Shown: positions 1-64,000, numbered from the stretch's first letter. The stretch is 64,000 bases of DNA from Collinsella tanakaei (GCF_016902615.1 NZ_JACJMB010000011.1:1-64000); one strand, 5' to 3'. Notes: generated by a model not told the origin, from the sequence alone. Program-made: numbers and translations.

Positions 1-347
1 ACCCCGAAGGCCCCGAAGAGCCGGACGAGCCCGAGAGCCCCGGCACCCCCGAGAGCCCGAGTGCGCCCGGCACGCCGGAAACCACCTGGGGCCTGCTCGC
101 CCAAACCGGCGACGTCGCGTTCATGGGCATCGGCGCCCTTCTCGTCCTGGGCGGCGCGGCCGTTATCCTGGGGGGCGTCATCCGCTCGCGCTCCAAGGCC
201 GACCCCGCCGAGGCCGTCCCGGGCGACGACCCCAATGGCCCGGCGCCCGATAACGACGACCTGGCGTCCGCTGATGCCGGCGAGGCCCCGAATCCGGCCC
301 CGGACGATGCTTCAGTCCCGGACGACGCCCCGGATGCCTCCGAGTGA
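1..347 (+). CDS. C-terminal end of a sortase-anchored surface protein (5' partial)
   Basis: The reading frame (codons starting at base 3) is open from the window edge, so the N-terminus lies outside. It begins with a Pro/Glu/Ser-rich low-complexity stretch typical of a wall-spanning stalk. It then shows the sortase-type motif LAQTGD at bases 96-113, a hydrophobic segment (about residues 40-56 of the visible part) and a basic RSRSK stop-transfer. This is the normal LPXTG order, with Ala in the second position of the pentapeptide. Sortase should cleave between T and G and attach the protein to the cell wall. The odd part is what follows: about 45 acidic, Asp/Pro/Ala-rich residues lie after the basic stop, where anchored proteins usually end within a few residues. 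What the missing ectodomain does cannot be told from here. Confidence 0.8.
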   Translation, partial: PEGPEEPDEPESPGTPESPSAPGTPETTWGLLAQTGDVAFMGIGALLVLGGAAVILGGVIRSRSKADPAEAVPGDDPNGPAPDNDDLASADAGEAPNPAPDDASVPDDAPDASE

Positions 348-357
348 GTCCCCTATG

Positions 358-388
358 CGACCCCACGGTTCTTCTCGCCGTGGGGTCG
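358..388 (+). terminator. hairpin downstream of the surface protein
   Basis: Perfect 11-bp inverted repeat (358-368 pairs with 378-388, 9-nt loop) starting ten bases after the stop codon. It is followed by a pyrimidine-rich TCCCCTTT rather than a clean T-run. Position and shape fit a transcription terminator. Confidence 0.7.
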
Positions 389-673
389 TCCCCTTTGACG
401 CCGTCGTCCACACCCCGAATACGCTCTCGCCCCGCGCCGAAACCTCGCTCGCCGCGCTGGCATGACGCGTTACGCTGCGCTACGCGCCGCGTGCGCATCC
501 GCAACCTACCCGGGAAAGGACCGCCATGGACCGTCTCGCAGACAATGTCGCCGTTGTCACCGGCGCAAACTCCGGCGTGGGCGCCGCCATTGCCAAGCTC
601 TTTGCTGCGGAGGGCGCCAAGGTCGTCATGAGCGCGCGCCGCGCCGCCGCGCTCGAGGAGGTCGCCGCCCAGA

Positions 674-3522
<2,849 letters not shown>

Positions 3523-3701
3523 CCCCAGCATGTGAAATTGCCCGAGAGGTTTTTTACCTTACGGGCGCCTTACATAACCCTGCTCGTACGTTTACCGATG
3601 AGCCGATTGATCCCCTATAGCCTGTAGGTCTGTACCTTTTTGGTCCTCGACCCCGAAACTGCCGGATGTCCCTGCGCATCCTAATGGCAGAGAGGAAGGC
3701 C

Positions 3702-4445
3702 ATGGGATTGAGCAAAGACATCGGCGCGCGGGTGTGCGCCGTCAAGGGAGACGCACACAAAGCCGACGAGCTCGTGCGCGACTACCTGCCGTTCATAACG
3801 TCGGAGACCGCCAAGTTCATGGCGCGACGGCCCGTTGCGGGCGTCGATGACGAGTTGGGCATCGCCATGTTCGCATTTCATGAGGCAACGCAGGTGTACG
3901 ACCGGCAGCGCGGTGCGTTTTTGACCCTGGCGGCGCGCATGATACGCAACCGGCTGATCGACTATCGGCGGCGCGAGGCGCGCCACACCCGCGTGGTGTC
4001 GTTGGACGCGCCTCAGTTTGAGCAGGATGGCGACGAGAACAAGACGCTGCTCGACCAGGTGGATTCCGGGCATGACGAAATCGGCGAGCGCCACACGCGC
4101 GCTGCCACCCGGACCGAAATCGAGGAGTTCACGCGCATGCTCGCGTCGTTCGAAGTCAAGCTCACCGATGTCGCCGAGAATTGCCCCAAGCAGGAGCGGA
4201 CGCTCGACGCGTGCCGTCGCGCCTTGACGTATGCACGCGAGCACCGCGACATGCTCGACCGGCTGGAGCGGACCGGAAAGCTCCCGATCTCCGACTTGGC
4301 GGAAGGCAGCGGCGTGGAGCGCAAAACGCTTGAACGCCACCGCAAGTATCTGGTCGCGTTGCTGCTGGCGTATACGAACGGGTTCGAAATCATCCGTGGC
4401 CACCTCTGCAGACTCGATGCACATCAGGGGGTCGATGCGCGATGA
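3702..4445 (+). CDS. sigI: SigI-family RNA polymerase sigma factor
   Basis: A 247-residue sigma factor of the SigI group, which in Bacillus and Clostridium controls heat, cell-wall or polysaccharide-related genes. Region 2 is recognisable around residues 20-95, with an FAFHEA..V.D core followed by GAFLTLAARMIRNRLIDYRR, the helix that melts the -10 element. The C-terminal half (about 190-235) holds the region-4-like HTH, ISDLAEGSGVERKTLERH, typical of SigI. The ATG at 3702 is preferred over the one at 3666 because AGAGGAAGG lies at good distance. Its stop overlaps the next start (ATGA), so it is translationally coupled to an RsgI-type anti-sigma factor, the usual partner. The identification as SigI rests on sequence plus this partner; target genes are unknown. 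Confidence 0.88.
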   Translation: MGLSKDIGARVCAVKGDAHKADELVRDYLPFITSETAKFMARRPVAGVDDELGIAMFAFHEATQVYDRQRGAFLTLAARMIRNRLIDYRRREARHTRVVSLDAPQFEQDGDENKTLLDQVDSGHDEIGERHTRAATRTEIEEFTRMLASFEVKLTDVAENCPKQERTLDACRRALTYAREHRDMLDRLERTGKLPISDLAEGSGVERKTLERHRKYLVALLLAYTNGFEIIRGHLCRLDAHQGVDAR

Positions 4446-5296
4446 AGTATTTGGTGATGGAATGCGCGACGAGTTTTGCGGTCGTGCTCGACCAGGAGGG
4501 GCGCTTCTACACGGTGCCCAACTTGGGTTATGCCGTGGGCGACGTTTTGGACGAGGTGTATCTGTGCGACGCCGCGGACCATCTGTCTGTTGTTGACGAT
4601 GCACCCGCGCACAAGCGGCCCGGTCGACTCGTGCGCTGGTTTGCGGCCGCTGCGTGCCTTATCGCGGTGGCGGTTGGCGGCTTTGCGTTTTGGCAGACGC
4701 CCATCGGTGCCGTCCGCATGCGCATCAACCCCGAAGTGCGCATGGACGTCAACCGCTTCGACCGCGTGGTGGGCATCGAGGGTGAAAACGATGACGGTGT
4801 CGAGCTCATCGAGGGGTACCAAGCGTACGGCAAGGATATCGAGACGGTGACCAATGATCTTGCGGACCGTTCCCGCAAACAGCGCTATCTCGATCCCGGA
4901 GACACGATTGTCATCGATGCCGATTCCGACGATGAGGCGTGGACCTCGGAGGTTGAGGGGCGCATCGTCGGTGAGCTCGAGAAATACATGGGCGGCGAGG
5001 TGATTGTCATCACGGCGCAGGATGCTGCCCGCGCTGCGGAAGCGCAAGAAGCGCCGGAGGAAAGCGAACGCGCGGTTCCGGCGGAGCAGGACGTGCCTGC
5101 GGGGGATGCAGCGGGCAGTGGGAGCCAGCCTGCCGCAGCATCGACTTCCACCGCAGATGTCCTTCCGGTGCCAGAAGTCCCGGCAGACCCGGGTGTTCCG
5201 GCTTTGGAGGACGATGATGATGGCGATGACGACGACTATGAAGACGATGACGACGATGGCGACGACTACGACGACGATGCTGATGACGATGACTGA
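4442..5296 (+). CDS. rsgI: RsgI-type anti-sigma factor with acidic C-terminal tail
   Basis: A 284-residue single-pass membrane protein that overlaps sigI by four bases. Residues 1-45 match the cytoplasmic RsgI N-terminal domain, which binds and silences SigI. One transmembrane helix lies near residues 60-82 (LVRWFAAAACLIAVAVGGFA). The extracellular part starts with INPEVRMDVNRFDRVVGIEG, the conserved RsgI motif, through about residue 190. It is followed by a Glu/Ala/Pro-rich linker and a tail of almost only Asp with a few Gly, Tyr and Glu (last ~30 residues). Clostridial RsgI proteins end in carbohydrate-binding or other sensor modules. Here the sensor position is taken by the poly-Asp tail, which could bind divalent cations or cationic wall components (inference). 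The same motif and tail recur in the next gene. Confidence 0.85.
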   Translation: MKYLVMECATSFAVVLDQEGRFYTVPNLGYAVGDVLDEVYLCDAADHLSVVDDAPAHKRPGRLVRWFAAAACLIAVAVGGFAFWQTPIGAVRMRINPEVRMDVNRFDRVVGIEGENDDGVELIEGYQAYGKDIETVTNDLADRSRKQRYLDPGDTIVIDADSDDEAWTSEVEGRIVGELEKYMGGEVIVITAQDAARAAEAQEAPEESERAVPAEQDVPAGDAAGSGSQPAAASTSTADVLPVPEVPADPGVPALEDDDDGDDDDYEDDDDDGDDYDDDADDDD

Positions 5297-5383
5297 GCGC
5301 ATGCAAATCGGGCCGTTCCTGCCTGAGCTCTGCGTTCCCTTTCGGCTGTGACCAGCAAAAACGCTACTCGCTGGACGGTTCCC

Positions 5384-5402
5384 AACTTTTCTCAAAAAAG
5401 TT
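5384..5402 (+). terminator. weak A/T hairpin between rsgI and the lipoprotein gene
   Basis: AACTTTT (5384-5390) pairs with AAAAGTT (5396-5402), followed by TTT. The stem is A/T-only and weak, but it lies about 90 bp after rsgI and about 100 bp before the next start. It may partly separate the two transcription units. Confidence 0.3.
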
Positions 5403-5499
5403 TTTGCTCCGACCCCGGTTTTATACCATGCCCATCCGCACCCTAACACTGCAAGGTAAATCGGTTCAAAGATAACCGCACATACAAAGGAGGCAAACG

Positions 5500-6393
5500 A
5501 TGAAGCGCATGAACAGGAAGGCTCTGGTTGCTGGTTTGGGTATGAGCATGGTGTTGGCGGCGGCGCTGAGTGGGTGCGGCGGTACCGGACAGACGACGGC
5601 CGCTGTGAGCGTCCCGAGCGAAGCGGCGTCCGAGGTGGCGGGCTATGTGCTGATGAGCGTGAACCCCGAGATCGAGCTCTCCTACGACGGTGAAGGCAAC
5701 GTCGTGGAGCTCGAGGGCGCCAACGATGATGGTCGGAGCGTTCTTGCCGACTACGACGACTACCGTGGCCGTCCTGCCGACGAGGTCATGAGCGAACTCG
5801 TCCGCGAGATCGATGCGGACGGGTACTTCGCCGGCGGCGTTGGCGGGCGTGAAAAGAACATCGTCCTGAAGGTTGCCGAGGGCTCAACGTATCCGAGCGA
5901 TGACTTTATGGAGCGCATTGCCGAGAGCGTTAAGGTCACGGCAGGGGAGTGCGGCCTTGGCTCGGGCGCCTATGCGGTGGGCACCGACAGGCTGGACGAC
6001 GCCGGCCTCATCGGCATCGACGCCGCCAAGGAGATCGTGCTTGGGCAACTTGGCATCGACCCTGCGACCGCAAGGTTCAACGATCATGAGTATGAGCTCG
6101 ATGACGGAGTGTACGAGCTTGAGTTCGTGGCAGGTGGCGTTGAGTACGACTACGAGGTCGACGCGCGCACCGGCAAGGTGCTCGAGGCCGATTTCGAGCG
6201 CAACGACGATTGGGACGACCGCGAGCTGTGGGATGACGATGACGACGCCGACGACTGGGCCGATGACGCTGACGATCGCGACGATTGGGATGACCACGAC
6301 GATCGTGATGACGATCATGACGACGACTGGGACGACGGCGTCGACGATCGCGATGATGATCACGCTGACTGGGACGATCGCGACGACGACTAA
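5500..6393 (+). CDS. lipoprotein with RsgI-like motif, PEPSY domain and poly-Asp tail
   Basis: A 297-residue exported protein. Start ATG at 5500 follows AAAGGAGG. The signal peptide ends in a lipobox LSGC with Cys26, so it should be lipid-anchored outside the membrane. Residues ~50-100 contain VNPEIELSYDGEGNVVELEG and an NDDG..VL.DYDDYRG continuation that is clearly related to the extracellular RsgI motif of the preceding gene. Residues ~175-230 form a PEPSY-type domain (AKEIVLGQLGID ... VDARTGKVLEADFE). From about residue 233 to the end the chain is almost entirely Asp, with scattered Trp, His and Arg. The sigI-rsgI-lipoprotein order suggests it is a SigI target and possibly a decoy or ligand carrier for RsgI signalling. 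That role is inference; no enzymatic motif is visible. Confidence 0.8.
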   Translation: MKRMNRKALVAGLGMSMVLAAALSGCGGTGQTTAAVSVPSEAASEVAGYVLMSVNPEIELSYDGEGNVVELEGANDDGRSVLADYDDYRGRPADEVMSELVREIDADGYFAGGVGGREKNIVLKVAEGSTYPSDDFMERIAESVKVTAGECGLGSGAYAVGTDRLDDAGLIGIDAAKEIVLGQLGIDPATARFNDHEYELDDGVYELEFVAGGVEYDYEVDARTGKVLEADFERNDDWDDRELWDDDDDADDWADDADDRDDWDDHDDRDDDHDDDWDDGVDDRDDDHADWDDRDDD

Positions 6394-6420
6394 CCTTACT
6401 TCCATATACGCTTAAACCTC

Positions 6421-6449
6421 GGGCGGGCAGCCATCGCGACTGCCCGCCC
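6421..6449 (+). terminator. terminator after the PEPSY lipoprotein gene
   Basis: Perfect 10-bp G/C stem (6421-6430 with 6440-6449, 9-nt loop) starting 27 bases after the stop codon. No long T-run follows, but placement is as expected for a terminator. Confidence 0.7.
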
Positions 6450-6475
6450 CGCATATAGAAAACCCCTCGGGTACG

Positions 6476-6529
6476 TTCACGAAGGCGGAAACCTCGCTAT
6501 ACTTGATATGTCAATCATTGATATATCAA
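6476..6529 (+). promoter_or_regulatory. promoter and double MarR-type operator
   Basis: Two 12-bp palindromes lie in tandem: TTGATATGTCAA (6503-6514, one mismatch) and TTGATATATCAA (6518-6529, perfect), spaced by TCA. A likely -10 TATACT (6498-6503) overlaps the first, with TTCACG (6476-6481) as -35 at 16 bp. The second palindrome overlaps the Shine-Dalgarno of the MarR gene. A dimeric MarR protein bound here would block both initiation and ribosome access, so the regulator-exporter operon is very likely autorepressed. Confidence 0.75.
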
Positions 6530-6538
6530 GGAGTCGCT

Positions 6539-7018
6539 ATGGAAGAGCTTCCGTTCGGGTTTTCGCTCACGGATTTCCACATGCAGGTCAGCATGATGTT
6601 TCATCTCATGAGGGGCTGCAACCATCCGCACCTGCCCGCTTTGGGGCTGGGGCCAGGTCAGCCGCGCATGTTGTCCTACCTTGCCGTGCACGGCAGAAGC
6701 AGCCAGCGTGACCTGGCACGGTATTTCTCCGTCGACCCGGCTGCCGTCTCGCGGATGATGGATGCGCTGTGCCGCGCGGGCTTCGTGCGTATCGTTCCCG
6801 GAGAAGATCGCCGCCGTCGCACCGTTGAGCTCACCCAGAAGGGCGAGGAGACCGTGCGCGCATGGGACCGCGTCTGCGCCGGCACCGACGAGGTCATGCT
6901 CGCAGGTCTTTCCGACGCCGAGCGCGCGCAGCTCCATGATTTGCTCGATCGCGTACAGGCGAACATGCGGGCGCATCTCGCGCAGGACAGCGAATCGGAA
7001 GAGGTGCGCGATGAGTGA
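6539..7018 (+). CDS. MarR-family transcriptional repressor
   Basis: A 159-residue winged-helix protein. The core HTH is RSSQRDLARYFSVDPAAVSR (about residues 50-69) and the wing carries the typical PGEDRRRRTVELTQKG. Flanking helices give the usual dimerisation region. The ATG at 6539 sits after AAGGAG that is itself part of the operator. Its stop codon lies eight bases inside the next gene, an ABC exporter subunit. This coupling means it almost certainly senses a substrate or stress relieved by that exporter. MarR proteins respond to phenolics, drugs or oxidants; which ligand applies here is not visible, and no redox-type Cys stands out. Confidence 0.9.
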   Translation: MEELPFGFSLTDFHMQVSMMFHLMRGCNHPHLPALGLGPGQPRMLSYLAVHGRSSQRDLARYFSVDPAAVSRMMDALCRAGFVRIVPGEDRRRRTVELTQKGEETVRAWDRVCAGTDEVMLAGLSDAERAQLHDLLDRVQANMRAHLAQDSESEEVRDE

Positions 7019-8807
7019 CCTCAAGCGACTGCTTTCGTATTTGGGCTCGTATCGGCGCGACGCCGTGCTCGGCGCCATCGCGGTTGCGCTCGAGACCTCC
7101 ATCGAGCTTATCATCCCGCTGCTCATGGCCCGTATCATCGACGAGGGCATCGTCCAGCGGGACTTCCGGATTATCTTCAGCCAAGGTGCCCTCATGCTCG
7201 TGTGCGCCCTCGCGTCGCTCGGCCTCGGCCTGGCCTATGCGCGCTTCGCGGCGCGCGTCGCCATGGGGCTCGGCGCCAACCTGCGCCAGGCGGAGTACGA
7301 GAAGATCCAGACGTTCGCGTTCGGCAACATCGACCGCTACCAGACGTCATCGCTCGTCACGCGCCTGACGACCGACATCACGGTCATCCAGAACGCCATC
7401 TCAAGCGGTTTTCGCCCCATGGTGCGCGGTCCGGTGATCCTGCTCATGGGCCTTTTCTACGCCTGCAGCATGAATATGGAGCTCGCGGGCGTGTTCTTCG
7501 TCGTCCTGCCGGCGCTCGGCATCGCGCTCGGCCTGATTACCTGGCGCGTGCTGCCGCTCTATCGCACGCTGCAGGAGTCGATGGATGACCTGAACGGCGC
7601 GGTGCAGGAGGATCTCACCGCCATGCGCGCCGTGAAGGCCTATGTGCGCGAGGACCACGAGCGCAACGTGTTCGCCCGCGTGAACGGCGCGCTCGCCGGC
7701 CGCTCGACGCGCACGTTCTCCACCGCCGTGCTGAACCTGCCCGTGCACCAGCTGTCCATGTACACCACCGCCACGCTCGTGCTGTGGATCGGCGGCAACA
7801 TGATCATCGCCGGGCGCCTCACCGTGGGCGAGCTCACGAGCTTCATGAGCTATGTGCTGCAGATCATGAACTCGCTCATGATGATCTCGAACGTGTTTCT
7901 GCTGCTCACGCGCGCGCTCACGAGCGTGCGTCGCGTGGGCGAGGTGCTCGACGAGGAGCCGGAGCTCGCGCTGCCCGCGCCGGAGGAGGCCCTTCGCGAG
8001 GTGCCGGACGGCTCGATCGAGTTTCGCCAGGTGGACTTCAAGTACCGCGCGGACGCCGCGGCCAACGTGCTCGAGGGCGTCGACCTCTTCATTCCCGCGG
8101 GCTCGACGGTGGGCATCCTGGGCGGCACGGGTTCGGGCAAAAGCTCGCTCGTGCAGCTCATCTGCCGCCTGTACGACCCGAGCGCGGGCAGCGTGCTCGT
8201 GGGCGGTGCCGACGTGCGCTCCTACGACGTGGCGGCGCTGCGCGACGCCGTGGGCATCGTGCTCCAGAACAACGTGCTGTTCTCCGGTACCATCCGCGAG
8301 AACCTGAAGTGGGGAAATCCCGACGCGACCGATGAGGAGCTGCTCGCCGCCTGCAAGCTCGCATGCGCCGACGAGTTCTTGGACCGCATCGGCGGGCTCG
8401 ACGGCGAGCTCGGCCAGGGCGGCGCCGGCGTGTCCGGCGGCCAAAAGCAGCGCCTGTGCATCGCGCGCACGCTGCTCAAGCATCCCCGCATCATGATCTT
8501 CGACGACTCCACGAGCGCAGTCGACATGGCGACCGACGCGAAGATCCGCGCGAACCTCACCACCTTGGTGGACGTGACCTGCCTCATCATCGCCCAGCGC
8601 ATCACCTCCGTCATGGACGCCGACCTGATCGTCGTGCTGGACGACGGGCGCATCCACGCCCTCGGCACGCATGACGAGCTGCTGGCAGGTGACAGCATCT
8701 ACCAGGAGATCTACGCATCGCAGATGGAGCGGGCCCAGGAGGCGACGGCAGCCGGTGGCGCCTTGGGTGCACCTGCCGGGAAGGGAGGTGAGCGCGATGG
8801 CCGCTAA
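7011..8807 (+). CDS. ABC exporter half-transporter, degenerate-site subunit
   Basis: A 598-residue fused permease-ATPase: six membrane helices (about 1-300) and a C-terminal nucleotide-binding domain. Walker A is GGTGSGKSS (about residue 370) and the signature is VSGGQKQRL (about 473). Walker B ends FDDSTSAVD, with Asp where the catalytic Glu should be, and the switch region reads IAQRITSV, with Gln in place of His. These two changes are the hallmark of the degenerate ATP site in heterodimeric exporters such as TM287/288 and BmrCD. The true start is ATG 7011, overlapping marR. It overlaps the next gene by 11 bases, so the two subunits are made together. Substrate unknown; multidrug or peptide export is most likely. 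Confidence 0.93.
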   Translation: MSDLKRLLSYLGSYRRDAVLGAIAVALETSIELIIPLLMARIIDEGIVQRDFRIIFSQGALMLVCALASLGLGLAYARFAARVAMGLGANLRQAEYEKIQTFAFGNIDRYQTSSLVTRLTTDITVIQNAISSGFRPMVRGPVILLMGLFYACSMNMELAGVFFVVLPALGIALGLITWRVLPLYRTLQESMDDLNGAVQEDLTAMRAVKAYVREDHERNVFARVNGALAGRSTRTFSTAVLNLPVHQLSMYTTATLVLWIGGNMIIAGRLTVGELTSFMSYVLQIMNSLMMISNVFLLLTRALTSVRRVGEVLDEEPELALPAPEEALREVPDGSIEFRQVDFKYRADAAANVLEGVDLFIPAGSTVGILGGTGSGKSSLVQLICRLYDPSAGSVLVGGADVRSYDVAALRDAVGIVLQNNVLFSGTIRENLKWGNPDATDEELLAACKLACADEFLDRIGGLDGELGQGGAGVSGGQKQRLCIARTLLKHPRIMIFDDSTSAVDMATDAKIRANLTTLVDVTCLIIAQRITSVMDADLIVVLDDGRIHALGTHDELLAGDSIYQEIYASQMERAQEATAAGGALGAPAGKGGERDGR

Positions 8808-10755
8808 GACGACGGCGCGTGCGCGCCCGAAGAACCTGCGCCACACCCTGGCGCGCCTGCTCGCCTACATGGGGCATGCGAAGATTTCGCTGGCGGTGGT
8901 GGCCGTCCTCGTGTCCATCTCCGCGGTTGCGAACCTCGTGGGCACCTACATGGTGCGCCCGGTGGTGAACGCCCTCGAGCAGGGGCACGCCGAGCAGCTG
9001 CCTGCGCTCTGCGCCTTCACGGCCGGCGTCTACGCCCTTGGCGTTCTGAGCGCGCTCGGCTACACCCAGACGATGGTGCGCGCCGCCCAGAAGGTGGTCT
9101 ACGACATCCGTCGCGACCTGTTCTCGCACATCCAGCGCCTGCCGCTGTCGTATTTCGACCGCACGCGCACCGGCGACGTCATGAGCTTTTTCACCAACGA
9201 TGTGGATACCGTGGCCGAGGCGCTCAACAACAGCTTCGCGAACCTCATCCAAGCATCCATCCAGATGGTGGGCACGATGGTGGTGCTTTTCATCCTGAAC
9301 TGGCAGCTCACGCTCATCACCGTGGCGTGCGATCTCATCATCGCCCTCTACATCAAGTACTCCGGCAGCCGCAGCGGCCGCTTCTTCGCGAAGCAGCAAA
9401 ACGCGCTCGGCGCGCTCGACGGCTACGTGGAGGAGATGGTGTCCGGTCAGAAGGTCGTGAAGGTGTTCAACCACGAGGCGGCCAACGTCGCCGAGTTCTT
9501 CGAGCGCAACGACGAGCTGCGCGCCGCGGGCACCTCGGCGCAGGCCTATGCGGCCACGATGGTGCCGGCGACCGTGTGCATCGGGTATGCGAACTACGCG
9601 ATCGTGGCGGTCGTGGGGGCGTTGCTCGCCATCAACGGGATGGTCGACGTGGGCGCGCTGGCGAGCTACGTGGTGTTCGTCCGTCAGGCGGCCATGCCCA
9701 TCAACCAGTTCACGCAGCTCGGGAACTTCCTGCTGAACGCCCTGGCGGGCGCGGAGCGCCTCTTCGGCGCCATGGAGCTCGAGCCCGAGGTGGATGCGGG
9801 CACGGTGACGCTCGAGCGGACCGGCGAGCGCAGCTGGGCTTGGAAGGTGCCCGACGGCATGGGAATCGGCGCCTATGGCAAGCTGGTCGCCCAGGACGCC
9901 TCCGCATGCAGCGAGGCGGTGCGCGGCGGCGAGGACGTGCCCGCACGCGCGTCGGGTGCCTGTGCGACCGAGACGGTGCGCGGCGCGGACGGCACGATGC
10001 TCGCCTGCGGGCGCATCCCGCTGCGCGGCGACGTGCGCTTCCACGACGTCGACTTCGGCTACGTGCCGGGACATCTCGTGCTGGAGAACCTCAACCTGTT
10101 CGCCAAACCGGGCCAGAAGATCGCCTTCGTGGGATCGACGGGCGCGGGCAAGACGACCATCACGAACCTCATCAACCGCTTCTACGAGATCGACGGCGGC
10201 GAGATCACCTACGACGGCATCGACGTGCGCAACATCGCCAAGAGCGACCTGCGCCGCTCGCTCGGCATCGTGCTGCAGGATACGCACCTGTTCACCGGCA
10301 CGATCGCGGACAACATCCGCTTCGGCAAGCTCGACGCTACCGATGAGGAGGTGCGCGCGGCGGCTGAGGCGGCCTGTGCCGACTCGTTCATCAGGCGCCT
10401 GCCGGAAGGCTACGACACGATGGTGACATCCGACGGCGCGAACCTCTCGCAGGGCCAGCGGCAGCTGCTCGCCATCGCGCGCGTGGCCGTGGCCGACCCG
10501 CCGGTCCTCATCCTGGACGAGGCGACCTCGAGCATCGATACGCGTACCGAGAAGCTCATCGAGCGCGGAATGGACCGCATCATGGAGGGGCGCACGACGT
10601 TCATGATCGCGCATCGCCTGTCGACCGTGCGCAACGCCGACGCCATCATGGTGCTCGAGCACGGCAAGATCATCGAACGCGGCACCCACGAGCAGCTGCT
10701 CGCGCTGCACGGCGAGTACTGGCAGCTCTACCAGGGATTGAAGGAGCTCGATTAG
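8797..10755 (+). CDS. ABC exporter half-transporter, catalytic-site subunit
   Basis: The 652-residue partner of the preceding subunit, starting at ATG 8797 after AAGGGAGGTG. It has a six-helix permease domain and an ATPase domain with canonical residues: Walker A GSTGAGKTT (about 447), signature LSQGQRQ (about 550), Walker B LILDEATSSID with the catalytic Glu, and switch IAHRLSTV. It supplies the working catalytic Glu and His that its partner lacks. Between the two domains (about residues 335-410) is an unusual Ala/Gly/Asp-rich insertion, containing AWKVPDGMGIGAYG, not normally seen in such linkers. A strong terminator follows directly, closing a three-gene marR-ABC-ABC operon. Confidence 0.93.
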   Translation: MAAKTTARARPKNLRHTLARLLAYMGHAKISLAVVAVLVSISAVANLVGTYMVRPVVNALEQGHAEQLPALCAFTAGVYALGVLSALGYTQTMVRAAQKVVYDIRRDLFSHIQRLPLSYFDRTRTGDVMSFFTNDVDTVAEALNNSFANLIQASIQMVGTMVVLFILNWQLTLITVACDLIIALYIKYSGSRSGRFFAKQQNALGALDGYVEEMVSGQKVVKVFNHEAANVAEFFERNDELRAAGTSAQAYAATMVPATVCIGYANYAIVAVVGALLAINGMVDVGALASYVVFVRQAAMPINQFTQLGNFLLNALAGAERLFGAMELEPEVDAGTVTLERTGERSWAWKVPDGMGIGAYGKLVAQDASACSEAVRGGEDVPARASGACATETVRGADGTMLACGRIPLRGDVRFHDVDFGYVPGHLVLENLNLFAKPGQKIAFVGSTGAGKTTITNLINRFYEIDGGEITYDGIDVRNIAKSDLRRSLGIVLQDTHLFTGTIADNIRFGKLDATDEEVRAAAEAACADSFIRRLPEGYDTMVTSDGANLSQGQRQLLAIARVAVADPPVLILDEATSSIDTRTEKLIERGMDRIMEGRTTFMIAHRLSTVRNADAIMVLEHGKIIERGTHEQLLALHGEYWQLYQGLKELD

Positions 10756-10759
10756 TCCG

Positions 10760-10785
10760 GGCGGCCCCATGCGGGCCGCCTTTTT
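10760..10785 (+). terminator. terminator of the marR-ABC operon
   Basis: GGCGGCCC (10760-10767) pairs with GGGCCGCC (10773-10780) and is followed by TTTTT. This is a textbook rho-independent terminator five bases after the stop. Confidence 0.92.
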
Positions 10786-10821
10786 CATCCACACGGCTGC
10801 GGGGGTTGTTGCTGGCAGGCG

Positions 10822-11451
10822 CTACTCCTCGGCGCCCTCGGGGGTCTCGTCGTCCTCGTCATCGAGGCAGGCGGCCTCGATGCGGCGCTTGAGCTCGTCG
10901 ATGCCCTGGCCGGTCTGCGAGGAGGTGACGATGATGTCTTCTGCCGGGACGTTCAGCTGCTTGCGGATGGTGGCGAGCTGGCGACCCTGCTGGCTGCGGG
11001 AGAGCTTGTCGGCCTTGGTGAGGGCGACGACGAAGGGGAACCCGCCCTCCTGCAAAAACTCGATCATCTGGTGGTCGAGCTTGCTCGGGTCGTGGCGGAT
11101 GTCCACGAGCGAGACCACGAGGTTGAAGCTGCGGTCCATGTCGAGGAAATCGAAGATGAGGTCGGCCCAGCGCTCGCGCTCGGATTTGGAGCGCTGCGCG
11201 AAGCCGTAGCCGGGCAGGTCGACGAAGTGGATGTCGTCGGCGATGAAGAAGTTGACGTTGCTCGTCTTGCCGGGCGTGCTCGACACCTTCACGAGGTTCT
11301 TGCGCTCGAAGATCTTGTTCATGATGGACGACTTGCCCACGTTCGAGCGGCCCACGAAGCAGACCTCGGGGCAGGTCGAGGGCGGGATCTGCGATGCCTT
11401 GCCGTAGCTGGCGACGAACTTCGCGGAACGGTAGTTGATGGCGTCTGCCAT
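10822..11451 (-). CDS. engB: ribosome-biogenesis GTPase EngB (YihA/YsxC)
   Basis: A 209-residue TrmE-Era-type GTPase needed for late assembly of the 50S ribosomal subunit. The G motifs are intact: G1 GRSNVGKSS (34-42), G3 DLPGYG (about 79), G4 TKAD (about 146), and switch I KTSNVNFF. The start is the ATG at 11451, preceded by GAGGAGA; an in-frame extension upstream has no homology. A short acidic tail (DDEDDE) ends the protein. It is downstream of mtnN by 48 bases on the same strand, so the two are probably cotranscribed. Confidence 0.95.
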   Translation of the reverse strand: MADAINYRSAKFVASYGKASQIPPSTCPEVCFVGRSNVGKSSIMNKIFERKNLVKVSSTPGKTSNVNFFIADDIHFVDLPGYGFAQRSKSERERWADLIFDFLDMDRSFNLVVSLVDIRHDPSKLDHQMIEFLQEGGFPFVVALTKADKLSRSQQGRQLATIRKQLNVPAEDIIVTSSQTGQGIDELKRRIEAACLDDEDDETPEGAEE

Positions 11452-11499
11452 GGATGTCTCCTCTCGGTCAAAAGATGGCCGCAGGTGGGGCGCGGGCAC

Positions 11500-12333
11500 C
11501 TACTCGGCGTAGGGGCTGTGCTCCATGAGGCCGAGCTTCGCCGACAGACGGCGGATGATGGACAGGGTGAGGGCGCTCGCGTTGCGCGCGTACTCGTCGA
11601 GGTCGAACTCACGCTCGCAGAAGGCGTCGTAGGCCTCGTCGCAGTTGTCTGAGATGGCGCGCAGCACGAGGCAGTCGATGCGGTTCTTGGCGGCGATGTG
11701 CGCGACAGCCGCGCCCTCCATCTCGGCGCAATCGGCCTGCGTGGCGGCGATGACGGCGCAGCGCAGCTCCGAGCCGGTGATGAAGCGGTCGCCCGTGGCG
11801 ATGGTGCCGCGCAGGTAGCGGGGCGGTTCGGCGTCGGCGTTGTTGCGGCGGTACGGGCTGGCGTCGGCGACGCGGCGCACCTCGGTGCCCGGGGCGACCT
11901 GGTCGGCGGGCAGGGTGGCGTCGACGAAGCCGTGGGCGATCAGGGTCTGCTCGGCGAGGTCGACGAGGAAATCGGAGGAGGTGAACTCCTCGAGGTGCGG
12001 GGTCGACTCGGCGATGAGCGCGGTGTCGGTATCGATGTAGCGCAGGCGCTCGCCGATGACGACGTCGCCGATATGAAGCGCCGGGTTGAGGCCGCCGGCG
12101 ATGCCGGAGAAAATGAGGGCGTTCGCGCCGTAGCGGGTGATGAGGTGTTGCGCGGCGGCGGCGACGTTCACCGTGCCCATGCCGGCGGTCGTGACAACGA
12201 GGTTGAACCCGAAGTACTCGCCGCCCATGATGGTGAGACCCGCCTCGTCGGCAACGGTGCCATGCTCGATTTCGTGGTAGATCTGGCGCACTTCCTTGTC
12301 GAGCGCGCCGATGATGCCGATGGTGGGGGCCAT
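11500..12333 (-). CDS. mtnN: 5'-methylthioadenosine/S-adenosylhomocysteine nucleosidase family protein
   Basis: A 277-residue nucleoside phosphorylase-fold protein. It starts IGIIGALDKEV, as MTA/SAH nucleosidases do, has the purine-site segment ANALIFSGIAGGLNP, and the signature AEMEGAAVAHIA followed by LRAISDN, which supplies the catalytic Asp. The enzyme removes adenine from MTA and SAH in methionine salvage and in quorum-signal (AI-2) routes. It is about 45 residues longer than E. coli MtnN, because of an insertion around residues 140-165 (PGTEVRRVADASPYRR) rather than a different fold, so substrate range could be shifted. The ATG at 12333 follows AAAGGAAG. It leads a likely mtnN-engB operon. 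Confidence 0.85.
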   Translation of the reverse strand: MAPTIGIIGALDKEVRQIYHEIEHGTVADEAGLTIMGGEYFGFNLVVTTAGMGTVNVAAAAQHLITRYGANALIFSGIAGGLNPALHIGDVVIGERLRYIDTDTALIAESTPHLEEFTSSDFLVDLAEQTLIAHGFVDATLPADQVAPGTEVRRVADASPYRRNNADAEPPRYLRGTIATGDRFITGSELRCAVIAATQADCAEMEGAAVAHIAAKNRIDCLVLRAISDNCDEAYDAFCEREFDLDEYARNASALTLSIIRRLSAKLGLMEHSPYAE

Positions 12334-12466
12334 AACCGTCTTCCTTTCCCTCGTTTACCGAGGTCTATGGTAGCCGAGCTCTATGCGTCGAACGGGAATG
12401 CCCTGATAAATCCATGCCTGCCTGCGCGGGCCGCTGAGCGCTTCCGCGGCGGGCACGACCGAGCGT

Positions 12467-12521
12467 CAACTTGCCGAACGTCTCGCTCAGGGGATGTCTT
12501 AGCGAGACGTTCGGCAAGTTG
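12467..12521. repeat. long perfect intergenic hairpin (21-bp stem)
   Basis: Bases 12467-12487 are an exact reverse complement of 12501-12521, with a 13-nt loop. It lies between the DUF1648 gene and mtnN, both on the minus strand, about 40 bases after the DUF1648 stop. There is no T-run on either side, so it differs from the terminators in this window. It may be a REP-like element, an RNA-protecting structure or an unusual terminator. Confidence 0.75.
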
Positions 12522-12563
12522 GTGATGATGTACTGGTTGGTATGGCTGCCCGCGTGGTGTTTC

Positions 12564-13244
12564 TTAGAGCCAGGGGCGCAGCAGGATGAAGACGAAGGCC
12601 ATGTCGATGGCGGCGATGACGGCCTGGCCGACCTGGGTCATCGTGCCGGGAAGGATGAGCGCCGACAGCACACCCATGAGGACGCCGGCGATGACCATGC
12701 TCGCGCCCGCGATACGCTGGGCGTGGTACTGCTCGCCGAGGACCTCGTCGTTTTCGGGCATATTGAGCGAGCGCATCGCCATGAGGAGACCGGCGACGAG
12801 GAAGATCGCGGGGACGCCGAGCACCTGCCACGAAAGGGCGGCGGGATCGCCGGGGTTTGCCACAGCCGCGGGGTCGAGAGCGCCGGCGATCCAAGCGATG
12901 ATGCCGCCGAGCGCGATGAGCGAGGTGGCGATGCTCGAGACGACCATGACGGTGCGCTCGGAGAGCTCGCCGCTCAGAAACGACACGTAGTCGTCCGCAT
13001 GCGCGCGCCGGGCGCCGAAGAGCAGAAGACCGCTCAGGATGAACCCGACGACGGGAACGACGACCATCTCCATCTTGGTTCCCCAGCGGTCGATACCCGC
13101 CTCGCCCCAGTGGGCAGGGATGACCTCGGGCAGAGATCCCCACATGACTGCGAGCGCGATAGCGGGTGAGAGCGCGAACACGAGGCAGATGATGGTGACG
13201 GGAAGCGAAAGCGGCGTCTTCTCGGGCGTATCGGTACGGGCCAC
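12564..13244 (-). CDS. DUF1648-type integral membrane protein
   Basis: A 226-residue membrane protein with about six hydrophobic helices. Near the N-terminus, after the first helix, it has LPEVIPAHWGEAGIDRWG, which matches the short extracytoplasmic DUF1648 motif (proline, His, Gly, Asp). The start is a GTG at 13244 after AAAGGAG; upstream in-frame codons belong to a palindrome and are not coding. DUF1648 proteins are often linked to SdpI-type immunity or to envelope stress, but their function is generally unknown and no partner is adjacent here. It stands alone between two long hairpins. Confidence 0.75.
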   Translation of the reverse strand: MARTDTPEKTPLSLPVTIICLVFALSPAIALAVMWGSLPEVIPAHWGEAGIDRWGTKMEMVVVPVVGFILSGLLLFGARRAHADDYVSFLSGELSERTVMVVSSIATSLIALGGIIAWIAGALDPAAVANPGDPAALSWQVLGVPAIFLVAGLLMAMRSLNMPENDEVLGEQYHAQRIAGASMVIAGVLMGVLSALILPGTMTQVGQAVIAAIDMAFVFILLRPWL

Positions 13245-13346
13245 GGATAGCTCCTTTTTGTTGTGCGATACCGTTGCTGAGTATGATAGCGCCCAAAACC
13301 GGGTGTGCGCTGTTCTCCCGCAGCATCCTAGAAGCGGAGTTGTCGC

Positions 13347-13425
13347 TGTGGGGCCGCGATGCCCTCCCGGACATTCCGCAGCCGCGCAGCGGCGAGGACG
13401 TCCGGGAGGGCATCGCGGCCCCACA
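13347..13425. repeat. very long perfect intergenic hairpin (26-bp stem)
   Basis: Bases 13347-13372 are the exact reverse complement of 13400-13425. The 27-nt loop itself contains a smaller hairpin (GCCGC-GCA-GCGGC). It starts 15 bases after the thrB stop on the minus strand, so it may end the thrC-thrB transcript, but no T-run follows. Stem length and nested loop exceed those of ordinary terminators and suggest a dispersed palindromic element. Confidence 0.8.
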
Positions 13426-13440
13426 TCGGAGCATGCCGCC

Positions 13441-14322
13441 TTACAGGTACTCGATCTGGGCACCCTCGGTGTCGCAGGTGAGGATATGCGTGTCGCAGCC
13501 GGGGAAGCGCTCCTGCAGGCGGACCTGGAGGAACTTCGCCACGATGGTGTCGTCCGTCACCGCCATGAGGGTGGAGCCCGAGCCGGAGATCCACAGCGTC
13601 TTGGCACCGCCGTCGAGGCACACGCGGCGGATGTCCTCGTAGTCGGGGATGAGCGGGCGGCGGTAGGGCTCCTGCAGGCGGTCGTCGTTGGCGGCGGCGA
13701 TCAGGTCTGTGTCGCCGGTCTCCAGGCCGCGCGTCATGCCCGCGATGCGACCCATCTGCCAGACGGCGGTCGACAGCGGCACCTCCTGGGGTACGACCTT
13801 GCGCGCCGCACTCGTGTGCACCTCGTAGGGCGGGATGACGGTGATGAAGCGCAAACGGTCGGAGACCTCGTAGCGCAGGCAGCGCGGCAGGCCGCCCTCG
13901 GGCGTGAAGGAGCAGACGGCGCCACCCAGGATGGCGGGGGCAACGTTGTCGGGGTGCCCCTCCACTGCGGTGGCGATGCGGACGAGCTCGGCGCGGTCGA
14001 CCATGTGGCCGGTGAGGGCCGCGGCGGCCATGATGCCGGCGACGACGCAGGTGGAGCTGGAGCCCAGGCCGCGCGCGACGGGGACGTCCGTCTGGATGTC
14101 AATGGCCACCGGGAAGGGCTCTTCGCCCCATTCGCGCAGGGCGTCGACGAAGGAGACGTACACGAGGTTGTCCTCGTTGCGGAACTCCTCGGGGCAGCCG
14201 GTGATGGTGAGCTCATCGGCGCGCTCAAAGGTGAAGTGGGAGTAGAGGCTCACGGCCATGCCGAGCGTGTCGTAGCCGATACCCAGGTTCGCGCTGGTGG
14301 CGGGAACGGTGATCTTGATCAT
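13441..14322 (-). CDS. thrB: homoserine kinase
   Basis: A 293-residue GHMP-family kinase that phosphorylates homoserine in threonine synthesis. The N-terminal substrate motif is PATSANLGIGYDTLGMAV. The ATP-binding glycine/serine motif is PVARGLGSSS (about residues 84-93), and the C-terminal motif is WISGSGSTLMAV. The ATG at 14322 follows GAGGAG and lies 42 bases after thrC, so the two enzymes, which catalyse consecutive steps, are cotranscribed. No oddities are visible. Confidence 0.95.
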   Translation of the reverse strand: MIKITVPATSANLGIGYDTLGMAVSLYSHFTFERADELTITGCPEEFRNEDNLVYVSFVDALREWGEEPFPVAIDIQTDVPVARGLGSSSTCVVAGIMAAAALTGHMVDRAELVRIATAVEGHPDNVAPAILGGAVCSFTPEGGLPRCLRYEVSDRLRFITVIPPYEVHTSAARKVVPQEVPLSTAVWQMGRIAGMTRGLETGDTDLIAAANDDRLQEPYRRPLIPDYEDIRRVCLDGGAKTLWISGSGSTLMAVTDDTIVAKFLQVRLQERFPGCDTHILTCDTEGAQIEYL

Positions 14323-14364
14323 GAGGGACTCCTCTCGGACGGCCGTGCGCCGCGCGGCTTCAGG

Positions 14365-15873
14365 CTAGAGGCTTTTTGCGGCGCGCTCCACGTAGGCGGA
14401 CATGCCGTCGATGTCGACGACATCGGTGTGCAGGACGGGCTTGCCCTGCAGGTTCGCGAGCTGTGCGGGGGCGGTCGTGCCCGTGGCCTTCTCCAGCACC
14501 TTCATGCAGGCGAAGTCATCCGGCGGGCAGAACAGGCCGAGCGCACCGGCGACGGCGCGGGGGAACTTGTAGGGGCTCGCCGTGGACAGCAGCACGCGCG
14601 CGGCGGTGTTCGGGGCCGCCGGCAGCTCCTGGAGCACGTGGTAGCCGCAGGCGGTGTGCGGGTCGATCACGTAGCCGTTCGCGTCCCAGCAGCTCTTGAT
14701 GGCCGCTGCCACCTGGTCCTCGTCGGCCCAGCCGCAGCCGAAGACCTCCTGGATGCGGGCGAGCACGTCGGCGGGGACCGTGTAGGAGCCCGACTCGCTG
14801 AGGCTCGCCATGAGGCTGGACACGAGCTCGCAGTCGCCGTCCGAGGCAAAGTACAGCAGGCGCTCGAGGTTCGACGAGATGAGGATGTCCATGGACGGCG
14901 AGGTCGTGGTGAAGAAGGGGCGCTCGCGGTCGTAGGTGCCGGTGGTGAGGAAGTCGAACAGGACGTTGTTCTTGTCGCTCGCCACGACGAGGCGGCTCAC
15001 CGGCAGGCCCATGCGACGCGCATAGTAGCCGGCGAGGATGTCGCCGAAGTTGCCGGTGGGCACGCAGAACTCCACGGCGTCGCCGGCCTGGATGGCGCCG
15101 GCGCGCAGCAGCTGCGCGTAGGCGGCGAAGTAGTAGACGACCTGCGGCACGAGTCGGCCGACGTTGATGGAGTTCGCGCTCGAGAGCACGACGCCCGCAT
15201 CCGCCAGGCGCTTCGCGAGCTCCGTATCGGCGAAGATGCGCTTCACGGCGCTCTGCGCGTCGTCGAAGTTGCCGCGCACGCCGCAGACGGCCACGTTCAC
15301 GCCCTCCTGCGTGCTCATCTGCAGCTCCTGCACACGACTGACCTTGCCTTCGGGGTAGAACACCGTGATGCCGCAGCCCGGCGCGTCGGCGAAGCCGGCG
15401 AGCGCCGCCTTGCCCGTGTCGCCCGAGGTGGCGGTCACGATCATGATCTTCTCGTCAGCGGTCTCGCCCGTGCCGGTGCGCGCCATGAGGCGGGGGAGCA
15501 TCTGCAGTGCGACGTCCTTGAAGGCGCTCGTGGGGCCGCCGAACAGCTCGAGCACGTAGGCGGGCACGCCGTCGGCGCCCGGAGCCTGCTTCAGGGGGAC
15601 GAGCGGCGTGACCTCGTCGGAGGCGAAGGTGCCCCGATAGGCCTCCTCCACGCATGCGGCGATCTCGTCGGCGGTGTAATCGGGCAAAAGCGCCCCCAGC
15701 ACCTCGCGGGCGAGCTCGAAATAGTCCTTGTCGGCAAGCGTCTCGATGTCGATGGCGGTGTCCCCCAGCTCGTCGGAGACGAACAGGCCGCCGTCGGCGG
15801 CGATACCGCGGCGAATCGCCTGCTTGGCCGTGTAGGTGGGCGCAAGCGCGCGCGTGCTGTGATACTGGGCCAT
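14365..15873 (-). CDS. thrC: threonine synthase
   Basis: A 502-residue PLP enzyme that converts O-phosphohomoserine to threonine. The PLP-binding lysine is in GGPTSAFKDVALQ (about residue 118) and the phosphate-binding region in VTATSGDTGKAALAG. An N-terminal THR-synth-like domain with YHSTR opens the protein, as in the longer bacterial (E. coli-like) class. The ATG at 15873 has GAGGAG upstream; eleven extra in-frame codons 5' of it look non-coding. It heads the thrC-thrB operon and is divergent from lysC, so the whole aspartate branch (lysC, asd, thrB, thrC) sits together with only the homoserine dehydrogenase missing from this window. Confidence 0.95.
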   Translation of the reverse strand: MAQYHSTRALAPTYTAKQAIRRGIAADGGLFVSDELGDTAIDIETLADKDYFELAREVLGALLPDYTADEIAACVEEAYRGTFASDEVTPLVPLKQAPGADGVPAYVLELFGGPTSAFKDVALQMLPRLMARTGTGETADEKIMIVTATSGDTGKAALAGFADAPGCGITVFYPEGKVSRVQELQMSTQEGVNVAVCGVRGNFDDAQSAVKRIFADTELAKRLADAGVVLSSANSINVGRLVPQVVYYFAAYAQLLRAGAIQAGDAVEFCVPTGNFGDILAGYYARRMGLPVSRLVVASDKNNVLFDFLTTGTYDRERPFFTTTSPSMDILISSNLERLLYFASDGDCELVSSLMASLSESGSYTVPADVLARIQEVFGCGWADEDQVAAAIKSCWDANGYVIDPHTACGYHVLQELPAAPNTAARVLLSTASPYKFPRAVAGALGLFCPPDDFACMKVLEKATGTTAPAQLANLQGKPVLHTDVVDIDGMSAYVERAAKSL

Positions 15874-16044
15874 CGAAAAACTCCTCGTCAACAAGAAATT
15901 GGTCAATCGTGCTCTATCGTAGCAGAGTGCCTGCGCGCCGCGCTCCCGCCCGCCGCATGCTTCCTCGCTCGAACACGAGACGTTTTCAGTTTGGAAACAA
16001 AACCTGCCGTTTTCGTCTGCCGGTGCATAACGCGAGGGGTGCTC

Positions 16045-16064
16045 TAGTACACTTGCACGTACTA
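16045..16064. promoter_or_regulatory. inverted repeat in the thrC-lysC divergent spacer
   Basis: TAGTAC (16045-16050) and GTACTA (16059-16064) form a 6-bp inverted repeat with 8-bp spacing, in the middle of the 286-bp spacer between thrC and lysC. It could be an operator read by both transcription units. No T-box or lysine-riboswitch structure was recognised in the spacer; a G/C hairpin (16090-16097 with 16117-16124) lies just before lysC. Confidence 0.35.
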
Positions 16065-16159
16065 AAGTGACACCTGCTATCTGCTGATTGCGCGCCGAGG
16101 GCGGGGATATCCGCTGCGGCGCGCGTTTGCATACTCAAGGGAAGGTTTTCGGGAAGCAC

Positions 16160-17524
16160 ATGATCAAAGTAGCCAAGTTCGGCGGTTCCTCCGTCGCGGA
16201 TGCCGAGCACTTCAGGAAGATCAAGGGGATCGTCGACGCCGATCCCGCGCGCCGGTTCGTCGTGGTCTCCGCCTGCGGGCGCCGCCGCAGCGGCGACGCC
16301 AAGGTCACCGACCTGTTGTATCTGGTGGGCGCGCACGTGAAGTACAGCGTGTCGTGCGACGATCTGCTCGACGACATCGTGCAGCGCTATGTCGACATCG
16401 CCGATGAACTCGGTCTTTCCTATCCCATCCGCGAGGAGATGGACGCGTTTTGCGACAAGGCCCGCTCGGGTGGCTTCTCCACCGAGGAGCTCGTCAGCCG
16501 CGGCGAGTACTTCACCGCGCGCCTCATGGCCGAGTATCTGGGCCTGCCGTTTCTGGATGCCGCCGACGTCGTCGCCTTCCATCACGACGGCACGCTGTCC
16601 ATGACGCGCACCGCCGAGCTGCTTGACGAGCGCGCGCCGCGCGGCGGCTTCGTCATGCCCGGCTTCTACGGCGCCACGCGCGAGGGGCGCATCTGCCTGC
16701 TCGATCGCGGCGGCGGCGACATCTCCGGCTCGATTCTCGCGAAGTGCCTCGGCGCCGACCTGTATGAGAACTGGACGGACGTGTCGGGCTTCTACTCCGC
16801 CGACCCGCGCATCGTGCCCGACGCCCAGCCCATCGCGCGCATCACCTACGAGGAGCTGCGCGAGCTGTCCTACATGGGCGCCTCCGTCCTGCACGAGGAG
16901 GCCATCTTCCCGGTACGCGAGGCGGGGATCCCGCTCGTCATCAAGAACACGAACGCGCCGGCAGACCCCGGCACGATCATCTCCGAGCACGCCAAGGAGG
17001 GCGAGAGCGAGCCCATCATCACCGGCGTGTCCGGCAAGCGGGGCTTTCTGGCCATCAACGTCGCCCGCGACCGCACCACGAGCCGCATCGGCTTCATGCG
17101 CCGCGCTCTGTCGGTGTTCGAGCGCTACAACGTGAGCGTCGAGCACATGCCCACCGGCGTCGACCAGTTCGCCGCCGTCGTGCAGGCCGACGACGTGCAC
17201 GATTCGCTCTACTCGATCATCGCCGACATCCAGGAGGAGGTCCAGCCGCTGGAGATCGAGGTCGTGGAGGACCTCGCGCTCATCGCCACGGTGGGCCGCA
17301 ACCTGCACGGCCGCGCCGGTGTGGCTGGCCACCTGTTCGGCATGCTCGGCCAGGCGGGCGTGAGCGTGCGCATGATCACGCAGGGCTGCGACGAGATCAA
17401 CATCATCGTCGGCGTCGAGGAGAAGGACTTCGAGCTCGCCATCAAGACGATCTACAAGGCGTTCTCGGACGAGAACGGCATCGTCGAGACGAAGGACCTG
17501 GAGCCCACGCCCCAGCCGTTCTAA
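16160..17524 (+). CDS. lysC: aspartate kinase
   Basis: A 454-residue aspartokinase, first enzyme of the lysine/threonine/methionine pathway. It begins IKVAKFGGSSVAD, the N-terminal nucleotide/aspartate-binding motif. The kinase domain runs to about residue 295 and includes GFYGATREGRICLLDRGGGD. Two ACT domains follow (about 310-454), recognised by GVDQFAAVV and by VGRNLHGRAGVAGHLFGML, which normally give feedback inhibition by lysine or threonine. It is monofunctional, with no homoserine dehydrogenase fused. Start ATG 16160 is the family start. asd follows 131 bases downstream on the same strand. Confidence 0.95.
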   Translation: MIKVAKFGGSSVADAEHFRKIKGIVDADPARRFVVVSACGRRRSGDAKVTDLLYLVGAHVKYSVSCDDLLDDIVQRYVDIADELGLSYPIREEMDAFCDKARSGGFSTEELVSRGEYFTARLMAEYLGLPFLDAADVVAFHHDGTLSMTRTAELLDERAPRGGFVMPGFYGATREGRICLLDRGGGDISGSILAKCLGADLYENWTDVSGFYSADPRIVPDAQPIARITYEELRELSYMGASVLHEEAIFPVREAGIPLVIKNTNAPADPGTIISEHAKEGESEPIITGVSGKRGFLAINVARDRTTSRIGFMRRALSVFERYNVSVEHMPTGVDQFAAVVQADDVHDSLYSIIADIQEEVQPLEIEVVEDLALIATVGRNLHGRAGVAGHLFGMLGQAGVSVRMITQGCDEINIIVGVEEKDFELAIKTIYKAFSDENGIVETKDLEPTPQPF

Positions 17525-17655
17525 GAGCTTATCTGCCAGGATGGCAGCCGGGACGGACCCGGCGCTGCCTGGCGGCATCGGATGCGAGGAGCCGACGCGG
17601 CGCGCCATGGTGACATGGCCCGTCCGGCCCGTCACCCTATGGGAGGAGATACCTT

Positions 17656-18681
17656 ATGAAGCAGTACACCGTGGCCATCCTCGGCGCGACGGGCGCCGTG
17701 GGCACGCAGATGATCCAGTGCTTGGCCGAGCAGGATTTCCCCGTGGGCGAGCTTCGGCTGCTCGCGAGCGCGCGCTCTGCCGGCAAGCAGGTCGACACGC
17801 CGTTCGGCGGGGTGACGATCGCCGAGGCGGGTCCCGACGCGTTCGCCGGTTGCGACATCGTGCTCGGCGCCGTGGAGGACGACCTTGCGCGCGAGCTTCT
17901 GCCCCACGCCGTTAAGGCCGGTGCGGTGGTCGTGGACAACAGCCATGCGTTCCGTCTCGACCCGGATGTGCCGCTCGTCGTGCCCGAGATCAACGCCGAG
18001 GACATCTCCTGGCACCATGGCATCATCGCGAACCCCAACTGCGCCACCATCATCGGGCTTGTGCCCACGTGGCCGCTGCACAAGGTTGCGGGCGTCACGC
18101 GCATGATCGTGTCGACCTACCAGGCGGCAAGCGGCGCGGGCGCGCCGGGCATGGCCGAGCTCGAGGCGCAGATCGCCGCCATGGGCCGAGGCGATAAGAT
18201 CCCCGAGCCCCGCGCCTTCGCCGCTCAGCTCGTGAGCAACCTCATCCCGCAGATCGGCGGCTTCAAGGAGGAGGGCTACACCTCTGAGGAGATGAAGCTG
18301 CAAAACGAGGGCCGCAAGATCATGCACCTGCCGGACCTCCGCGTGAACTGCACGTGCGTGCGCGTGCCGGTGCTGCGCTCGCACTCCGAGAGCATCACGC
18401 TCGAGTTCGAGCGCGACATCACGCTCGATGAGGCCCGCGCCGCACTCGAGGCCGCGCCGGGCGTGAAGCTCGTGGACGATCGCGACGCCGAGAGCGCGCA
18501 CGACCGCTACCCCATGCCCATCGACACCTCCGACCAGGACCTCATCTGGGTCGGTCGCCTGCGTCGCGACATCTCCAACCCGAACGCGGCGCGCGGCATC
18601 ACGTTCTGGTGCTGCGGCGACCAGATTCGCAAGGGTGCCGCCACGAACGCGGTGCAAATCGCGAAGCTGCTCGTCGAGTAG
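17656..18681 (+). CDS. asd: aspartate-semialdehyde dehydrogenase
   Basis: A 341-residue enzyme that reduces aspartyl phosphate to aspartate semialdehyde. The NADP-binding GATGAVG (residues 10-16) opens the protein and the catalytic Cys lies in NPNCAT (Cys129). The dimer/active-site segments STYQAASGAG and CVRVPVLRSHSE are conserved. Start ATG 17656 follows GGGAGGAG. It is downstream of lysC, so two consecutive steps are encoded together; hairpins after its stop end the unit. Confidence 0.96.
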   Translation: MKQYTVAILGATGAVGTQMIQCLAEQDFPVGELRLLASARSAGKQVDTPFGGVTIAEAGPDAFAGCDIVLGAVEDDLARELLPHAVKAGAVVVDNSHAFRLDPDVPLVVPEINAEDISWHHGIIANPNCATIIGLVPTWPLHKVAGVTRMIVSTYQAASGAGAPGMAELEAQIAAMGRGDKIPEPRAFAAQLVSNLIPQIGGFKEEGYTSEEMKLQNEGRKIMHLPDLRVNCTCVRVPVLRSHSESITLEFERDITLDEARAALEAAPGVKLVDDRDAESAHDRYPMPIDTSDQDLIWVGRLRRDISNPNAARGITFWCCGDQIRKGAATNAVQIAKLLVE

Positions 18682-18718
18682 GCAGGCCGTTCACGGCGAC
18701 AGGGACAATAAGAGAACG

Positions 18719-18774
18719 CGGCGCCCGATGCGAGGGGCGCCGAAGGCGGCGCGCGGCTCCGGTTGCGCGCCGCC
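18719..18774 (+). terminator. tandem hairpins after asd
   Basis: A G/C hairpin at 18719-18740 (GGCGCCC paired with GGGCGCC) is followed by a perfect 10-bp stem, 18745-18754 with 18765-18774. They start about 40 bases after the asd stop. There is no strong T-run. Confidence 0.55.
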
Positions 18775-18896
18775 TGCTGTAAGCGCCCAAAGCGCGACGC
18801 CCGATCCGTGCGGGCGGGTGCGCGGCCATAAATGTCGCATAAGGTTCGGGCGCTAGAGTAATCCATTACCTATGTGCGCGGCGAGGAGGGGTGTTC

Positions 18897-19139
18897 GTGA
18901 AGCTGTTGCTGGCAGAGGATGACCGCCGGCGTGGCCACGTAGAGCGCGAACTCGGCGTAAAGATGATGGTGGTCGACGCTAACGACCTGAACGTCGAGAT
19001 CTTGGGCCATGCGTCGTCACTTACGCAATCCGACGAGGAGCTGGCGGCGCTGATCGCCGACAACCCGGCGGGACAATCCCGTGAGCTCACGCCGTTCATC
19101 CTCATTCGCCCGCTCGACGCTGAGAAGAACGCCGGCTAG
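18897..19139 (+). pseudogene. mosaic remnant of receiver-domain genes
   Basis: The frame starts at a GTG with a good ribosome site (GAGGAGGGG) and reads KLLLAEDD, the standard opening of a response-regulator receiver domain. After eight codons the sequence turns into a 34-bp inverted copy of a piece of the neighbouring AEC transporter gene (18916-18949). It then reads MMVVDANDLNVEILGHAS, again like the start of a receiver domain (compare VDDNDLNxEI). The remainder (about residues 45-80) is an unrecognised tail containing ELTPFILIRPLD. The whole is 80 residues, far short of any response regulator. I interpret it as a rearrangement scar built from two or three genes; expression of a small protein cannot be excluded. 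Confidence 0.6.
18916..18949 (-). repeat. 34-bp inverted duplicate of part of the AEC gene
   Basis: These 34 bases are the exact reverse complement of 19450-19483, which encode ALYVATPAVI inside the AEC transporter. Identity over 34 bp is far beyond chance. The two copies are about 500 bp apart in opposite orientation, so they could drive inversion or mark an earlier one. Confidence 0.9.
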
Positions 19140-19319
19140 CCCGACTGGTCCTTTCGCAAAACTGCCCGCGGGGACCCGTCGCATCGGTGTGATGCGGCCT
19201 TCTCGTGCCTGTTCGGCCATCAACGCCGTCGTGATGACATCTGGGCAAAATCATGCCTCGCTTGGTTCACAATGGATGGGGTTCGATGGGCGAAGCGGGA
19301 TTGGAAGGGGATGCGCGCG

Positions 19320-20240
19320 ATGTCGGTTGCCACGACGATGCCGGTCATGATTGCGCAAGTGATCGCCATGTTCCTCATGATGGTGGTTGGTGCGGCGCTG
19401 TATCGCGGCGCGTTCGTGGACAACAAGGGGTCGACCCAGCTCTCGAACGTCGCGCTCTACGTGGCCACGCCGGCGGTCATCCTGCAAGCGCTGGCGATCT
19501 CCTTCGATGCCGAGAAGCTCGTGGCGGGCGCGGCGTGCTTCGTGCTCTCGTTTGCATTCACGGTGCTCTCGGCTGCCGTCGCGCGCCTGTATTTTCGCGA
19601 TCGGCGTCGCGCCGCACAGCTCGGCATCACCATCTCGAACATGGGGTTCATGGGCATCCCGATCGTGCAGAGCGTGCTCGGGGAGGAGTGCGTGTTCTAC
19701 ATCTCGGCGTGCATGGCGGGCCAGGTGCCGCTCATCTGGAGCTACGGCGTGTGGCTCATCTCGCAGGACGCCTCGAAGGTCTCCCCGAAAAAGATCGCCA
19801 CGAACCCCTCCGTCATCGCCGTCGTGATCGGCATCATCCTGTTCTGCTGCTCGATCAACCTCTCCGGGGTCATCAAGGTGACGGCGCAGGACCTGGGCAA
19901 CCTCAACACGGGCCTCGCCATGCTCGTCATGGGTACCTATCTCGCCCAGACCGACCTGCGCAGCCTCGTGCGCGACCGCAACCTCTATGCCGCCTGCGCC
20001 CTGCGCCTGCTCGTGGTGCCGGCGATCGTGATGGCGGTGCTCGCGCCCCTGCCGCTCGACGCCGTGGTGAAGCTCGTCGTCCTCATCGCCCTGTCTGCCC
20101 CCTGCGGCACGGTCTCGGCGATGTTTCCGCAGATGTTCGGGGGAGACTACCGCTTCGGGGCGGGCCTCGTGTCGCTTTCGACCCTGCTGTCCCTCATCGT
20201 CATGCCGGCCCTGCTCGCGGTCGGTCTCGTGATTTTCTAG
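19320..20240 (+). CDS. AEC (auxin efflux carrier)-family transporter
   Basis: A 306-residue integral membrane protein of the AEC family, with about ten helices in two five-helix halves. Recognisable parts are the first-half GAALYRGAFVDNKG..QLSN.ALYVATPAVI and the second-half LVVPAIVMAVL and APCGTVSAMFPQMFGGD motifs. In bacteria these transporters move malate, malonate or other small organic acids; substrate cannot be predicted. Start is placed at ATG 19320, 8-10 bases after GGAAGGGG; an upstream ATG at 19311 is possible. Bases 19450-19483 are duplicated in inverted orientation upstream. Confidence 0.88.
   Translation: MSVATTMPVMIAQVIAMFLMMVVGAALYRGAFVDNKGSTQLSNVALYVATPAVILQALAISFDAEKLVAGAACFVLSFAFTVLSAAVARLYFRDRRRAAQLGITISNMGFMGIPIVQSVLGEECVFYISACMAGQVPLIWSYGVWLISQDASKVSPKKIATNPSVIAVVIGIILFCCSINLSGVIKVTAQDLGNLNTGLAMLVMGTYLAQTDLRSLVRDRNLYAACALRLLVVPAIVMAVLAPLPLDAVVKLVVLIALSAPCGTVSAMFPQMFGGDYRFGAGLVSLSTLLSLIVMPALLAVGLVIF
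19450..19483 (+). repeat. AEC-internal arm of the 34-bp inverted repeat
   Basis: This segment lies within the transporter coding sequence and is the partner of the inverted copy at 18916-18949. This copy is in frame and intact, so it is likely the original. Confidence 0.9.
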
Positions 20241-20276
20241 CTTGTCCTCATCGGGGACGCTTCTGCTTGCTTGCCG

Positions 20277-23200
20277 CTACTCGACGCTCTTCAGCGCCTC
20301 GATCATGTCGATGCGGTTCAGGGTACGGTTCGTGATGAGGTTCACCACGAGCGCGAACACGAGCGGCAAGATGGCGGCGAGCAGGTAGCTCAGGGGCGTC
20401 ACCACGGTCAGGAAGCTGATCTGCGGCATCTTGAGCACGTGCAGCAGCGCGTCGCCGAGCACGTAGCCGAACGGCAGGCCGCATACGATGCCGATGATCG
20501 TGAGGATGATGGTCTCCTTGTTCACGTAGTGGTGCACCTCGCGCGGCCGGAAGCCGAGCACCTTGATGGTCGCCAGCTCGCGTTCGCGTTCGGAGATGTT
20601 CGTCGTGGAGAGCGTGAACAGGACGGCGAAGGCAAGTGCGGCAGCCATGCCGAGCACGATGACGACGACGGCGTTGATGAGGGTGAACGACTGCGAGAAG
20701 TCGCCTGCGAGCTCGGAGGTGCTCGTGACGGAGAGGAAGCGCGCGTCGTCGGTCAGGCTGTCGGTCAGCGATGCCTCGGCGTCCGCGTTCCCGCTGCAGC
20801 GCACGAGCACGCCGTTGGGCTCGAAGGTGCCATCATCCAGCGCGCTCGCCTCGTCGCCGAAGGCGGCGCGGTAGGCGCTCTCGCTCATGTAGATGTAGTT
20901 GCCCAGATAGTTGCGGGCGACATGCGCAACCTCGACGGAGGCCTGCTCAAGCTGGGAATCCTGCACCTCGACGGTGTCGTGGGCGGTGAATCCGAGCACC
21001 TCCGAGGCGTTCTGCGTGATGACGGCGCCGCGCTCGGGAAGGTCGATGGGCTCGGCGGTGTCGAGGTCGGTCACGCTGATGAAGCGCGCCAGCTTGTCGG
21101 CGGTGCGGTAGTCGTCCGGGAAGATGATGAGCTGCACGCTCTCCTCGCCGTCTGAGTACTTGAGCGTCGCGGTGTCGATGTAGATGCGGACGAGCTCGTC
21201 GACGCGGTCGTCGTGGGAAAGCTCGAGCGCCGCGTCGTCATGGTCGCCGCTGTTCGTGACGGCCATGATGTCGTAGTGCGCGATGCGCTCGTACTGCTCG
21301 GGCACGAGTTCGGCCACGGAGTCCCTGATGGCGAAGCCGCAGACGATCAGGGCGGTGCAGCCCATGATGCCGGCGACCGTCATGAGGAAGCGGCGCTTGT
21401 AGCGGAAGAGGTTGCGCGCGGTGACCTTGTTCAGGAACGAGAGCCGGTGCCAGATGGCGGGGATGTGCTCGAGGAAGATGCGCGAGCCGGATTTGGGAGC
21501 CTTCGGGCGCATGAGCTCGGCGGGCGTCTGGCGCACCTCGGAGCGGCAGGCGAGATAGGCGGTGCCGCCGACGGCGACGACAAAGATGGCCGTGCCGCCG
21601 AAGCCGTAGACAGGGTCGAAGGCGAAGGCGTAGCCCGGCAGCAGGTACATGATGCCGAAGACGACGAAGATGAAGGCGGGCAGCGCGATGAAGCCGAGGA
21701 TGAGGCCGGCGATGCCGCCGGTTAGGCAGGCGGCGAGCGCGTAGATGAGGTACTTCGCGTAGATCTCGCTGTTGCGGTAGCCGAGCGCCTTGTACGTGCC
21801 GATGAGACCGCGCTCCTCCTCGACGAGGCGCGTGATGGTCGTGAGCGAGACGAGCACGGCGACGACGAGGAACACGATGGGGAAGAGCGTGCCGATGGCC
21901 TCGATGGAGTCAGCGTCGCTTTCGACGGACGAGTAGCTGGAGAGCGACGAGCGGGTCTGGACGTACCAGGTGGCGGTGTCGATATCGTCGATTTCGGCCT
22001 GAGCGTCGGCGAGCTCGGCCTCGGCGTCCGCGAACTTCTCGTCAGCCTCGGCGCGGCCCTCCTCCCATTCGGCCAGACCGTCTTGGTAGTCGGCGAGTCC
22101 TTCTTCGTACTCGGTGCGGCCGTCTTCGAGCTCGGCCTGCGCCTCTTCGAGCTGCGCGCGGGCGCAGGCAAGCTGCGCGGCGGCGTCGTCAAGCTGGGCG
22201 CGCGCCGAGGCGAGCTGGGCGTTCAGCTGCGCATAGGCGGTGTCGCGGCCCGCGGCCATCTGTGCCTCGAGGGTCGCCTCGGCGCGTGCGCGCTCGTCGG
22301 CGATTGTCTGGTCGAGCGTGGCGAGCGCGGCGGCGTATTCTTGCTCCATGCGGGCGTCGAGCTGCGCCTGGGCATCGGCGCGCTGCTGCTCGATTTCGTC
22401 TTCGAGCGCATCGAGCGCGGCGGCGTGTTCCTGCTCGAGGCGCTCGTCGAGCTCGGCCTGCGCCTGCTCGCGCTGCTCGGCGATCTGCTCGTCAACCTGC
22501 GCGACCGCCTCGTCGTAGGCGGGGGCGAGCTGGTCTTCGATGGCGGCGAGCCCCTGCTCGCGCTGCTTTGCGATCTCGTCGTCCACGGTGTCGAACGCCT
22601 GCTCGATGGGGGCGAGGGCGGCGTCGATCGAGCCTGTGCGCTCGCCGAGTTCCGCCGCGCTGTCCCGAAGCGCATCGATGCCGCCCTGCGCATCGACGCC
22701 GTCGATGACCTGTTGGAGTTGCTGCGCCTGCGCGGTCAGCTCGGCGATGGCCTGCTCGTTTTCCGGGTCATCTGCATCGAGGGCGGCGAGCTGAGCCTCG
22801 ATATCCTCGAGCTGGCGTGCGGCATCGGTATAGCTGTCGATGGTCTGATTCAGCGTGTCGAGTTCGCTTTGCAGATCGCCTCGGAGCTCCACGAGCTCGT
22901 CGTAGCCGGGTAGCTGTTGCGCTGCGAGCTCGGCGTCCGCCTTCTGCTTGATGGCTGCGTACTGCTCGTCGCGCGCAGCTTCGAGTTTCTCGTCGAGCTC
23001 GCCGGTCGCCTGCTGGCGCTGCTCGTCGATGCGGGCATCGACCTGGGCGATAGCGTCTGCGCGCGCCGCCTCGATCTGCTCGTCGAGCTCGGCCTGCGCC
23101 TGGTCGCGCGCGGCGCCGAACTGCTCCTCGAGCTGGGCCAGACCCTGGTCGTATCCATCGGCGATGGCGGCGTCGAGCTCTGCTTGGGCCTGGGTGCGGG

Positions 23201-24332
23201 CGACCTCGAACTGGCGGTCGAGCTCGACGACGCCCTGCGCGCGCCCGTCTGCGATCTGGCTGTCGATCTGCGCTTGACCCTCAGCGAGCGCCTCGGCAAG
23301 GGTCCGCTCGACCTCGGCGGCCCCCTCGGCGGCGCCGCGGTCGAACTCTGCGCGCCCGTCGGCAAGATCAGCCTCGCCTGAGGCGACCTCTGCCCAGCCG
23401 TCGTCGATCGTTGCCTGGCCGTCGATCAGCTCCTGTTTCGCGTCGGCGAGCTGCGCTGCGGCGTCGTCGAGCTCCGCGCGTCCGTCGGCAAGCTCCGCCT
23501 CGGCTTCGGCGCGCTCCCGCTCGTAGTCCGCGCGGGCGTCATCGAGCTCGCCTTGCGCATCCGCCTTGACGGTTGCGGTCCGGGCCATCTCGCGGTCGCT
23601 GCGGATCTCGTTTTCGATCTCGTCGGTCACGGCGGCGACGCGCTCGCCGTAGGCATCCGAATAGCAGGCGAGCTCGTCTGCGCCGGCTACGGTGAGGTAG
23701 GCGACGGTGTAGGTGTCGGTGGTGACGTCTTCGGGGCTCACGATGAACGTATAGTCCGAGGTGGAACTCGAGCGGAACGACAGCTCGGGGTTCGAGACGT
23801 CCATGGCGTCGACGACGATGCCGGCGATGGTGTAGGGGCGGCGCGCGAAGACGGCCTCATCCTCGTTGTCCGCCTCGGCGATCTCAACGGTGTCGCCGAT
23901 GGTCAGGCCGCTCGCGTCGACGAACTTCTGCGTGACGGCGACCTCGCCTGCGCGCTCGGGCAGCCCGCCCTCCACGATATAGGGGATGTTCAGGTCCTCA
24001 TCGCTCAAGGCCTTGACCTCGACGGTCGCCCGCGCCCCGTCCACATCCGTATAGGTCGATTCGCTCCAGCCGCCCTCGACGGTCTCGACGCCGTCCACGG
24101 AGGCGAGGGCCCGGAGGTCCCCCTCGTCGAGGCCCAGGGTCGAGAGCACTTGGATATCGAAGAGATGCTGCGTGTCGAAGAACTCGTCGGCAGCGTTGCG
24201 AAGATCTTGGCATGAGGCGCGCAGGCCGCAGAACATGGCGATGCCGAGCGCGCAGATCACGGCGATCGCGATGAAGCGCTTGAGGTTGCCGCGGACGGTG
24301 CGGGCTATGTCCTTCGCATGTGCCGACGCCAT
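20277..24332 (-). CDS. FtsX-domain ABC transporter permease with giant coiled coil
   Basis: A 1,351-residue permease of the FtsX/MacB superfamily. The N-terminal helix (about 18-38) is followed by an extracytoplasmic region. From about residue 265 to 825 there is a nearly unbroken coiled coil rich in Ala, Glu, Asp and Gln, with recurrent ADGRAELDDAAAQLADA-like and EQREQAQAELDE-like segments. Then come three FtsX helices (about 855-960), a second single helix (about 1010-1030), an MacB-PCD-like domain, and a C-terminal three-helix FtsX block (about 1230-1345). Related Firmicute/Actinobacterial permeases have a coiled coil here, but over 500 residues is long. It probably projects tens of nanometres through the wall and may sense or act on peptidoglycan or a surface target (inference). 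The ATPase subunit is encoded 12 bases upstream. Confidence 0.88.
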   Translation of the reverse strand: MASAHAKDIARTVRGNLKRFIAIAVICALGIAMFCGLRASCQDLRNAADEFFDTQHLFDIQVLSTLGLDEGDLRALASVDGVETVEGGWSESTYTDVDGARATVEVKALSDEDLNIPYIVEGGLPERAGEVAVTQKFVDASGLTIGDTVEIAEADNEDEAVFARRPYTIAGIVVDAMDVSNPELSFRSSSTSDYTFIVSPEDVTTDTYTVAYLTVAGADELACYSDAYGERVAAVTDEIENEIRSDREMARTATVKADAQGELDDARADYERERAEAEAELADGRAELDDAAAQLADAKQELIDGQATIDDGWAEVASGEADLADGRAEFDRGAAEGAAEVERTLAEALAEGQAQIDSQIADGRAQGVVELDRQFEVARTQAQAELDAAIADGYDQGLAQLEEQFGAARDQAQAELDEQIEAARADAIAQVDARIDEQRQQATGELDEKLEAARDEQYAAIKQKADAELAAQQLPGYDELVELRGDLQSELDTLNQTIDSYTDAARQLEDIEAQLAALDADDPENEQAIAELTAQAQQLQQVIDGVDAQGGIDALRDSAAELGERTGSIDAALAPIEQAFDTVDDEIAKQREQGLAAIEDQLAPAYDEAVAQVDEQIAEQREQAQAELDERLEQEHAAALDALEDEIEQQRADAQAQLDARMEQEYAAALATLDQTIADERARAEATLEAQMAAGRDTAYAQLNAQLASARAQLDDAAAQLACARAQLEEAQAELEDGRTEYEEGLADYQDGLAEWEEGRAEADEKFADAEAELADAQAEIDDIDTATWYVQTRSSLSSYSSVESDADSIEAIGTLFPIVFLVVAVLVSLTTITRLVEEERGLIGTYKALGYRNSEIYAKYLIYALAACLTGGIAGLILGFIALPAFIFVVFGIMYLLPGYAFAFDPVYGFGGTAIFVVAVGGTAYLACRSEVRQTPAELMRPKAPKSGSRIFLEHIPAIWHRLSFLNKVTARNLFRYKRRFLMTVAGIMGCTALIVCGFAIRDSVAELVPEQYERIAHYDIMAVTNSGDHDDAALELSHDDRVDELVRIYIDTATLKYSDGEESVQLIIFPDDYRTADKLARFISVTDLDTAEPIDLPERGAVITQNASEVLGFTAHDTVEVQDSQLEQASVEVAHVARNYLGNYIYMSESAYRAAFGDEASALDDGTFEPNGVLVRCSGNADAEASLTDSLTDDARFLSVTSTSELAGDFSQSFTLINAVVVIVLGMAAALAFAVLFTLSTTNISERERELATIKVLGFRPREVHHYVNKETIILTIIGIVCGLPFGYVLGDALLHVLKMPQISFLTVVTPLSYLLAAILPLVFALVVNLITNRTLNRIDMIEALKSVE

Positions 24333-24344
24333 CGTGTCACCCGC

Positions 24345-25046
24345 CTACCACTCGATCTGGGCGATGGGGGTGGGATGGGGGTTCGTCGCCATGTCGATGA
24401 CCTTTCCGCTCTTGAAGCGGATCAGGCGGTCTGCCATGGGGGCGAGCGCCGAGTTGTGGGTGATGATCACCACGGTGATGCCGTCATGGCGGCAGGTGTC
24501 CTGCAGAAGCTGGAGGATCTGCTTGCCCGTCTGGTAGTCGAGAGCGCCGGTGGGCTCGTCGCACAGCAGCAGCTTGGGGTTCTTCGCGAGCGCGCGGGCG
24601 ATGGCCACGCGCTGCTGCTCGCCGCCGGAAAGCTGGGCGGGGAAGTTGTTCATGCGATCGCCCAGGCCGACTTTGGCAAGCGTGTCCGCGGCGTCGAGCG
24701 AGTTGGGGCAGATCTGCGCGGCGAGCTCGACATTTTCGAGTGCGGTCAGGTTGGGCACGAGGTTGTAGAACTGGAAGACGAAGCCCACGTCGGAGCGGCG
24801 GTATTCCACGAGCTCGGCAGATGTGGCACCCGAGATGTCACGGCCGTCGACGCGCACGGTGCCGGCGGTGGCGGAGTCCATGCCGCCGAGGATGTTGAGC
24901 GCGGTCGTCTTGCCTGCGCCCGAGGCGCCGAGGATGACGGCGAGCTCGCCGCGCTCCACCGTGAAGCTCGCGCCGTCCAGCGCGTGGATCTCGGCTTCTC
25001 CTTGGCCGTAAACCTTGAGGACATCGGTGAACTCTATATATGCCAT
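24345..25046 (-). CDS. ABC transporter ATPase (MacB/LolD type)
   Basis: A 233-residue ATPase partner of the FtsX-type permease. Walker A is GASGAGKTT (about residue 40), the Q-loop lies in [17 protein letters not shown], the signature is [15 protein letters not shown], Walker B is [12 protein letters not shown] and the switch His is in IITHN. The [11 protein letters not shown] and DEPTGALD patterns are specific to the MacB/LolD group, which couples ATP to mechanical transmission rather than classic transport. The ATG at 25046 has only a weak G-rich ribosome site. It is the first gene of the two-gene operon and diverges from a TetR gene. Confidence 0.93.
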
Positions 25047-25093
25047 GAGGCGAGCGCCCCCTCGATTACTCGACAGCGTGTTGTCTACCTTGC

Positions 25094-25167
25094 AGTATAG
25101 TGAAGCTGCCGGGCAGGTTGGAGGGCCACTCGACACATCGGCGGCGATTGTCGAGCGATCGCTGCCG
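25094..25167. promoter_or_regulatory. divergent control region for the FtsX-ABC operon and tetR
   Basis: Minus-strand TATACT (complement of 25094-25099) is a probable -10 for the ABC operon. A 10-bp inverted repeat with one mismatch (25139-25148 with 25158-25167, arms CGGCGGCGAT and ATCGCTGCCG) lies between the two genes and is a candidate TetR operator. Confidence 0.4.
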
Positions 25168-25220
25168 AGGCGCCGGTGACCGTGCCTGCCGCGCCGCAGG
25201 CGGGAAGGTGGAATAAGACC

Positions 25221-25793
25221 ATGAGAAAGCAGCCTCAGGTGACCGAGCAGACGCGGGCGAACCTCACGCAGGCCTTTTGGGAGCTCTATCGCGACCGGCC
25301 GATCGAGAAGATCACGGTGCGCGAGATCGCGGAGCGCGCCGGCTACAACCGTGCGACGTTCTACCTGTACTTCCGTGATGTCTACGACCTTTTCGACCAG
25401 CTTGAAAGCGAGATTCTGGAGCAGGTGCGCATGCTCGTGCAAAAGCGCCTGCTGCTCGACGACACGCTCGATTTCTCGCACCACATGGGGTTCATCGTGG
25501 AGCTCACCCAGCGCTTCAGCGCCTACATGCCACGTCTCATCGGTGGCGACCCGTCGTTCGGCGAGCACCTGAAGGAAATCATCGCGCCGCTGCTCGACCG
25601 CTTCATCATCCCCGAGCAGGGCCTGACGGAAGAGGAGCAGGACGTCCTGCGGGAGTTCTACCTGTCAGGGCTGCTCGGGGCGATCAATCGATGGATGGGT
25701 TCTTCAGGCGAGATGCCCATCGAGCGCTTGATCGAGCTTGTGGTCGCAGCGGTCCTGCCGGCGCAGGTGCCGCGCGGCGGTGCCGGTTGCTGA
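25221..25793 (+). CDS. TetR-family transcriptional regulator
   Basis: A 190-residue regulator with a strong N-terminal TetR HTH: KITVREIAERAGYNRATFYL (about residues 32-51), then YFRDVYDLFDQLE. The C-terminal ligand/dimer domain is of the TetR_C type seen in Firmicutes regulators of envelope or efflux genes and is not informative about ligand. The ATG at 25221 is preceded by GGGAAGG. The gene is divergent from the FtsX/MacB-type ABC operon, with an inverted repeat in the spacer, so local control is likely. Confidence 0.88.
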   Translation: MRKQPQVTEQTRANLTQAFWELYRDRPIEKITVREIAERAGYNRATFYLYFRDVYDLFDQLESEILEQVRMLVQKRLLLDDTLDFSHHMGFIVELTQRFSAYMPRLIGGDPSFGEHLKEIIAPLLDRFIIPEQGLTEEEQDVLREFYLSGLLGAINRWMGSSGEMPIERLIELVVAAVLPAQVPRGGAGC

Positions 25794-25832
25794 GGCAGGT
25801 TGCCGTGCGCGCGGTAGCTTGACCTGCTTTCA

Positions 25833-28800
25833 TTATTGGTCGCGTCCGGGTCGCGTCCGGAACGGGGCGGCAAATGGCTCCAGCTGCGCGCGGAGTTCGT
25901 CTGCGGTGACGCGGGGTGCGCAGGCGCCGTAGCGCGCCTGGCAGACGAGGGCGGCGAGGCGCGTCGCGGCAGCTGCCGCGCGCGGGATTGTCTGCGCCAT
26001 GGCGCGGGCGATGTCCTCCTCGGTGGCGCTGCGGTCCCATCTGGCTTTCTGGCGGCGAGCGAGGTCGAGCGCCTCTGCCCAGGCGCCCTCGATCGCGCGG
26101 GCCGGCGCCTGCCCGGCACGACTGACGGCGTAGAGGTGCCACGCGCGCCGAAGGGCGCGCAGGATGCGCGGGGCGAAGGCGAGAACCGCGATAACGAGGG
26201 CGACGCCGAGGTAGGGGGCCGCGTGCGCGAGCGTCTCGAGCGCGCGTTGCGCAAGGCTGCGCAGAACGGCGACGAGATCGGGCTGCGTGCTGCCAGATAG
26301 GCCGGCGCCCTGCCCATCGGTGGTGGCGTCATCGGTATCGGGTTCGCTCGTCTCAGTCGGCTGCTCGGTCTCCTCCGGTTCGCTCTGCTCGTCTTGCGCG
26401 GGGTCTTCAGGGGCGTCGGTGTCGTCGGGTGCGTCGGTGCCCTGTGCAGCGTTCGCCGACGCGGGCGTCATATCGATGGGAATCCAGCCGATGCCGTAGA
26501 GGTACACCTCGCACCAGGCGTGCAGATCCCGGTTCGTGACGACATAGCGCCCCTCGCCGTCCTGCGCGTTGCTTGCGCGGTAGCCCAGCGCGACACGCGT
26601 GGGGATGCCGAGTGCGCGTCCGAGCACCGCGAAGGCGGACGCGTAGTGCGCGCAGTATCCCTCGCCCGTGTCGAGGAATCGCGCGACGGCCTCGAGGTTG
26701 TCGCCCGCGTCCGCGACGTCGAGCGTGTAGGTGAAGCGGCTGTCGGAAAAATAGGTGATCAGCTGCTCGAGCTGGGCGATCTCTTGCGAGAGCTCCTCAT
26801 TGCCGTAGGTTGTCGGCCCCCGGTCCACGCGCAGGTCCGCGGCGACATCGCTGATGCTCTCGGGCAGATTGCCGGGCAGCTCGAGATAGCGTCCATCGAC
26901 CGACTCGCGCCCCGCTTCGATCAGCTCGTCGATGCTGCTGCCCAGCGCCTTCCAGTCTTCGGCGCCGGCGACGCCCTCGCGCGACCACAGGCGGCTCCAG
27001 AGCGCCAGCTCGAGGTCCTGCGCGAGCGCGCGCAGTCCCGAAGCGCTCGTGACGGGCTCGATGTAGGCGGCCTCCGCGGTGTAGGAAAGACCGCGATTCG
27101 TGGTGGTGTTCTCGCTGTAGACGGTGCCGGTATCGCTCCAGCGCCAGCCCTGCGATTGGCTGTCGTGCGGGACGGTCGTGCCGAATGCGCCGATGGGTAC
27201 CGGCGCGAATCGCGATGCGAGGCCGTCGATCACGATGGTGGCGGCGATGTCGCGGATGCTGCCGACGGCCCGCATGCCGTCATCGCGGAACAGCGCGGTC
27301 AACAGGTCGTCGGCGGTGTCCGTGCCGGGCAGGGCGTGCGCTGCGGTATCGGCGTCGCTCGGGAAAAGAAGCGACAGCGCGCCCGCTGCACCGCCCGTGG
27401 GCGCCCCGTCGAGTGCCCAGGTGGTTCCGTCAAGGTCGCTCAAGGTGGCGAGCTCGAGATAGAGCGGCCGGTTCAAGCCGGTTCGGTAGGCGAGGGCGAC
27501 GGTCTCGCCGCTGCGCGTAAGGTCGTGCCGCAGGTCCACGATGGGGCTCACGGTGTTGCCGGCGAGCACGTTCGACTGCACGTCAAGGCGGAGGGGGAGA
27601 CCCTGGGCGGCGCGCGTGGCGGCGGGCGCGAGCGCGCAGGCGGCAAGGGCGAGTGCCAAAGAGACCGCGCAGGCGAGGGGGTGCCATGCGCTGAGGGCGC
27701 GGGGCACGGAGCGCGGGGCCTGCGGCCCGGCATCATCTTCATGCGCAGGCGTGACGGCGCCCCGCACCTGCCCGAGAACGAGCAGGGAGAGGCCGCAGCA
27801 GAGGATGATGACGATCTCGGCCGTGCTGTTCGCGGCTCCCATGAACGCAACGCGGGAGGCTGCCAGGCCAAGCGGCAGGGCGGCTATACACGGACGCAGC
27901 CTGCGCGTGCCGCAGAGCAGCTGCACCGCCACCGCTGCGGGCAGTATGGCGAGCGTGAGTGCGGCGTCGGAGACAGGGTTCACCGAGACCGGCACCCATT
28001 GGCCGAAATACAGCTCGTGCAGGCCGCGTGCGACGACAGGCGAGATCCAGGAGAGGCCGCCCGCCGTGCCGTCGATATCGAGGGCAGAGAGGTCGGACGC
28101 GGCGTCGAAGACGTCGATGCCGGATGCGGTGGCGATCGTCTGGGCCGCACCGGCGATCGAGGCGGCGGCGACGATGACGAGTGCGAGGATGTTGACGAGC
28201 TCGCGCGCCGGGCGATGGCGGATACGGGGGACGCCTTCTGCAAGCGTGGCGACGAGGGCGACGGCAGTCAGGGCGATGCCGGCGAAGCGCGACCAGAAGG
28301 CCGGCTCGATCATCGTGGTCAGCAGCTGGAGGGAGAGAAGCATGGCGACGCCGCAGCAGACGGCGTTGGCGACGGCGACCGGAAACGGGGTGTTGGACCT
28401 CTTCCGGTCGTCGCGCCGCCTGGTGCCGGGCGCAGGGACCTGTGGAAACGCCCCCTGTCCCTCCCCGTCAATACCGGGTGCCGGCGCGATCGTTCCGGCA
28501 TCGCGGGGAATGACGACGGTCAGGCGCGTCCCGAGAAGCCTTTCTAGATGCTGTGCGAGGGCCGCATCCGCGCGCTCGGCGACGAGGACGACCGGGCGCC
28601 GATTGCGTGCATCGAGGCCCTGGGCCGCCAGACGAGCGATGGCGCGGGCGCGCCGTTCCGCTTCGGTGCCGATGGTCGCAGCGCCTGCATCGTCCGCGTC
28701 GAGGGCGGCGCAGAAGCGCTCGATGCGCTGCACGCCCGTCGCGCGGTCCACGCCGTCGGTCAGGGAGATGTCGCTGCGCGCGCCCGCCTGTCGGGCGAGG

Positions 28801-29612
28801 GTCAAACAGGCACCGAGCGCCTCGGCTGCCAGGACATCGGCGTCTGTCACCTCGAGGGTATCGACGGCGACGAGGGGCACGATCGGGTGCGCGCGGTCCG
28901 GATCGTATGACATGAGCTGGCCATGGTGGGCGCTTTGGCGCCACGCGACGGTGCGCAGCGAGTCGCCTTTCTCGTAGGGCCGCACGAGGGAGGCCGTCCG
29001 CGCGGTGTCATCGGTGGCGGCATACGGGGCTGCCCGTCGCGTGAGCGCGCCCAGCGCGGGATGCGCCTGCGCGGGCGGGGTCGGGGCGATCCAGCGTTCT
29101 TGGTGCGACGGCTCGGTTACACGTGCCAACCAGAAGCCGAAGGGATCAATAAACGTCACGCGGCAGCCGCTCGCCCGATAGAGGCCACGCGCTGCCGGAG
29201 CGCCTCCCGCGAAGGTCCCCTTGATGCGTCCGCGCTGGTCGATGCGGGCCCAGGTCGCCGTGCGGGCAACCGGGCGCGCTGCCGCAAGGTGCAGCACACG
29301 GATGGCGGCGCGCTGCACCTCGTGGCGGTCGGATGTTCCTTCGCGCGTTTTCGTCCGCTGCTGCGCAAGGGCGAGCAGGATGCTCGCGAGGCCGCAGGCA
29401 AGCGCGAGCGCGCAGGCGAGTGCGGCGGCAACGAGTTCCGTGGAGAACAGCCCGGCTCCGGCGACGAGGAGCGCTCCGGCGAGCAGGAGGGCGATGATGC
29501 CGCCGGCAGTCGGGCGCAGGAAGGGACGGCCCCTGCCGTCGAGCCCGCGCGTGAGCTGCCGGACACGCCGGCGCACGCGCTCATGTGAGGCTGTTCGCTT
29601 CCCGGTTGCCAT
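25833..29612 (-). CDS. DUF58-transglutaminase (TgpA-like) fusion protein
   Basis: A 1,259-residue membrane protein joining two proteins usually encoded separately. Residues 1-~370 are a DUF58 protein: two N-terminal helices (about 36-85) and the signature YEKGDSLRTVAWRQSAHHG (about 215). Residues ~405-700 contain about seven helices like the TgpA N-terminal domain. Residues ~720-1080 are extracytoplasmic and include a transglutaminase core with GEGYCAHYASAFAVLGRALG (catalytic Cys), RNLHAW-type NRDLHAWCEVY (His) and GWIPIDMTP (Asp). An acidic linker, a last helix (about 1145-1165) and a DUF4129-like cytoplasmic tail follow. MoxR, DUF58 and TgpA normally form a three-gene operon; here moxR is 15 bases upstream and the other two are one chain. 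Role: probably envelope protein maturation or cross-linking; substrate unknown. Confidence 0.9.
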   Translation of the reverse strand: MATGKRTASHERVRRRVRQLTRGLDGRGRPFLRPTAGGIIALLLAGALLVAGAGLFSTELVAAALACALALACGLASILLALAQQRTKTREGTSDRHEVQRAAIRVLHLAAARPVARTATWARIDQRGRIKGTFAGGAPAARGLYRASGCRVTFIDPFGFWLARVTEPSHQERWIAPTPPAQAHPALGALTRRAAPYAATDDTARTASLVRPYEKGDSLRTVAWRQSAHHGQLMSYDPDRAHPIVPLVAVDTLEVTDADVLAAEALGACLTLARQAGARSDISLTDGVDRATGVQRIERFCAALDADDAGAATIGTEAERRARAIARLAAQGLDARNRRPVVLVAERADAALAQHLERLLGTRLTVVIPRDAGTIAPAPGIDGEGQGAFPQVPAPGTRRRDDRKRSNTPFPVAVANAVCCGVAMLLSLQLLTTMIEPAFWSRFAGIALTAVALVATLAEGVPRIRHRPARELVNILALVIVAAASIAGAAQTIATASGIDVFDAASDLSALDIDGTAGGLSWISPVVARGLHELYFGQWVPVSVNPVSDAALTLAILPAAVAVQLLCGTRRLRPCIAALPLGLAASRVAFMGAANSTAEIVIILCCGLSLLVLGQVRGAVTPAHEDDAGPQAPRSVPRALSAWHPLACAVSLALALAACALAPAATRAAQGLPLRLDVQSNVLAGNTVSPIVDLRHDLTRSGETVALAYRTGLNRPLYLELATLSDLDGTTWALDGAPTGGAAGALSLLFPSDADTAAHALPGTDTADDLLTALFRDDGMRAVGSIRDIAATIVIDGLASRFAPVPIGAFGTTVPHDSQSQGWRWSDTGTVYSENTTTNRGLSYTAEAAYIEPVTSASGLRALAQDLELALWSRLWSREGVAGAEDWKALGSSIDELIEAGRESVDGRYLELPGNLPESISDVAADLRVDRGPTTYGNEELSQEIAQLEQLITYFSDSRFTYTLDVADAGDNLEAVARFLDTGEGYCAHYASAFAVLGRALGIPTRVALGYRASNAQDGEGRYVVTNRDLHAWCEVYLYGIGWIPIDMTPASANAAQGTDAPDDTDAPEDPAQDEQSEPEETEQPTETSEPDTDDATTDGQGAGLSGSTQPDLVAVLRSLAQRALETLAHAAPYLGVALVIAVLAFAPRILRALRRAWHLYAVSRAGQAPARAIEGAWAEALDLARRQKARWDRSATEEDIARAMAQTIPRAAAAATRLAALVCQARYGACAPRVTADELRAQLEPFAAPFRTRPGRDQ

Positions 29613-29627
29613 AGTGGCCTCGATACA

Positions 29628-30602
<975 letters not shown>

Positions 30603-30718
30603 GATGCCGGTCTCCTTTCGGGGAGCGGACGGAACCGCGTGAGTATACTCTCTCAAACTAAAGTATAACGTGGCAATGTGGGGAAAGGACGCCGTGTGCT
30701 CGAGTGGGGGACAGCCGT

Positions 30719-31096
30719 CTATTTCTGCATCGTGCGCTCCGCCTCGACGATAAGGTCGTCGTAATGGGCGATCTTGTAGTCGAGCCGATCGAGTCCCTCC
30801 TGCATGGCGGCGATTCGCTCGCGCACGATCTCGCGTTGCTCGACGAGGATATCCTTGCGCGCCTCGAGCGTCGCGTCGCCCTGTGCGAACAGCGCCATGT
30901 ACTCCACGAGCGCCTCGATGGAGACGTGGGCCGAGCGCATGCACTTGATGAACCGGATGCGCGCCAGATCGGTTTCGTCGTAGTCGCGGACGCCGCGCTC
31001 GTTGCGCCGGACGTGGGGGAGAAGCCCCATGCGCTCGTAATAGCGCAGCGTGTCCGTGGATATCCCGGTGCGTTTCGATACCTCGGCGATCCTCAT
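30719..31096 (-). CDS. MerR-family transcriptional regulator
   Basis: A 125-residue MerR protein. The N-terminal winged helix reads MRIAEVSKRTGISTDTLRYY followed by ERMGLLP. A dimerisation helix follows, ending with a short C-terminus and no effector domain. It has one Cys (in FIKCMRS, about residue 50), a position used for thiol/aldehyde sensing in the NmlR/AdhR subgroup. The start at 31096 follows AAGGAGGA. Its own promoter has the 19-bp spacer typical of MerR-controlled genes. The divergent neighbour is an M18 aminopeptidase, which may share control. Confidence 0.92.
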   Translation of the reverse strand: MRIAEVSKRTGISTDTLRYYERMGLLPHVRRNERGVRDYDETDLARIRFIKCMRSAHVSIEALVEYMALFAQGDATLEARKDILVEQREIVRERIAAMQEGLDRLDYKIAHYDDLIVEAERTMQK

Positions 31097-31127
31097 GGCT
31101 CCTCCTTCGCATGGCGTCATCTCGCAC

Positions 31128-31159
31128 AGCCTACCCCCTGGAGTGCCCTTCAAGTCAAG
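31128..31159 (-). promoter_or_regulatory. MerR-type promoter/operator with 19-bp spacer
   Basis: Read on the minus strand: -35 TTGACT (complement of 31153-31158), -10 TAGGCT (complement of 31128-31133), exactly 19 bp apart. The spacer contains a near-palindrome resembling the NmlR/AdhR consensus (TTGAAGGGCACTCCAGG). MerR activators act by untwisting such over-long spacers, so this is a likely autoregulated promoter that may also affect the divergent aminopeptidase gene. Confidence 0.7.
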
Positions 31160-31232
31160 AGCGGGCGCGCGGCGTCCGCAGGGGCCTATACTGTGGTGCC
31201 GATACCGACCGATGGGAAAGGATGGCAGCACG

Positions 31233-32582
31233 ATGGCACCAGAAGATATCGATGGGCGGGAGGCGTCTGCGGACGAGGCGCGCGGGCTCGTGTCGTTTAT
31301 CGAGGAGAGTCCGAGCATGTTCCACACGGCAGCGGCGATTCGCGCGCGGCTCGATGCGGCGGGCTTCACCTATCTGCCCGAGGGCGAGGCGTGGCACATG
31401 GCGCCGGGCGATCGGTGCTACACGGTGCGCAACGGATCGAGTGTCGTCGCCTGGCGTATCGGTGACAAGGTCGAGTCCGCGCACTACCATTTCCAGCTCG
31501 CGGCAGCGCATGGTGACTCGCCGACGTTCAAGCTGAAGGCGAACCCCGAGCTCGAGGGGCCGGATGGCTGCACGCGCCTCAATGTGGAGGCGTACGGCGG
31601 CATGATCGATTACACGTGGTTCGACCGTCCGCTGTCGCTCGCGGGCCGTGTGATGGTGCGCACACAGCGCGGCGTCGAGAGCCGCTTGGTTTCGCTCGAC
31701 GAGGACGTGGCCATCATCCCGAGTCTTGCCATCCATATGAATCGCGAGGTAAACAAAGGTTTTGCTCCCAATCGGGCGCACGATCTGTGCCCGCTCATAT
31801 CGGCGGGTGCGCGCGGGCGCGGGGCGGTCGATGCGCTGGTCGCCGCGGCACTTGGCGTCGATTCGGACGCCATCGTGGCGCGCGACCTGTTCCTCGTGTC
31901 CCGCGTTCCGGGGCGGGTGTGGGGCGCCGATGACGAGTTTATCTCGGCGCCGCGCCTCGACGATCTCATGTGCGCGTATGCGGCCCTGCGGGCGTTTGTC
32001 ACCTCGTCCAACGAGCACGACATCAGCGTGTTCGCCTGCTTCGACAACGAGGAGGTCGGGTCCGAGACCAAGCAGGGTGCCGCCTCGACGCTGCTTTCCG
32101 ACGCGCTCGCGCGCATCAACGGGGCGCTGGGCGCCGGCGCGGAGAATCTTCGTCGCGCATTGGCCTCGTCGATGCTCGTGAGCTGCGACAACGCGCATGC
32201 GCGCCATCCGAATCGACCTGAGATGGCCGACGGCGAGAACGCTCCGCGCATAAACGGCGGCCTTGTTATCAAGGAGGCGGCAAACCAGCACTACTGCACC
32301 GACGCGTTCAGCCGCGCAGTGCTCGCCTCGGTGCTCGACGATGCCCGCGTCCCCTATCAGACGTTTGCGAACCGCAGCGACATGGCGGGCGGCTCGACGC
32401 TCGGCAACATCTCGAATACGCAGGTGAGCCTCCATGCGGTGGACGTGGGGTGCGCACAGCTAGCCATGCACTCGAGCTTCGAGACCGCCGGCGCCCATGA
32501 CGTTGCGAACGCCATCGACGCGCTGCGGGCGTTTTTCTGCGCGGACCTCAAGATTCGCGAGGCGGACGCTGCGACCTGGTAG
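31233..32582 (+). CDS. M18-family aminopeptidase
   Basis: A 449-residue zinc aminopeptidase of the M18 (aspartyl/aminopeptidase I) family that trims N-terminal residues from cytosolic peptides. The metal/catalytic motifs are present: HGDSPTFKLK (His/Asp, about residue 93), FDNEEVGS (metal-bridging Glu), SCDNAHARHPN (His) and NQHYCTDA. The C-terminal SDMAGGSTLGNISNTQ is a family signature. ATG 31233 is used because AAAGGA lies about 10 bases upstream; an in-frame ATG at 31212 would add seven residues. It diverges from the MerR gene, so expression may respond to its signal. Confidence 0.93.
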   Translation: MAPEDIDGREASADEARGLVSFIEESPSMFHTAAAIRARLDAAGFTYLPEGEAWHMAPGDRCYTVRNGSSVVAWRIGDKVESAHYHFQLAAAHGDSPTFKLKANPELEGPDGCTRLNVEAYGGMIDYTWFDRPLSLAGRVMVRTQRGVESRLVSLDEDVAIIPSLAIHMNREVNKGFAPNRAHDLCPLISAGARGRGAVDALVAAALGVDSDAIVARDLFLVSRVPGRVWGADDEFISAPRLDDLMCAYAALRAFVTSSNEHDISVFACFDNEEVGSETKQGAASTLLSDALARINGALGAGAENLRRALASSMLVSCDNAHARHPNRPEMADGENAPRINGGLVIKEAANQHYCTDAFSRAVLASVLDDARVPYQTFANRSDMAGGSTLGNISNTQVSLHAVDVGCAQLAMHSSFETAGAHDVANAIDALRAFFCADLKIREADAATW

Positions 32583-32703
32583 ATGTCAGGGCCCGCTGCG
32601 ACGCGAGGTCCGCTGGCTGGAACATGCCGGATATGTCATCCCAGGTTTTTCCGTGCGGGGCGCCTGCGCCTTCGGCCGCGGAAGCCCGATGGTCGGCGTC
32701 TTC

Positions 32704-32958
32704 CTAGCATCCGATCGCGTAGCCGGTTTTCGTGTCGAGCTTGCAGCGCCGTGCGCACTTCGCGCACTCCACTTCGAGAAGGGAGGGATTGTCGGGCAGC
32801 GTTCCGATGACGTTGAAGTCGCTGCTGGCGCAATAGGGGCACCTGAAGCACTCGGAGGCGGGCCGGTGCTCTTTTCCGGAAAACATGAGACCTACCGAGA
32901 TCTCGCTGAGCTGATCGTCATCGAGAGGGGCTGAGATGTCTTTCTGAATCAGTGTCAT
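32704..32958 (-). CDS. small Cys-rich protein with bacteriocin-leader-like N-terminus
   Basis: An 84-residue protein, start ATG 32958 after a GAGGGGT ribosome site. Residues 12-23 read LDDDQLSEISVG, similar to the LSDEEL..VSGG leader motif of double-glycine bacteriocin/RiPP precursors but with Val-Gly instead of Gly-Gly. The rest has seven Cys: CFRCPYC near residue 38 and CAKCARRC near residue 69, and the terminal residue is Cys. This could be a zinc ribbon (CxxC pairs) or a modified-peptide core. No modification enzyme or dedicated peptidase-ABC exporter is next to it, which weakens the RiPP reading. I do not recognise a family; both readings are inference. Confidence 0.6.
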   Translation of the reverse strand: MTLIQKDISAPLDDDQLSEISVGLMFSGKEHRPASECFRCPYCASSDFNVIGTLPDNPSLLEVECAKCARRCKLDTKTGYAIGC

Positions 32959-33362
32959 GGCGTACCCCTCTGCTTGGACGGTCTGGATGTGGGCGTGCCG
33001 AAGCGGATTGCATCCGGCCCCCTTGGATGCTGATAGGTTGTCCCAGTGTACGGGGGCTTGTGCGTGGGGACAAACGACACGCGCATTCATGTCGATTTCC
33101 CCTCATTCATTCCCCGAGTGCCGTTCACCTGCGATGACAGGCCGTCTGCGGGTCCGGACGCGCGCGGTGCTGCCGGCTGTGGGGGCGCGGGCGTCCTGAA
33201 CGGGCGCAGCGGGTCCTTTCGGCGCTGTCTGTCCCGGGCGGAGGGGCAGGGGTGATACGCATGGCAGGGTGGAAGTGATGCGCCCTCGGGTCCAACGGGC
33301 CCGGGGGCGCATGCTCGTCGGCATCGCTCATGATGCCTGTTTGTCTGTGCGGAGTGGTTCTC
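32959..33362. other. 404-bp spacer without a supported gene
   Basis: The spacer lies between the small Cys-rich gene and the flavoprotein gene. No frame shows a plausible start with ribosome site and family signal. It holds one strong hairpin at 33278-33312 and otherwise G/C-rich sequence. Confidence 0.6.
33278..33312 (-). terminator. hairpin downstream of the flavoprotein gene
   Basis: Thirteen-base arms (33278-33290 with 33300-33312) pair fully with one central G-T wobble and a 9-nt loop, about 50 bases after the minus-strand flavoprotein stop. No T-run. Confidence 0.55.
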
Positions 33363-33998
33363 CTAGTGGATGAAGTTCGTCTGCGTGCCGGCTTCCTCGG
33401 CGGGAAGCTCGATGCCGGCTGCGCGGGCCGCCTCGATGCAGGAGAGCATCCAGGCCATGTTGCGGCCGAGCTGGCGCATGGTCCACAGGCCCTCGGCATC
33501 CTGTTCGACCTCATCGGCGGTGTTGCCGTGGACGTTGTTCCAGTAGCGCGAGCTCACGATGGGCATCTGCGAAATGGTGAAGAACTTCTGGATGTCGTCG
33601 AGGGCGGCGGTGGTGCCGCCGCGGCGCGCCGACACGACGGCCGCTGCGGGCTTGAACTTGAAGACGTTGGGCTCGCCGGCGCGACCGTTGGAGTAGAACA
33701 GGCGGTCCATAAAGGCGATTAGCGAGCCTGCCGCGTGCGCATAGTGCACGGGCGCGCCGAAGATGAACCCGTCGGCCTCGGCGGCCTTCTGGCGGAACTC
33801 GTTCACGACGTCGTCGAACACGCAGGCGCCCTTGGTGGAGCATCCGCCGCAGGCGACGCAGCCGCCGACGGGCTTGGCGCCGATCCAGAAGATCTCGGCG
33901 TTGATGCCATTCTCCTCAAGCGTGTGCGCGACCTCGACGAGTGCGCGATGGGTGCAGCCCTCCTTGTGCGGGCTGCCGTTGACGAGCAGTACCTTCAT
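33363..33998 (-). CDS. flavodoxin-family NAD(P)H:FMN reductase / iron-sulfur flavoprotein-like
   Basis: A 211-residue flavodoxin-fold protein. It starts KVLLVNGSPHKEGCTHRAL, the FMN-phosphate loop of the FMN_red family. Cysteines in GGCVACGGCSTKGACVFDD (about residues 46-63) match the compact motif that holds a [4Fe-4S] cluster in Isf-type proteins. PVHYAHAAGSLIAFMDRLFY is the isoalloxazine-binding region. Such proteins pass electrons to quinones, nitro-compounds or oxygen species in anaerobes; the acceptor is unknown. ATG 33998 follows GGGAGGGAA. Neighbours are unrelated on present evidence, though a superoxide-reductase-like regulator lies 1.1 kb away. Confidence 0.88.
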   Translation of the reverse strand: MKVLLVNGSPHKEGCTHRALVEVAHTLEENGINAEIFWIGAKPVGGCVACGGCSTKGACVFDDVVNEFRQKAAEADGFIFGAPVHYAHAAGSLIAFMDRLFYSNGRAGEPNVFKFKPAAAVVSARRGGTTAALDDIQKFFTISQMPIVSSRYWNNVHGNTADEVEQDAEGLWTMRQLGRNMAWMLSCIEAARAAGIELPAEEAGTQTNFIH

Positions 33999-34113
33999 AT
34001 TCCCTCCCAGATCATGTTGCCTGATTGCGTACAGCGATGATGCTGCCGGCGTAGGTTATACCCCGTATGGACTTGGTTCGCGGCTGACCGGCTGTCGCCT
34101 GCCGGCCGCGGTG

Positions 34114-35058
34114 TTAGCGCGAGAGCGGCACGTCGTTGCGCAAGGGCTCTCCCGCAGCGAGGTGGTGCAGGTTCTCCGCGGTGATGCGGGCGATGTTCGT
34201 GAGCACGACCGGCAGGTGGAACTGGCCGGCGACATGCGGGGTGATGAAGATGTTCGGGGCGTCCCACAGCGGGTCGTCGGCGGGCAGGGGCTCGGGGGTC
34301 GTCACGTCGAGAGCGGCACCGGCGATGTGTCCGTCCTCGAGCGCGCGGATCAGGTCCGACTGCACGACGAGGTCGCCGCGTCCACCGTTTGCGAAGTAGG
34401 CGCCTTGTTTGCAGCGGGCGAGAAACGCGGCGTCGACGAGGCCGCGCGTGTCCGGCGAGCTCGGCAGGAACGAGACGACGACATCGGCCTGCGGCAACAG
34501 CTTGGGCAGCTCGTCCATCGTGTGCATGTGCTCGAATCCGTCGGGGATGTCGCCTGCGTGCCGTCGCACGCCCGCGACGTGTGCGCCGAGGGCGCGTGCG
34601 AGCCGGGCGAAGTGGCTGCCGATGTCACCGGCGCCGAGAACGAGGACCCGCGCGCCGGCGATGGTGGTGACGGACCCGTGGTCGCGCCAGGCGTGCTCGC
34701 AGAAATCGTCTCGATAGGCGTCGAGGTGCTTCATGAGCATGAGGATCATGGTGAGCAGGTGCTCGGAGACGGCCTGACCGTATGCGCCGACCGCACAGGC
34801 GAGGTGCGCGCCCGCTGGCAGCGTGCCCGGCGCCATGTACTGGTCGAAGCCGGCGGAGTTCAGCTGAAGCAAGCGCAGGTGCTCCGCTGCCGCCAGCCGT
34901 GCGGGCGCGAGGTTGCCGACGATGACCTCGGCGCGGGCGATCTCTTCGTCTGTGACGTCAGCTTTGGTGGTGTAGGTGATGCGCGATCCATCTGGTGCGG
35001 CGGCCTCTATGATCGCGCGCTCGTCGTCGTTGAACGGAAGAAGAACGAGGATGTCCAT
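34114..35058 (-). CDS. D-isomer-specific 2-hydroxyacid dehydrogenase
   Basis: A 314-residue NAD(P)-dependent dehydrogenase. The nucleotide-binding motif is LVLGAGDIGSHFARLARALG (about residues 145-164). Catalytic residues fit the family: the substrate-carboxylate Arg in ANGGRGDLV, Glu in the TTPEPLPADDPLW segment, and His in ITPHVAGQ. The N-terminal substrate domain is short and lacks an ACT domain, so it is not a classical SerA; glyoxylate/hydroxypyruvate or D-lactate-like substrates are possible. ATG 35058 follows GGGAGG. It is probably a single-gene unit. Confidence 0.9.
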   Translation of the reverse strand: MDILVLLPFNDDERAIIEAAAPDGSRITYTTKADVTDEEIARAEVIVGNLAPARLAAAEHLRLLQLNSAGFDQYMAPGTLPAGAHLACAVGAYGQAVSEHLLTMILMLMKHLDAYRDDFCEHAWRDHGSVTTIAGARVLVLGAGDIGSHFARLARALGAHVAGVRRHAGDIPDGFEHMHTMDELPKLLPQADVVVSFLPSSPDTRGLVDAAFLARCKQGAYFANGGRGDLVVQSDLIRALEDGHIAGAALDVTTPEPLPADDPLWDAPNIFITPHVAGQFHLPVVLTNIARITAENLHHLAAGEPLRNDVPLSR

Positions 35059-35142
35059 CGAAAGGCCTCCCTGGTATCGCGCGTGCATGGGGCCCGCAGG
35101 GGCGATCCCCGTCGGGCCGGTTCTCAGTATAGCGCGGGAAAC

Positions 35143-35772
35143 CTAGAGTACCGGAAGCTGGCCGGCACGGCGCTCGACGCGCGGGGTGCGCAGGCGGAAC
35201 AGGCCGTGGCGGTTGCAGTAGATGTACAGGTACCCACTGCCGCGCATGGGGAAGCGCACCTCCATGGTCTGCTCGGGATAGAGCTTCACCAGTGTGGTGC
35301 GCTCTGAGGTCACGTACGCGGCGAAGCTGATGAAGTGGTCCTTGGTCATGGGATGGTCAAGCGTGAGGTACCAGTCGTTCTCGATGCGCTCGACGTGCAC
35401 GGCATGCCCGGGGTCCTCGGCGGCGTCTTCCGCCTCCTGCGGCAGAAGGGTCACGCCGCAGCAGGAAAACGAGCCCTCGCCGAGCGCATGGATCACGTTG
35501 CCGCACAGCGGGCAGACGTAGAAGCGCGAGCGGAGCATGTTGCCCGCGCGGTTTGCATTCGCGCGGACGTCCCCGGTGAGCAGCTCGGCGATGGAGACGC
35601 CGAGCGCGCCGGCGAGCGGCTCCACCAGCGAGATATCGGGCAGGCCCCGTCCCGATTCCCACTTCGATACGGCCTTGTCGGTCACGCCGATCCGCTCGGC
35701 GATGTCGCGCTGGGTCAGACCGCGCGCCTCGCGCAGGGTCCGGATGGTCTCGGCGGTCAGATAGGTGCTCAT
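35143..35772 (-). CDS. XRE-type HTH fused to a desulfoferrodoxin/superoxide-reductase-like domain
   Basis: A 209-residue two-domain protein. Residues 5-60 are a clear Xre HTH (LREARGLTQRDIAERIGVTD then KAVSKWESGRGLPD). From about residue 82 it has YVCPLCGNVIHALGEG and FSCCGVTLLP, the four-Cys rubredoxin-like iron site of desulfoferrodoxin. Next is a superoxide-reductase-like domain with HAVHVE, DHPMTKDHF and the CNRHG motif that normally donates Cys and His to the catalytic iron. So a DNA-binding domain is joined to a potential iron sensor for superoxide or redox state. Tandem TTGTCCG repeats sit just upstream and may be its binding site. Enzyme versus sensor function is inference. Confidence 0.85.
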   Translation of the reverse strand: MSTYLTAETIRTLREARGLTQRDIAERIGVTDKAVSKWESGRGLPDISLVEPLAGALGVSIAELLTGDVRANANRAGNMLRSRFYVCPLCGNVIHALGEGSFSCCGVTLLPQEAEDAAEDPGHAVHVERIENDWYLTLDHPMTKDHFISFAAYVTSERTTLVKLYPEQTMEVRFPMRGSGYLYIYCNRHGLFRLRTPRVERRAGQLPVL

Positions 35773-35794
35773 GGCGATTCCCTTCGTTTCTCGG

Positions 35795-35808
35795 TTGTCC
35801 GTTGTCCG
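35795..35808. promoter_or_regulatory. tandem TTGTCCG repeats upstream of the XRE-SOR gene
   Basis: Two directly abutting copies of TTGTCCG (35795-35801, 35802-35808) lie 23 bases before the start codon at 35772. A 7-bp periodic repeat is a reasonable binding site for an HTH regulator, possibly the gene's own product. Confidence 0.4.
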
Positions 35809-35968
35809 TTCTTCATTATCCGGACGGCGCCGCCGCGCGCCACCTACGCCCCGTAGACCTGCTGCTTGGGTTGGTGGCGCCGGTGGACGCTAACCGCACC
35901 TGTTGTCGCGCAACGCGGGGGAGGGCCTGGGACCGCCCGTTGCTTGCTATTTCCGATACAACGCTCTT

Positions 35969-35986
35969 TGTGCAGTGTTGCACAAT
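35969..35986. promoter_or_regulatory. orphan operator-like palindrome TTGTGCA-N4-TGCACAA
   Basis: A perfect 7-bp inverted repeat with 4-bp spacing. Its core GTGCA-N4-TGCAC is identical to the palindrome in front of the TetR/activase operon at 45095-45108. No gene starts next to it now; it precedes the A+T-rich patch on the plus strand. Confidence 0.6.
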
Positions 35987-36104
35987 CAATCGTAGTAGAT
36001 ATGCCACCTGCGCTTCATAAACAGCCGTTGGCCAGCTCGAATCAAGTTGCAAGCTGCAGCGAGTTTACAGTATTTATAAATTAATAAAGAGGGAGGGGCG
36101 AACG

Positions 36105-36170
36105 ATGAATGCTCTACAGCGTAATGAGTATGCCATTATTTGCCATCCCTGCGGAAAAGCATCCAGATAA
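36105..36170 (+). CDS. micro-ORF, 21 residues
   Basis: An ATG with a strong ribosome site (AGAGGGAGGGG) opens a 21-codon frame with two Cys in a CHPC motif (residues 13-16). Too short to identify. It could be a small peptide gene or a degraded gene start. Confidence 0.3.
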   Translation: MNALQRNEYAIICHPCGKASR

Positions 36171-36290
36171 AGCGACGTAAACGCCGCAGAGCTCAGCCAA
36201 ATTTCAAAACGAATCATGAATCGAAACGGAGATGAGCGACGAGGACTCACCTTCATAAATTGATATCGCTGATAGAAATGGAGGCGCCAT

Positions 36291-36374
36291 ATGACCGGTA
36301 GCATCAAATTGCGCAAAACTGGGATTATGTCCTTACTCGCATTCGCTGTAGCAGTAAGTTGGCCAATAGAGTAG
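36291..36374 (+). CDS. micro-ORF, 27-residue hydrophobic peptide
   Basis: ATG 36291 follows GGAGG at good spacing. The peptide has a basic N-terminus (KLRK) and a hydrophobic stretch (IMSLLAFAVAVSW), like a signal anchor. The next micro-ORF starts ten bases after its stop. Not recognisable by family. Confidence 0.35.
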   Translation: MTGSIKLRKTGIMSLLAFAVAVSWPIE

Positions 36375-36383
36375 GTGCAACCC

Positions 36384-36491
36384 ATGTTGATACAACCAAT
36401 AACGCTCCTAAGCTTGTTGCTTCTCGTTGTGCAGTATGCGTTCTACATCGTCGCACTGATTGCGCTTATAAAGTATCTAAGGAATAAATAG
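36384..36491 (+). CDS. micro-ORF, 35-residue single-span membrane peptide
   Basis: ATG 36384 (or GTG 36375 in the same frame) follows AGTAGG. The peptide is one long hydrophobic helix (TLLSLLLLVVQYAFYIVALI) with a basic end, KYLRNK. The form resembles small membrane toxins or short accessory membrane peptides. Its partner upstream is also a hydrophobic micro-ORF. Function unknown. Confidence 0.4.
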   Translation: MLIQPITLLSLLLLVVQYAFYIVALIALIKYLRNK

Positions 36492-36578
36492 ATACTCGAC
36501 CGGGCGATGGCCTTCCCGAAAACACTCAGGTTCTGGAACTTCTACGGAAAGGACCCGAGCTAGAGCTGCCGGCCGTCC

Positions 36579-36586
36579 GGGGGGGG
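36579..36586 (+). repeat. homopolymer run of eight G
   Basis: A G8 tract at the edge of the A+T-rich patch. Runs of this length are slippage-prone. No promoter or gene around it could be assigned. Confidence 0.7.
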
Positions 36587-36918
36587 AGTACAGCACTGTG
36601 CAAAAGATCGTTGTTACCGATTAGGTTCCCACTTGCCGGTGTCACATCAAATCGGACCGAGCGACAGTCGCCCAACAGGGTTTTTCCTCAGCGGATCGAT
36701 GTCGTTGGTTGGGTCCCGCCCAAGAGAGCACCTAATAGCGTCAATTTGGAACAACTCGAGAGTGTGGGGCAACCGCGCGAAGGGTAGCCCGGGGCAAGCG
36801 GCCCCGTTTGGAGGAGGCTGAGTGCACGGCGTCGCCTTGGGCGATGTCGTGCTGCCTTTTCGGCGGGCTGCTGCAATTGCGTCGGAAGCCATGGTTTCTC
36901 GGTGCCATACAACATGAA

Positions 36919-36940
36919 AAGCGGCCGTAAGCGGCCGCTT
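36919..36940 (-). terminator. terminator of the VOC gene
   Basis: AAGCGGCC (36919-36926) pairs with GGCCGCTT (36933-36940). On the minus strand the stem is followed by TTTT (complement of 36915-36918 region), about 30 bases after the VOC stop. Confidence 0.75.
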
Positions 36941-36969
36941 CAGAAGGAGAGGGCGATGGTGGTTGGGCA

Positions 36970-37340
36970 TCAAGCCTGGTAGTCGTGGATGACAGCCTCG
37001 ATGTTGTTGCCCTCGGGGTCGAGCATGAAACAGGCGTAGTAGCCCGGGTGGTAGTCGCGCGGTCCCGGCGCGCCGTTGTCGGTGCCGCCGTCAAGCGCCG
37101 CCTCGTAGAAGGCGCGAACTGCCTCGGCGCTCTTCGCGCGCCATGCGTAGTGGCCGGGCGCGACCGGGACGCCTTCCTTGGCAGGCGAGATCCACACGGC
37201 GTCGCCGTCCTCATCGTTCACGAACTGCACGCCGCCGGGGCACTCGACGCCCTTGTGGTAGCCGAGGGTTCCCATGACGCGCTCGTAGTAGGCGGCCATG
37301 CCATCGAGGTCGTTGACGCGGATATGAGGTGGTCGAGCAT
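36970..37340 (-). pseudogene. VOC/glyoxalase-family protein with a 5' frameshift
   Basis: The frame from 37299 down encodes 109 residues of a vicinal-oxygen-chelate (glyoxalase/bleomycin-resistance) fold: AAYYERVMGTLGYHKG, the HYAWRA strand, and DPEGNNIEAVIHD at the C-terminus. The first ~14 residues are missing from this frame but are found one frame off. ATG 37340 reads MLDHL, and after deletion of one base near 37324 the continuing frame reads IRVNDLDG, exactly the normal family start. So one base has been lost from an otherwise intact gene. It may be a true pseudogene, a recent mutation or a sequencing error. Function within the family is not predictable. Confidence 0.8.
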
Positions 37341-37431
37341 GAGCGGGCTTCCATCGAGACGGGTTCGGACAGGCGGGCGCACGCGGCGCACCGCTCGCGT
37401 TTATACCCCCTATGGTAGATAGGATGTTTCG

Positions 37432-37461
37432 CCTGCCGTTCAGCGGTCGGCGAACGGCAGG
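37432..37461 (-). terminator. hairpin downstream of dxs
   Basis: Perfect 10-bp stem (37432-37441 with 37452-37461, 10-nt loop) about 30 bases after the dxs stop on the minus strand, without a T-run. Confidence 0.6.
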
Positions 37462-37492
37462 ATGCCCGCTCCGCTTGATAGCAGGGCCGTCC

Positions 37493-39268
37493 CTACTCGA
37501 TGGTGCCCAGCAGCCGAAGCGCGTCTTCGGCCATGGCGTCGACGGTCATGCCGTTCTCTGCGAGGAGCTCCTGGGGTACGTAGCGGTCGGGGAAGCCGAT
37601 GTGCACGCCGTGGCAGCGCACATGCGTGCCGAGCGGGCTGAGGTAGCGGGCGATCTTCTCGCCCCATCCGCCCTCGAGCACGCCGTCCTCTAGCGTGATG
37701 ATGAGGTCGTGCGTCTGCGCGAGCTCGGTGAGGTAGGGCTTGTCGAGCTCGGTGACGAAGCGCGGGTTCACCAGCGTCGGGACGATGCCCGCGCGCTGCT
37801 CGATTGCTGCCGCCAGCTGCTCGCCGAGCACGAAGAAGTCTCCCAGGGCGAGGATGGCGATGTGCGAGCCCGTCCGCACCGTCTGATAGGCCGGCGCATC
37901 AAAGGCCGCATCGGTCGGAAGTGCGGCGGCGGGGTAGGGCAGCGCCACGGGAACGCGGATCGCAACGGGGCAGTCGCGCTGGTCGAGCGACCAAGCGAGC
38001 ATCGCCAGGTACTCTTCGGGGCCCGTGGGCGCCAGGTAGCGCAGGCCCGGCATGTTGCCGAGCATCGAGATGTCGAAATAGCCGAGATGGGTCTGGTCGG
38101 TCGTGCCGAACACGGATGCCCCGAAGACTAGGATGGTGGCGGGCGTGCCGTTCAGGCAGACGTCGTGCCACAGCTGGTCGTAGGCGCGCTGCAGAAACGT
38201 GCCGTAGATGCCGAGGACCGGTTTGGCGCCCGCTCGGGCAAGCGCTGCGGCGAACGTGACCGCATACTCCTCGGCGATACCCACGTCGACGAACTGCCGA
38301 CCCGCCTGCGCCCGGCGCTGCGGCGTGAACCCCATGATGTAGGGGGTCGCGGCCGTGATGGCGATGACGTTTTCATCGTCCTGCATGCGCGATATGAGGG
38401 CGGCGGCGGTCAGCTCGGCGTAGTCGGGGCCTGCGCTCGCGGTGCGGGAGGAGAGCTTCTGGCCGGTTTCGCGATCGAAGGGACCCACGTGGTGCCAGCC
38501 CTCCGGATCGCGCTCGGCGGGCGCGAACCCCATGCCCTTGCGCGTATGCACGTGTACCACGACAGGATGGTCGCAGCTTCGCAGCTTTTCGAGGGCGTCG
38601 ACGAGCGCGAGGACGTCGTTGCCCTCGCCGACGTAGCGGTAGTCGAGGCCGAGCGCGCGAAAGAGGTTGTTCGGCGCGGTGCCGCGGCTTGCGCGCAGCT
38701 CGGCGAGATTGCGGTAGAGGCCGCCGTGGTTCTCGGCGATGGACTGCTCGTTATCGTTCACGATGATGATGAGGCCGCCGGTGTAGTCGGCGGCGTTATC
38801 GAGCCCCTCGAACGCTAGGCCGCAGGATAGCGACCCGTCGCCGATGATGGCGACGACGTCGTAGGTGTCGTGCGCGAGGTCGCGCGCGCAGGCCATGCCG
38901 AGGGCGAGGCCGATGGAGGTCGAGGTGTGGCCCATGGCGAACAGGTCGTGCTCGGACTCGGTGGGGTTGGAGAACCCCGACACCTCGTTGTAGTGCGCCG
39001 GATCGAGATAGGCCCGCGCGCGGCCGGTGAGCGCCTTGTGGGCGTAGGTCTGGTGCGAGACGTCGAAGATGATCTTGTCGTGCGGGGAGTTGAACACGCG
39101 GTGCAGGGCGACCGTCAGCTCGATGCTGCCGAGATTGGGGCCGACATGGCCGCCCACGGCAGCGGAGCTGGCGATGATGGCCTCGCGAATTTCGCTACAT
39201 AGCAAGGGGAGCTCGCAACGGTCGAGCACCTTGACATCGTCAGGTGTTGCGATGCGCGAAAGGTACAT
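37493..39268 (-). CDS. dxs: 1-deoxy-D-xylulose-5-phosphate synthase
   Basis: A 591-residue thiamine-diphosphate enzyme making DXP from pyruvate and glyceraldehyde 3-phosphate, first step of the MEP isoprenoid route. Motifs in order: GHVGPNLGSIELTVALHRVF, DVSHQTYAHKALTGR, GHTSTSIGLALGMA, the ThDP/Mg motif IGDGSLSCGLAFEGLDNA with NDN further on, VDVGIAEEYAVTFAAALA (catalytic Glu), and THLGYFDISML. It is shorter than the 620-640 usual in proteobacteria and several motif positions are divergent (SHQ for GHQ, EEY for EQH), as in some Clostridia and Coriobacteriia. Start 39268 is used because GGAGGAAG lies eight bases before it; ATG 39304 is an alternative. It stands alone. Confidence 0.9.
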   Translation of the reverse strand: MYLSRIATPDDVKVLDRCELPLLCSEIREAIIASSAAVGGHVGPNLGSIELTVALHRVFNSPHDKIIFDVSHQTYAHKALTGRARAYLDPAHYNEVSGFSNPTESEHDLFAMGHTSTSIGLALGMACARDLAHDTYDVVAIIGDGSLSCGLAFEGLDNAADYTGGLIIIVNDNEQSIAENHGGLYRNLAELRASRGTAPNNLFRALGLDYRYVGEGNDVLALVDALEKLRSCDHPVVVHVHTRKGMGFAPAERDPEGWHHVGPFDRETGQKLSSRTASAGPDYAELTAAALISRMQDDENVIAITAATPYIMGFTPQRRAQAGRQFVDVGIAEEYAVTFAAALARAGAKPVLGIYGTFLQRAYDQLWHDVCLNGTPATILVFGASVFGTTDQTHLGYFDISMLGNMPGLRYLAPTGPEEYLAMLAWSLDQRDCPVAIRVPVALPYPAAALPTDAAFDAPAYQTVRTGSHIAILALGDFFVLGEQLAAAIEQRAGIVPTLVNPRFVTELDKPYLTELAQTHDLIITLEDGVLEGGWGEKIARYLSPLGTHVRCHGVHIGFPDRYVPQELLAENGMTVDAMAEDALRLLGTIE

Positions 39269-39656
39269 GCTGTGCGCTTCCTCCCCATAAAGATTCAATC
39301 CCATCTATGGGCCTTCATTCCCTCAAGAAATTCAGTGTCTCACAAAACGACGCCCGATGTGTGGCGAGTGTGCGAGGGTTGCTCCATACGGCAGTATACG
39401 CGCCGCGGCGGGCGGCTCGTCCGGTGAGGGCGGCGGAGAGCGAGGCGGCTGCGTGCCGCCGTTTTCGCAGCGGTGTGCGTGATGATGAAATATGATAGGT
39501 GCGATAACATTTCGGATGCAGTCGAATCCGGCATGCCGGGCGCATCCGGCGGATATGCCCGCCAGGGTCGACGGACCCCATCGGGAGCGGTACCCTGCGG
39601 GGACAGGCGGCTGTATGCTGCTCGTGGAGTTTCGGGAAGAGACGAGAGGACCATTC
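39269..39656. other. divergent spacer between dxs and the YbjN gene
   Basis: The 388-bp spacer should hold promoters for both genes. TATGAT (39491-39496) is a possible -10 on the plus strand without a clear -35. A short G/C hairpin (GGCGGC-TGCGT-GCCGCC, about 39445) is present. No additional gene is supported. Confidence 0.45.
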
Positions 39657-40076
39657 ATGTACGACAATACGCGTGCGCTGATGTACGAGATGCGCGCGGC
39701 AGGCATCGAGCACCGCAGCGACACCCCCGAAGACGACACCAACGTGTTCGATACCGTGCGCGTCGGCTGGGCGGGCGCCCACGTGCCGCGCGTGACGATC
39801 CTCATCCGCGTGAACGACCGCGGCGCCCATCTCGAGACGCTTCCACTCGGCGAGGTCGCCCCGGAGATGCGTGCACAGGCACTTGAGGAGATCAACGCGC
39901 TCAACGGCGAGTACCGCTGGCTGAAATACGTGATCGATGAGTCCGCCATGCTGACGTGTGAAAGCGACGTGTTCCTCGTGCCGGAGGTTGCGGGGCTGTT
40001 CGGCATCGCCGCCATGGGGCGCATGTTCGACACGCTCGATGAGGTGTATCCGCGTCTTGCGGGGCTCCTGCGTTAA
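39657..40076 (+). CDS. YbjN-domain protein
   Basis: A 139-residue protein resembling the YbjN / type III chaperone-like fold: a short helix, a beta-rich middle with VPRVTILIRVNDRGAHLE, LEEINALNGEYRWLKYVID, and a C-terminal helix with FGIAAMGRMFDTLDEVYPRL. Start ATG 39657 follows GAGAGGA. YbjN proteins have been linked to stress and motility regulation, but the biochemical role is unknown. No operon partner: the ZIP gene starts 290 bp downstream after two G/C palindromes. Confidence 0.75.
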   Translation: MYDNTRALMYEMRAAGIEHRSDTPEDDTNVFDTVRVGWAGAHVPRVTILIRVNDRGAHLETLPLGEVAPEMRAQALEEINALNGEYRWLKYVIDESAMLTCESDVFLVPEVAGLFGIAAMGRMFDTLDEVYPRLAGLLR

Positions 40077-40147
40077 AGGCGTTTCGGCCAAAGGCTTTTG
40101 CGGCCGAGGATGCGCAGACGAGGCGGATGCAGGCGAGGACGGAGCGC

Positions 40148-40179
40148 GGCGCCGCGGCGCCGACGCGGGCGCGCCCGCG
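40148..40179. repeat. pair of G/C palindromes after the YbjN gene
   Basis: GGCGCCGCGGCGCC (40148-40161) and CGCGGGCGCGCCCGCG (40164-40179) are both perfect palindromes, two bases apart. They may form adjacent hairpins at the end of the YbjN transcript. The 292-bp spacer otherwise shows no gene. Confidence 0.55.
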
Positions 40180-40368
40180 GGAGCGTGCCCGCAGATGCTC
40201 GGCGCGACGGCATCTGGTGTGGAGCGCCCCGGTCGGCGTTTTCGGATGGTGCGGCGCCGTCTGCCCCGTTCGGAGGTGAATGCGCTTCGGTTGTGCGGGG
40301 ATAAGCAGTAATACAAGATGATCTGTCGGTGCGCTGCGCTCGGCAGAAGTTTGGAAACGAGGTTCCCT

Positions 40369-41181
40369 ATGTTTTCTCCCGAGGTGATGCGCGCCCTGAC
40401 GTGGGCAGCGCTGGGCTGCGGCTTCACGTGGCTCATGACGACGGCAGGCTCTGCCGTGGTGTTCTTCTTCCGCAGCGAGCGCAAGCTCATGCACCACATT
40501 TTCCTGGGCTTTGCGGCGGGCGTGATGATCGCGGCGAGCGTATGGTCGCTGCTGAACCCGGCTATCGAGCAGGCGGAGGCGCTGGGGCAGATCGGATGGA
40601 TCCCCGCTGCGGGAGGCTTTTTGCTCGGCGTGGCGTTCCTTGTGCTACTCGACAGCCTGCTGCCGCACCTCCACATGGATTCCGACGAGCCGGAGGGCCT
40701 GCAGAGCAGCTGGAAGCGCACGACGCTGCTCGTCTCCGCGGTGACGCTGCACAACATCCCCGAGGGCATGAGCGTGGGCTTGCTGTTCGCCATGGCGGCG
40801 CAAACCGCCGGCGCTGCCGGCGAGGCGTATCTGGGTATGGCGTTTGCCCTGGCGCTCGGCATCGGCCTGCAGAACTTCCCCGAGGGCGCCGCCATCTCGC
40901 TGCCGCTGGTGCGCGAGGGCATGTCGCGCCGGCGGGCGTTCGTCATGGGCAGCCTGTCGGGTATCGTCGAGCCCATCTTCGGCATTCTCGTCGTGCTCGC
41001 GTCCTCCTGGATCGAGCCGTTCATGCCGTGGCTGCTCTCCTTCGCCGCGGGCGCGATGATCTACGTGGTCGTCGAAGAGCTCATCCCCGAGGCCCATCTG
41101 GGCGAGCATTCCAACGTGGGAACGTTCGGGGTGATTGTGGGGTTCGTCATCATGATGGTGCTCGACGTCGCGCTCGGGTAG
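40369..41181 (+). CDS. ZIP-family metal transporter (ZupT-like)
   Basis: A 270-residue integral membrane protein with about eight helices. The two ZIP transport motifs are clear: helix IV HNIPEGMSVGLLFA (about residue 127) and helix V LGIGLQNFPEGAAISLPL (about 164), whose His, Asn, Pro and Glu line the divalent-cation path. The second has Gln-Asn where many ZIPs have His-Asn, which may alter selectivity. Ala/Gly-rich helices and EELIPEAHLGEHS at the end are ZupT-like. It should import zinc, iron or manganese. Start ATG 40369 follows CGAGG. Single-gene unit with a strong terminator. Confidence 0.93.
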   Translation: MFSPEVMRALTWAALGCGFTWLMTTAGSAVVFFFRSERKLMHHIFLGFAAGVMIAASVWSLLNPAIEQAEALGQIGWIPAAGGFLLGVAFLVLLDSLLPHLHMDSDEPEGLQSSWKRTTLLVSAVTLHNIPEGMSVGLLFAMAAQTAGAAGEAYLGMAFALALGIGLQNFPEGAAISLPLVREGMSRRRAFVMGSLSGIVEPIFGILVVLASSWIEPFMPWLLSFAAGAMIYVVVEELIPEAHLGEHSNVGTFGVIVGFVIMMVLDVALG

Positions 41182-41219
41182 CGCGCCTTCCACCCATGGT
41201 CGATACCGTGCCTTCGTGC

Positions 41220-41273
41220 CCGGGGCCGCTGCGTGCCGATATCAACTCGGCATGCGGCGGCCCCGGTCTTTTT
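41220..41273 (+). terminator. strong terminator after the ZIP transporter
   Basis: A 20-base stem (41220-41239 with 41247-41266, one mismatch and one wobble) with a 7-nt loop, followed directly by TCTTTTT. Confidence 0.9.
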
Positions 41274-41395
41274 GCGCGCATGCGCATGCGCGCCGTCCCG
41301 TCAGGGTTGCGTCATGCGCGGTAGGTCACGTGCGGTCTGCATCTCGGCTGGGAGTACCATGGAGGGCGGCAGATTCGCGAGAGTGGGGGACCCAC

Positions 41396-42253
41396 ATGAT
41401 CAAACTGTTCGCCGCCGACCTGGACGGCACGCTGCTGAACGCGTTTCACAAGGTTGACCGCACCGTGGCGCGCGCGGTGAGGGCGGTGGCCGATGCAGGG
41501 GCGCACATGGTGCTCGCCACCGGGCGCACCATGCTCTCCAACCGCGAGCACGGCTTTGACGGGTTGCCGGTCGAGATGTGCAGCGGCAACGGGTCGATCG
41601 TGGTCGGCCCCGAGGGCGTGCTCAAGACGTTCCCGCTCCAGCCGCGGCTACTTGAGGAGCTCGTGCCGGCATTTCCCGACATCTGCTTCGAATGCGTCAC
41701 GCTGGAGGGGATGTTCGCCACGGGCACGGCGGACATGCGCATGGCGGGCTTCTCCTCCGACCCGTGGTGGCGCCAGATCGCCATGCGCGGTATGCGCCAG
41801 ACGTTCCAGAGCTCCATTCACTTCGAGACGCCGCTGGCCGTCCTGCTGGAGCGCGAGGTCCTCAAGGTCAACTGCCGCGTGCCCGACCCGGCGCGCGCCG
41901 AGGAGCTGAAGGCGTTTGTCGCCGCGCATGCGGACCTGGTGGTCAACGCGCCGTTCTCGCCGGTGATGTTCGAGCTGACCGACCCGGCAGTCAACAAGGG
42001 CGCCTCGATCGCCTGGCTCGCGCGCTTCTACGGCATCGAGGAGGATGAGGTCGCGGTCTACGGCGACGGCGGCAACGACATCGCGATGCTCGAGCGCTTC
42101 GAGCACGCCTACGCGACGGCGAACGGCAGCCGGGAGGCGAAGCGCGCGGCCGGCACCGTGATCGGCCCCTGCGCGCTGCACGCCGTGCCGCGCCACATTC
42201 TGGCGACGCTGAGGAGGCAGAGCCGGGTTCCCGCCTACACGCGCATCGAGTAG
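41396..42253 (+). CDS. HAD-superfamily (Cof-type) phosphatase
   Basis: A 285-residue Cof/IIB hydrolase. Motif I DLDGTLL carries the nucleophile Asp (residue 8) and the acid Asp (10). Motif II is in LATGRTM and motif III/IV is AVYGDGGNDIAMLE, with the typical NKGASIAWLARFYGI just before it. The cap domain of about 100 residues sits between motifs II and III. These enzymes remove phosphate from sugars, FMN or other small metabolites; the specific substrate is not predictable. Start ATG 41396 follows GTGGGGGA. Downstream is a palindrome and a gene fragment, with no operon partner. Confidence 0.9.
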   Translation: MIKLFAADLDGTLLNAFHKVDRTVARAVRAVADAGAHMVLATGRTMLSNREHGFDGLPVEMCSGNGSIVVGPEGVLKTFPLQPRLLEELVPAFPDICFECVTLEGMFATGTADMRMAGFSSDPWWRQIAMRGMRQTFQSSIHFETPLAVLLEREVLKVNCRVPDPARAEELKAFVAAHADLVVNAPFSPVMFELTDPAVNKGASIAWLARFYGIEEDEVAVYGDGGNDIAMLERFEHAYATANGSREAKRAAGTVIGPCALHAVPRHILATLRRQSRVPAYTRIE

Positions 42254-42328
42254 CGATGCCGTGCGGGTGCGGCCCGTCTGTTCGTGTGCGTCGCCGCCCG
42301 CTTGCCGCCCGCTTGCCGCCCCTGCCTT

Positions 42329-42348
42329 CGGAACATCATGATGTTCCG
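42329..42348. repeat. perfect 20-bp palindrome
   Basis: CGGAACATCATGATGTTCCG reads the same on both strands with no loop. It lies 75 bases after the HAD gene and four bases before an open but start-less fragment. Could be an operator or a recombination scar. Confidence 0.75.
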
Positions 42349-42352
42349 GTAG

Positions 42353-42487
42353 GCGGCGGGGCGTGCTGTCGCTGACCGGTATGACCTGCTGCCCGCGCAG
42401 ATCGCCGACCGCGGCATGGTCATCGTCGCCGACATCGCCCGCGTGCTCGCTGACGCCCACAACGTCGCGAAATGCGCGGGTGCGTAG
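42353..42487 (+). pseudogene. 3' fragment of an unrecognised gene
   Basis: A 44-codon open stretch with protein-like composition (ADRYDLLPAQIADRGMVIVA then DIARVLADAHNVA) begins directly after a stop and has no upstream start; one internal ATG exists without a ribosome site. It looks like the C-terminal end of a lost gene. Family unknown. Confidence 0.4.
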
Positions 42488-42525
42488 GCGGCGGGGAGTC
42501 CTTGGCGTCGCGCCCCGCCGCGGGG

Positions 42526-43404
42526 CTAGCAATTGCCCGTGTAGACGTGCGCGAGATGGCGGCGCGCTACGTCGGCGAGCCGGTAGACGGTCTCGACGGG
42601 CGTCGGCGCGCGGTCGCGCATGTGCCAGCGGGGGAAGAACCGGGTGACGTGGTAGGTGATCGTGTCGGCGCCGCGGCCGCCATCGAGCCCAGCGAGCCAG
42701 GACGCCGCCGCGTCGATTTCGTCTTCCGTGTCGTTCATGCCGGGCACGATAAGCGTGGTGACCTCAAGGTGGCATGCGGGGTCCGCTGCCAGGCGCGCAA
42801 TGGTGTCGCGCACGCACGCGAGCGCGCCTGGACCCGCCACGCAGGCATCGTAGAAGGCATCGGTGAATCCTTTGAGGTCGATATTCGCCGCGTCGATGAG
42901 ACCCGACAGCTCGTCGAGAACGCAGCGCGCGGCGCATCCATTCGACACCAGCACGTTCACGAGGCCGTGCTCGTGTGCGAGGCGGGCGCAGTCGCGAACG
43001 TATTCCCAGCCCACAAGCGGCTCGTTGTAGGTATAGGCGATGCCGACGACGCGCCGGTCTCGCCCGCGTGCGTCGGCCGTGAGCGCGACGAGCTCTTCAG
43101 GGGAGAGGTCCCGCCATGGAACCTGTGTCTTTCCTGCCTGCGATATCTCGGCGTTCTGGCAAAACGGGCAGTGCAGGTTGCATCCGTAGTTCCCGAGCGA
43201 CACGACGAGCGTTCCCGGCATGAAGCGGGCGAGCGGCTTCTTCTCGATGGGGTCGAGGGCAAGCGATGTCACGCGTCCGTAGTTGTCGGCGACGACCGCG
43301 CCGTCCCTGTTGCGCCGGGCGCGGCAGGCGCCGAGCTGTCCGGGGGAGAGCCGGCAGTGATGCGGGCAGACCGTACAGGTCGCATATGGTTCGCGAGCTT
43401 CCAT
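42526..43404 (-). CDS. amrS: AmmeMemoRadiSam-system radical SAM enzyme
   Basis: A 292-residue radical SAM protein of the AmmeMemoRadiSam group. It opens with CTVCPHHCRLSPGQLGACRA, a Cys cluster like that of pyruvate formate-lyase activases. The SAM [4Fe-4S] motif is CNLHCPFC (about residues 75-82), followed by AEISQAG, AYTYNEPLVGWEY, SNGC, DAANIDLKGF and the RFFPRWHMRD end. The gene is 39 bases downstream of a LigB-AMMECR1 fusion, the defining partners of this system. The family has no established substrate; a post-translational or metabolite modification is presumed. Confidence 0.92.
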   Translation of the reverse strand: MEAREPYATCTVCPHHCRLSPGQLGACRARRNRDGAVVADNYGRVTSLALDPIEKKPLARFMPGTLVVSLGNYGCNLHCPFCQNAEISQAGKTQVPWRDLSPEELVALTADARGRDRRVVGIAYTYNEPLVGWEYVRDCARLAHEHGLVNVLVSNGCAARCVLDELSGLIDAANIDLKGFTDAFYDACVAGPGALACVRDTIARLAADPACHLEVTTLIVPGMNDTEDEIDAAASWLAGLDGGRGADTITYHVTRFFPRWHMRDRAPTPVETVYRLADVARRHLAHVYTGNC

Positions 43405-43443
43405 GGCGTCTCGATTCTGCCCGCGGCGCGCGGGCTTTCAGCC

Positions 43444-44898
43444 CTACAGATGGCGCGTGACGGTGAACCGCTCGAGCCGTACGCTCGACTCGTCCGGGTT
43501 GATGCCGCCCTTGCGCGCGGCGATGCGGATTTGCTCCTCGACCGTGTCGATGCCGTCGAGATCGGGCAGCAGCAGCCCGCGCCGACCGCGGCTCGCGCTG
43601 ACGATGACGCCGTAGCGCTTGGGGTCGAGGTCCTCCGGGCCGTCGATGGGCTCGGGGGCGGACAGGACATCGACGTCGTAGACGAGCTCGGGGAGCTCGG
43701 AGGCCTCCACGGGCGAGAAGCGCGGGTCGCGGCAGCCCGCCGATATGGCGTTTGCGCAGATCTCGGCGGCGAGCGTGTCCCGCGTGGGCAGGATGGTGCC
43801 GATGCAGCCGCGGAGCTGGCCGTCCTTCTTGAGGGAGACGAACGCGCCGGCGCGCGTGGAGGTGAGCTCGTCGGGCAGCGCGGCGGCGAGGTCGGCGGGC
43901 AGGTCGCATGCCGGGTCGATGCGCCTGCCCTCGCGCACGTACGATTCGAGTGAGAAGCGCGCCAGACGGACCCAGGGGCTTTCCGCGGCGCGGGTGCGCG
44001 CAATCGCATCGGCATGCCACGCATCGTACTGCTCGGCGAAGGCGCGGTTTTCGTCTGTGCCGGCGGGGCCCGTGGGCGTGAACGCGGCGATGCCGTATCC
44101 CACGCCGAAGGGACCTTCGTGCGAGAGCAGCTCGGGTGCGACCGGCGTGCGGTCGAGGGCGCCCGCCATGATCTGGAACGAACGCAGCCCGCATTCGGCG
44201 GCGCGCTCGCACATGCCGGGGTCGGCGGTCAGAAGAGCGAGAAAGTCGCCGTCGGCAAACGCGCGGCAGACGTAGTCGTCGAAGACGGGGCCATCGGGTG
44301 AGAAGCCGTAGGGGCCGTCATCTTTCAGCTTGTGGGAGAGGTCACCCGAGGCGATTGTGACCACGCGGCGCCCCAGCTTGTCGGCAACGTGTTGGACGAG
44401 CTGGCCCATGCGGTAATGGTCGCGCGGCGAGAGGCCCGATAGACCCATGCGCACGACGCGGTAGGCGGGCGGCTCCGTGCCGGCGTCGCGCCTGCGGGCA
44501 TATTCCTCCTGCACGAAATGCAGGGGCACGAGCACGCCCCAGTCGAGCTCGGGATCGCGTTCGCCCGCTGTCCCGGCGGCAAGGCCGCATGCATCCGCTG
44601 CGCGGCAGAGCGCGTCGATGAAATCCCGGTCGTAGGTCACGCGGCTGCCGTCGGCGCGGTCGCCGAACTGCGCGAAGGTGCCCGACGCGCCGTCTCCCTG
44701 CGAGATATGCAGGTAGTCGAGGTACGAGGTGGAGTGCGGGCTCGAGATCGCGATCGTCTCGGGTGCCAGATCGGCGATGCGGCGCGCGACCTCGCGATAG
44801 GCGTCGATCGTCTTTTGGATTTCCGCCTCGCGACCATGGCCGACGCCGGGGACGATCAGCGGCGGGTGCGGGACGGCGAACGCGGCAACAACGGACAT
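43444..44898 (-). CDS. amrA: AmmeMemoRadiSam protein A: LigB-like/AMMECR1 fusion
   Basis: A 484-residue protein. Residues 1-~275 are a class III extradiol dioxygenase (LigB/Memo-like) domain: AFAVPHPPLIVPGVG, SPHST, LDWGVLVPLHFV and ASGDLSHKL, which place His and Glu for a metal. Residues ~310-484 are AMMECR1: GAFVSLKKDGQLRGCIGTI and DPRFSPVEASELPELVYDVD. The LRGCIGT motif with its Cys is the conserved core of AMMECR1. In other bacteria and archaea Memo-like and AMMECR1 parts can be separate. Start 44898 follows AAAAGGAG. It is the first gene, with amrS next on the same strand. Function unknown; the universal linkage suggests one pathway. Confidence 0.92.
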   Translation of the reverse strand: MSVVAAFAVPHPPLIVPGVGHGREAEIQKTIDAYREVARRIADLAPETIAISSPHSTSYLDYLHISQGDGASGTFAQFGDRADGSRVTYDRDFIDALCRAADACGLAAGTAGERDPELDWGVLVPLHFVQEEYARRRDAGTEPPAYRVVRMGLSGLSPRDHYRMGQLVQHVADKLGRRVVTIASGDLSHKLKDDGPYGFSPDGPVFDDYVCRAFADGDFLALLTADPGMCERAAECGLRSFQIMAGALDRTPVAPELLSHEGPFGVGYGIAAFTPTGPAGTDENRAFAEQYDAWHADAIARTRAAESPWVRLARFSLESYVREGRRIDPACDLPADLAAALPDELTSTRAGAFVSLKKDGQLRGCIGTILPTRDTLAAEICANAISAGCRDPRFSPVEASELPELVYDVDVLSAPEPIDGPEDLDPKRYGVIVSASRGRRGLLLPDLDGIDTVEEQIRIAARKGGINPDESSVRLERFTVTRHL

Positions 44899-45086
44899 AG
44901 CGGACCAACTCCTTTTCGATGCATGCCCTTAGTATGCCCACTTTGTCCGCACAGTCCGTCAGGGGCCGTCAGGTACCCGTCGGCTGAATACGGACTTCAG
45001 CAGGGTACCGTGCCGTCGCAGCTATCAGCTGTCCTCGCCTCCTGCGCTCGCAGTTGTGCAGAGACCGTGCTCGCCTCAATTTCGTA

Positions 45087-45110
45087 CACACTGTGTGCAA
45101 TAATGCACGC
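45087..45110. promoter_or_regulatory. operator region of the TetR/activase operon
   Basis: Two overlapping palindromes: CACAC-T-GTGTG (45087-45097) and GTGCA-N4-TGCAC (45095-45108). The second covers AATAAT (45099-45104), a likely -10. Autorepression by the TetR protein encoded 30 bases downstream is likely. The same core occurs at 35969-35986. Confidence 0.65.
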
Positions 45111-45138
45111 GTAGTGAAATTGCAACCGAGAGGACTGC

Positions 45139-45825
45139 ATGCCACAGGCAGAGTTCAAGTGCGATCGGCGGTCGCTGCGCTCGCAGCACGCCCTGCTCGA
45201 CGCGCTCGTGCAGCAGCTGAGCGAGGGCGAGGACCTCTCGCGCGTCACGGTGGCGTCGCTCACCGAGCGCGCGGGCCTCACACGGCGCACGTTCTACACG
45301 CATTACAAGGACATACCGGACTTCGTCGAGCAGGTCGAGAGCGCGATTCTGGCGGATATCCGCAAGCTGGTCGCGCGCATCGGCGCGGCCACGCTGCCCG
45401 AGCTCTATCGCAATATCGATGAGCTGGCTCCTGCCCCTGGTTCGGTCGAGCTGCTCAGCTACCTGCGCGACCGCGGCGAGCTCATCGGATCGCTGCTCGG
45501 CCCGGGTGGGGACCCCGCCTTCATCAAGAAGCTCATCGATCTGGCGCGCGAGGCGGTGGCCGGCCGCATGCAGACGGGTATCTTCCCGGGTGCGCTCGGC
45601 GCGTTTTTCGATTATTACCTGAGCTATGTCGTCACCGCCGAGGTCGGCGTGATCCAGCGCTGGTTCGAGACGGGGCTGCGCGAGAGCCCCGAGACCATGG
45701 CGCGCATCATGACGGTGATCGCCTTCGTGCGCCCCGGCGACCTGTACGGCAAACCGATCGATATCAACGTGCCGGAATACGGCATGAAGCTCTTGAACCT
45801 GCACTTTGAGACCGAGGAGATCTAA
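45139..45825 (+). CDS. TetR-family regulator linked to the activase gene
   Basis: A 228-residue TetR protein. The N-terminal HTH is VTVASLTERAGLTRRTFYTH (about residues 36-55), then YKDIPDFVEQVE. The longer C-terminal domain is helical and unlike that of the TetR protein at 25 kb. ATG 45139 follows GAGAGGA. Its stop is two bases before the start of the giant activase gene, so the two are cotranscribed. It probably senses an acyl-CoA or fatty-acid-related ligand, by analogy with other TetR proteins next to CoA enzymes (inference). Confidence 0.88.
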   Translation: MPQAEFKCDRRSLRSQHALLDALVQQLSEGEDLSRVTVASLTERAGLTRRTFYTHYKDIPDFVEQVESAILADIRKLVARIGAATLPELYRNIDELAPAPGSVELLSYLRDRGELIGSLLGPGGDPAFIKKLIDLAREAVAGRMQTGIFPGALGAFFDYYLSYVVTAEVGVIQRWFETGLRESPETMARIMTVIAFVRPGDLYGKPIDINVPEYGMKLLNLHFETEEI

Positions 45826-45827
45826 CC

Positions 45828-48800
45828 ATGGGATTCTTCAAGAGGAAAACGGATGACAAGGCGGCCGATCAGGTCGTCGAACCCGCGACGGTCGACGCCG
45901 CGAGCGCGGGCGCGCAGGCGGCAGAGGGCGTCGCCTGCGCGCCCGCTGCCGCCGAGTCGAACGCGCAGGTCCCCGAGGGGGCGATCTGGAACCCGGATAA
46001 CGCCTACGGCACCCTGCACCTGGGTATCGACGTGGGCTCCACCACGGTGAAGCTCGCCGTGCTGAACGATGACAACAACATCGTCTACGCCAAGTACCAG
46101 CGCCACCATACCGACGTGCGCGCCTGCGCGCGCGATCTGTTCGTGGGCGCGTCCGGCCTCCTCAAGAACCTACCCATGACCTGCGCCATCACCGGCTCGG
46201 GCGGTCTTCTGCTCAGCCAGTGGCTCGGTCTGGAGTTCGTGCAGGAGGTCATCGCGAGCAAGCGCGCCGTGGAGACCCTCATCCCCGAGACGGACGTCGC
46301 CATCGAGCTCGGCGGCGAGGACGCCAAGATCATCTATTTCGACCAGGGTATCGAGCAGCGCATGAACGGCACCTGCGCCGGCGGCACGGGCGCGTTCATC
46401 GACCAGATGGCGACGCTTCTGCACACCGACGCCTCCGGCCTGAACGAGCTGGCGAAGGGTGCGACCACCATCTACCCGATTGCCTCCCGCTGCGGCGTGT
46501 TCGCCAAGACCGACGTCCAGCCGCTGCTGAACGAGGGCGCCCGTCCCGAGGACGTGGCCGCCTCGATCTTCCAGGCCGTCGTGACCCAGACCATCTCCGG
46601 CCTGGCGTGCGGCCGCCCCATCCGCGGCAACGTCGCCTTCCTCGGCGGCCCGCTGCAGTACCTCTCCGAGCTCCGTCGCCGCTTCTACATCACGCTCGAG
46701 CTCGACGAGGCGCACCGCATCGTGCCCGAAAACGCGCATCTGTTCGTGGCAAGCGGTGCGGCCATGGCGCACGAGTCCAACAAGCTCGCGACGTTCCCCG
46801 AGCTCATTCGCGCCATCGACGCGCTCGGCGATACCCAGGGTTCCGAGGTCGCGCGCCTAGACCCGCTGTTTGCCGACGAGGAGGCCTACCGCGAGTTCAA
46901 GGAGCGCCACGACCGCGAGGTGGTGCCGAAGGGCGATCTTGCGAGCTATAGCGGGCGCCGCGTGTTCATCGGCATCGACGCCGGTTCCACGACGATGAAG
47001 GCCGCCATGGTCGGCGAGGACGGTCAGCTGCTGCACACCTGGTACGGCAACAACAACGGCGACATCCTCGGCACGGCCAAGACCATCATGGCCGATTTCT
47101 ACGCGCATATCCCGGCGGGCTGCACCATCGGTCACGTGACCACGACCGGCTACGGCGAGGCGCTGCTCATCGAGGCGCTGAAGGCCGACTCCGGCGAGAT
47201 CGAGACCGTGGCGCACCTGCGCGGTGCCCGCGCGTTTTTGCCCGGCGTCCAGTTCATCCTGGACATCGGCGGCCAGGATATGAAGTGCCTGCGCGTGCGC
47301 GACGGCGTGATCGAGCACATCATGCTGAACGAGGCGTGCTCTTCGGGCTGCGGCAGCTTCATCGAGAGCTTCGCGGTGTCCATGAACATGGACGTCGTGC
47401 AGTTCGCGAAGGAGGCCATCGGCGCGAAGAAGCCGGTCGACCTGGGCAGCCGCTGCACCGTCTTCATGAACTCCCGCGTGAAGCAGGCGCAGAAAGAGGG
47501 CGCCACGGTGGGCGACATCGCGGCCGGCCTGTCCTACTCGGTCATCAAGAACGCCCTGTTCAAGGTCATCAAGCTGCGCGACCCGTCCGAGATCGGCACG
47601 CAGGTCATCGTCCAGGGCGGCACGTTCATGTCCGACGCCACGCTGCGCGCCTTCGAGCTTCTGACCGGCCTTGATGCCGTCCGTCCCGACATCGCCGGCT
47701 GCATGGGCGCCTACGGCGCCGCCCTGCTCGCGCGCGACCGCGCCGGCGCCGAGGGCGTCTCGCATATCCTTTCGGCCGACGAGATCGCGACGCTGACCGT
47801 GACGCAGAAGCATGCGCGCTGCGGCCGCTGCTCCAACAACTGCCAGCTCACCATCAATGACTTCGGCGGCGGCCGCCGCTTCATCACCGGCAACCGCTGC
47901 GAGAAGGGTGCGGGCCACAAGAAGGGGAAGACCGAGGCGCCGAACCTGTTCAAGAAGAAAAACGAGCTGCTGTTCGACCGCGCGTGCCTGGCGGCGGACG
48001 AGGCTCCGCGCGGCACGGTGGGCATCCCGCGCGCGCTCAACATGTATGAGGACTACCCGTTCTGGCATGCGCTCTTCACGAAGCTCGGCTTTGCGGTGGT
48101 GCTGTCGGACGACTCGACCAAGAAGACCTACGAGGCGGGCATCGAGTCCATGCCGTCGGAGTCGGTGTGCTACCCGGCCAAGCTCTCCCACGGCCACATC
48201 ATGAACCTCATCGACAAGGACCCGGACTTCATCTGGATGCCGTGCATCCGCAAGGAGCGCAAGGAGGATCCGGCGGCGGGCAACTGCTACAACTGCCCGA
48301 TCGTCATGAGCTATCCGACCGCGCTCGGTCTCAACATCGACGAGCTTGCCGAGAAGGACATCGAGTTCATGTACCCGTTCGTGCCCTATAACGACCGCGT
48401 GGAGCTCAAGCGCCGCCTGTACGAGATTCTGGCGGTCGACCGCGTGGCCGACGCCGAGGCGGGTCGCGGCCGCGTGCGCGGGCCGAAGCTCACGCGCCAC
48501 GAGATCGACGAGGCCGTGAACTACGCCTATGAGGTGGACGCTGAGTTCCACGAGCAGATCCAGACGATGGGCGAGGAGGCCATCCACTGGATCGAGGAGC
48601 ACGGCGGCCACGGCATCGTGCTCGCCGGCCGTCCCTACCACAACGATCCCGAGATCAACCACGCCCTGCCTGAGCTCATCAGCTCGTTCGGCTTCGCCGT
48701 GCTCACCGAGGACTCGGTGGCGCACCTCGTGAAGCCCGACCGCCCGATCCGCGTCGTGGACCAGTGGATGTACCACAGCCGCCTCTACCGCGCGGCCAAG

Positions 48801-50582
48801 CTCGTGACGCTGCGCAACGACCTCGACCTCATCCAGCTGAACTCGTTCGGCTGCGGTCTGGACGCCCTCACCACCGACCAGGTACAGGAGATCCTCGAGG
48901 GTTCCGGCAAGATCTACACCGTGCTGAAGATCGACGAGGTCTCGAACCTCGGTGCGGCGCGCATCCGCATCCGCTCGCTCATGGCGGCCCTCAAGGACCA
49001 GGAGGCCGAGCGCGCGCTCGCTGCCGCCGCGGTGGGTGAGACCTATGAGCAGGGCGATGCCGCTCCGGTCGCGCCCTCCGACGAGGCGCCCGTGTTCGCG
49101 ACGCACAAGTACGCGCTGTCCGCGCAGCGCCGTGCCGCCTCGGCGGCGTTCCCCAAGGTGAAGTTCACCGAGGAGATGCGCCGCGAGGGCTACACAATCC
49201 TCTGTCCGCAGATGGCGCCCATCCACTTCGACCTGGTGAAGGAGGTCTTCCGCAAGAACGGCTACAACCTGGAGCTTCTGCCCTCCACGGACCGTGGCGC
49301 CGTCGAGGCGGGCCTCAAGTACGTGAACAACGACATCTGCTACCCATCGATCCTCGTGACGGGCCAGATCATGGAGGCCATCGAGTCCGGTCGCTACGAC
49401 CTGTCGAAGACCGCCGTCATCATCTCGCAGACCGGCGGCGGCTGCCGCGCCACGAACTACATCGCGCTCATCCGCAAGGCGCTGAAGGACTCCGGCCATC
49501 CCGAGATCCCGGTCATCTCCATCTCCGCGGTCAAGCTCGATGAGGACAACCCCGGCTTCAAGGTGACGCCGCAGATCCTGAAGGCGGCCGTGTACGCGGT
49601 GCTCTACGGCGACATCATGATGCAGATGCTCTACCGCTGCCGTCCCTACGAGGCCGAGCCCGGTGCTGCCAACGCGCTGTACGAGAAGTACATGGCGAAG
49701 GCCCGCGAGCTGGCGCCGACGTTCACGCGCCGCAGCTACACGAAGCTCGTGCGCGAGAGCGTGCGCGCGTTCGACACCATGCCGCTTGTGGGCGAGGGCA
49801 CCAAGCCGCGCGTGGGCGTGGTGGGCGAGATCCTCGTGAAGTTCCACCCCACGGCGAACAACCACGTCGTCGACGTCATCGAGCACGAGGGCTGCGAGGC
49901 CGTGGTGCCGGGCCTGCTCGACTTCTTCCTGTTCGCCATGAGCGGTGCGGAGAACGACCGCGGTGAGCTCGGCAGCTCCGCCGCGCAGCGCGCGGCCATG
50001 AGCGCGCTCATCAAGCTCATCGACTGGATGCGCGGCCCTGCCGACGAGATCCTGGAGAAGTCGCGTCGCTTCGAGCGCCCTGAGCCCATCAGCGCGCTCG
50101 CGGATAAGGCGAGCCAGGTGCTGTCGCTGTGCAACACGATGGGCGAGGGCTGGCTGCTCACGGCTGAGATGCTCGACCTCATCGACCACGGCGCGCCGAA
50201 CATCATCTGCACGCAGCCCTTCGCCTGTCTGCCGAACCACGTGGTGGGCAAGTCGGTCATCAAGGAGCTGCGCCGCCGTCACCCCGAGAGCAACATCGTG
50301 GCCGTCGACTACGACCCGGGTGCCTCCGAGGTGAACCAGCTGAACCGCATCAAGCTCATGATCTCGGTCGCTAAGGAGAACATGCGCGCGGGCAAGGGCT
50401 TCACCCTCGAGCACATCAAGCCGCTCGAGATGGACGCGGTCGACGCGCACTTCCGTCCGCATCACGCGGAGGATGCCGACATGCGCAATCCGTTGGAGGA
50501 TGAGGGCGGTTCTTGCCGCGCCTGCGGGGCGGTTTCCGAGGAGGCGGTCGCTGCCGTCGCGGAGCGCCTGATGCGGAAGTAG
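45828..50582 (+). CDS. giant acyl-CoA dehydratase activase-related protein (double BadF ATPase, DUF2229, HgdB-like)
   Basis: A 1,584-residue protein. After a low-complexity N-terminus come two BadF/HgdC-type ATPase domains: first about 64-335 (GIDVGSTTVK, GSGGLLLSQ, NGTCAGGTGAF, SRCGVFAKTD), second about 375-655 (GIDAGSTTMK, TTGYGEALL, EACSSGCGSF, SRCTVFMNS). In HgdC each monomer gives two Cys, 39 residues apart, to a [4Fe-4S] cluster shared by the dimer. Here both domains have them: Cys183/222 and Cys504/543, again 39 apart. So the cluster could form within one chain. A Cys-rich segment (CGRCSNNC, about 670), a DUF2229 region (about 720-950) and an HgdB/HgdA-like region (about 1090-1500) follow, with CRAC near the end. 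Activator and dehydratase-like parts are thus joined. Reaction unknown. Preceded by its TetR gene. Confidence 0.9.
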   Translation: MGFFKRKTDDKAADQVVEPATVDAASAGAQAAEGVACAPAAAESNAQVPEGAIWNPDNAYGTLHLGIDVGSTTVKLAVLNDDNNIVYAKYQRHHTDVRACARDLFVGASGLLKNLPMTCAITGSGGLLLSQWLGLEFVQEVIASKRAVETLIPETDVAIELGGEDAKIIYFDQGIEQRMNGTCAGGTGAFIDQMATLLHTDASGLNELAKGATTIYPIASRCGVFAKTDVQPLLNEGARPEDVAASIFQAVVTQTISGLACGRPIRGNVAFLGGPLQYLSELRRRFYITLELDEAHRIVPENAHLFVASGAAMAHESNKLATFPELIRAIDALGDTQGSEVARLDPLFADEEAYREFKERHDREVVPKGDLASYSGRRVFIGIDAGSTTMKAAMVGEDGQLLHTWYGNNNGDILGTAKTIMADFYAHIPAGCTIGHVTTTGYGEALLIEALKADSGEIETVAHLRGARAFLPGVQFILDIGGQDMKCLRVRDGVIEHIMLNEACSSGCGSFIESFAVSMNMDVVQFAKEAIGAKKPVDLGSRCTVFMNSRVKQAQKEGATVGDIAAGLSYSVIKNALFKVIKLRDPSEIGTQVIVQGGTFMSDATLRAFELLTGLDAVRPDIAGCMGAYGAALLARDRAGAEGVSHILSADEIATLTVTQKHARCGRCSNNCQLTINDFGGGRRFITGNRCEKGAGHKKGKTEAPNLFKKKNELLFDRACLAADEAPRGTVGIPRALNMYEDYPFWHALFTKLGFAVVLSDDSTKKTYEAGIESMPSESVCYPAKLSHGHIMNLIDKDPDFIWMPCIRKERKEDPAAGNCYNCPIVMSYPTALGLNIDELAEKDIEFMYPFVPYNDRVELKRRLYEILAVDRVADAEAGRGRVRGPKLTRHEIDEAVNYAYEVDAEFHEQIQTMGEEAIHWIEEHGGHGIVLAGRPYHNDPEINHALPELISSFGFAVLTEDSVAHLVKPDRPIRVVDQWMYHSRLYRAAKLVTLRNDLDLIQLNSFGCGLDALTTDQVQEILEGSGKIYTVLKIDEVSNLGAARIRIRSLMAALKDQEAERALAAAAVGETYEQGDAAPVAPSDEAPVFATHKYALSAQRRAASAAFPKVKFTEEMRREGYTILCPQMAPIHFDLVKEVFRKNGYNLELLPSTDRGAVEAGLKYVNNDICYPSILVTGQIMEAIESGRYDLSKTAVIISQTGGGCRATNYIALIRKALKDSGHPEIPVISISAVKLDEDNPGFKVTPQILKAAVYAVLYGDIMMQMLYRCRPYEAEPGAANALYEKYMAKARELAPTFTRRSYTKLVRESVRAFDTMPLVGEGTKPRVGVVGEILVKFHPTANNHVVDVIEHEGCEAVVPGLLDFFLFAMSGAENDRGELGSSAAQRAAMSALIKLIDWMRGPADEILEKSRRFERPEPISALADKASQVLSLCNTMGEGWLLTAEMLDLIDHGAPNIICTQPFACLPNHVVGKSVIKELRRRHPESNIVAVDYDPGASEVNQLNRIKLMISVAKENMRAGKGFTLEHIKPLEMDAVDAHFRPHHAEDADMRNPLEDEGGSCRACGAVSEEAVAAVAERLMRK

Positions 50583-50610
50583 CCGCGCGAAACCTCGACA
50601 GCTTGCAAAA

Positions 50611-50634
50611 GGGGCCGTCCTTCGGGGCGGCCCC
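50611..50634 (+). terminator. terminator after the giant activase gene
   Basis: GGGGCCG (50611-50617) pairs with CGGCCCC (50628-50634), followed by ATTGTTCTTT. It lies 28 bases after the stop and also just beyond the end of the convergent glycosyltransferase gene. Confidence 0.75.
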
Positions 50635-50658
50635 ATTGTTCTTTGAGGACAGCCACTT

Positions 50659-51645
50659 CTACAAAGCTCGTTCCTGCGCCTCGTAGACGGAGAGTTCCCA
50701 GCGCTTGCGCTCGTTTTTGGCGACGGTGTCCAGGATGACGCCCGTGCAGAGCGACAGCGCGCCGCAGAACATGAGAGCGGATGCAAGGATGGCCGAGGGC
50801 ACGCGGCTCACGTACGAGGTCGCCAGGTACTCGCCGATGACCGGCACGCCGGCGATGAGGCCGGCGACGCCGAAGAGGATCGCGACGAGCGTGAAGAACT
50901 TCAGGGGCCGGTAGTCTTTGAAGAGCGACCCGACGGCCATGAGGACGCGCATGCCGTCCGAGACGGTGGAAAGCTTCGAGGTGCTGCCCGCCGGGCGGTC
51001 GCGGTAGTCGATGGGAATCTCGCGGATGCGCCAGCGCTTGTCCACTGCCTGGATGGAGACCTCGCACTCGATCTGGAAACCGTTCGAGAGGACGGGCATC
51101 GTCTTCACGAACAGGCGCGAGAAGGCCCGGTAACCGGTCATGACGTCGTGGAAGCCGTAGCCGTACATCAGGCGGATGAGCCAGCGCACAAGGTTGTTGC
51201 CGAAGGTGTGGAAGGCCCGCGTGTTCTCGCGCGCGTAGGTCCCGTTCGTCAGGCGGTCGCCCACGGTCATGTCCGCCTCGCCGGAAAGGATCGGCTCGAT
51301 GAGGTCGCGGGCGGCTTCGGCCGGGTAGGTATCGTCTCCGTCGACGAGCAGATAGCAGTCGGCCTCGATGTCGCGGAACATCTGGCGGACCGTCACACCC
51401 TTGCCCTGGCGCGGCTCGAAGCGCACGATGGCGCCATGAGCCCGTGCGATTTCGGACGTGCGGTCAGACGAGTTGTTGTCGTAGACGTAGATGGCAGCCT
51501 CCGGCAGCTCGCGGCGGAAGACGTCGACGACCTTGCCGATGGTGATTTCCTCGTTGTAGCAGGGTATGAGCACGGCGACGCGCTCCGTAACCTTGCTGCG
51601 CGCCGCGGCGCGTGCGGCTTCGAGCGGGTACGTCTCATTATTCAT
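50659..51645 (-). CDS. family-2 glycosyltransferase (polyprenyl-phosphate sugar type)
   Basis: A 328-residue glycosyltransferase. The N-terminal GT-A domain has VLIPCYNEEITIGKVV, YVYDNNSSDRT, VDGDDTYPAEA (metal-binding DxD region) and DVMTGYRAFSR. Two C-terminal membrane helices (about 238-262 and 275-305) anchor it, as in DPM1/GtrB-like enzymes that load a sugar onto polyprenyl phosphate. The loaded sugar would then be moved and added to wall or surface polymers. It overlaps the upstream membrane-protein gene by eight bases, so both belong to one pathway and one transcript; that operon's promoter has a homopolymer tract. Confidence 0.9.
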   Translation of the reverse strand: MNNETYPLEAARAAARSKVTERVAVLIPCYNEEITIGKVVDVFRRELPEAAIYVYDNNSSDRTSEIARAHGAIVRFEPRQGKGVTVRQMFRDIEADCYLLVDGDDTYPAEAARDLIEPILSGEADMTVGDRLTNGTYARENTRAFHTFGNNLVRWLIRLMYGYGFHDVMTGYRAFSRLFVKTMPVLSNGFQIECEVSIQAVDKRWRIREIPIDYRDRPAGSTSKLSTVSDGMRVLMAVGSLFKDYRPLKFFTLVAILFGVAGLIAGVPVIGEYLATSYVSRVPSAILASALMFCGALSLCTGVILDTVAKNERKRWELSVYEAQERAL

Positions 51646-53689
51646 CTGAGCTCACCTCTTCTGGGTGTCGGTTGCCGCGCGCGAGGTACGCGAAGGCGTA
51701 CGGCATGACGACGGCGAGTGGGTAGGCGTAACGGAAATACGTGACGGCATTGCACGGGCCGATAAGTGTGATGAGCAGGATTGCCCACAGGGGCGAAAGC
51801 ACGACCGCCAGATTGCCGTGTCGGGTGCGCAGGGCGTAGGCAGTCAAGACGACGAGGCTCCAGCAGTAGAGGGCGGCCTGCATGGTCAGGGTGGTGAGCG
51901 GCAGCTTCTGGAACGCCGTGCGCCACAGCGAGCACAGAGTATCGAGCTTGGTGATGAACGTGCTTTCAGGCGTCGAGAAGGAGAAGTAGGGCGTGAGCAT
52001 GTCCCAGTCCATAACTTCGCGGCTGAACTCGGAGGTGTAGGACCAGCGGGTGGAGTGCCCGGCGTAGAAATAGCCGTAGTAGTTGGCGGCGGTCGCCTCC
52101 AGATAGCAGACCGGGTCGCGCGTGAGCTCGTCGGCCCAGACGCGTAAGTAGGCAGCAAGGTCGTTCGCCGTCGCGTCCTCGTTGTAGGTGTTCTTCACGG
52201 CGTCGGATTTGTTCGGGTCATAGGCCTCGCCGATGGTGTCGATATCCAGGACGGCGCCGATGGCGTCGCGCTCCTGCTGGCTCAGCTCATCGCCATGCTT
52301 GCTCACGTAGCGTGCCGTCTGTTGGAAGGGGATGGAGAGGGTCTCACGGCGGCTGCCCGGCGTGATCTTGAGGGCGGGGTAGACGACGCCGGTGAGGGCG
52401 ACGTTGACAGCCGCGACAGCGATGAATACGCCGAGGGCGATGCGCAGGCCGCGCCGCGTGCCGGCAAGCGGGCGATGGCGTTTCTGCGTGCGCAGGCAGG
52501 TGATGGCGACGGGGGCCACGCCCGCCGCGACCGCGACGAGCATGCCGTTGCGCGCGAGGGTCATCCCGAGGGCACCTGCAACGAGAAGGGCGATGTCGCG
52601 GACGGCGAAGCGCGCGCCCTCATCGCGCTGGGCGTGCACGAGCAGGATGAGCTGCGAGACGAACAGCAGAAGCGCCGCGGCGAACAGGACGTCTTTGGTC
52701 AGCAGCACGGCGTAGTTCGAGAAGACCGGCACGATGAGCACGAAGGCGAAGGCGGCTATGCGCTCCTGGCGCGCGCATCCTACGCGCGCAAGCACCGCAT
52801 GGGCATGGGCGAACGAGCAGATGACCAAGACGAACTGAAGGCAGATGTAGAGGAAGACCCCGGCGGTCTCGCTGTTCCACAGGGCCAGTCCCAGCTGAAC
52901 GAACGATCCGATGAGGGCGGTCGTTGCCGGCGGGTGGTGCTGCGTGAGGATGGTCACGTCAGGATCGATGAGGTTCAGGTAGGAGCTTGCGTTGTTGGGG
53001 TGGCCGAACCACTGCAGGATCTGCGTGCCGGTATCCCACATGAACAGGCCCGGCGCGTATCCGATAAGACAGGGGAGCCAGGCGAGGGCGAGCAGGGCGG
53101 CGGGACCTGCAAACGGGTAGCGGTCGAATATGAACGCGAGGGCACGGCTGGCGCGCGACGCGGTGCGGGTGCCGCTTGCGGGCGCGACGCCAGACGGTGC
53201 GCAGGTCCGGTCGAGAAAGCTGAAGAGGTAAACGATACCCGTGTGCGCGAGCAGCAGCCAACCGGAAAAGTTCAAGGTTGCCTTAATGCCCTGCGAGATG
53301 CCGCCGCAGACGAGCTCGGCGGTCCCGGCGACATCGAAGCTGCGCCCGAACACCATGGCGAGCGCAAACAAGGCGGGCACGATCCAGGTGGAGGCGCCGC
53401 GCGCCAGATCGGTGTCGCGTCGGAGAAAGACCTGTTCCATCGGGCGCGCGAGCGCAAAGCCGAGCGCGATGACAAGCAGGCTGTTCTCACGCGCGGGAAA
53501 CGAGCAAAGGACCTCGAGGGCGATGTAGACGGCACCGGTGGGGTCGGGCCAAAGCGCCTCGACGGCCTTCGTCGAGACCGGGGCGAGGTCGACCGAGACG
53601 AGCAGGGCGCACAGCAAGCCCAGCACAACCGCGCAGAGCGTGCGTGCGCTTCGGTGCGGCTCGCGTGCACGCATCGCCTGCCGATCCAT
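51638..53689 (-). CDS. DUF6020-like polytopic membrane protein
   Basis: A 683-residue protein with about 12-14 membrane helices. A characteristic extracytoplasmic segment near residue 205-265 has GYAPGLFMWDTGTQILQWFG and TQHHPPATTALIGSF, and a second soluble loop (about 455-555) has SIPFQQTARYV and YLRVWADELTRDP. The layout resembles membrane GT-C glycosyltransferases and the DUF6020 family of Firmicutes and Actinobacteria. Together with the overlapping GT2 gene, which would supply a lipid-linked sugar, it probably decorates a surface polymer (inference). Start ATG 53689 is 35-50 bases after a promoter whose spacer is a C9 run on this strand. Confidence 0.8.
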   Translation of the reverse strand: MDRQAMRAREPHRSARTLCAVVLGLLCALLVSVDLAPVSTKAVEALWPDPTGAVYIALEVLCSFPARENSLLVIALGFALARPMEQVFLRRDTDLARGASTWIVPALFALAMVFGRSFDVAGTAELVCGGISQGIKATLNFSGWLLLAHTGIVYLFSFLDRTCAPSGVAPASGTRTASRASRALAFIFDRYPFAGPAALLALAWLPCLIGYAPGLFMWDTGTQILQWFGHPNNASSYLNLIDPDVTILTQHHPPATTALIGSFVQLGLALWNSETAGVFLYICLQFVLVICSFAHAHAVLARVGCARQERIAAFAFVLIVPVFSNYAVLLTKDVLFAAALLLFVSQLILLVHAQRDEGARFAVRDIALLVAGALGMTLARNGMLVAVAAGVAPVAITCLRTQKRHRPLAGTRRGLRIALGVFIAVAAVNVALTGVVYPALKITPGSRRETLSIPFQQTARYVSKHGDELSQQERDAIGAVLDIDTIGEAYDPNKSDAVKNTYNEDATANDLAAYLRVWADELTRDPVCYLEATAANYYGYFYAGHSTRWSYTSEFSREVMDWDMLTPYFSFSTPESTFITKLDTLCSLWRTAFQKLPLTTLTMQAALYCWSLVVLTAYALRTRHGNLAVVLSPLWAILLITLIGPCNAVTYFRYAYPLAVVMPYAFAYLARGNRHPEEVSSDE

Positions 53690-53730
53690 CTCTCGCCCCC
53701 ATCAGATTTTCGTCATGCAAATCGCCGGAA

Positions 53731-53762
53731 AGTCTATCAGGGGGGGGGTAGGCGCAAGTCAA
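53731..53762 (-). promoter_or_regulatory. putative phase-variable promoter with C9 tract in the spacer
   Basis: On the minus strand a -10 TAGACT (complement of 53731-53736) with a TG extension is preceded by nine C (complement of 53740-53748). Two -35 candidates flank the far side: TTGCGC (53752-53757, spacer 15) and TTGACT (53757-53762, spacer 20). Any gain or loss of C would move the spacer toward or away from 17 bp. The DUF6020/GT2 operon starts about 40 bases downstream. Confidence 0.6.
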
Positions 53763-53864
53763 GAGATAAAAAGACTGACAAAAACGTAAGCGAATCTTCA
53801 CGTGGTTTGAGTGAGGCGACAGGATGCCTGCCATAATGCGACACGCTCCTTAAGGCTGCATGTC

Positions 53865-54653
53865 CTACGGACGGTTTGCCTGCCAAAGGAGCGCCAGCCC
53901 GCGCAGGGTGAGTGTGTCGTCCACGGTGACAGCGTGACGCAGCAGGGCCGCGATGGCCGCGGTACCGTCGCCCGTGACGATGACGGGCGTGTCGTCCGTG
54001 CAGCCGAGCTCTGCCAACATGGCGTCGATGAGGCCGTCGATGCGCGCCGCCTCGCCAAGCACCACGCCCGACTGCATGGCCGCCCGCGTGCTGCGGCCGA
54101 TGACGCGACGCGGTGCGCGCAGCTCGATTTCGGGCAGGCGCGCGGCGGCGTCGGCGAGTGCGCGGGCGCCGAGCGCCACGCCCGGTGCGATGATGCCGCC
54201 CGCGAAGGCCCCTGCGGCATCGATGGCCTCGAAGTTCGTGGTTGTACCGAGGTCGACGACGATGGCCGGAGCGCCGTAGGCGCCACGCGCGGCCACGACA
54301 TCTGCCACGCGGTCGGGCCCCACCTCGGAGGGATCGTCGTATTTCATCTGCACGCCCGATTTCAAACCGGGTCCCACGACAAGCGGGCGCGCTCCGCAGG
54401 CGCGCAAGAGCGCCCGGCGCCAGGTGTCGGTCAGCGAGGGGATGACGCAGGAGAGGATGGCCCCGTCGGCCGTCGCCGCGGGCAGCAGCGTTTGCGCCTG
54501 GGCGATCTGGATGCACGCCTCGTCGCAGGTGAGGGGCGATGCCGTCGTGAACTCGCAGGTGCCGATAAGCTCCGGCGCTCCTGTGCCGCCCGCGGCGAAC
54601 AGGCCGAAGCGCGTCGTGGTGTTTCCCACATCGACGGTCAGCACGGTATCCAT
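53865..54653 (-). CDS. coaX: type III pantothenate kinase
   Basis: A 262-residue CoaX that phosphorylates pantothenate, first step of coenzyme A synthesis. The ATP motif is LTVDVGNTTTRFGLF (about residues 4-18). GPDRVADVVAARGAYG (about 110) binds pantothenate, and VVDLGTTTNFEAID plus GGIIAPGVALGARAL complete the ASKHA fold. Start ATG 54653 follows AAGGAG; upstream in-frame codons have no homology. It is divergent from the OPT transporter. Thr in DLGTTTNF is the usual family residue. Confidence 0.94.
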   Translation of the reverse strand: MDTVLTVDVGNTTTRFGLFAAGGTGAPELIGTCEFTTASPLTCDEACIQIAQAQTLLPAATADGAILSCVIPSLTDTWRRALLRACGARPLVVGPGLKSGVQMKYDDPSEVGPDRVADVVAARGAYGAPAIVVDLGTTTNFEAIDAAGAFAGGIIAPGVALGARALADAAARLPEIELRAPRRVIGRSTRAAMQSGVVLGEAARIDGLIDAMLAELGCTDDTPVIVTGDGTAAIAALLRHAVTVDDTLTLRGLALLWQANRP

Positions 54654-54853
54654 AGCGCTCCTTGCGACAGGCGTGACAGTATAGGGTGCCATCATTCTAG
54701 AGCATGACGGAAGGGGAGGGCCGGCAGGCCGAAGCCGTGATGCTGCTATGCATCCTCAAGATGATGGAGCTGCAACTTGTCCCATCTGCCATAATCCGAA
54801 GGCGTAACCCGACTTCCCGATCGAGGGGGAGCGGATATACGAAGGAGAATACT

Positions 54854-56533
54854 ATGAGCTCAACGAGCGACCGCGCGGGTCTGCGCGGGCAGCTGTCTGC
54901 AGCCGGCATGCTGATCGGTTGCATCGGCTGCGTCATCATCACGGCGTCCTCGGTGTACACGGCCCTCAAGATGGGCTCGCTGCCGTGGCCGACCATCTTC
55001 ACCTCCATCACCGCGCTCGTGCTGTTGCGCGCGGTGGGCAGAACGTCTCTTGGCGAAGCGAATATCACCCAGGTCATCATGTCCGCCGGCTCCATGGTTG
55101 CCGGTGGTCTCGCCTTCACCATCCCGGGCATCTGGATGCTCGGCCTCACCGACGAGGTCGACTGGATCGAGATGCTCGCCGTGGCACTTGCGGGCACCCT
55201 GCTCGGTCTCGTGTGCACGGCGCTCATCCAGCGTCACTTCGTCGAGGAATCGGACTTGGAGTACCCCATCGGCACCGCGGCGGCTGAGACGCTGATCGCG
55301 AGCCGCGCCGGTGGATCGACGGGCAGGAAGCTCTTCGGTTCCATGGCGATCTCAGGGCTCTGGTGCGTTGCGCGCGACGTGCTCGGCCTCATGCCGTCGC
55401 TTGTGGCGCAGCTTCCGGTGCCGGGCGTCGCCTTCGGCATCCAGAACTCGCCCATGCGCTGGGCCGTCGGCTTTCTGGCGGGTCGCCGCGCCATCATCTA
55501 CTGGGCGCTCGGTGCGGTGCTCGGCTGGTTCGGTATCGTCGTGGGCGGTACCGCCCTCGGCCTGTGGGACGCCGTCGGCGCCCAGGGTATCGTGAGCAGC
55601 CTCGGAATGGGCCTCATGATGGGGTCGGGCGCCGGCGTGGTCATCCGGGACATCGCCCTGCCGCTTATCCGTCGGGCGCGCGCGGGCCGTGCGCGCGTGG
55701 ACGCTAAGGGTGCCGGCGGCTCACCTGGGTTCGTCTCGCGGCTCATCACGCGCTACGACGCCGGGATGCTTGCGCTCATGGTCGCCTCCGCCGCGCTCAT
55801 CGTCTGCTTCGCGCTGGGGCTCGGGCCGCTCGTCGCCATGGCGGTGGTGCTGCTCGCTTTCGTGTGCTCCGTCATGAGCGCGCAGTCGGTCGGCCAGTCG
55901 GGCATCGACCCCATGGAGATCTTCGGCCTTATCGTCCTGCTGTTCGTGGCCGCCTTCTCCGAGGCGACCGAGGTGCAGCTCTTCTTCGTCGCGGGCGTGA
56001 TCGCCGTGGCGTGCGGTCTTGCGGGCGACGTCATGAGCGATTTCAAGACGGGTCAGATCATCGGCACGAGCCCGCGCTCCATGTGGATGGGGCAGGCCAT
56101 CGGCGCCGTGCTCGGCACATTCGTGGCCGTGGCGGTCCTGGTCGCGCTCGTGGGCGCCTACGGCCCCGACGCATTCGGCCCCGACGCGCTGTTCGTCTCC
56201 GCCCAGGCGAATGTGGTCGCCACGATGGTGTCGGGCATCCCGAGCGTCGGGGGCTTCTGCGCGGGCCTCGTTGCCGGCACGGTGCTCTACTGCGCGGGCA
56301 TCCCGTCAATGATGCTCGGTCTCGGCGTGTACCTGCCGTTCTACATGTCGCTCACGACGGTGCTCGGCGCCGTGGTGCGCTGGGTGTACGACCGCGTGTG
56401 CGCCTCGCGCGGGCTTGACGCGGAGGCATCCGAGGAGACGGGCGTCGTGGTGGCGTCGGGCGTGCTCGGCGGCGAGAGCATCGTCGGGGTTATCGTGGCC
56501 TTCGCGACGGTCGCCGCGGGGCTCGCCGGCTGA
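54854..56533 (+). CDS. OPT-family oligopeptide/metal-chelate transporter
   Basis: A 559-residue membrane protein with about 14-16 helices. OPT-family landmarks are present: GSLPWPTIFTSI near the N-terminus (about residue 40), EESDLEYPIGTAAAETLIAS (about 135) and a C-terminal SGIPSVGGFCAGLVAGT with GVYLPFYMSL. The family moves small peptides or metal-nicotianamine/siderophore-like chelates by proton coupling; bacterial substrates are rarely known. Length matches the shorter prokaryotic class. ATG 54854 follows GAAGGAG. It stands alone between coaX and the NifU-like gene. Confidence 0.9.
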   Translation: MSSTSDRAGLRGQLSAAGMLIGCIGCVIITASSVYTALKMGSLPWPTIFTSITALVLLRAVGRTSLGEANITQVIMSAGSMVAGGLAFTIPGIWMLGLTDEVDWIEMLAVALAGTLLGLVCTALIQRHFVEESDLEYPIGTAAAETLIASRAGGSTGRKLFGSMAISGLWCVARDVLGLMPSLVAQLPVPGVAFGIQNSPMRWAVGFLAGRRAIIYWALGAVLGWFGIVVGGTALGLWDAVGAQGIVSSLGMGLMMGSGAGVVIRDIALPLIRRARAGRARVDAKGAGGSPGFVSRLITRYDAGMLALMVASAALIVCFALGLGPLVAMAVVLLAFVCSVMSAQSVGQSGIDPMEIFGLIVLLFVAAFSEATEVQLFFVAGVIAVACGLAGDVMSDFKTGQIIGTSPRSMWMGQAIGAVLGTFVAVAVLVALVGAYGPDAFGPDALFVSAQANVVATMVSGIPSVGGFCAGLVAGTVLYCAGIPSMMLGLGVYLPFYMSLTTVLGAVVRWVYDRVCASRGLDAEASEETGVVVASGVLGGESIVGVIVAFATVAAGLAG

Positions 56534-56677
56534 CGGCGCCAAACCGGGTATATTGCATGGGCTTTTTTGGGGAGCGTATCGAGAACCGCAGGCGGGGAAC
56601 AGTTCTTGGTGTCATGATATGATAAACGCTACCTGCGTGCATTCTCCTGTGCGCATCACTGTAGGAAAGGAGCCCTT

Positions 56678-56959
56678 GTGGCCGTTAACGAACAGCTTCT
56701 GCTCGCCGTGCTCGACGAGATCCGTCCGAATCTCCAGGCCGACGGCGGCGACATGGAATATCACGGTGTGGATGACGACGGTGTCGTCTCCCTCGAGCTC
56801 ACCGGTCATTGCGCCGGCTGCCCGATGAGCCAGCTCACGCTCTCCATGGGCATCGAGCGCATCCTGAAGGAACATGTGCCCGGCGTGACGCGCGTCGTGG
56901 CCGTCAACGACATGAATGGCGGCATGACCGACCTGTACGACGAGTACGCGCCGTTCTAA
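56678..56959 (+). CDS. NifU C-terminal-domain iron-sulfur scaffold
   Basis: A 93-residue NifU-like protein. It reads LDEIRPNLQADGGDMEYHGV and then GHCAGCPMSQLTLSMGIERI, with the CxxC pair (Cys46 and Cys49) that holds a transient [4Fe-4S] cluster on a homodimer. A GTG start at 56678 follows AAAGGAG. It probably delivers clusters to the many Fe-S proteins of this anaerobe. Single-gene unit ended by a strong hairpin. Confidence 0.95.
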   Translation: MAVNEQLLLAVLDEIRPNLQADGGDMEYHGVDDDGVVSLELTGHCAGCPMSQLTLSMGIERILKEHVPGVTRVVAVNDMNGGMTDLYDEYAPF

Positions 56960-56981
56960 GCCTTCAAGCAACGTGAACGAA

Positions 56982-57004
56982 TGGGGCCGCGTCAAGCGGC
57001 CCCA
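56982..57004 (+). terminator. terminator after the NifU-like gene
   Basis: TGGGGCCGC (56982-56990) pairs with GCGGCCCCA (56996-57004), loop of five, 22 bases after the stop. T-run absent. Confidence 0.75.
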
Positions 57005-57070
57005 TCGCTGTTGAGGGGCTATGTCCGCCGCGGGGCGCACATGACCCGGTGCGGGCGGCAAGGAGGAGTT

Positions 57071-57517
57071 ATGGGCAAGCGCGATCGCAATACGGCGCCT
57101 GCGGCATCGCGCAATGACGCGGCGCCCCAGATGACCCGGGTCGCCCCGGGCGCTGCGGTGGGGCATACGGCCGGGCGAGACGTTGCGCCCATCGACCCGA
57201 AGGGTCCTGACGGCGTGGCGCGCTGCTGGGAGGTGCGCGGCTGCGAGGGTGTGTACGGCTTCACCGGCTATATGGTCGACGAGTGCCCGCACAACGTGGC
57301 CGACCGCTATTCACCCTGTCCGGCGACCTGCGTCTACACGCACTGCCAGCGCCCCTGGCATGCGGAGGCGACCTCTCTTGAGGACCTGCTCGATCCGCGT
57401 GTCGACCGCATGTCCGCCATCAAGGAGGAGTGCCGCCGCTGCCTGCATTTCATCCGGCGCGGCCCGGCGGCGCACCCGCGGGACGCCGGTGCCGTCGACG
57501 CCCAGAACGGCGATTGA
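57071..57517 (+). CDS. Cys-rich two-CW-like small protein
   Basis: A 148-residue protein, start ATG 57071 after AGGAGGAG. The N-terminal ~50 residues are low-complexity. Then CWEVRGCEG resembles the CW...C motif of two-CW-domain proteins, followed by ECPHNVADRYSPCPATC, THCQRPWHA and EECRRCLHFI, about nine Cys in all. This suggests a metal- or Fe-S-binding role. It is just upstream of lgt (88 bp) on the same strand, but there is no obvious functional link. Exact function unknown. Confidence 0.6.
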   Translation: MGKRDRNTAPAASRNDAAPQMTRVAPGAAVGHTAGRDVAPIDPKGPDGVARCWEVRGCEGVYGFTGYMVDECPHNVADRYSPCPATCVYTHCQRPWHAEATSLEDLLDPRVDRMSAIKEECRRCLHFIRRGPAAHPRDAGAVDAQNGD

Positions 57518-57605
57518 CGCGTATCGCCTGCAGGCGCATCCTCGGACGCGATGCATCGCAGGCCGGTGTCGCCTTCCGTGCCCATCCATCTGAAAGGGGG
57601 ATCTC

Positions 57606-58430
57606 GTGCTGAACGAGCTCTACCATAGCCTGGACCCCGTCGCGTTCTCGGCGGGCCCGATCACCATCTATTGGTACGGCATCTCCTATATCGTCGGGGC
57701 GCTGCTCACCGGCGTGGTGATGTACCGGACGCAGAAGCGCTGGGGGCTGAACATCTCCGTCGACGACCTCATGACCGTCGTCGTCTGCGTGGTGTTCGGC
57801 CTGCTCATCGGCGCCCGCCTGTTCTACGTGCTTTTCTACGGCGACGGGTACTACTTCGCCCATCCGCTCGAGATCTTCGCGGTGAACCACGGCGGCATGA
57901 GCTTCCATGGGGGGCTGGTCGGCGGCATTCTGGGCGGTCTTGTCGCCTGCCGCATCTGCCGCCTTTCCGCCTGGACCGTGGCCGACCTCGCCGTCATCGG
58001 CGCGCCGATCGCGCTTGCTTTGGGACGCTGCGCGAACTTCATCAACGGCGAGCTGTGGGGCAAGCCCACCGACCTGCCGTGGGGCGTGGTGTTCGAGAGC
58101 GGTGGCGACGTGGCGCGCCATCCCTCGCAGCTCTACGAGGCGCTGCTCGAGGGCGTGCTGCTGTTTGTTGCCATGCAGCTGCTGTCGCGAAAGCGCCCGC
58201 TTCTGCCGCAAGGCACGTTCATGGGCGGCTTCATCGCGTGGTACGGCGTCGCGCGCATCCTCGTCGAGTTCGTGCGCGTGCCCGATGCGCAGCTGGGCTA
58301 TCTCTTCGGCGGCTTCGTGACCATGGGACAGCTGCTGAGCCTGCCGCTGGTGATCGTCGGCGTCGCGTTGATCGTCTTCGCGCTGCACGCGAAGCGCCCG
58401 CAGCGCGGCTACCTCGACGAGCGCGCATAG
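57606..58430 (+). CDS. lgt: prolipoprotein diacylglyceryl transferase
   Basis: A 274-residue, seven-helix enzyme that attaches diacylglycerol to the lipobox Cys of prolipoproteins. The Lgt signature is intact: YWYGISY (about residues 22-28), HGGMSFHGGLVGG with catalytic His (about 95), and GRCANFINGELWG (about 140), and the second Lgt segment HPSQLYEALLEG follows. GTG start 57606 follows AAAGGGGG. It serves lipoproteins such as the PEPSY lipoprotein at 5.5 kb. A strong hairpin follows. Confidence 0.96.
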   Translation: MLNELYHSLDPVAFSAGPITIYWYGISYIVGALLTGVVMYRTQKRWGLNISVDDLMTVVVCVVFGLLIGARLFYVLFYGDGYYFAHPLEIFAVNHGGMSFHGGLVGGILGGLVACRICRLSAWTVADLAVIGAPIALALGRCANFINGELWGKPTDLPWGVVFESGGDVARHPSQLYEALLEGVLLFVAMQLLSRKRPLLPQGTFMGGFIAWYGVARILVEFVRVPDAQLGYLFGGFVTMGQLLSLPLVIVGVALIVFALHAKRPQRGYLDERA

Positions 58431-58455
58431 GCGCTGCACCGGACATATACATATA

Positions 58456-58495
58456 ACGGCGCCCCGGCTGGGTTTGGACCTCGCCGGGGCGCCGT
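58456..58495 (+). terminator. terminator after lgt (bidirectional)
   Basis: A 13-bp perfect stem (58456-58468 with 58483-58495) between lgt and the convergent TrkA gene; it can serve both strands. Confidence 0.8.
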
Positions 58496-58528
58496 CATGT
58501 AGAGGGGGCGCGATTACCCGCCTTGCGG

Positions 58529-59188
58529 TTATGCGAACAGGCGCCGGATGCCGTCTTTGCCCTCGCGGCTGCAGAACAGCACGGCCTCGTCGCCCGCGCG
58601 CAGAACGGTGCGTCCGTTCGGGACGGAAAGGCTGCCGGCCCGGTCGACCGCCACGACGATGGTCTGCTCGGGAAACTCGATGTGGGAAAGCGGCATCCCA
58701 TCGACCCTCGAGCCGGGCTTCACGGTCGCCTGGACGATGCTGTGCTCGTCGCGGCCGAGCTTCATGAGGGTGAACATGTCGCGCAGGCTCATGCCCTCGC
58801 GGATGAAGCGCGTGAGGATCTCGGCCTGGTTGACGCCCGCATCGACGCCGTTTGCCGGCGTGAACATCCAGGCGTTCGCCGGGTCGTTCACGCGCGCGAC
58901 CACGCGCGGCACGGAGAACTCCATCTTGGCGAGCATGGCGATGACGAGGTTCACCTCGTCTTTACCGGTGACGGCCGCCATGACATCTGCCATATGGATG
59001 CCGGCGCGCTCGAGGGCGCGCGGGTCCGCAGCGCTGTCCTCGATGATGGTGCAGTCCGGGCACGTGCGGCGCAGGCGCTCGACGGCATCCGCGCGCTGCT
59101 CGATGACGGTGACGGTCTCGCCGTCTGCGCACAGCTGGCTGGCCAGGTGGGCGCCGATCTTGCCTGCGCCCGCGATGATAATCTGCAT
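58529..59188 (-). CDS. TrkA/KtrA-type potassium-uptake regulatory subunit (second)
   Basis: A 219-residue RCK protein. The Rossmann NAD motif is IIIAGAGKIGAHLASQL (about 3-19), with EQRADAVERL after it. TrkA-C follows (about 140-215, VKPGSRVDGMPLSHIEF). It binds NAD/ATP or c-di-AMP and gates a Trk/Ktr channel. The upstream gene is a similar protein nine bases away, so the pair is co-made. No membrane TrkH/KtrB is in this window, so the channel must lie elsewhere or these act on the nearby P-type ATPase. Confidence 0.9.
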   Translation of the reverse strand: MQIIIAGAGKIGAHLASQLCADGETVTVIEQRADAVERLRRTCPDCTIIEDSAADPRALERAGIHMADVMAAVTGKDEVNLVIAMLAKMEFSVPRVVARVNDPANAWMFTPANGVDAGVNQAEILTRFIREGMSLRDMFTLMKLGRDEHSIVQATVKPGSRVDGMPLSHIEFPEQTIVVAVDRAGSLSVPNGRTVLRAGDEAVLFCSREGKDGIRRLFA

Positions 59189-59197
59189 AGCTATCGC

Positions 59198-59851
59198 CTA
59201 CTCTCCGATGCCGAGCATCTGCTTGAACTTGCGGTTCGCCGAGGTGGCGACCGCTGCGTAGATGATGTCGCCGTCATTCAGAACAGTACCCTGCGTGGGG
59301 ATGAACGTCTCGTTGTTGCGCGAGACGGCGACGATCTGGACCTCGCCGAGTGCGGTGAGCTCGCGCACGGTCGAGCCGCCGAGCAGCGCCGGGATGTCGG
59401 CGCGAACGAGGTGCACGTCGCCGGAGCCGACCTCGTAGACGCCGTCGAGCTGCCCGTAGGTCAGAAGTTCGCAGACACGCGAGATGCCCCACGAGTTGGG
59501 GGAAATGGTCTGGATGTCGAGCCGGCGGTAGGTTTCGGCCTTGGAGAGGTCGTGCAGGCGCGCGATCACGCGGGGGACGCGGAACATGCTGCGCGCCACG
59601 TGCGCGACCACGATGTTGGCCTCGTCGGAGCCCATGCACGAGACGAGGGCGCTGGCGCGCATGATGCCCGCTTCCTCGAGGACGGCGCGATCGAATCCCA
59701 CGCCCAGGACCTTCTTGCCGGTGAAGGAGGCGTCGAGCGCGTCGAGCGCCGCGCGGTCGCTATCGATGGCGGTGACGGAGAAACCCTGACGGGAGAGGCG
59801 CCGCACGAGGCCTGCGCCCATGAAGCCGACTCCCACGACGATGACGTTCAT
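59198..59851 (-). CDS. TrkA/KtrA-type potassium-uptake regulatory subunit (first)
   Basis: A 217-residue RCK protein with VIVVGVGFMGAGLVRRL (about 3-19), DSDRAALD, and a TrkA-C half with VRADIPALLGGSTVRELTAL. It is only distantly similar to its downstream partner, so this is not a recent tandem copy; the two may form a hetero-oligomeric ring. It lies 73 bases after the P-type ATPase gene on the same strand, suggesting a potassium/ion-homeostasis operon. Confidence 0.9.
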   Translation of the reverse strand: MNVIVVGVGFMGAGLVRRLSRQGFSVTAIDSDRAALDALDASFTGKKVLGVGFDRAVLEEAGIMRASALVSCMGSDEANIVVAHVARSMFRVPRVIARLHDLSKAETYRRLDIQTISPNSWGISRVCELLTYGQLDGVYEVGSGDVHLVRADIPALLGGSTVRELTALGEVQIVAVSRNNETFIPTQGTVLNDGDIIYAAVATSANRKFKQMLGIGE

Positions 59852-59924
59852 AGTGCATCACCTTTCTTGACAAAAGGGAAAAACGATTCAAACGAGCTGA
59901 CAGCCGATATGGACGGGTCCATGG

Positions 59925-62843
59925 CTACCTCGCCTGCCCACGGCGTGCGTCGCGGTGGCGCAGCCATGCCTTGCGCGCCTCCTCGATCGCGATGACGACC
60001 GGTGGGATGCAGCAGAGGAAAACGTAGTCCTGCCAGCCGAGCGGGGCGGTGTGGAACACGCTCTGCAGCGGCGGGAACACCGTGAGGAACACGATGAGGG
60101 CAACCTCGAAGACGATGCCGATGACGATCTGGCGGTTGGCGAAAAGGCCGATCTTGAAGACGGAAGTCTTCTCGGTGCGGCAGTTCATGACCTGGCCGAT
60201 CTGGGCGAACACGATGCCGGCGAGCGTCATGGTCGTCGCCTGGATGTAGATCGGGTCGGCGTCGTTGCCCACGCCTGCGAGCGGCACGGCCGGCCAGCCG
60301 TTCAAGATGTTCACCAGGAAGTAGCCGACCATGGCGGCGATGGAGCCCATGAGGCCGTACCACAGGAAGGCCTTGACGAGCACGCGCGGGTTGAGCAGGC
60401 GCTCGCCCGGGTCGCGCGGGGGCTGGTCCATGACGGTGCCCTCGGGCGGCTCGGTGCCGAGGCCGAGCGCGGGGAGCATGTCGGTGCCCAGGTCGATGGT
60501 GAGAATCTGCATCGTGGTGAGCGGGAGCGGCACGGAGCCGCCGGAGAGCAGGTAGACGGCGTTCGGGACGGCCTCGGGCGCGTTGGAGTTCAGGATGTAA
60601 AGGAGGAACTTGCGGATGTTGCTGTACACCGCGCGGCCCTCCTCGATGGCCGCCACGATCGAGGCGAAGTTGTCATCGGTCAAGATCATGTCCGCGGCCT
60701 CCTTGGCCACGTCCGTGCCGGCGACACCCATGGCGACGCCGATGTCGGCCTTCTTGAGCGCCGGCGCGTCGTTCACGCCGTCTCCCGTGACCGCCACGAT
60801 CTCGCCCATCTCCTGCAGGGCGGTGACGACGCGGAGCTTTTGCTCGGGCGCCATGCGGGCGAAGACCACCTGGCCGCCGAGCTTGCGCTTGAGCTCGTCA
60901 TCGTCCATCTGCGAGAGTTCGAAGCCAGAGATGACCGTCAGGTCGCCGCCGTCCACGATGCCGATGCGGCGCGCGATGCTCGCAGCGGTCAGGCCGTAGT
61001 CGCCGGTGATCATGACGATGCGGATGCCGGCGCGACGGCACTCCGCCACGGCGGCGGCGACCTCGGGGCGCGGCGGGTCCATCATGACCTCGAGGCCCAC
61101 GAACGTGAGGTGGCACTCGATGTTGTCGGGCGTGTAGGAGCTTAAGGATGCCGGAACGCCCTGCTTGGCCGCCTCGGAGCCGAGGGGACGGTAGGCCACG
61201 GCGAGCACGCGCAGGCCGTCGGCGGCGTAGCCGTCGTTGGCGGCCATGATGCGGCCCCGCAGCTCCTCGGTCATGGGCATGACCTTCCCATCGACGCGGA
61301 TGTACTCCGCGAGGCGCACGACCTCGTTGGGGGCGCCCTTGACGAAGGCGATGCGGCTCGCCCCGTCGATGGGGTCCTCGAGACTGTGAACGGTCGTCAT
61401 GCGCTTGCGGCGGCTTTCAAAGGGGAGCTCCTTCACGCGCGGCATGCGGCGCTCGAGCTCGACGGGGTCGATGCCGCCCTTCTGGGCGGACACGATGAGA
61501 CACGCCTCGGTGGGGTCGCCGTAGACCTCGTAGCGCCGACCCGCCTCCTCGGGCGCATGCAGGCGGGCGTTGCCGCACAGCAGGCCGCCTTCGAGGAGCA
61601 GCTCGAGGTCGGGGTCGTCCACGGCGCGATACGCGGTGCCCGCGGCCTCGATGGTGCCTTCCGGCGCGTAGCCGACGCCTGTGACCTCGTACTCGCGGGT
61701 AGCGGTCCACAGGTGGTTGACCGTCATCTCGTTTTGGGTGAGCGTGCCGGTCTTGTCGGTGCAGATGACGCTCGTGGAGCCGAGTGCTTCGACGGAGTTG
61801 AGCTTCTTCACGAGGGCGTTGCGCTTGCTCATGCGCTGCACCGCCATGGCGAGCGACAGCGTCACGGTCGGCAGCAGCCCCTCGGGGATGAACGCCACGA
61901 CCATGCCGAGTGCGAAGATGAACGACTGCGCGAAGGGTTCATGCACGACGAACAGGGAGAGCGCGAAGAAGGCGAGGCCCATGCACATGGCGAAGATGGT
62001 GACCTGCTTGGTCAGGCGATCGAGGTCGCGCTGCAGCGGGCTTTCGGCATCCTCCATGTTCTGGGTGAGGCTGGCGATCTTGCCGAACTCGGTGGCCATG
62101 CCGATGCGAACGACGACGGCGCGGCCGTTGCCCTCCGACACGCTCGTGCCGGCGAACACGAGGTTCGGGATCTCGGCTGCAGACAGGCCCTCTTCGAGGA
62201 CGGCGTCGGACGTTTTGCGCGAAGGGTTCGACTCGCCGTTCAGCGTCGATTGGTTCACCTGCAGATCGGAGCTCGCGATGACGCGGGCGTCCGCCGAGAT
62301 CTTGTCGCCCTCGGCGAGCAGCATGATGTCGCCGGGCACGAGGTCCTCCGCGAGCACCTTCTGCTCCTGGCCGTCGCGGATGACGTTGGTGTAGGCGGGC
62401 AGCATCTTCTTCAGCGCCTCGGTCGCCTGGCTTGCGCGATATTCCTGCCAGAAGCTGAAGACGCCGTTGATGATGTTGACGAGCCACACGGCGCAGCCCA
62501 GCTCGGGCAGCCCCGCGAGAAACGCGATGATGCCCGCCGCCCACAGCAGAATCGCCATGAGGTGGGTGAAGTTGGACAGAAACGCGAGCACGGGCGAGCG
62601 TTTCTTGCCGGATTCGATCAGGTTCTTGCCGAAACGCGTCTGGCGGCGTGCGGCCTCGTCGCCCGAAAGGCCGCCGGGGCCGACATCGAGCCTGTCGAAT
62701 GTTTCGTCGATCGGTTGTTTTCTGATGATTTCAATGAGGTCTCCGGAATCCATTCCGGATAGATTGGCACCCTTGGGCGCAGTGTGCGCACCCGAGCCTG
62801 TGCCAGCCGCATCCTGCGGCGACGCGGGGGTTTGCGTTCCCAT
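59925..62843 (-). CDS. P2-type cation-transporting ATPase
   Basis: A 972-residue P-type ATPase. Domain order is N-terminal cation ATPase (about 50-120), actuator with STLNGESNP (TGES-like loop), phosphorylation site CTDKTGTLTQNEMTV (catalytic Asp about 368), nucleotide-binding KGAPNEVV, hinge TGDGVNDAPALKKADIGVAM, and ten helices. Helix 4 reads AFIPEGLLPTVTL; the PEGLL form is typical of the Na+/K+- and H+/K+-ATPase-like P2 group. It probably exports Na+ or Ca2+, possibly with K+ counter-flow (inference). ATG 62843 is preferred for spacing to AGGAAAGG; ATG 62852 would add three residues. TrkA-type genes follow. Confidence 0.92.
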   Translation of the reverse strand: MGTQTPASPQDAAGTGSGAHTAPKGANLSGMDSGDLIEIIRKQPIDETFDRLDVGPGGLSGDEAARRQTRFGKNLIESGKKRSPVLAFLSNFTHLMAILLWAAGIIAFLAGLPELGCAVWLVNIINGVFSFWQEYRASQATEALKKMLPAYTNVIRDGQEQKVLAEDLVPGDIMLLAEGDKISADARVIASSDLQVNQSTLNGESNPSRKTSDAVLEEGLSAAEIPNLVFAGTSVSEGNGRAVVVRIGMATEFGKIASLTQNMEDAESPLQRDLDRLTKQVTIFAMCMGLAFFALSLFVVHEPFAQSFIFALGMVVAFIPEGLLPTVTLSLAMAVQRMSKRNALVKKLNSVEALGSTSVICTDKTGTLTQNEMTVNHLWTATREYEVTGVGYAPEGTIEAAGTAYRAVDDPDLELLLEGGLLCGNARLHAPEEAGRRYEVYGDPTEACLIVSAQKGGIDPVELERRMPRVKELPFESRRKRMTTVHSLEDPIDGASRIAFVKGAPNEVVRLAEYIRVDGKVMPMTEELRGRIMAANDGYAADGLRVLAVAYRPLGSEAAKQGVPASLSSYTPDNIECHLTFVGLEVMMDPPRPEVAAAVAECRRAGIRIVMITGDYGLTAASIARRIGIVDGGDLTVISGFELSQMDDDELKRKLGGQVVFARMAPEQKLRVVTALQEMGEIVAVTGDGVNDAPALKKADIGVAMGVAGTDVAKEAADMILTDDNFASIVAAIEEGRAVYSNIRKFLLYILNSNAPEAVPNAVYLLSGGSVPLPLTTMQILTIDLGTDMLPALGLGTEPPEGTVMDQPPRDPGERLLNPRVLVKAFLWYGLMGSIAAMVGYFLVNILNGWPAVPLAGVGNDADPIYIQATTMTLAGIVFAQIGQVMNCRTEKTSVFKIGLFANRQIVIGIVFEVALIVFLTVFPPLQSVFHTAPLGWQDYVFLCCIPPVVIAIEEARKAWLRHRDARRGQAR

Positions 62844-63338
62844 AATCCCCATCCTTTCCTGCACCGTAAACTGGTCTTTCGGTGAGAAAAAAACGAAACT
62901 TATAGGCCACGGGGCTCGCGCATGCTCTCGTGGTGGCACGCATCATAGTCATGTGTTCGCGTGGGTGCAAGACTTTTTTTCGGGATATTTTTTTCACCCG
63001 CTTTCCGGTCGCAGCCCGAGCGGTCGGATGCAGGGGCCGAAAGGTGCCATCGGACCGGTCGCATTACACGCTCATGACGGCTGGCGGCGCGAATGCGCCC
63101 CCGACGGGGTTCGTGCGCGGCGTTACGCCTGCGCGCGGGCGGCAGCGGGCGGTGCGCGCAGGCGGCTGCGAAGGAGTGCTCGCCCGCTGTCCCGACAATG
63201 CTGTTTACGTGGCAGGGCGTGCTTGCTCTTTTGCGCGGGGCGCAATCGGTATATCATGCCTTATCGTGTGTTTCTATGGGCCGGGGCACAAGCGCCCTGT
63301 GCGCGGCTGCCGGCTGGATCAGATAGAAGGAGCTTTGC
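62844..63338. other. 495-bp divergent spacer between the P-type ATPase and yebC
   Basis: Holds promoters for both sides but no supported gene. On the minus strand TATAAG (complement of 62899-62904) is a possible -10 for the ATPase. On the plus strand TATATC/TATCAT near 63250 may serve yebC with TTGCTC or TTGCGC upstream, at non-optimal spacing. A T7 run occurs near 62,985. Confidence 0.4.
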
Positions 63339-64000
63339 ATGTCCGGACACTCTAAATGGGCAACCACCAAGCATCGCAAGGGCGCGCAGGATGCCAAGCG
63401 CTCCGCGCTGTTCTCCAAGCTGAGCCGCAACATCACCGTTGCCGCCCGCCTGGGCAACGACCCCAACCCCGACAACAACGCCAGCCTGGCCGCCGCCGTG
63501 GCCAAGGCCAAGGCGCAGTCCATGCCCAAGGATAAGATCAAGAGCGCCATCGACAAGGCCTTCGGCACGGGCGCTGACGCCGCCGTGTACGAGAACATCG
63601 TCTACGAGGGCTACGGTCCCGCCGGCGTCGCCGTGTACGTCGAGTGCCTGACCGACAACCGCAACCGCACCGCCGCCGACGTCCGCTCCGCCTTCAGCCA
63701 CGCGGGCGGCAACCTCGGCACCTCCGGCTCCGTCGCGTTCCAGTTCGAGCGCAAGGGCCAGGTCGTGGTCTCCAAGGAGATTGTCGATCCGAACGACAAG
63801 AAGGAGAACATGATGGCCAACGGCGCCGCGGGCGACGAGGAGGAGTTCATGATGGCCGTCGCCGAGGCCGGCGGCGAGGATTACGAGGACGCCGGCGAGG
63901 AGTGGGTCGTGTGGACCAACCCCGGCGACCTCATGGCCGTCTCAAAGGGTCTCGAGGAGCAGGGTATCGAGGTCAAGGGCTCCGAGCTCACTATGGTCCC
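63339..64000 (+). CDS. yebC: YebC/PmpR-family protein (3' partial)
   Basis: The first 220 residues of a YebC protein, cut off by the window end shortly before its expected stop (family length ~240-250). It starts SGHSKWATTKHRKGAQDAKR, with the usual KLSRNITVAARLG and YEGYGPAGVAVYVECLTDNRNRTAADVR. GGNLGTSGSVAFQFERKG and a DPNDKKEN segment follow. YebC proteins were described as transcription regulators; some paralogues act at the ribosome to relieve stalling at proline-rich stretches. ATG 63339 follows AGAAGGAG. No neighbour is visible downstream. Confidence 0.95.
   Translation, partial: MSGHSKWATTKHRKGAQDAKRSALFSKLSRNITVAARLGNDPNPDNNASLAAAVAKAKAQSMPKDKIKSAIDKAFGTGADAAVYENIVYEGYGPAGVAVYVECLTDNRNRTAADVRSAFSHAGGNLGTSGSVAFQFERKGQVVVSKEIVDPNDKKENMMANGAAGDEEEFMMAVAEAGGEDYEDAGEEWVVWTNPGDLMAVSKGLEEQGIEVKGSELTMV

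Follow-up and report, generated by a model that had tools for sequence, protein, structure and literature searches.

SigI-RsgI systems and the locus in Collinsella tanakaei

The closest described systems are those of Bacillus subtilis and Clostridium thermocellum. In B. subtilis, the membrane anti-sigma factor RsgI has a cytosolic N terminus, a single transmembrane helix, an extracellular domain with the SEAL fold (PDB entry 8t9n), and a disordered tail that lacks a binding module, and there is an autoregulatory SigI-type promoter. The SigI-RsgI pair reported here, encoded in a 64,000-nucleotide stretch of Collinsella tanakaei DNA (the window), resembles it in each of these respects, including the spacing of the predicted promoter. 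The B. subtilis system differs in that its regulon includes mreBH, lytE, and bcrC (PMC7478892), its −10 element is CGAA as compared with CGCA here, and, in the literature consulted, its RsgI is not reported to carry a poly-Asp tail and no partner SEAL lipoprotein is described. In C. thermocellum, sigI and rsgI form an operon, SigI promoters have a CGWA −10 element, and the periplasmic domain of RsgI is autocleaved at an Asn-Pro dipeptide (8hep, 8heq, 8her, and 8u9o), all features with an observed or predicted counterpart at the present locus. Solved RsgI periplasmic domains self-cleave, and regulated intramembrane proteolysis, with a site-2 protease and ClpXP, is known for C. thermocellum RsgI (PMC12203970). 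In contrast to the proteins described here, those of C. thermocellum mostly have carbohydrate-binding or enzyme modules at their C termini (those of RsgI7 and RsgI8 are unknown), the targets are cellulosomal genes, and there is no lipoprotein copy of the sensor. 

The C. tanakaei locus is assembled from known protein families and follows the SigI-RsgI type of circuit. The copy of the sensor domain on a lipoprotein that is predicted to be SigI-dependent, the matched tails of the two proteins, and the link to CotH and VTC appear to be undescribed; no paper containing both RsgI and PepSY was found in the literature searched, which is weak evidence of novelty because subscription papers were largely outside the search. 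We favor, with a probability of roughly 0.55, a reading in which SigI and RsgI form a self-contained circuit that operates as a homeostatic loop and has as its output the lipoprotein, assembled from the outside parts of the sensor.

Organization of the locus

The genes for SigI, RsgI, and the lipoprotein lie in this order on the + strand (Table 1). The overlap of sigI and rsgI that was claimed in the original prediction is borne out and amounts to 4 bases, and a gap of ~200 bases separates rsgI from the lipoprotein gene in the window. The ORF list placed the start of sigI at 3666, but this ATG sits within the predicted promoter, so the start at 3702, after GAGAGGAAGG, is the likely one.

Table 1. 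Positions of genes, predicted promoters, and protein features, counted from the first nucleotide of the window
Feature	Position	Strand	Basis
Predicted SigI-type promoter of sigI-rsgI: −35 ACCCCG 3650-3655, 19-nt spacer, −10 CGCA 3675-3678, then TCCT	3650..3682	+	
sigI, RNA polymerase sigma-I factor, 247 aa	3702..4445	+	
rsgI, membrane anti-sigma-I factor, 284 aa	4442..5296	+	
RsgI transmembrane helix, approx. aa 67-84	4640..4693	+	Sequence, alignment
RsgI extracellular RsgI_M/SEAL domain, aa 91-202	4712..5047	+	Pfam, predicted model
RsgI Asn96-Pro97, predicted autocleavage dipeptide	4727..4732	+	51/51 conserved; 8hep equivalent
RsgI Asp-rich C-terminal tail, aa 257-284	5210..5293	+	79% Asp
Predicted SigI-type promoter of lipoprotein gene: ACCCCG 5412-5417, 19-nt spacer, CGCA 5437-5440, then CCCT	5412..5444	+	
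SEAL-PepSY-tail lipoprotein gene, 297 aa	5500..6393	+	
Lipobox LSGC, lipidation Cys26	5566..5577	+	Sequence; Cys26 invariant in lipoprotein alignment
Lipoprotein RsgI_M/SEAL domain, aa 48-135	5641..5904	+	Pfam, model, profile-profile comparison
Lipoprotein Asn55-Pro56, equivalent of RsgI autocleavage dipeptide	5662..5667	+	51/51 conserved
Lipoprotein PepSY domain, aa 173-229	6016..6186	+	Pfam; model compared with YpeB (5boi)
Lipoprotein Asp-rich C-terminal tail, aa 235-297	6202..6390	+	63% Asp, net charge −36

Judged by its best family models, the sigma factor is a member of the SigI family: the best NCBIfam models are all SigI (top E value 6e-48, the rest weaker), with scores below the curated cut-offs, and Pfam Sigma70_r2 is matched at 31.7 bits. 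RsgI comprises, in order, a weakly matching RsgI_N domain, the transmembrane helix, the RsgI_M ectodomain, a Pro/Ala-rich stretch, and the Asp-rich tail. The RsgI_N match of the protein from the window is 15–16 bits (cut-off 25), and all 7 aligned RsgI members match this domain, the best with an E value of 5.6e-5.

The SEAL domains of RsgI and the lipoprotein

Pfam RsgI_M is matched by both exported proteins, RsgI at 72 bits and the lipoprotein at 60.7 bits (cut-off 25.3), and the family profiles of the two proteins align in hhalign with an E value of 1.5e-13. The predicted model of the RsgI ectodomain (pLDDT 94.5) has 8t9n as its top PDB match (8t9n_B, E value 7.9e-7), and the model of the lipoprotein (pLDDT 85.6) matches the same chain with an E value of 8e-6 and superimposes on it in VIA-align with a Z score of 14.4 and an rmsd of 2.2 Å over 107 residues. 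With both models, the B. subtilis RsgI structure ranks first and the periplasmic domains of C. thermocellum RsgI come next. The two ectodomains are thus homologous and have the common RsgI fold, so that the claim that the lipoprotein repeats the extracellular motif of RsgI holds at the level of profiles and also in the structural comparison that had been suggested as a check. An Asn-Pro dipeptide at the end of SEAL strand 1 is present in 51 of 51 RsgI proteins and 51 of 51 lipoproteins. In 8hep, chain B starts at the Pro that is aligned with the Pro of this dipeptide, and by analogy with the solved domains both SEAL domains of the present locus are probably autocleaved there.

In the window, the lipoprotein also has the PepSY domain that had been assigned to it (32.6 bits, cut-off 24), and this part of the model matches YpeB (Z score 8.7); PepSY is not a constant part of the family, however, because it is absent from the lipoprotein in some Lachnospiraceae. 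The literature on metal-binding PepSY domains is a lead only.

Predicted SigI-type promoters

The two promoters predicted in the window have the form ACCCCG-N19-CGCA, with the spacing of the Bacillales SigI consensus, ACCCCC--AA-N15-CGAA (PMC4711584). The pattern ACCCC-N19/20-CG[CT]A was sought in 51 genomes within 230 bases upstream of each gene, and the expectation was taken from shuffles. Of the 51, 50 have it ahead of the lipoprotein gene (0.16 expected) and 43 ahead of sigI (0.28 expected), the misses at sigI being mostly one-base variants; none has it ahead of rsgI. The form is ACCCCG-N18/19-CGCA; nearly all Coriobacteriia have CGCA as the −10 element, and Lachnospiraceae have CGTA. Between genomes of the two phyla, the spacers of the promoter pair diverge while both elements are kept. 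At two loci where the gene order is altered, one with the lipoprotein gene divergent from sigI (L186) and the other with it 1.4 kb from rsgI (L182), the promoter stays with the lipoprotein gene. No sigma-70 promoters were found at either of the SigI-type sites.

The 2.45-Mb genome to which the window belongs has exactly two copies of a longer form of the motif. In about 30 Coriobacteriia genomes that carry the module, the sigI and lipoprotein-gene sites are the only ones at which the strict motif recurs; its other matches lie inside the lepB coding sequence or are few and scattered. SigI control of the lipoprotein gene, as anticipated in the original prediction, is strongly predicted from this conserved promoter pair and from the recurrence of the strict motif at these sites only. 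The strict matches in G016, G023, and G024 were rejected as SigI targets since they sit where the lepB coding sequence begins, as was one in the genome of the window (C2) that is downstream of a cstA-like gene. Four additional sites turn up in this genome when the motif is relaxed.

These results bear on the possibility that SigI is here an ordinary wall-stress factor with a broad envelope regulon, in which the lipoprotein is one of many targets and the tail is a generic disordered spacer. The regulon of B. subtilis SigI is indeed broader, the disordered region of B. subtilis RsgI has been postulated to sense wall integrity (PMC10128001), and the size of the regulon given here rests on the strict motif, which divergent promoters would escape. 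However, apart from the lepB coding sequence, there is no further recurring strict site in the module-bearing Coriobacteriia, and we consider a broad regulon unlikely.

Distribution of the three genes

The order sigI-rsgI-lipoprotein gene was found in 52 genomes. The expected recurrence in Coriobacteriia was observed, but the arrangement is not confined to that class: the gut bacteria that conserve it belong to two phyla. In addition to the window, it is present in four other Collinsella, in two further genera of the family, in a genus from another family of the same order (g13), and in at least 19 Lachnospiraceae genomes. Two strains of C. tanakaei have it, and a Collinsella metagenome-assembled genome encodes a lipoprotein with a core 99% identical to that of the window. 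The distribution is patchy: 398 Coriobacteriia genomes sampled across the class yielded 32 full-length lipoproteins at E < 1e-90. The distances of SigI, RsgI, and the lipoprotein are correlated (0.82–0.89), as expected for a unit that is inherited together. The modules are flanked by ligA and marR-ABC in Collinsella and in genus g22, and by other genes in g13 and Lachnospiraceae; no fourth gene is common to all modules.

The C-terminal tails

The tails occupy the last 63 residues of the lipoprotein and the last 28 of RsgI in the window. They are of low complexity, and parallel drift through a common mutational bias is possible. The description of both as long and Asp-rich is accurate for the window, and most Coriobacteriia have poly-Asp tails in both proteins, but it does not extend to every lineage. 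The tails might sense cations or cationic polymers, and the lipoprotein might be a decoy or co-sensor, as the original prediction proposed. In genus g22, RsgI and the lipoprotein have tails of the GNSGYDD type, and in one Lachnospiraceae group the tail motifs are of the DTDYGPNNDGVTDY type, forming a long tail in the lipoprotein and a shorter one in RsgI.

Tail types covary between RsgI and the lipoprotein. The distances of the two sets of tails give a Mantel r of 0.71 and a partial r of 0.58 after removal of the SigI distance, and neither value was reached in any of 5000 permutations, which do not fully remove phylogeny. The match might be a coincidence, the low-complexity tails having expanded by slippage under the composition of one genome; Asp-rich repeats expand readily, and the tail types track lineages. 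This is quite improbable, given that poly-Asp is found in both the G+C-rich Coriobacteriia and the A+T-rich Lachnospiraceae, that the match survives removal of the SigI distance, and that the tail type switches at several places on the SigI tree.

Association with CotH, VTC, and DUF4956

In Lachnospiraceae, CotH comes after the lipoprotein gene at 11 loci, and at nine of these VTC and DUF4956 lie in between. The Ser/Thr fraction of the lipoprotein tail is 0.12–0.27 in Lachnospiraceae with CotH in the operon (n = 11) and 0–0.03 in those without the cassette (n = 5), and the RsgI tails also shift with the presence of CotH. A second SEAL-tail protein, which lacks PepSY, is encoded ahead of VTC-DUF4956-CotH in 15 Coriobacteriia genomes, and its gene has no SigI-type promoter there. 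Gram-positive Pel loci include CotH, polyphosphate polymerase, and DUF4956 as accessory genes (PMC7112168), and the same three families lie downstream of the Lachnospiraceae SEAL lipoprotein and of the Coriobacteriia paralogue. They differ from the Pel loci in that their partner here is a SEAL-tail protein, with sigI-rsgI as a further linked element in Lachnospiraceae, and no pel genes were recognised by eye in the ORFs read next to the Lachnospiraceae cassette.

B. subtilis CotH polyphosphorylates the low-complexity Ser-rich repeats of CotB (PMC7821199), and the CotB-CotG-CotH system resembles the Lachnospiraceae operons in having a low-complexity repeat tail beside a CotH kinase gene. In contrast to these operons, it belongs to the spore coat, has Ser/Lys/Arg repeats, and has neither SEAL nor SigI. 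The position of the Lachnospiraceae circuit at the head of a CotH operon, in which a polyphosphate-polymerase-like protein and DUF4956 are usually encoded as well, suggests sigma-factor-controlled surface phosphorylation outside spores. The tails may then be substrates of CotH, with poly-Asp as a version that needs no kinase. Extended to the whole family, this would make the tails wall polyanions, either phosphorylated by CotH on Ser, Thr, or Tyr or, as in the window, provided directly as poly-Asp, and RsgI would read their state because it bears the same tail. Such a family is possible but on balance doubtful. The complete separation of Ser/Thr content between Lachnospiraceae loci with and without CotH in the operon, with the accompanying shift in RsgI, argues for it, as do the CotB precedent and the 15 Coriobacteriia genomes in which a SEAL protein with such a tail precedes the cassette. 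It is also consistent with the presence of CotH in four of the five module-bearing g22 genomes, which have Ser/Tyr tails, and with the failure to detect CotH in poly-Asp Collinsella, including the genome of the window (99.96% complete), where there is none at E ≤ 1e-8. However, the repeats of CotB and CotG are basic (Ser/Lys/Arg) and not acidic, and G048, alone among the poly-Asp g13 genomes, has a cassette of the VTC-DUF4956-CotH type as well.

The proposed circuit

In the self-contained homeostatic circuit that we favor, RsgI would keep SigI at the membrane and expose on the outer side a SEAL domain that cleaves itself, together with a Pro/Ala-rich linker and a disordered, anionic tail. By analogy with the described systems, a change in the wall, whether a force or a ligand, that acts on the tail would part the pre-cleaved SEAL strand, after which RsgI would be destroyed by intramembrane and cytosolic proteolysis and SigI set free. 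Free SigI would transcribe sigI-rsgI and, from the second matching promoter, the lipoprotein gene, and the lipid-anchored product would display the SEAL domain and the tail type of RsgI. Since the lipoprotein carries both, SigI would set the number of tails between membrane and wall, and these tails would close the loop by restoring what RsgI senses or by competing for it. We infer the cleavage, the proteolysis, the signal, and the function of the tails in this circuit, as well as the feedback of the lipoprotein on RsgI. Homeostasis is the simplest reading because the lipoprotein has the SEAL domain and the tail type of the sensor itself.

The same likeness would also be expected of a pure decoy, a lipoprotein that only shuts SigI off, its SEAL domain and tail titrating the ligand or pairing with the SEAL domain of RsgI, so that induction is transient. 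The promoter shared with sigI and the lack of any other recurring strict target in Coriobacteriia also fit this. Nevertheless, a regulon of a sigma factor, an anti-sigma factor, and an off-switch would leave the circuit without an output, the PepSY domain is extra and dispensable, and the lipoprotein gene of Lachnospiraceae stands first in an operon with CotH, and usually VTC and DUF4956, that resembles an effector operon. The lack of an output and the position at the head of this operon make a pure decoy improbable.

The probable regulon here is very small and adjacent, its target duplicates the sensor domain and has a tail that covaries with that of the sensor, and living relatives differ in tail type. 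What RsgI-type anti-sigma factors without binding modules sense thereby becomes directly testable.

The circuit may also belong to a class of tail-matched envelope circuits, in each of which an autocleaving SEAL anti-sigma factor and a secreted protein under its control have the same low-complexity tail and the sensor reads the chemical or physical state of a polymer supplied by the regulon, a state set by CotH with VTC/DUF4956 in some lineages and fixed by a poly-Asp tail in others. This is a tentative and rather doubtful generalization. The genome of the window also encodes an unrelated ECF/SEAL pair, next to a secreted protein whose tail is similar and rich in Gly and His, and this pair would be a second instance of the class if the class is real.

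Position and Promoters of the Module

The sigI-rsgI-lipoprotein module is flanked by ligA on one side and a marR-ABC transporter cluster on the other in both Collinsella and g22, a genus of the same family, and these common flanks suggest a single ancestral position in the family. As the -10 element of SigI promoters, nearly all Coriobacteriia have CGCA (sigI promoter of the window, 3650-3682), Lachnospiraceae have CGTA (promoters of loci L171-L188) and Bacillales have CGAA; these sequence differences by lineage point to a possible lineage-specific change in promoter recognition by SigI.

Coordinates of the module flanks and the second SEAL system
Feature	Location	Positions	Strand
ligA	window	1138-3522	
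marR-ABC transporter cluster	window	6542-10755	
Second SEAL system, three genes	G000:C89 (L138)	845-1519, 1615-2181, about 2180-3149	+

Association with CotH Cassettes

At 11 Lachnospiraceae loci (L177, L179-L188), CotH lies directly 3' of a lipoprotein gene bearing a predicted SigI promoter, accompanied in nine by VTC and DUF4956; where examined, the VTC start apparently overlaps the lipoprotein stop. In 15 Coriobacteriia genomes (L238-L252), a SEAL-tail paralogue of the lipoprotein, lacking PepSY and a SigI-type promoter, precedes VTC-DUF4956-CotH. Some of these paralogues appear to have lost the lipobox Cys and may therefore be membrane-anchored by a TM segment. Other Coriobacteriia (G302:C10, L256; G018:C5, L257) encode CotH proteins of about 600 residues that apparently represent another subfamily; VTC is nearby in both and DUF4956 also in L256.

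A Second SEAL System

The window's genome contains another SEAL system (L138). Its sigma factor is ECF-like, its anti-sigma factor combines an RsgI_M domain with a Gly/His-rich tail, and the adjoining gene encodes a secreted protein that has DADGDGVCD repeats and likewise a Gly/His-rich tail. Systems of this type are also present in L007, L008, L009, L011, and L013, and the pairing of a SEAL anti-sigma factor with a secreted protein reaches other families (L011 and L013). The tails of the anti-sigma factor and the secreted protein resemble each other, as in the RsgI/lipoprotein pair.
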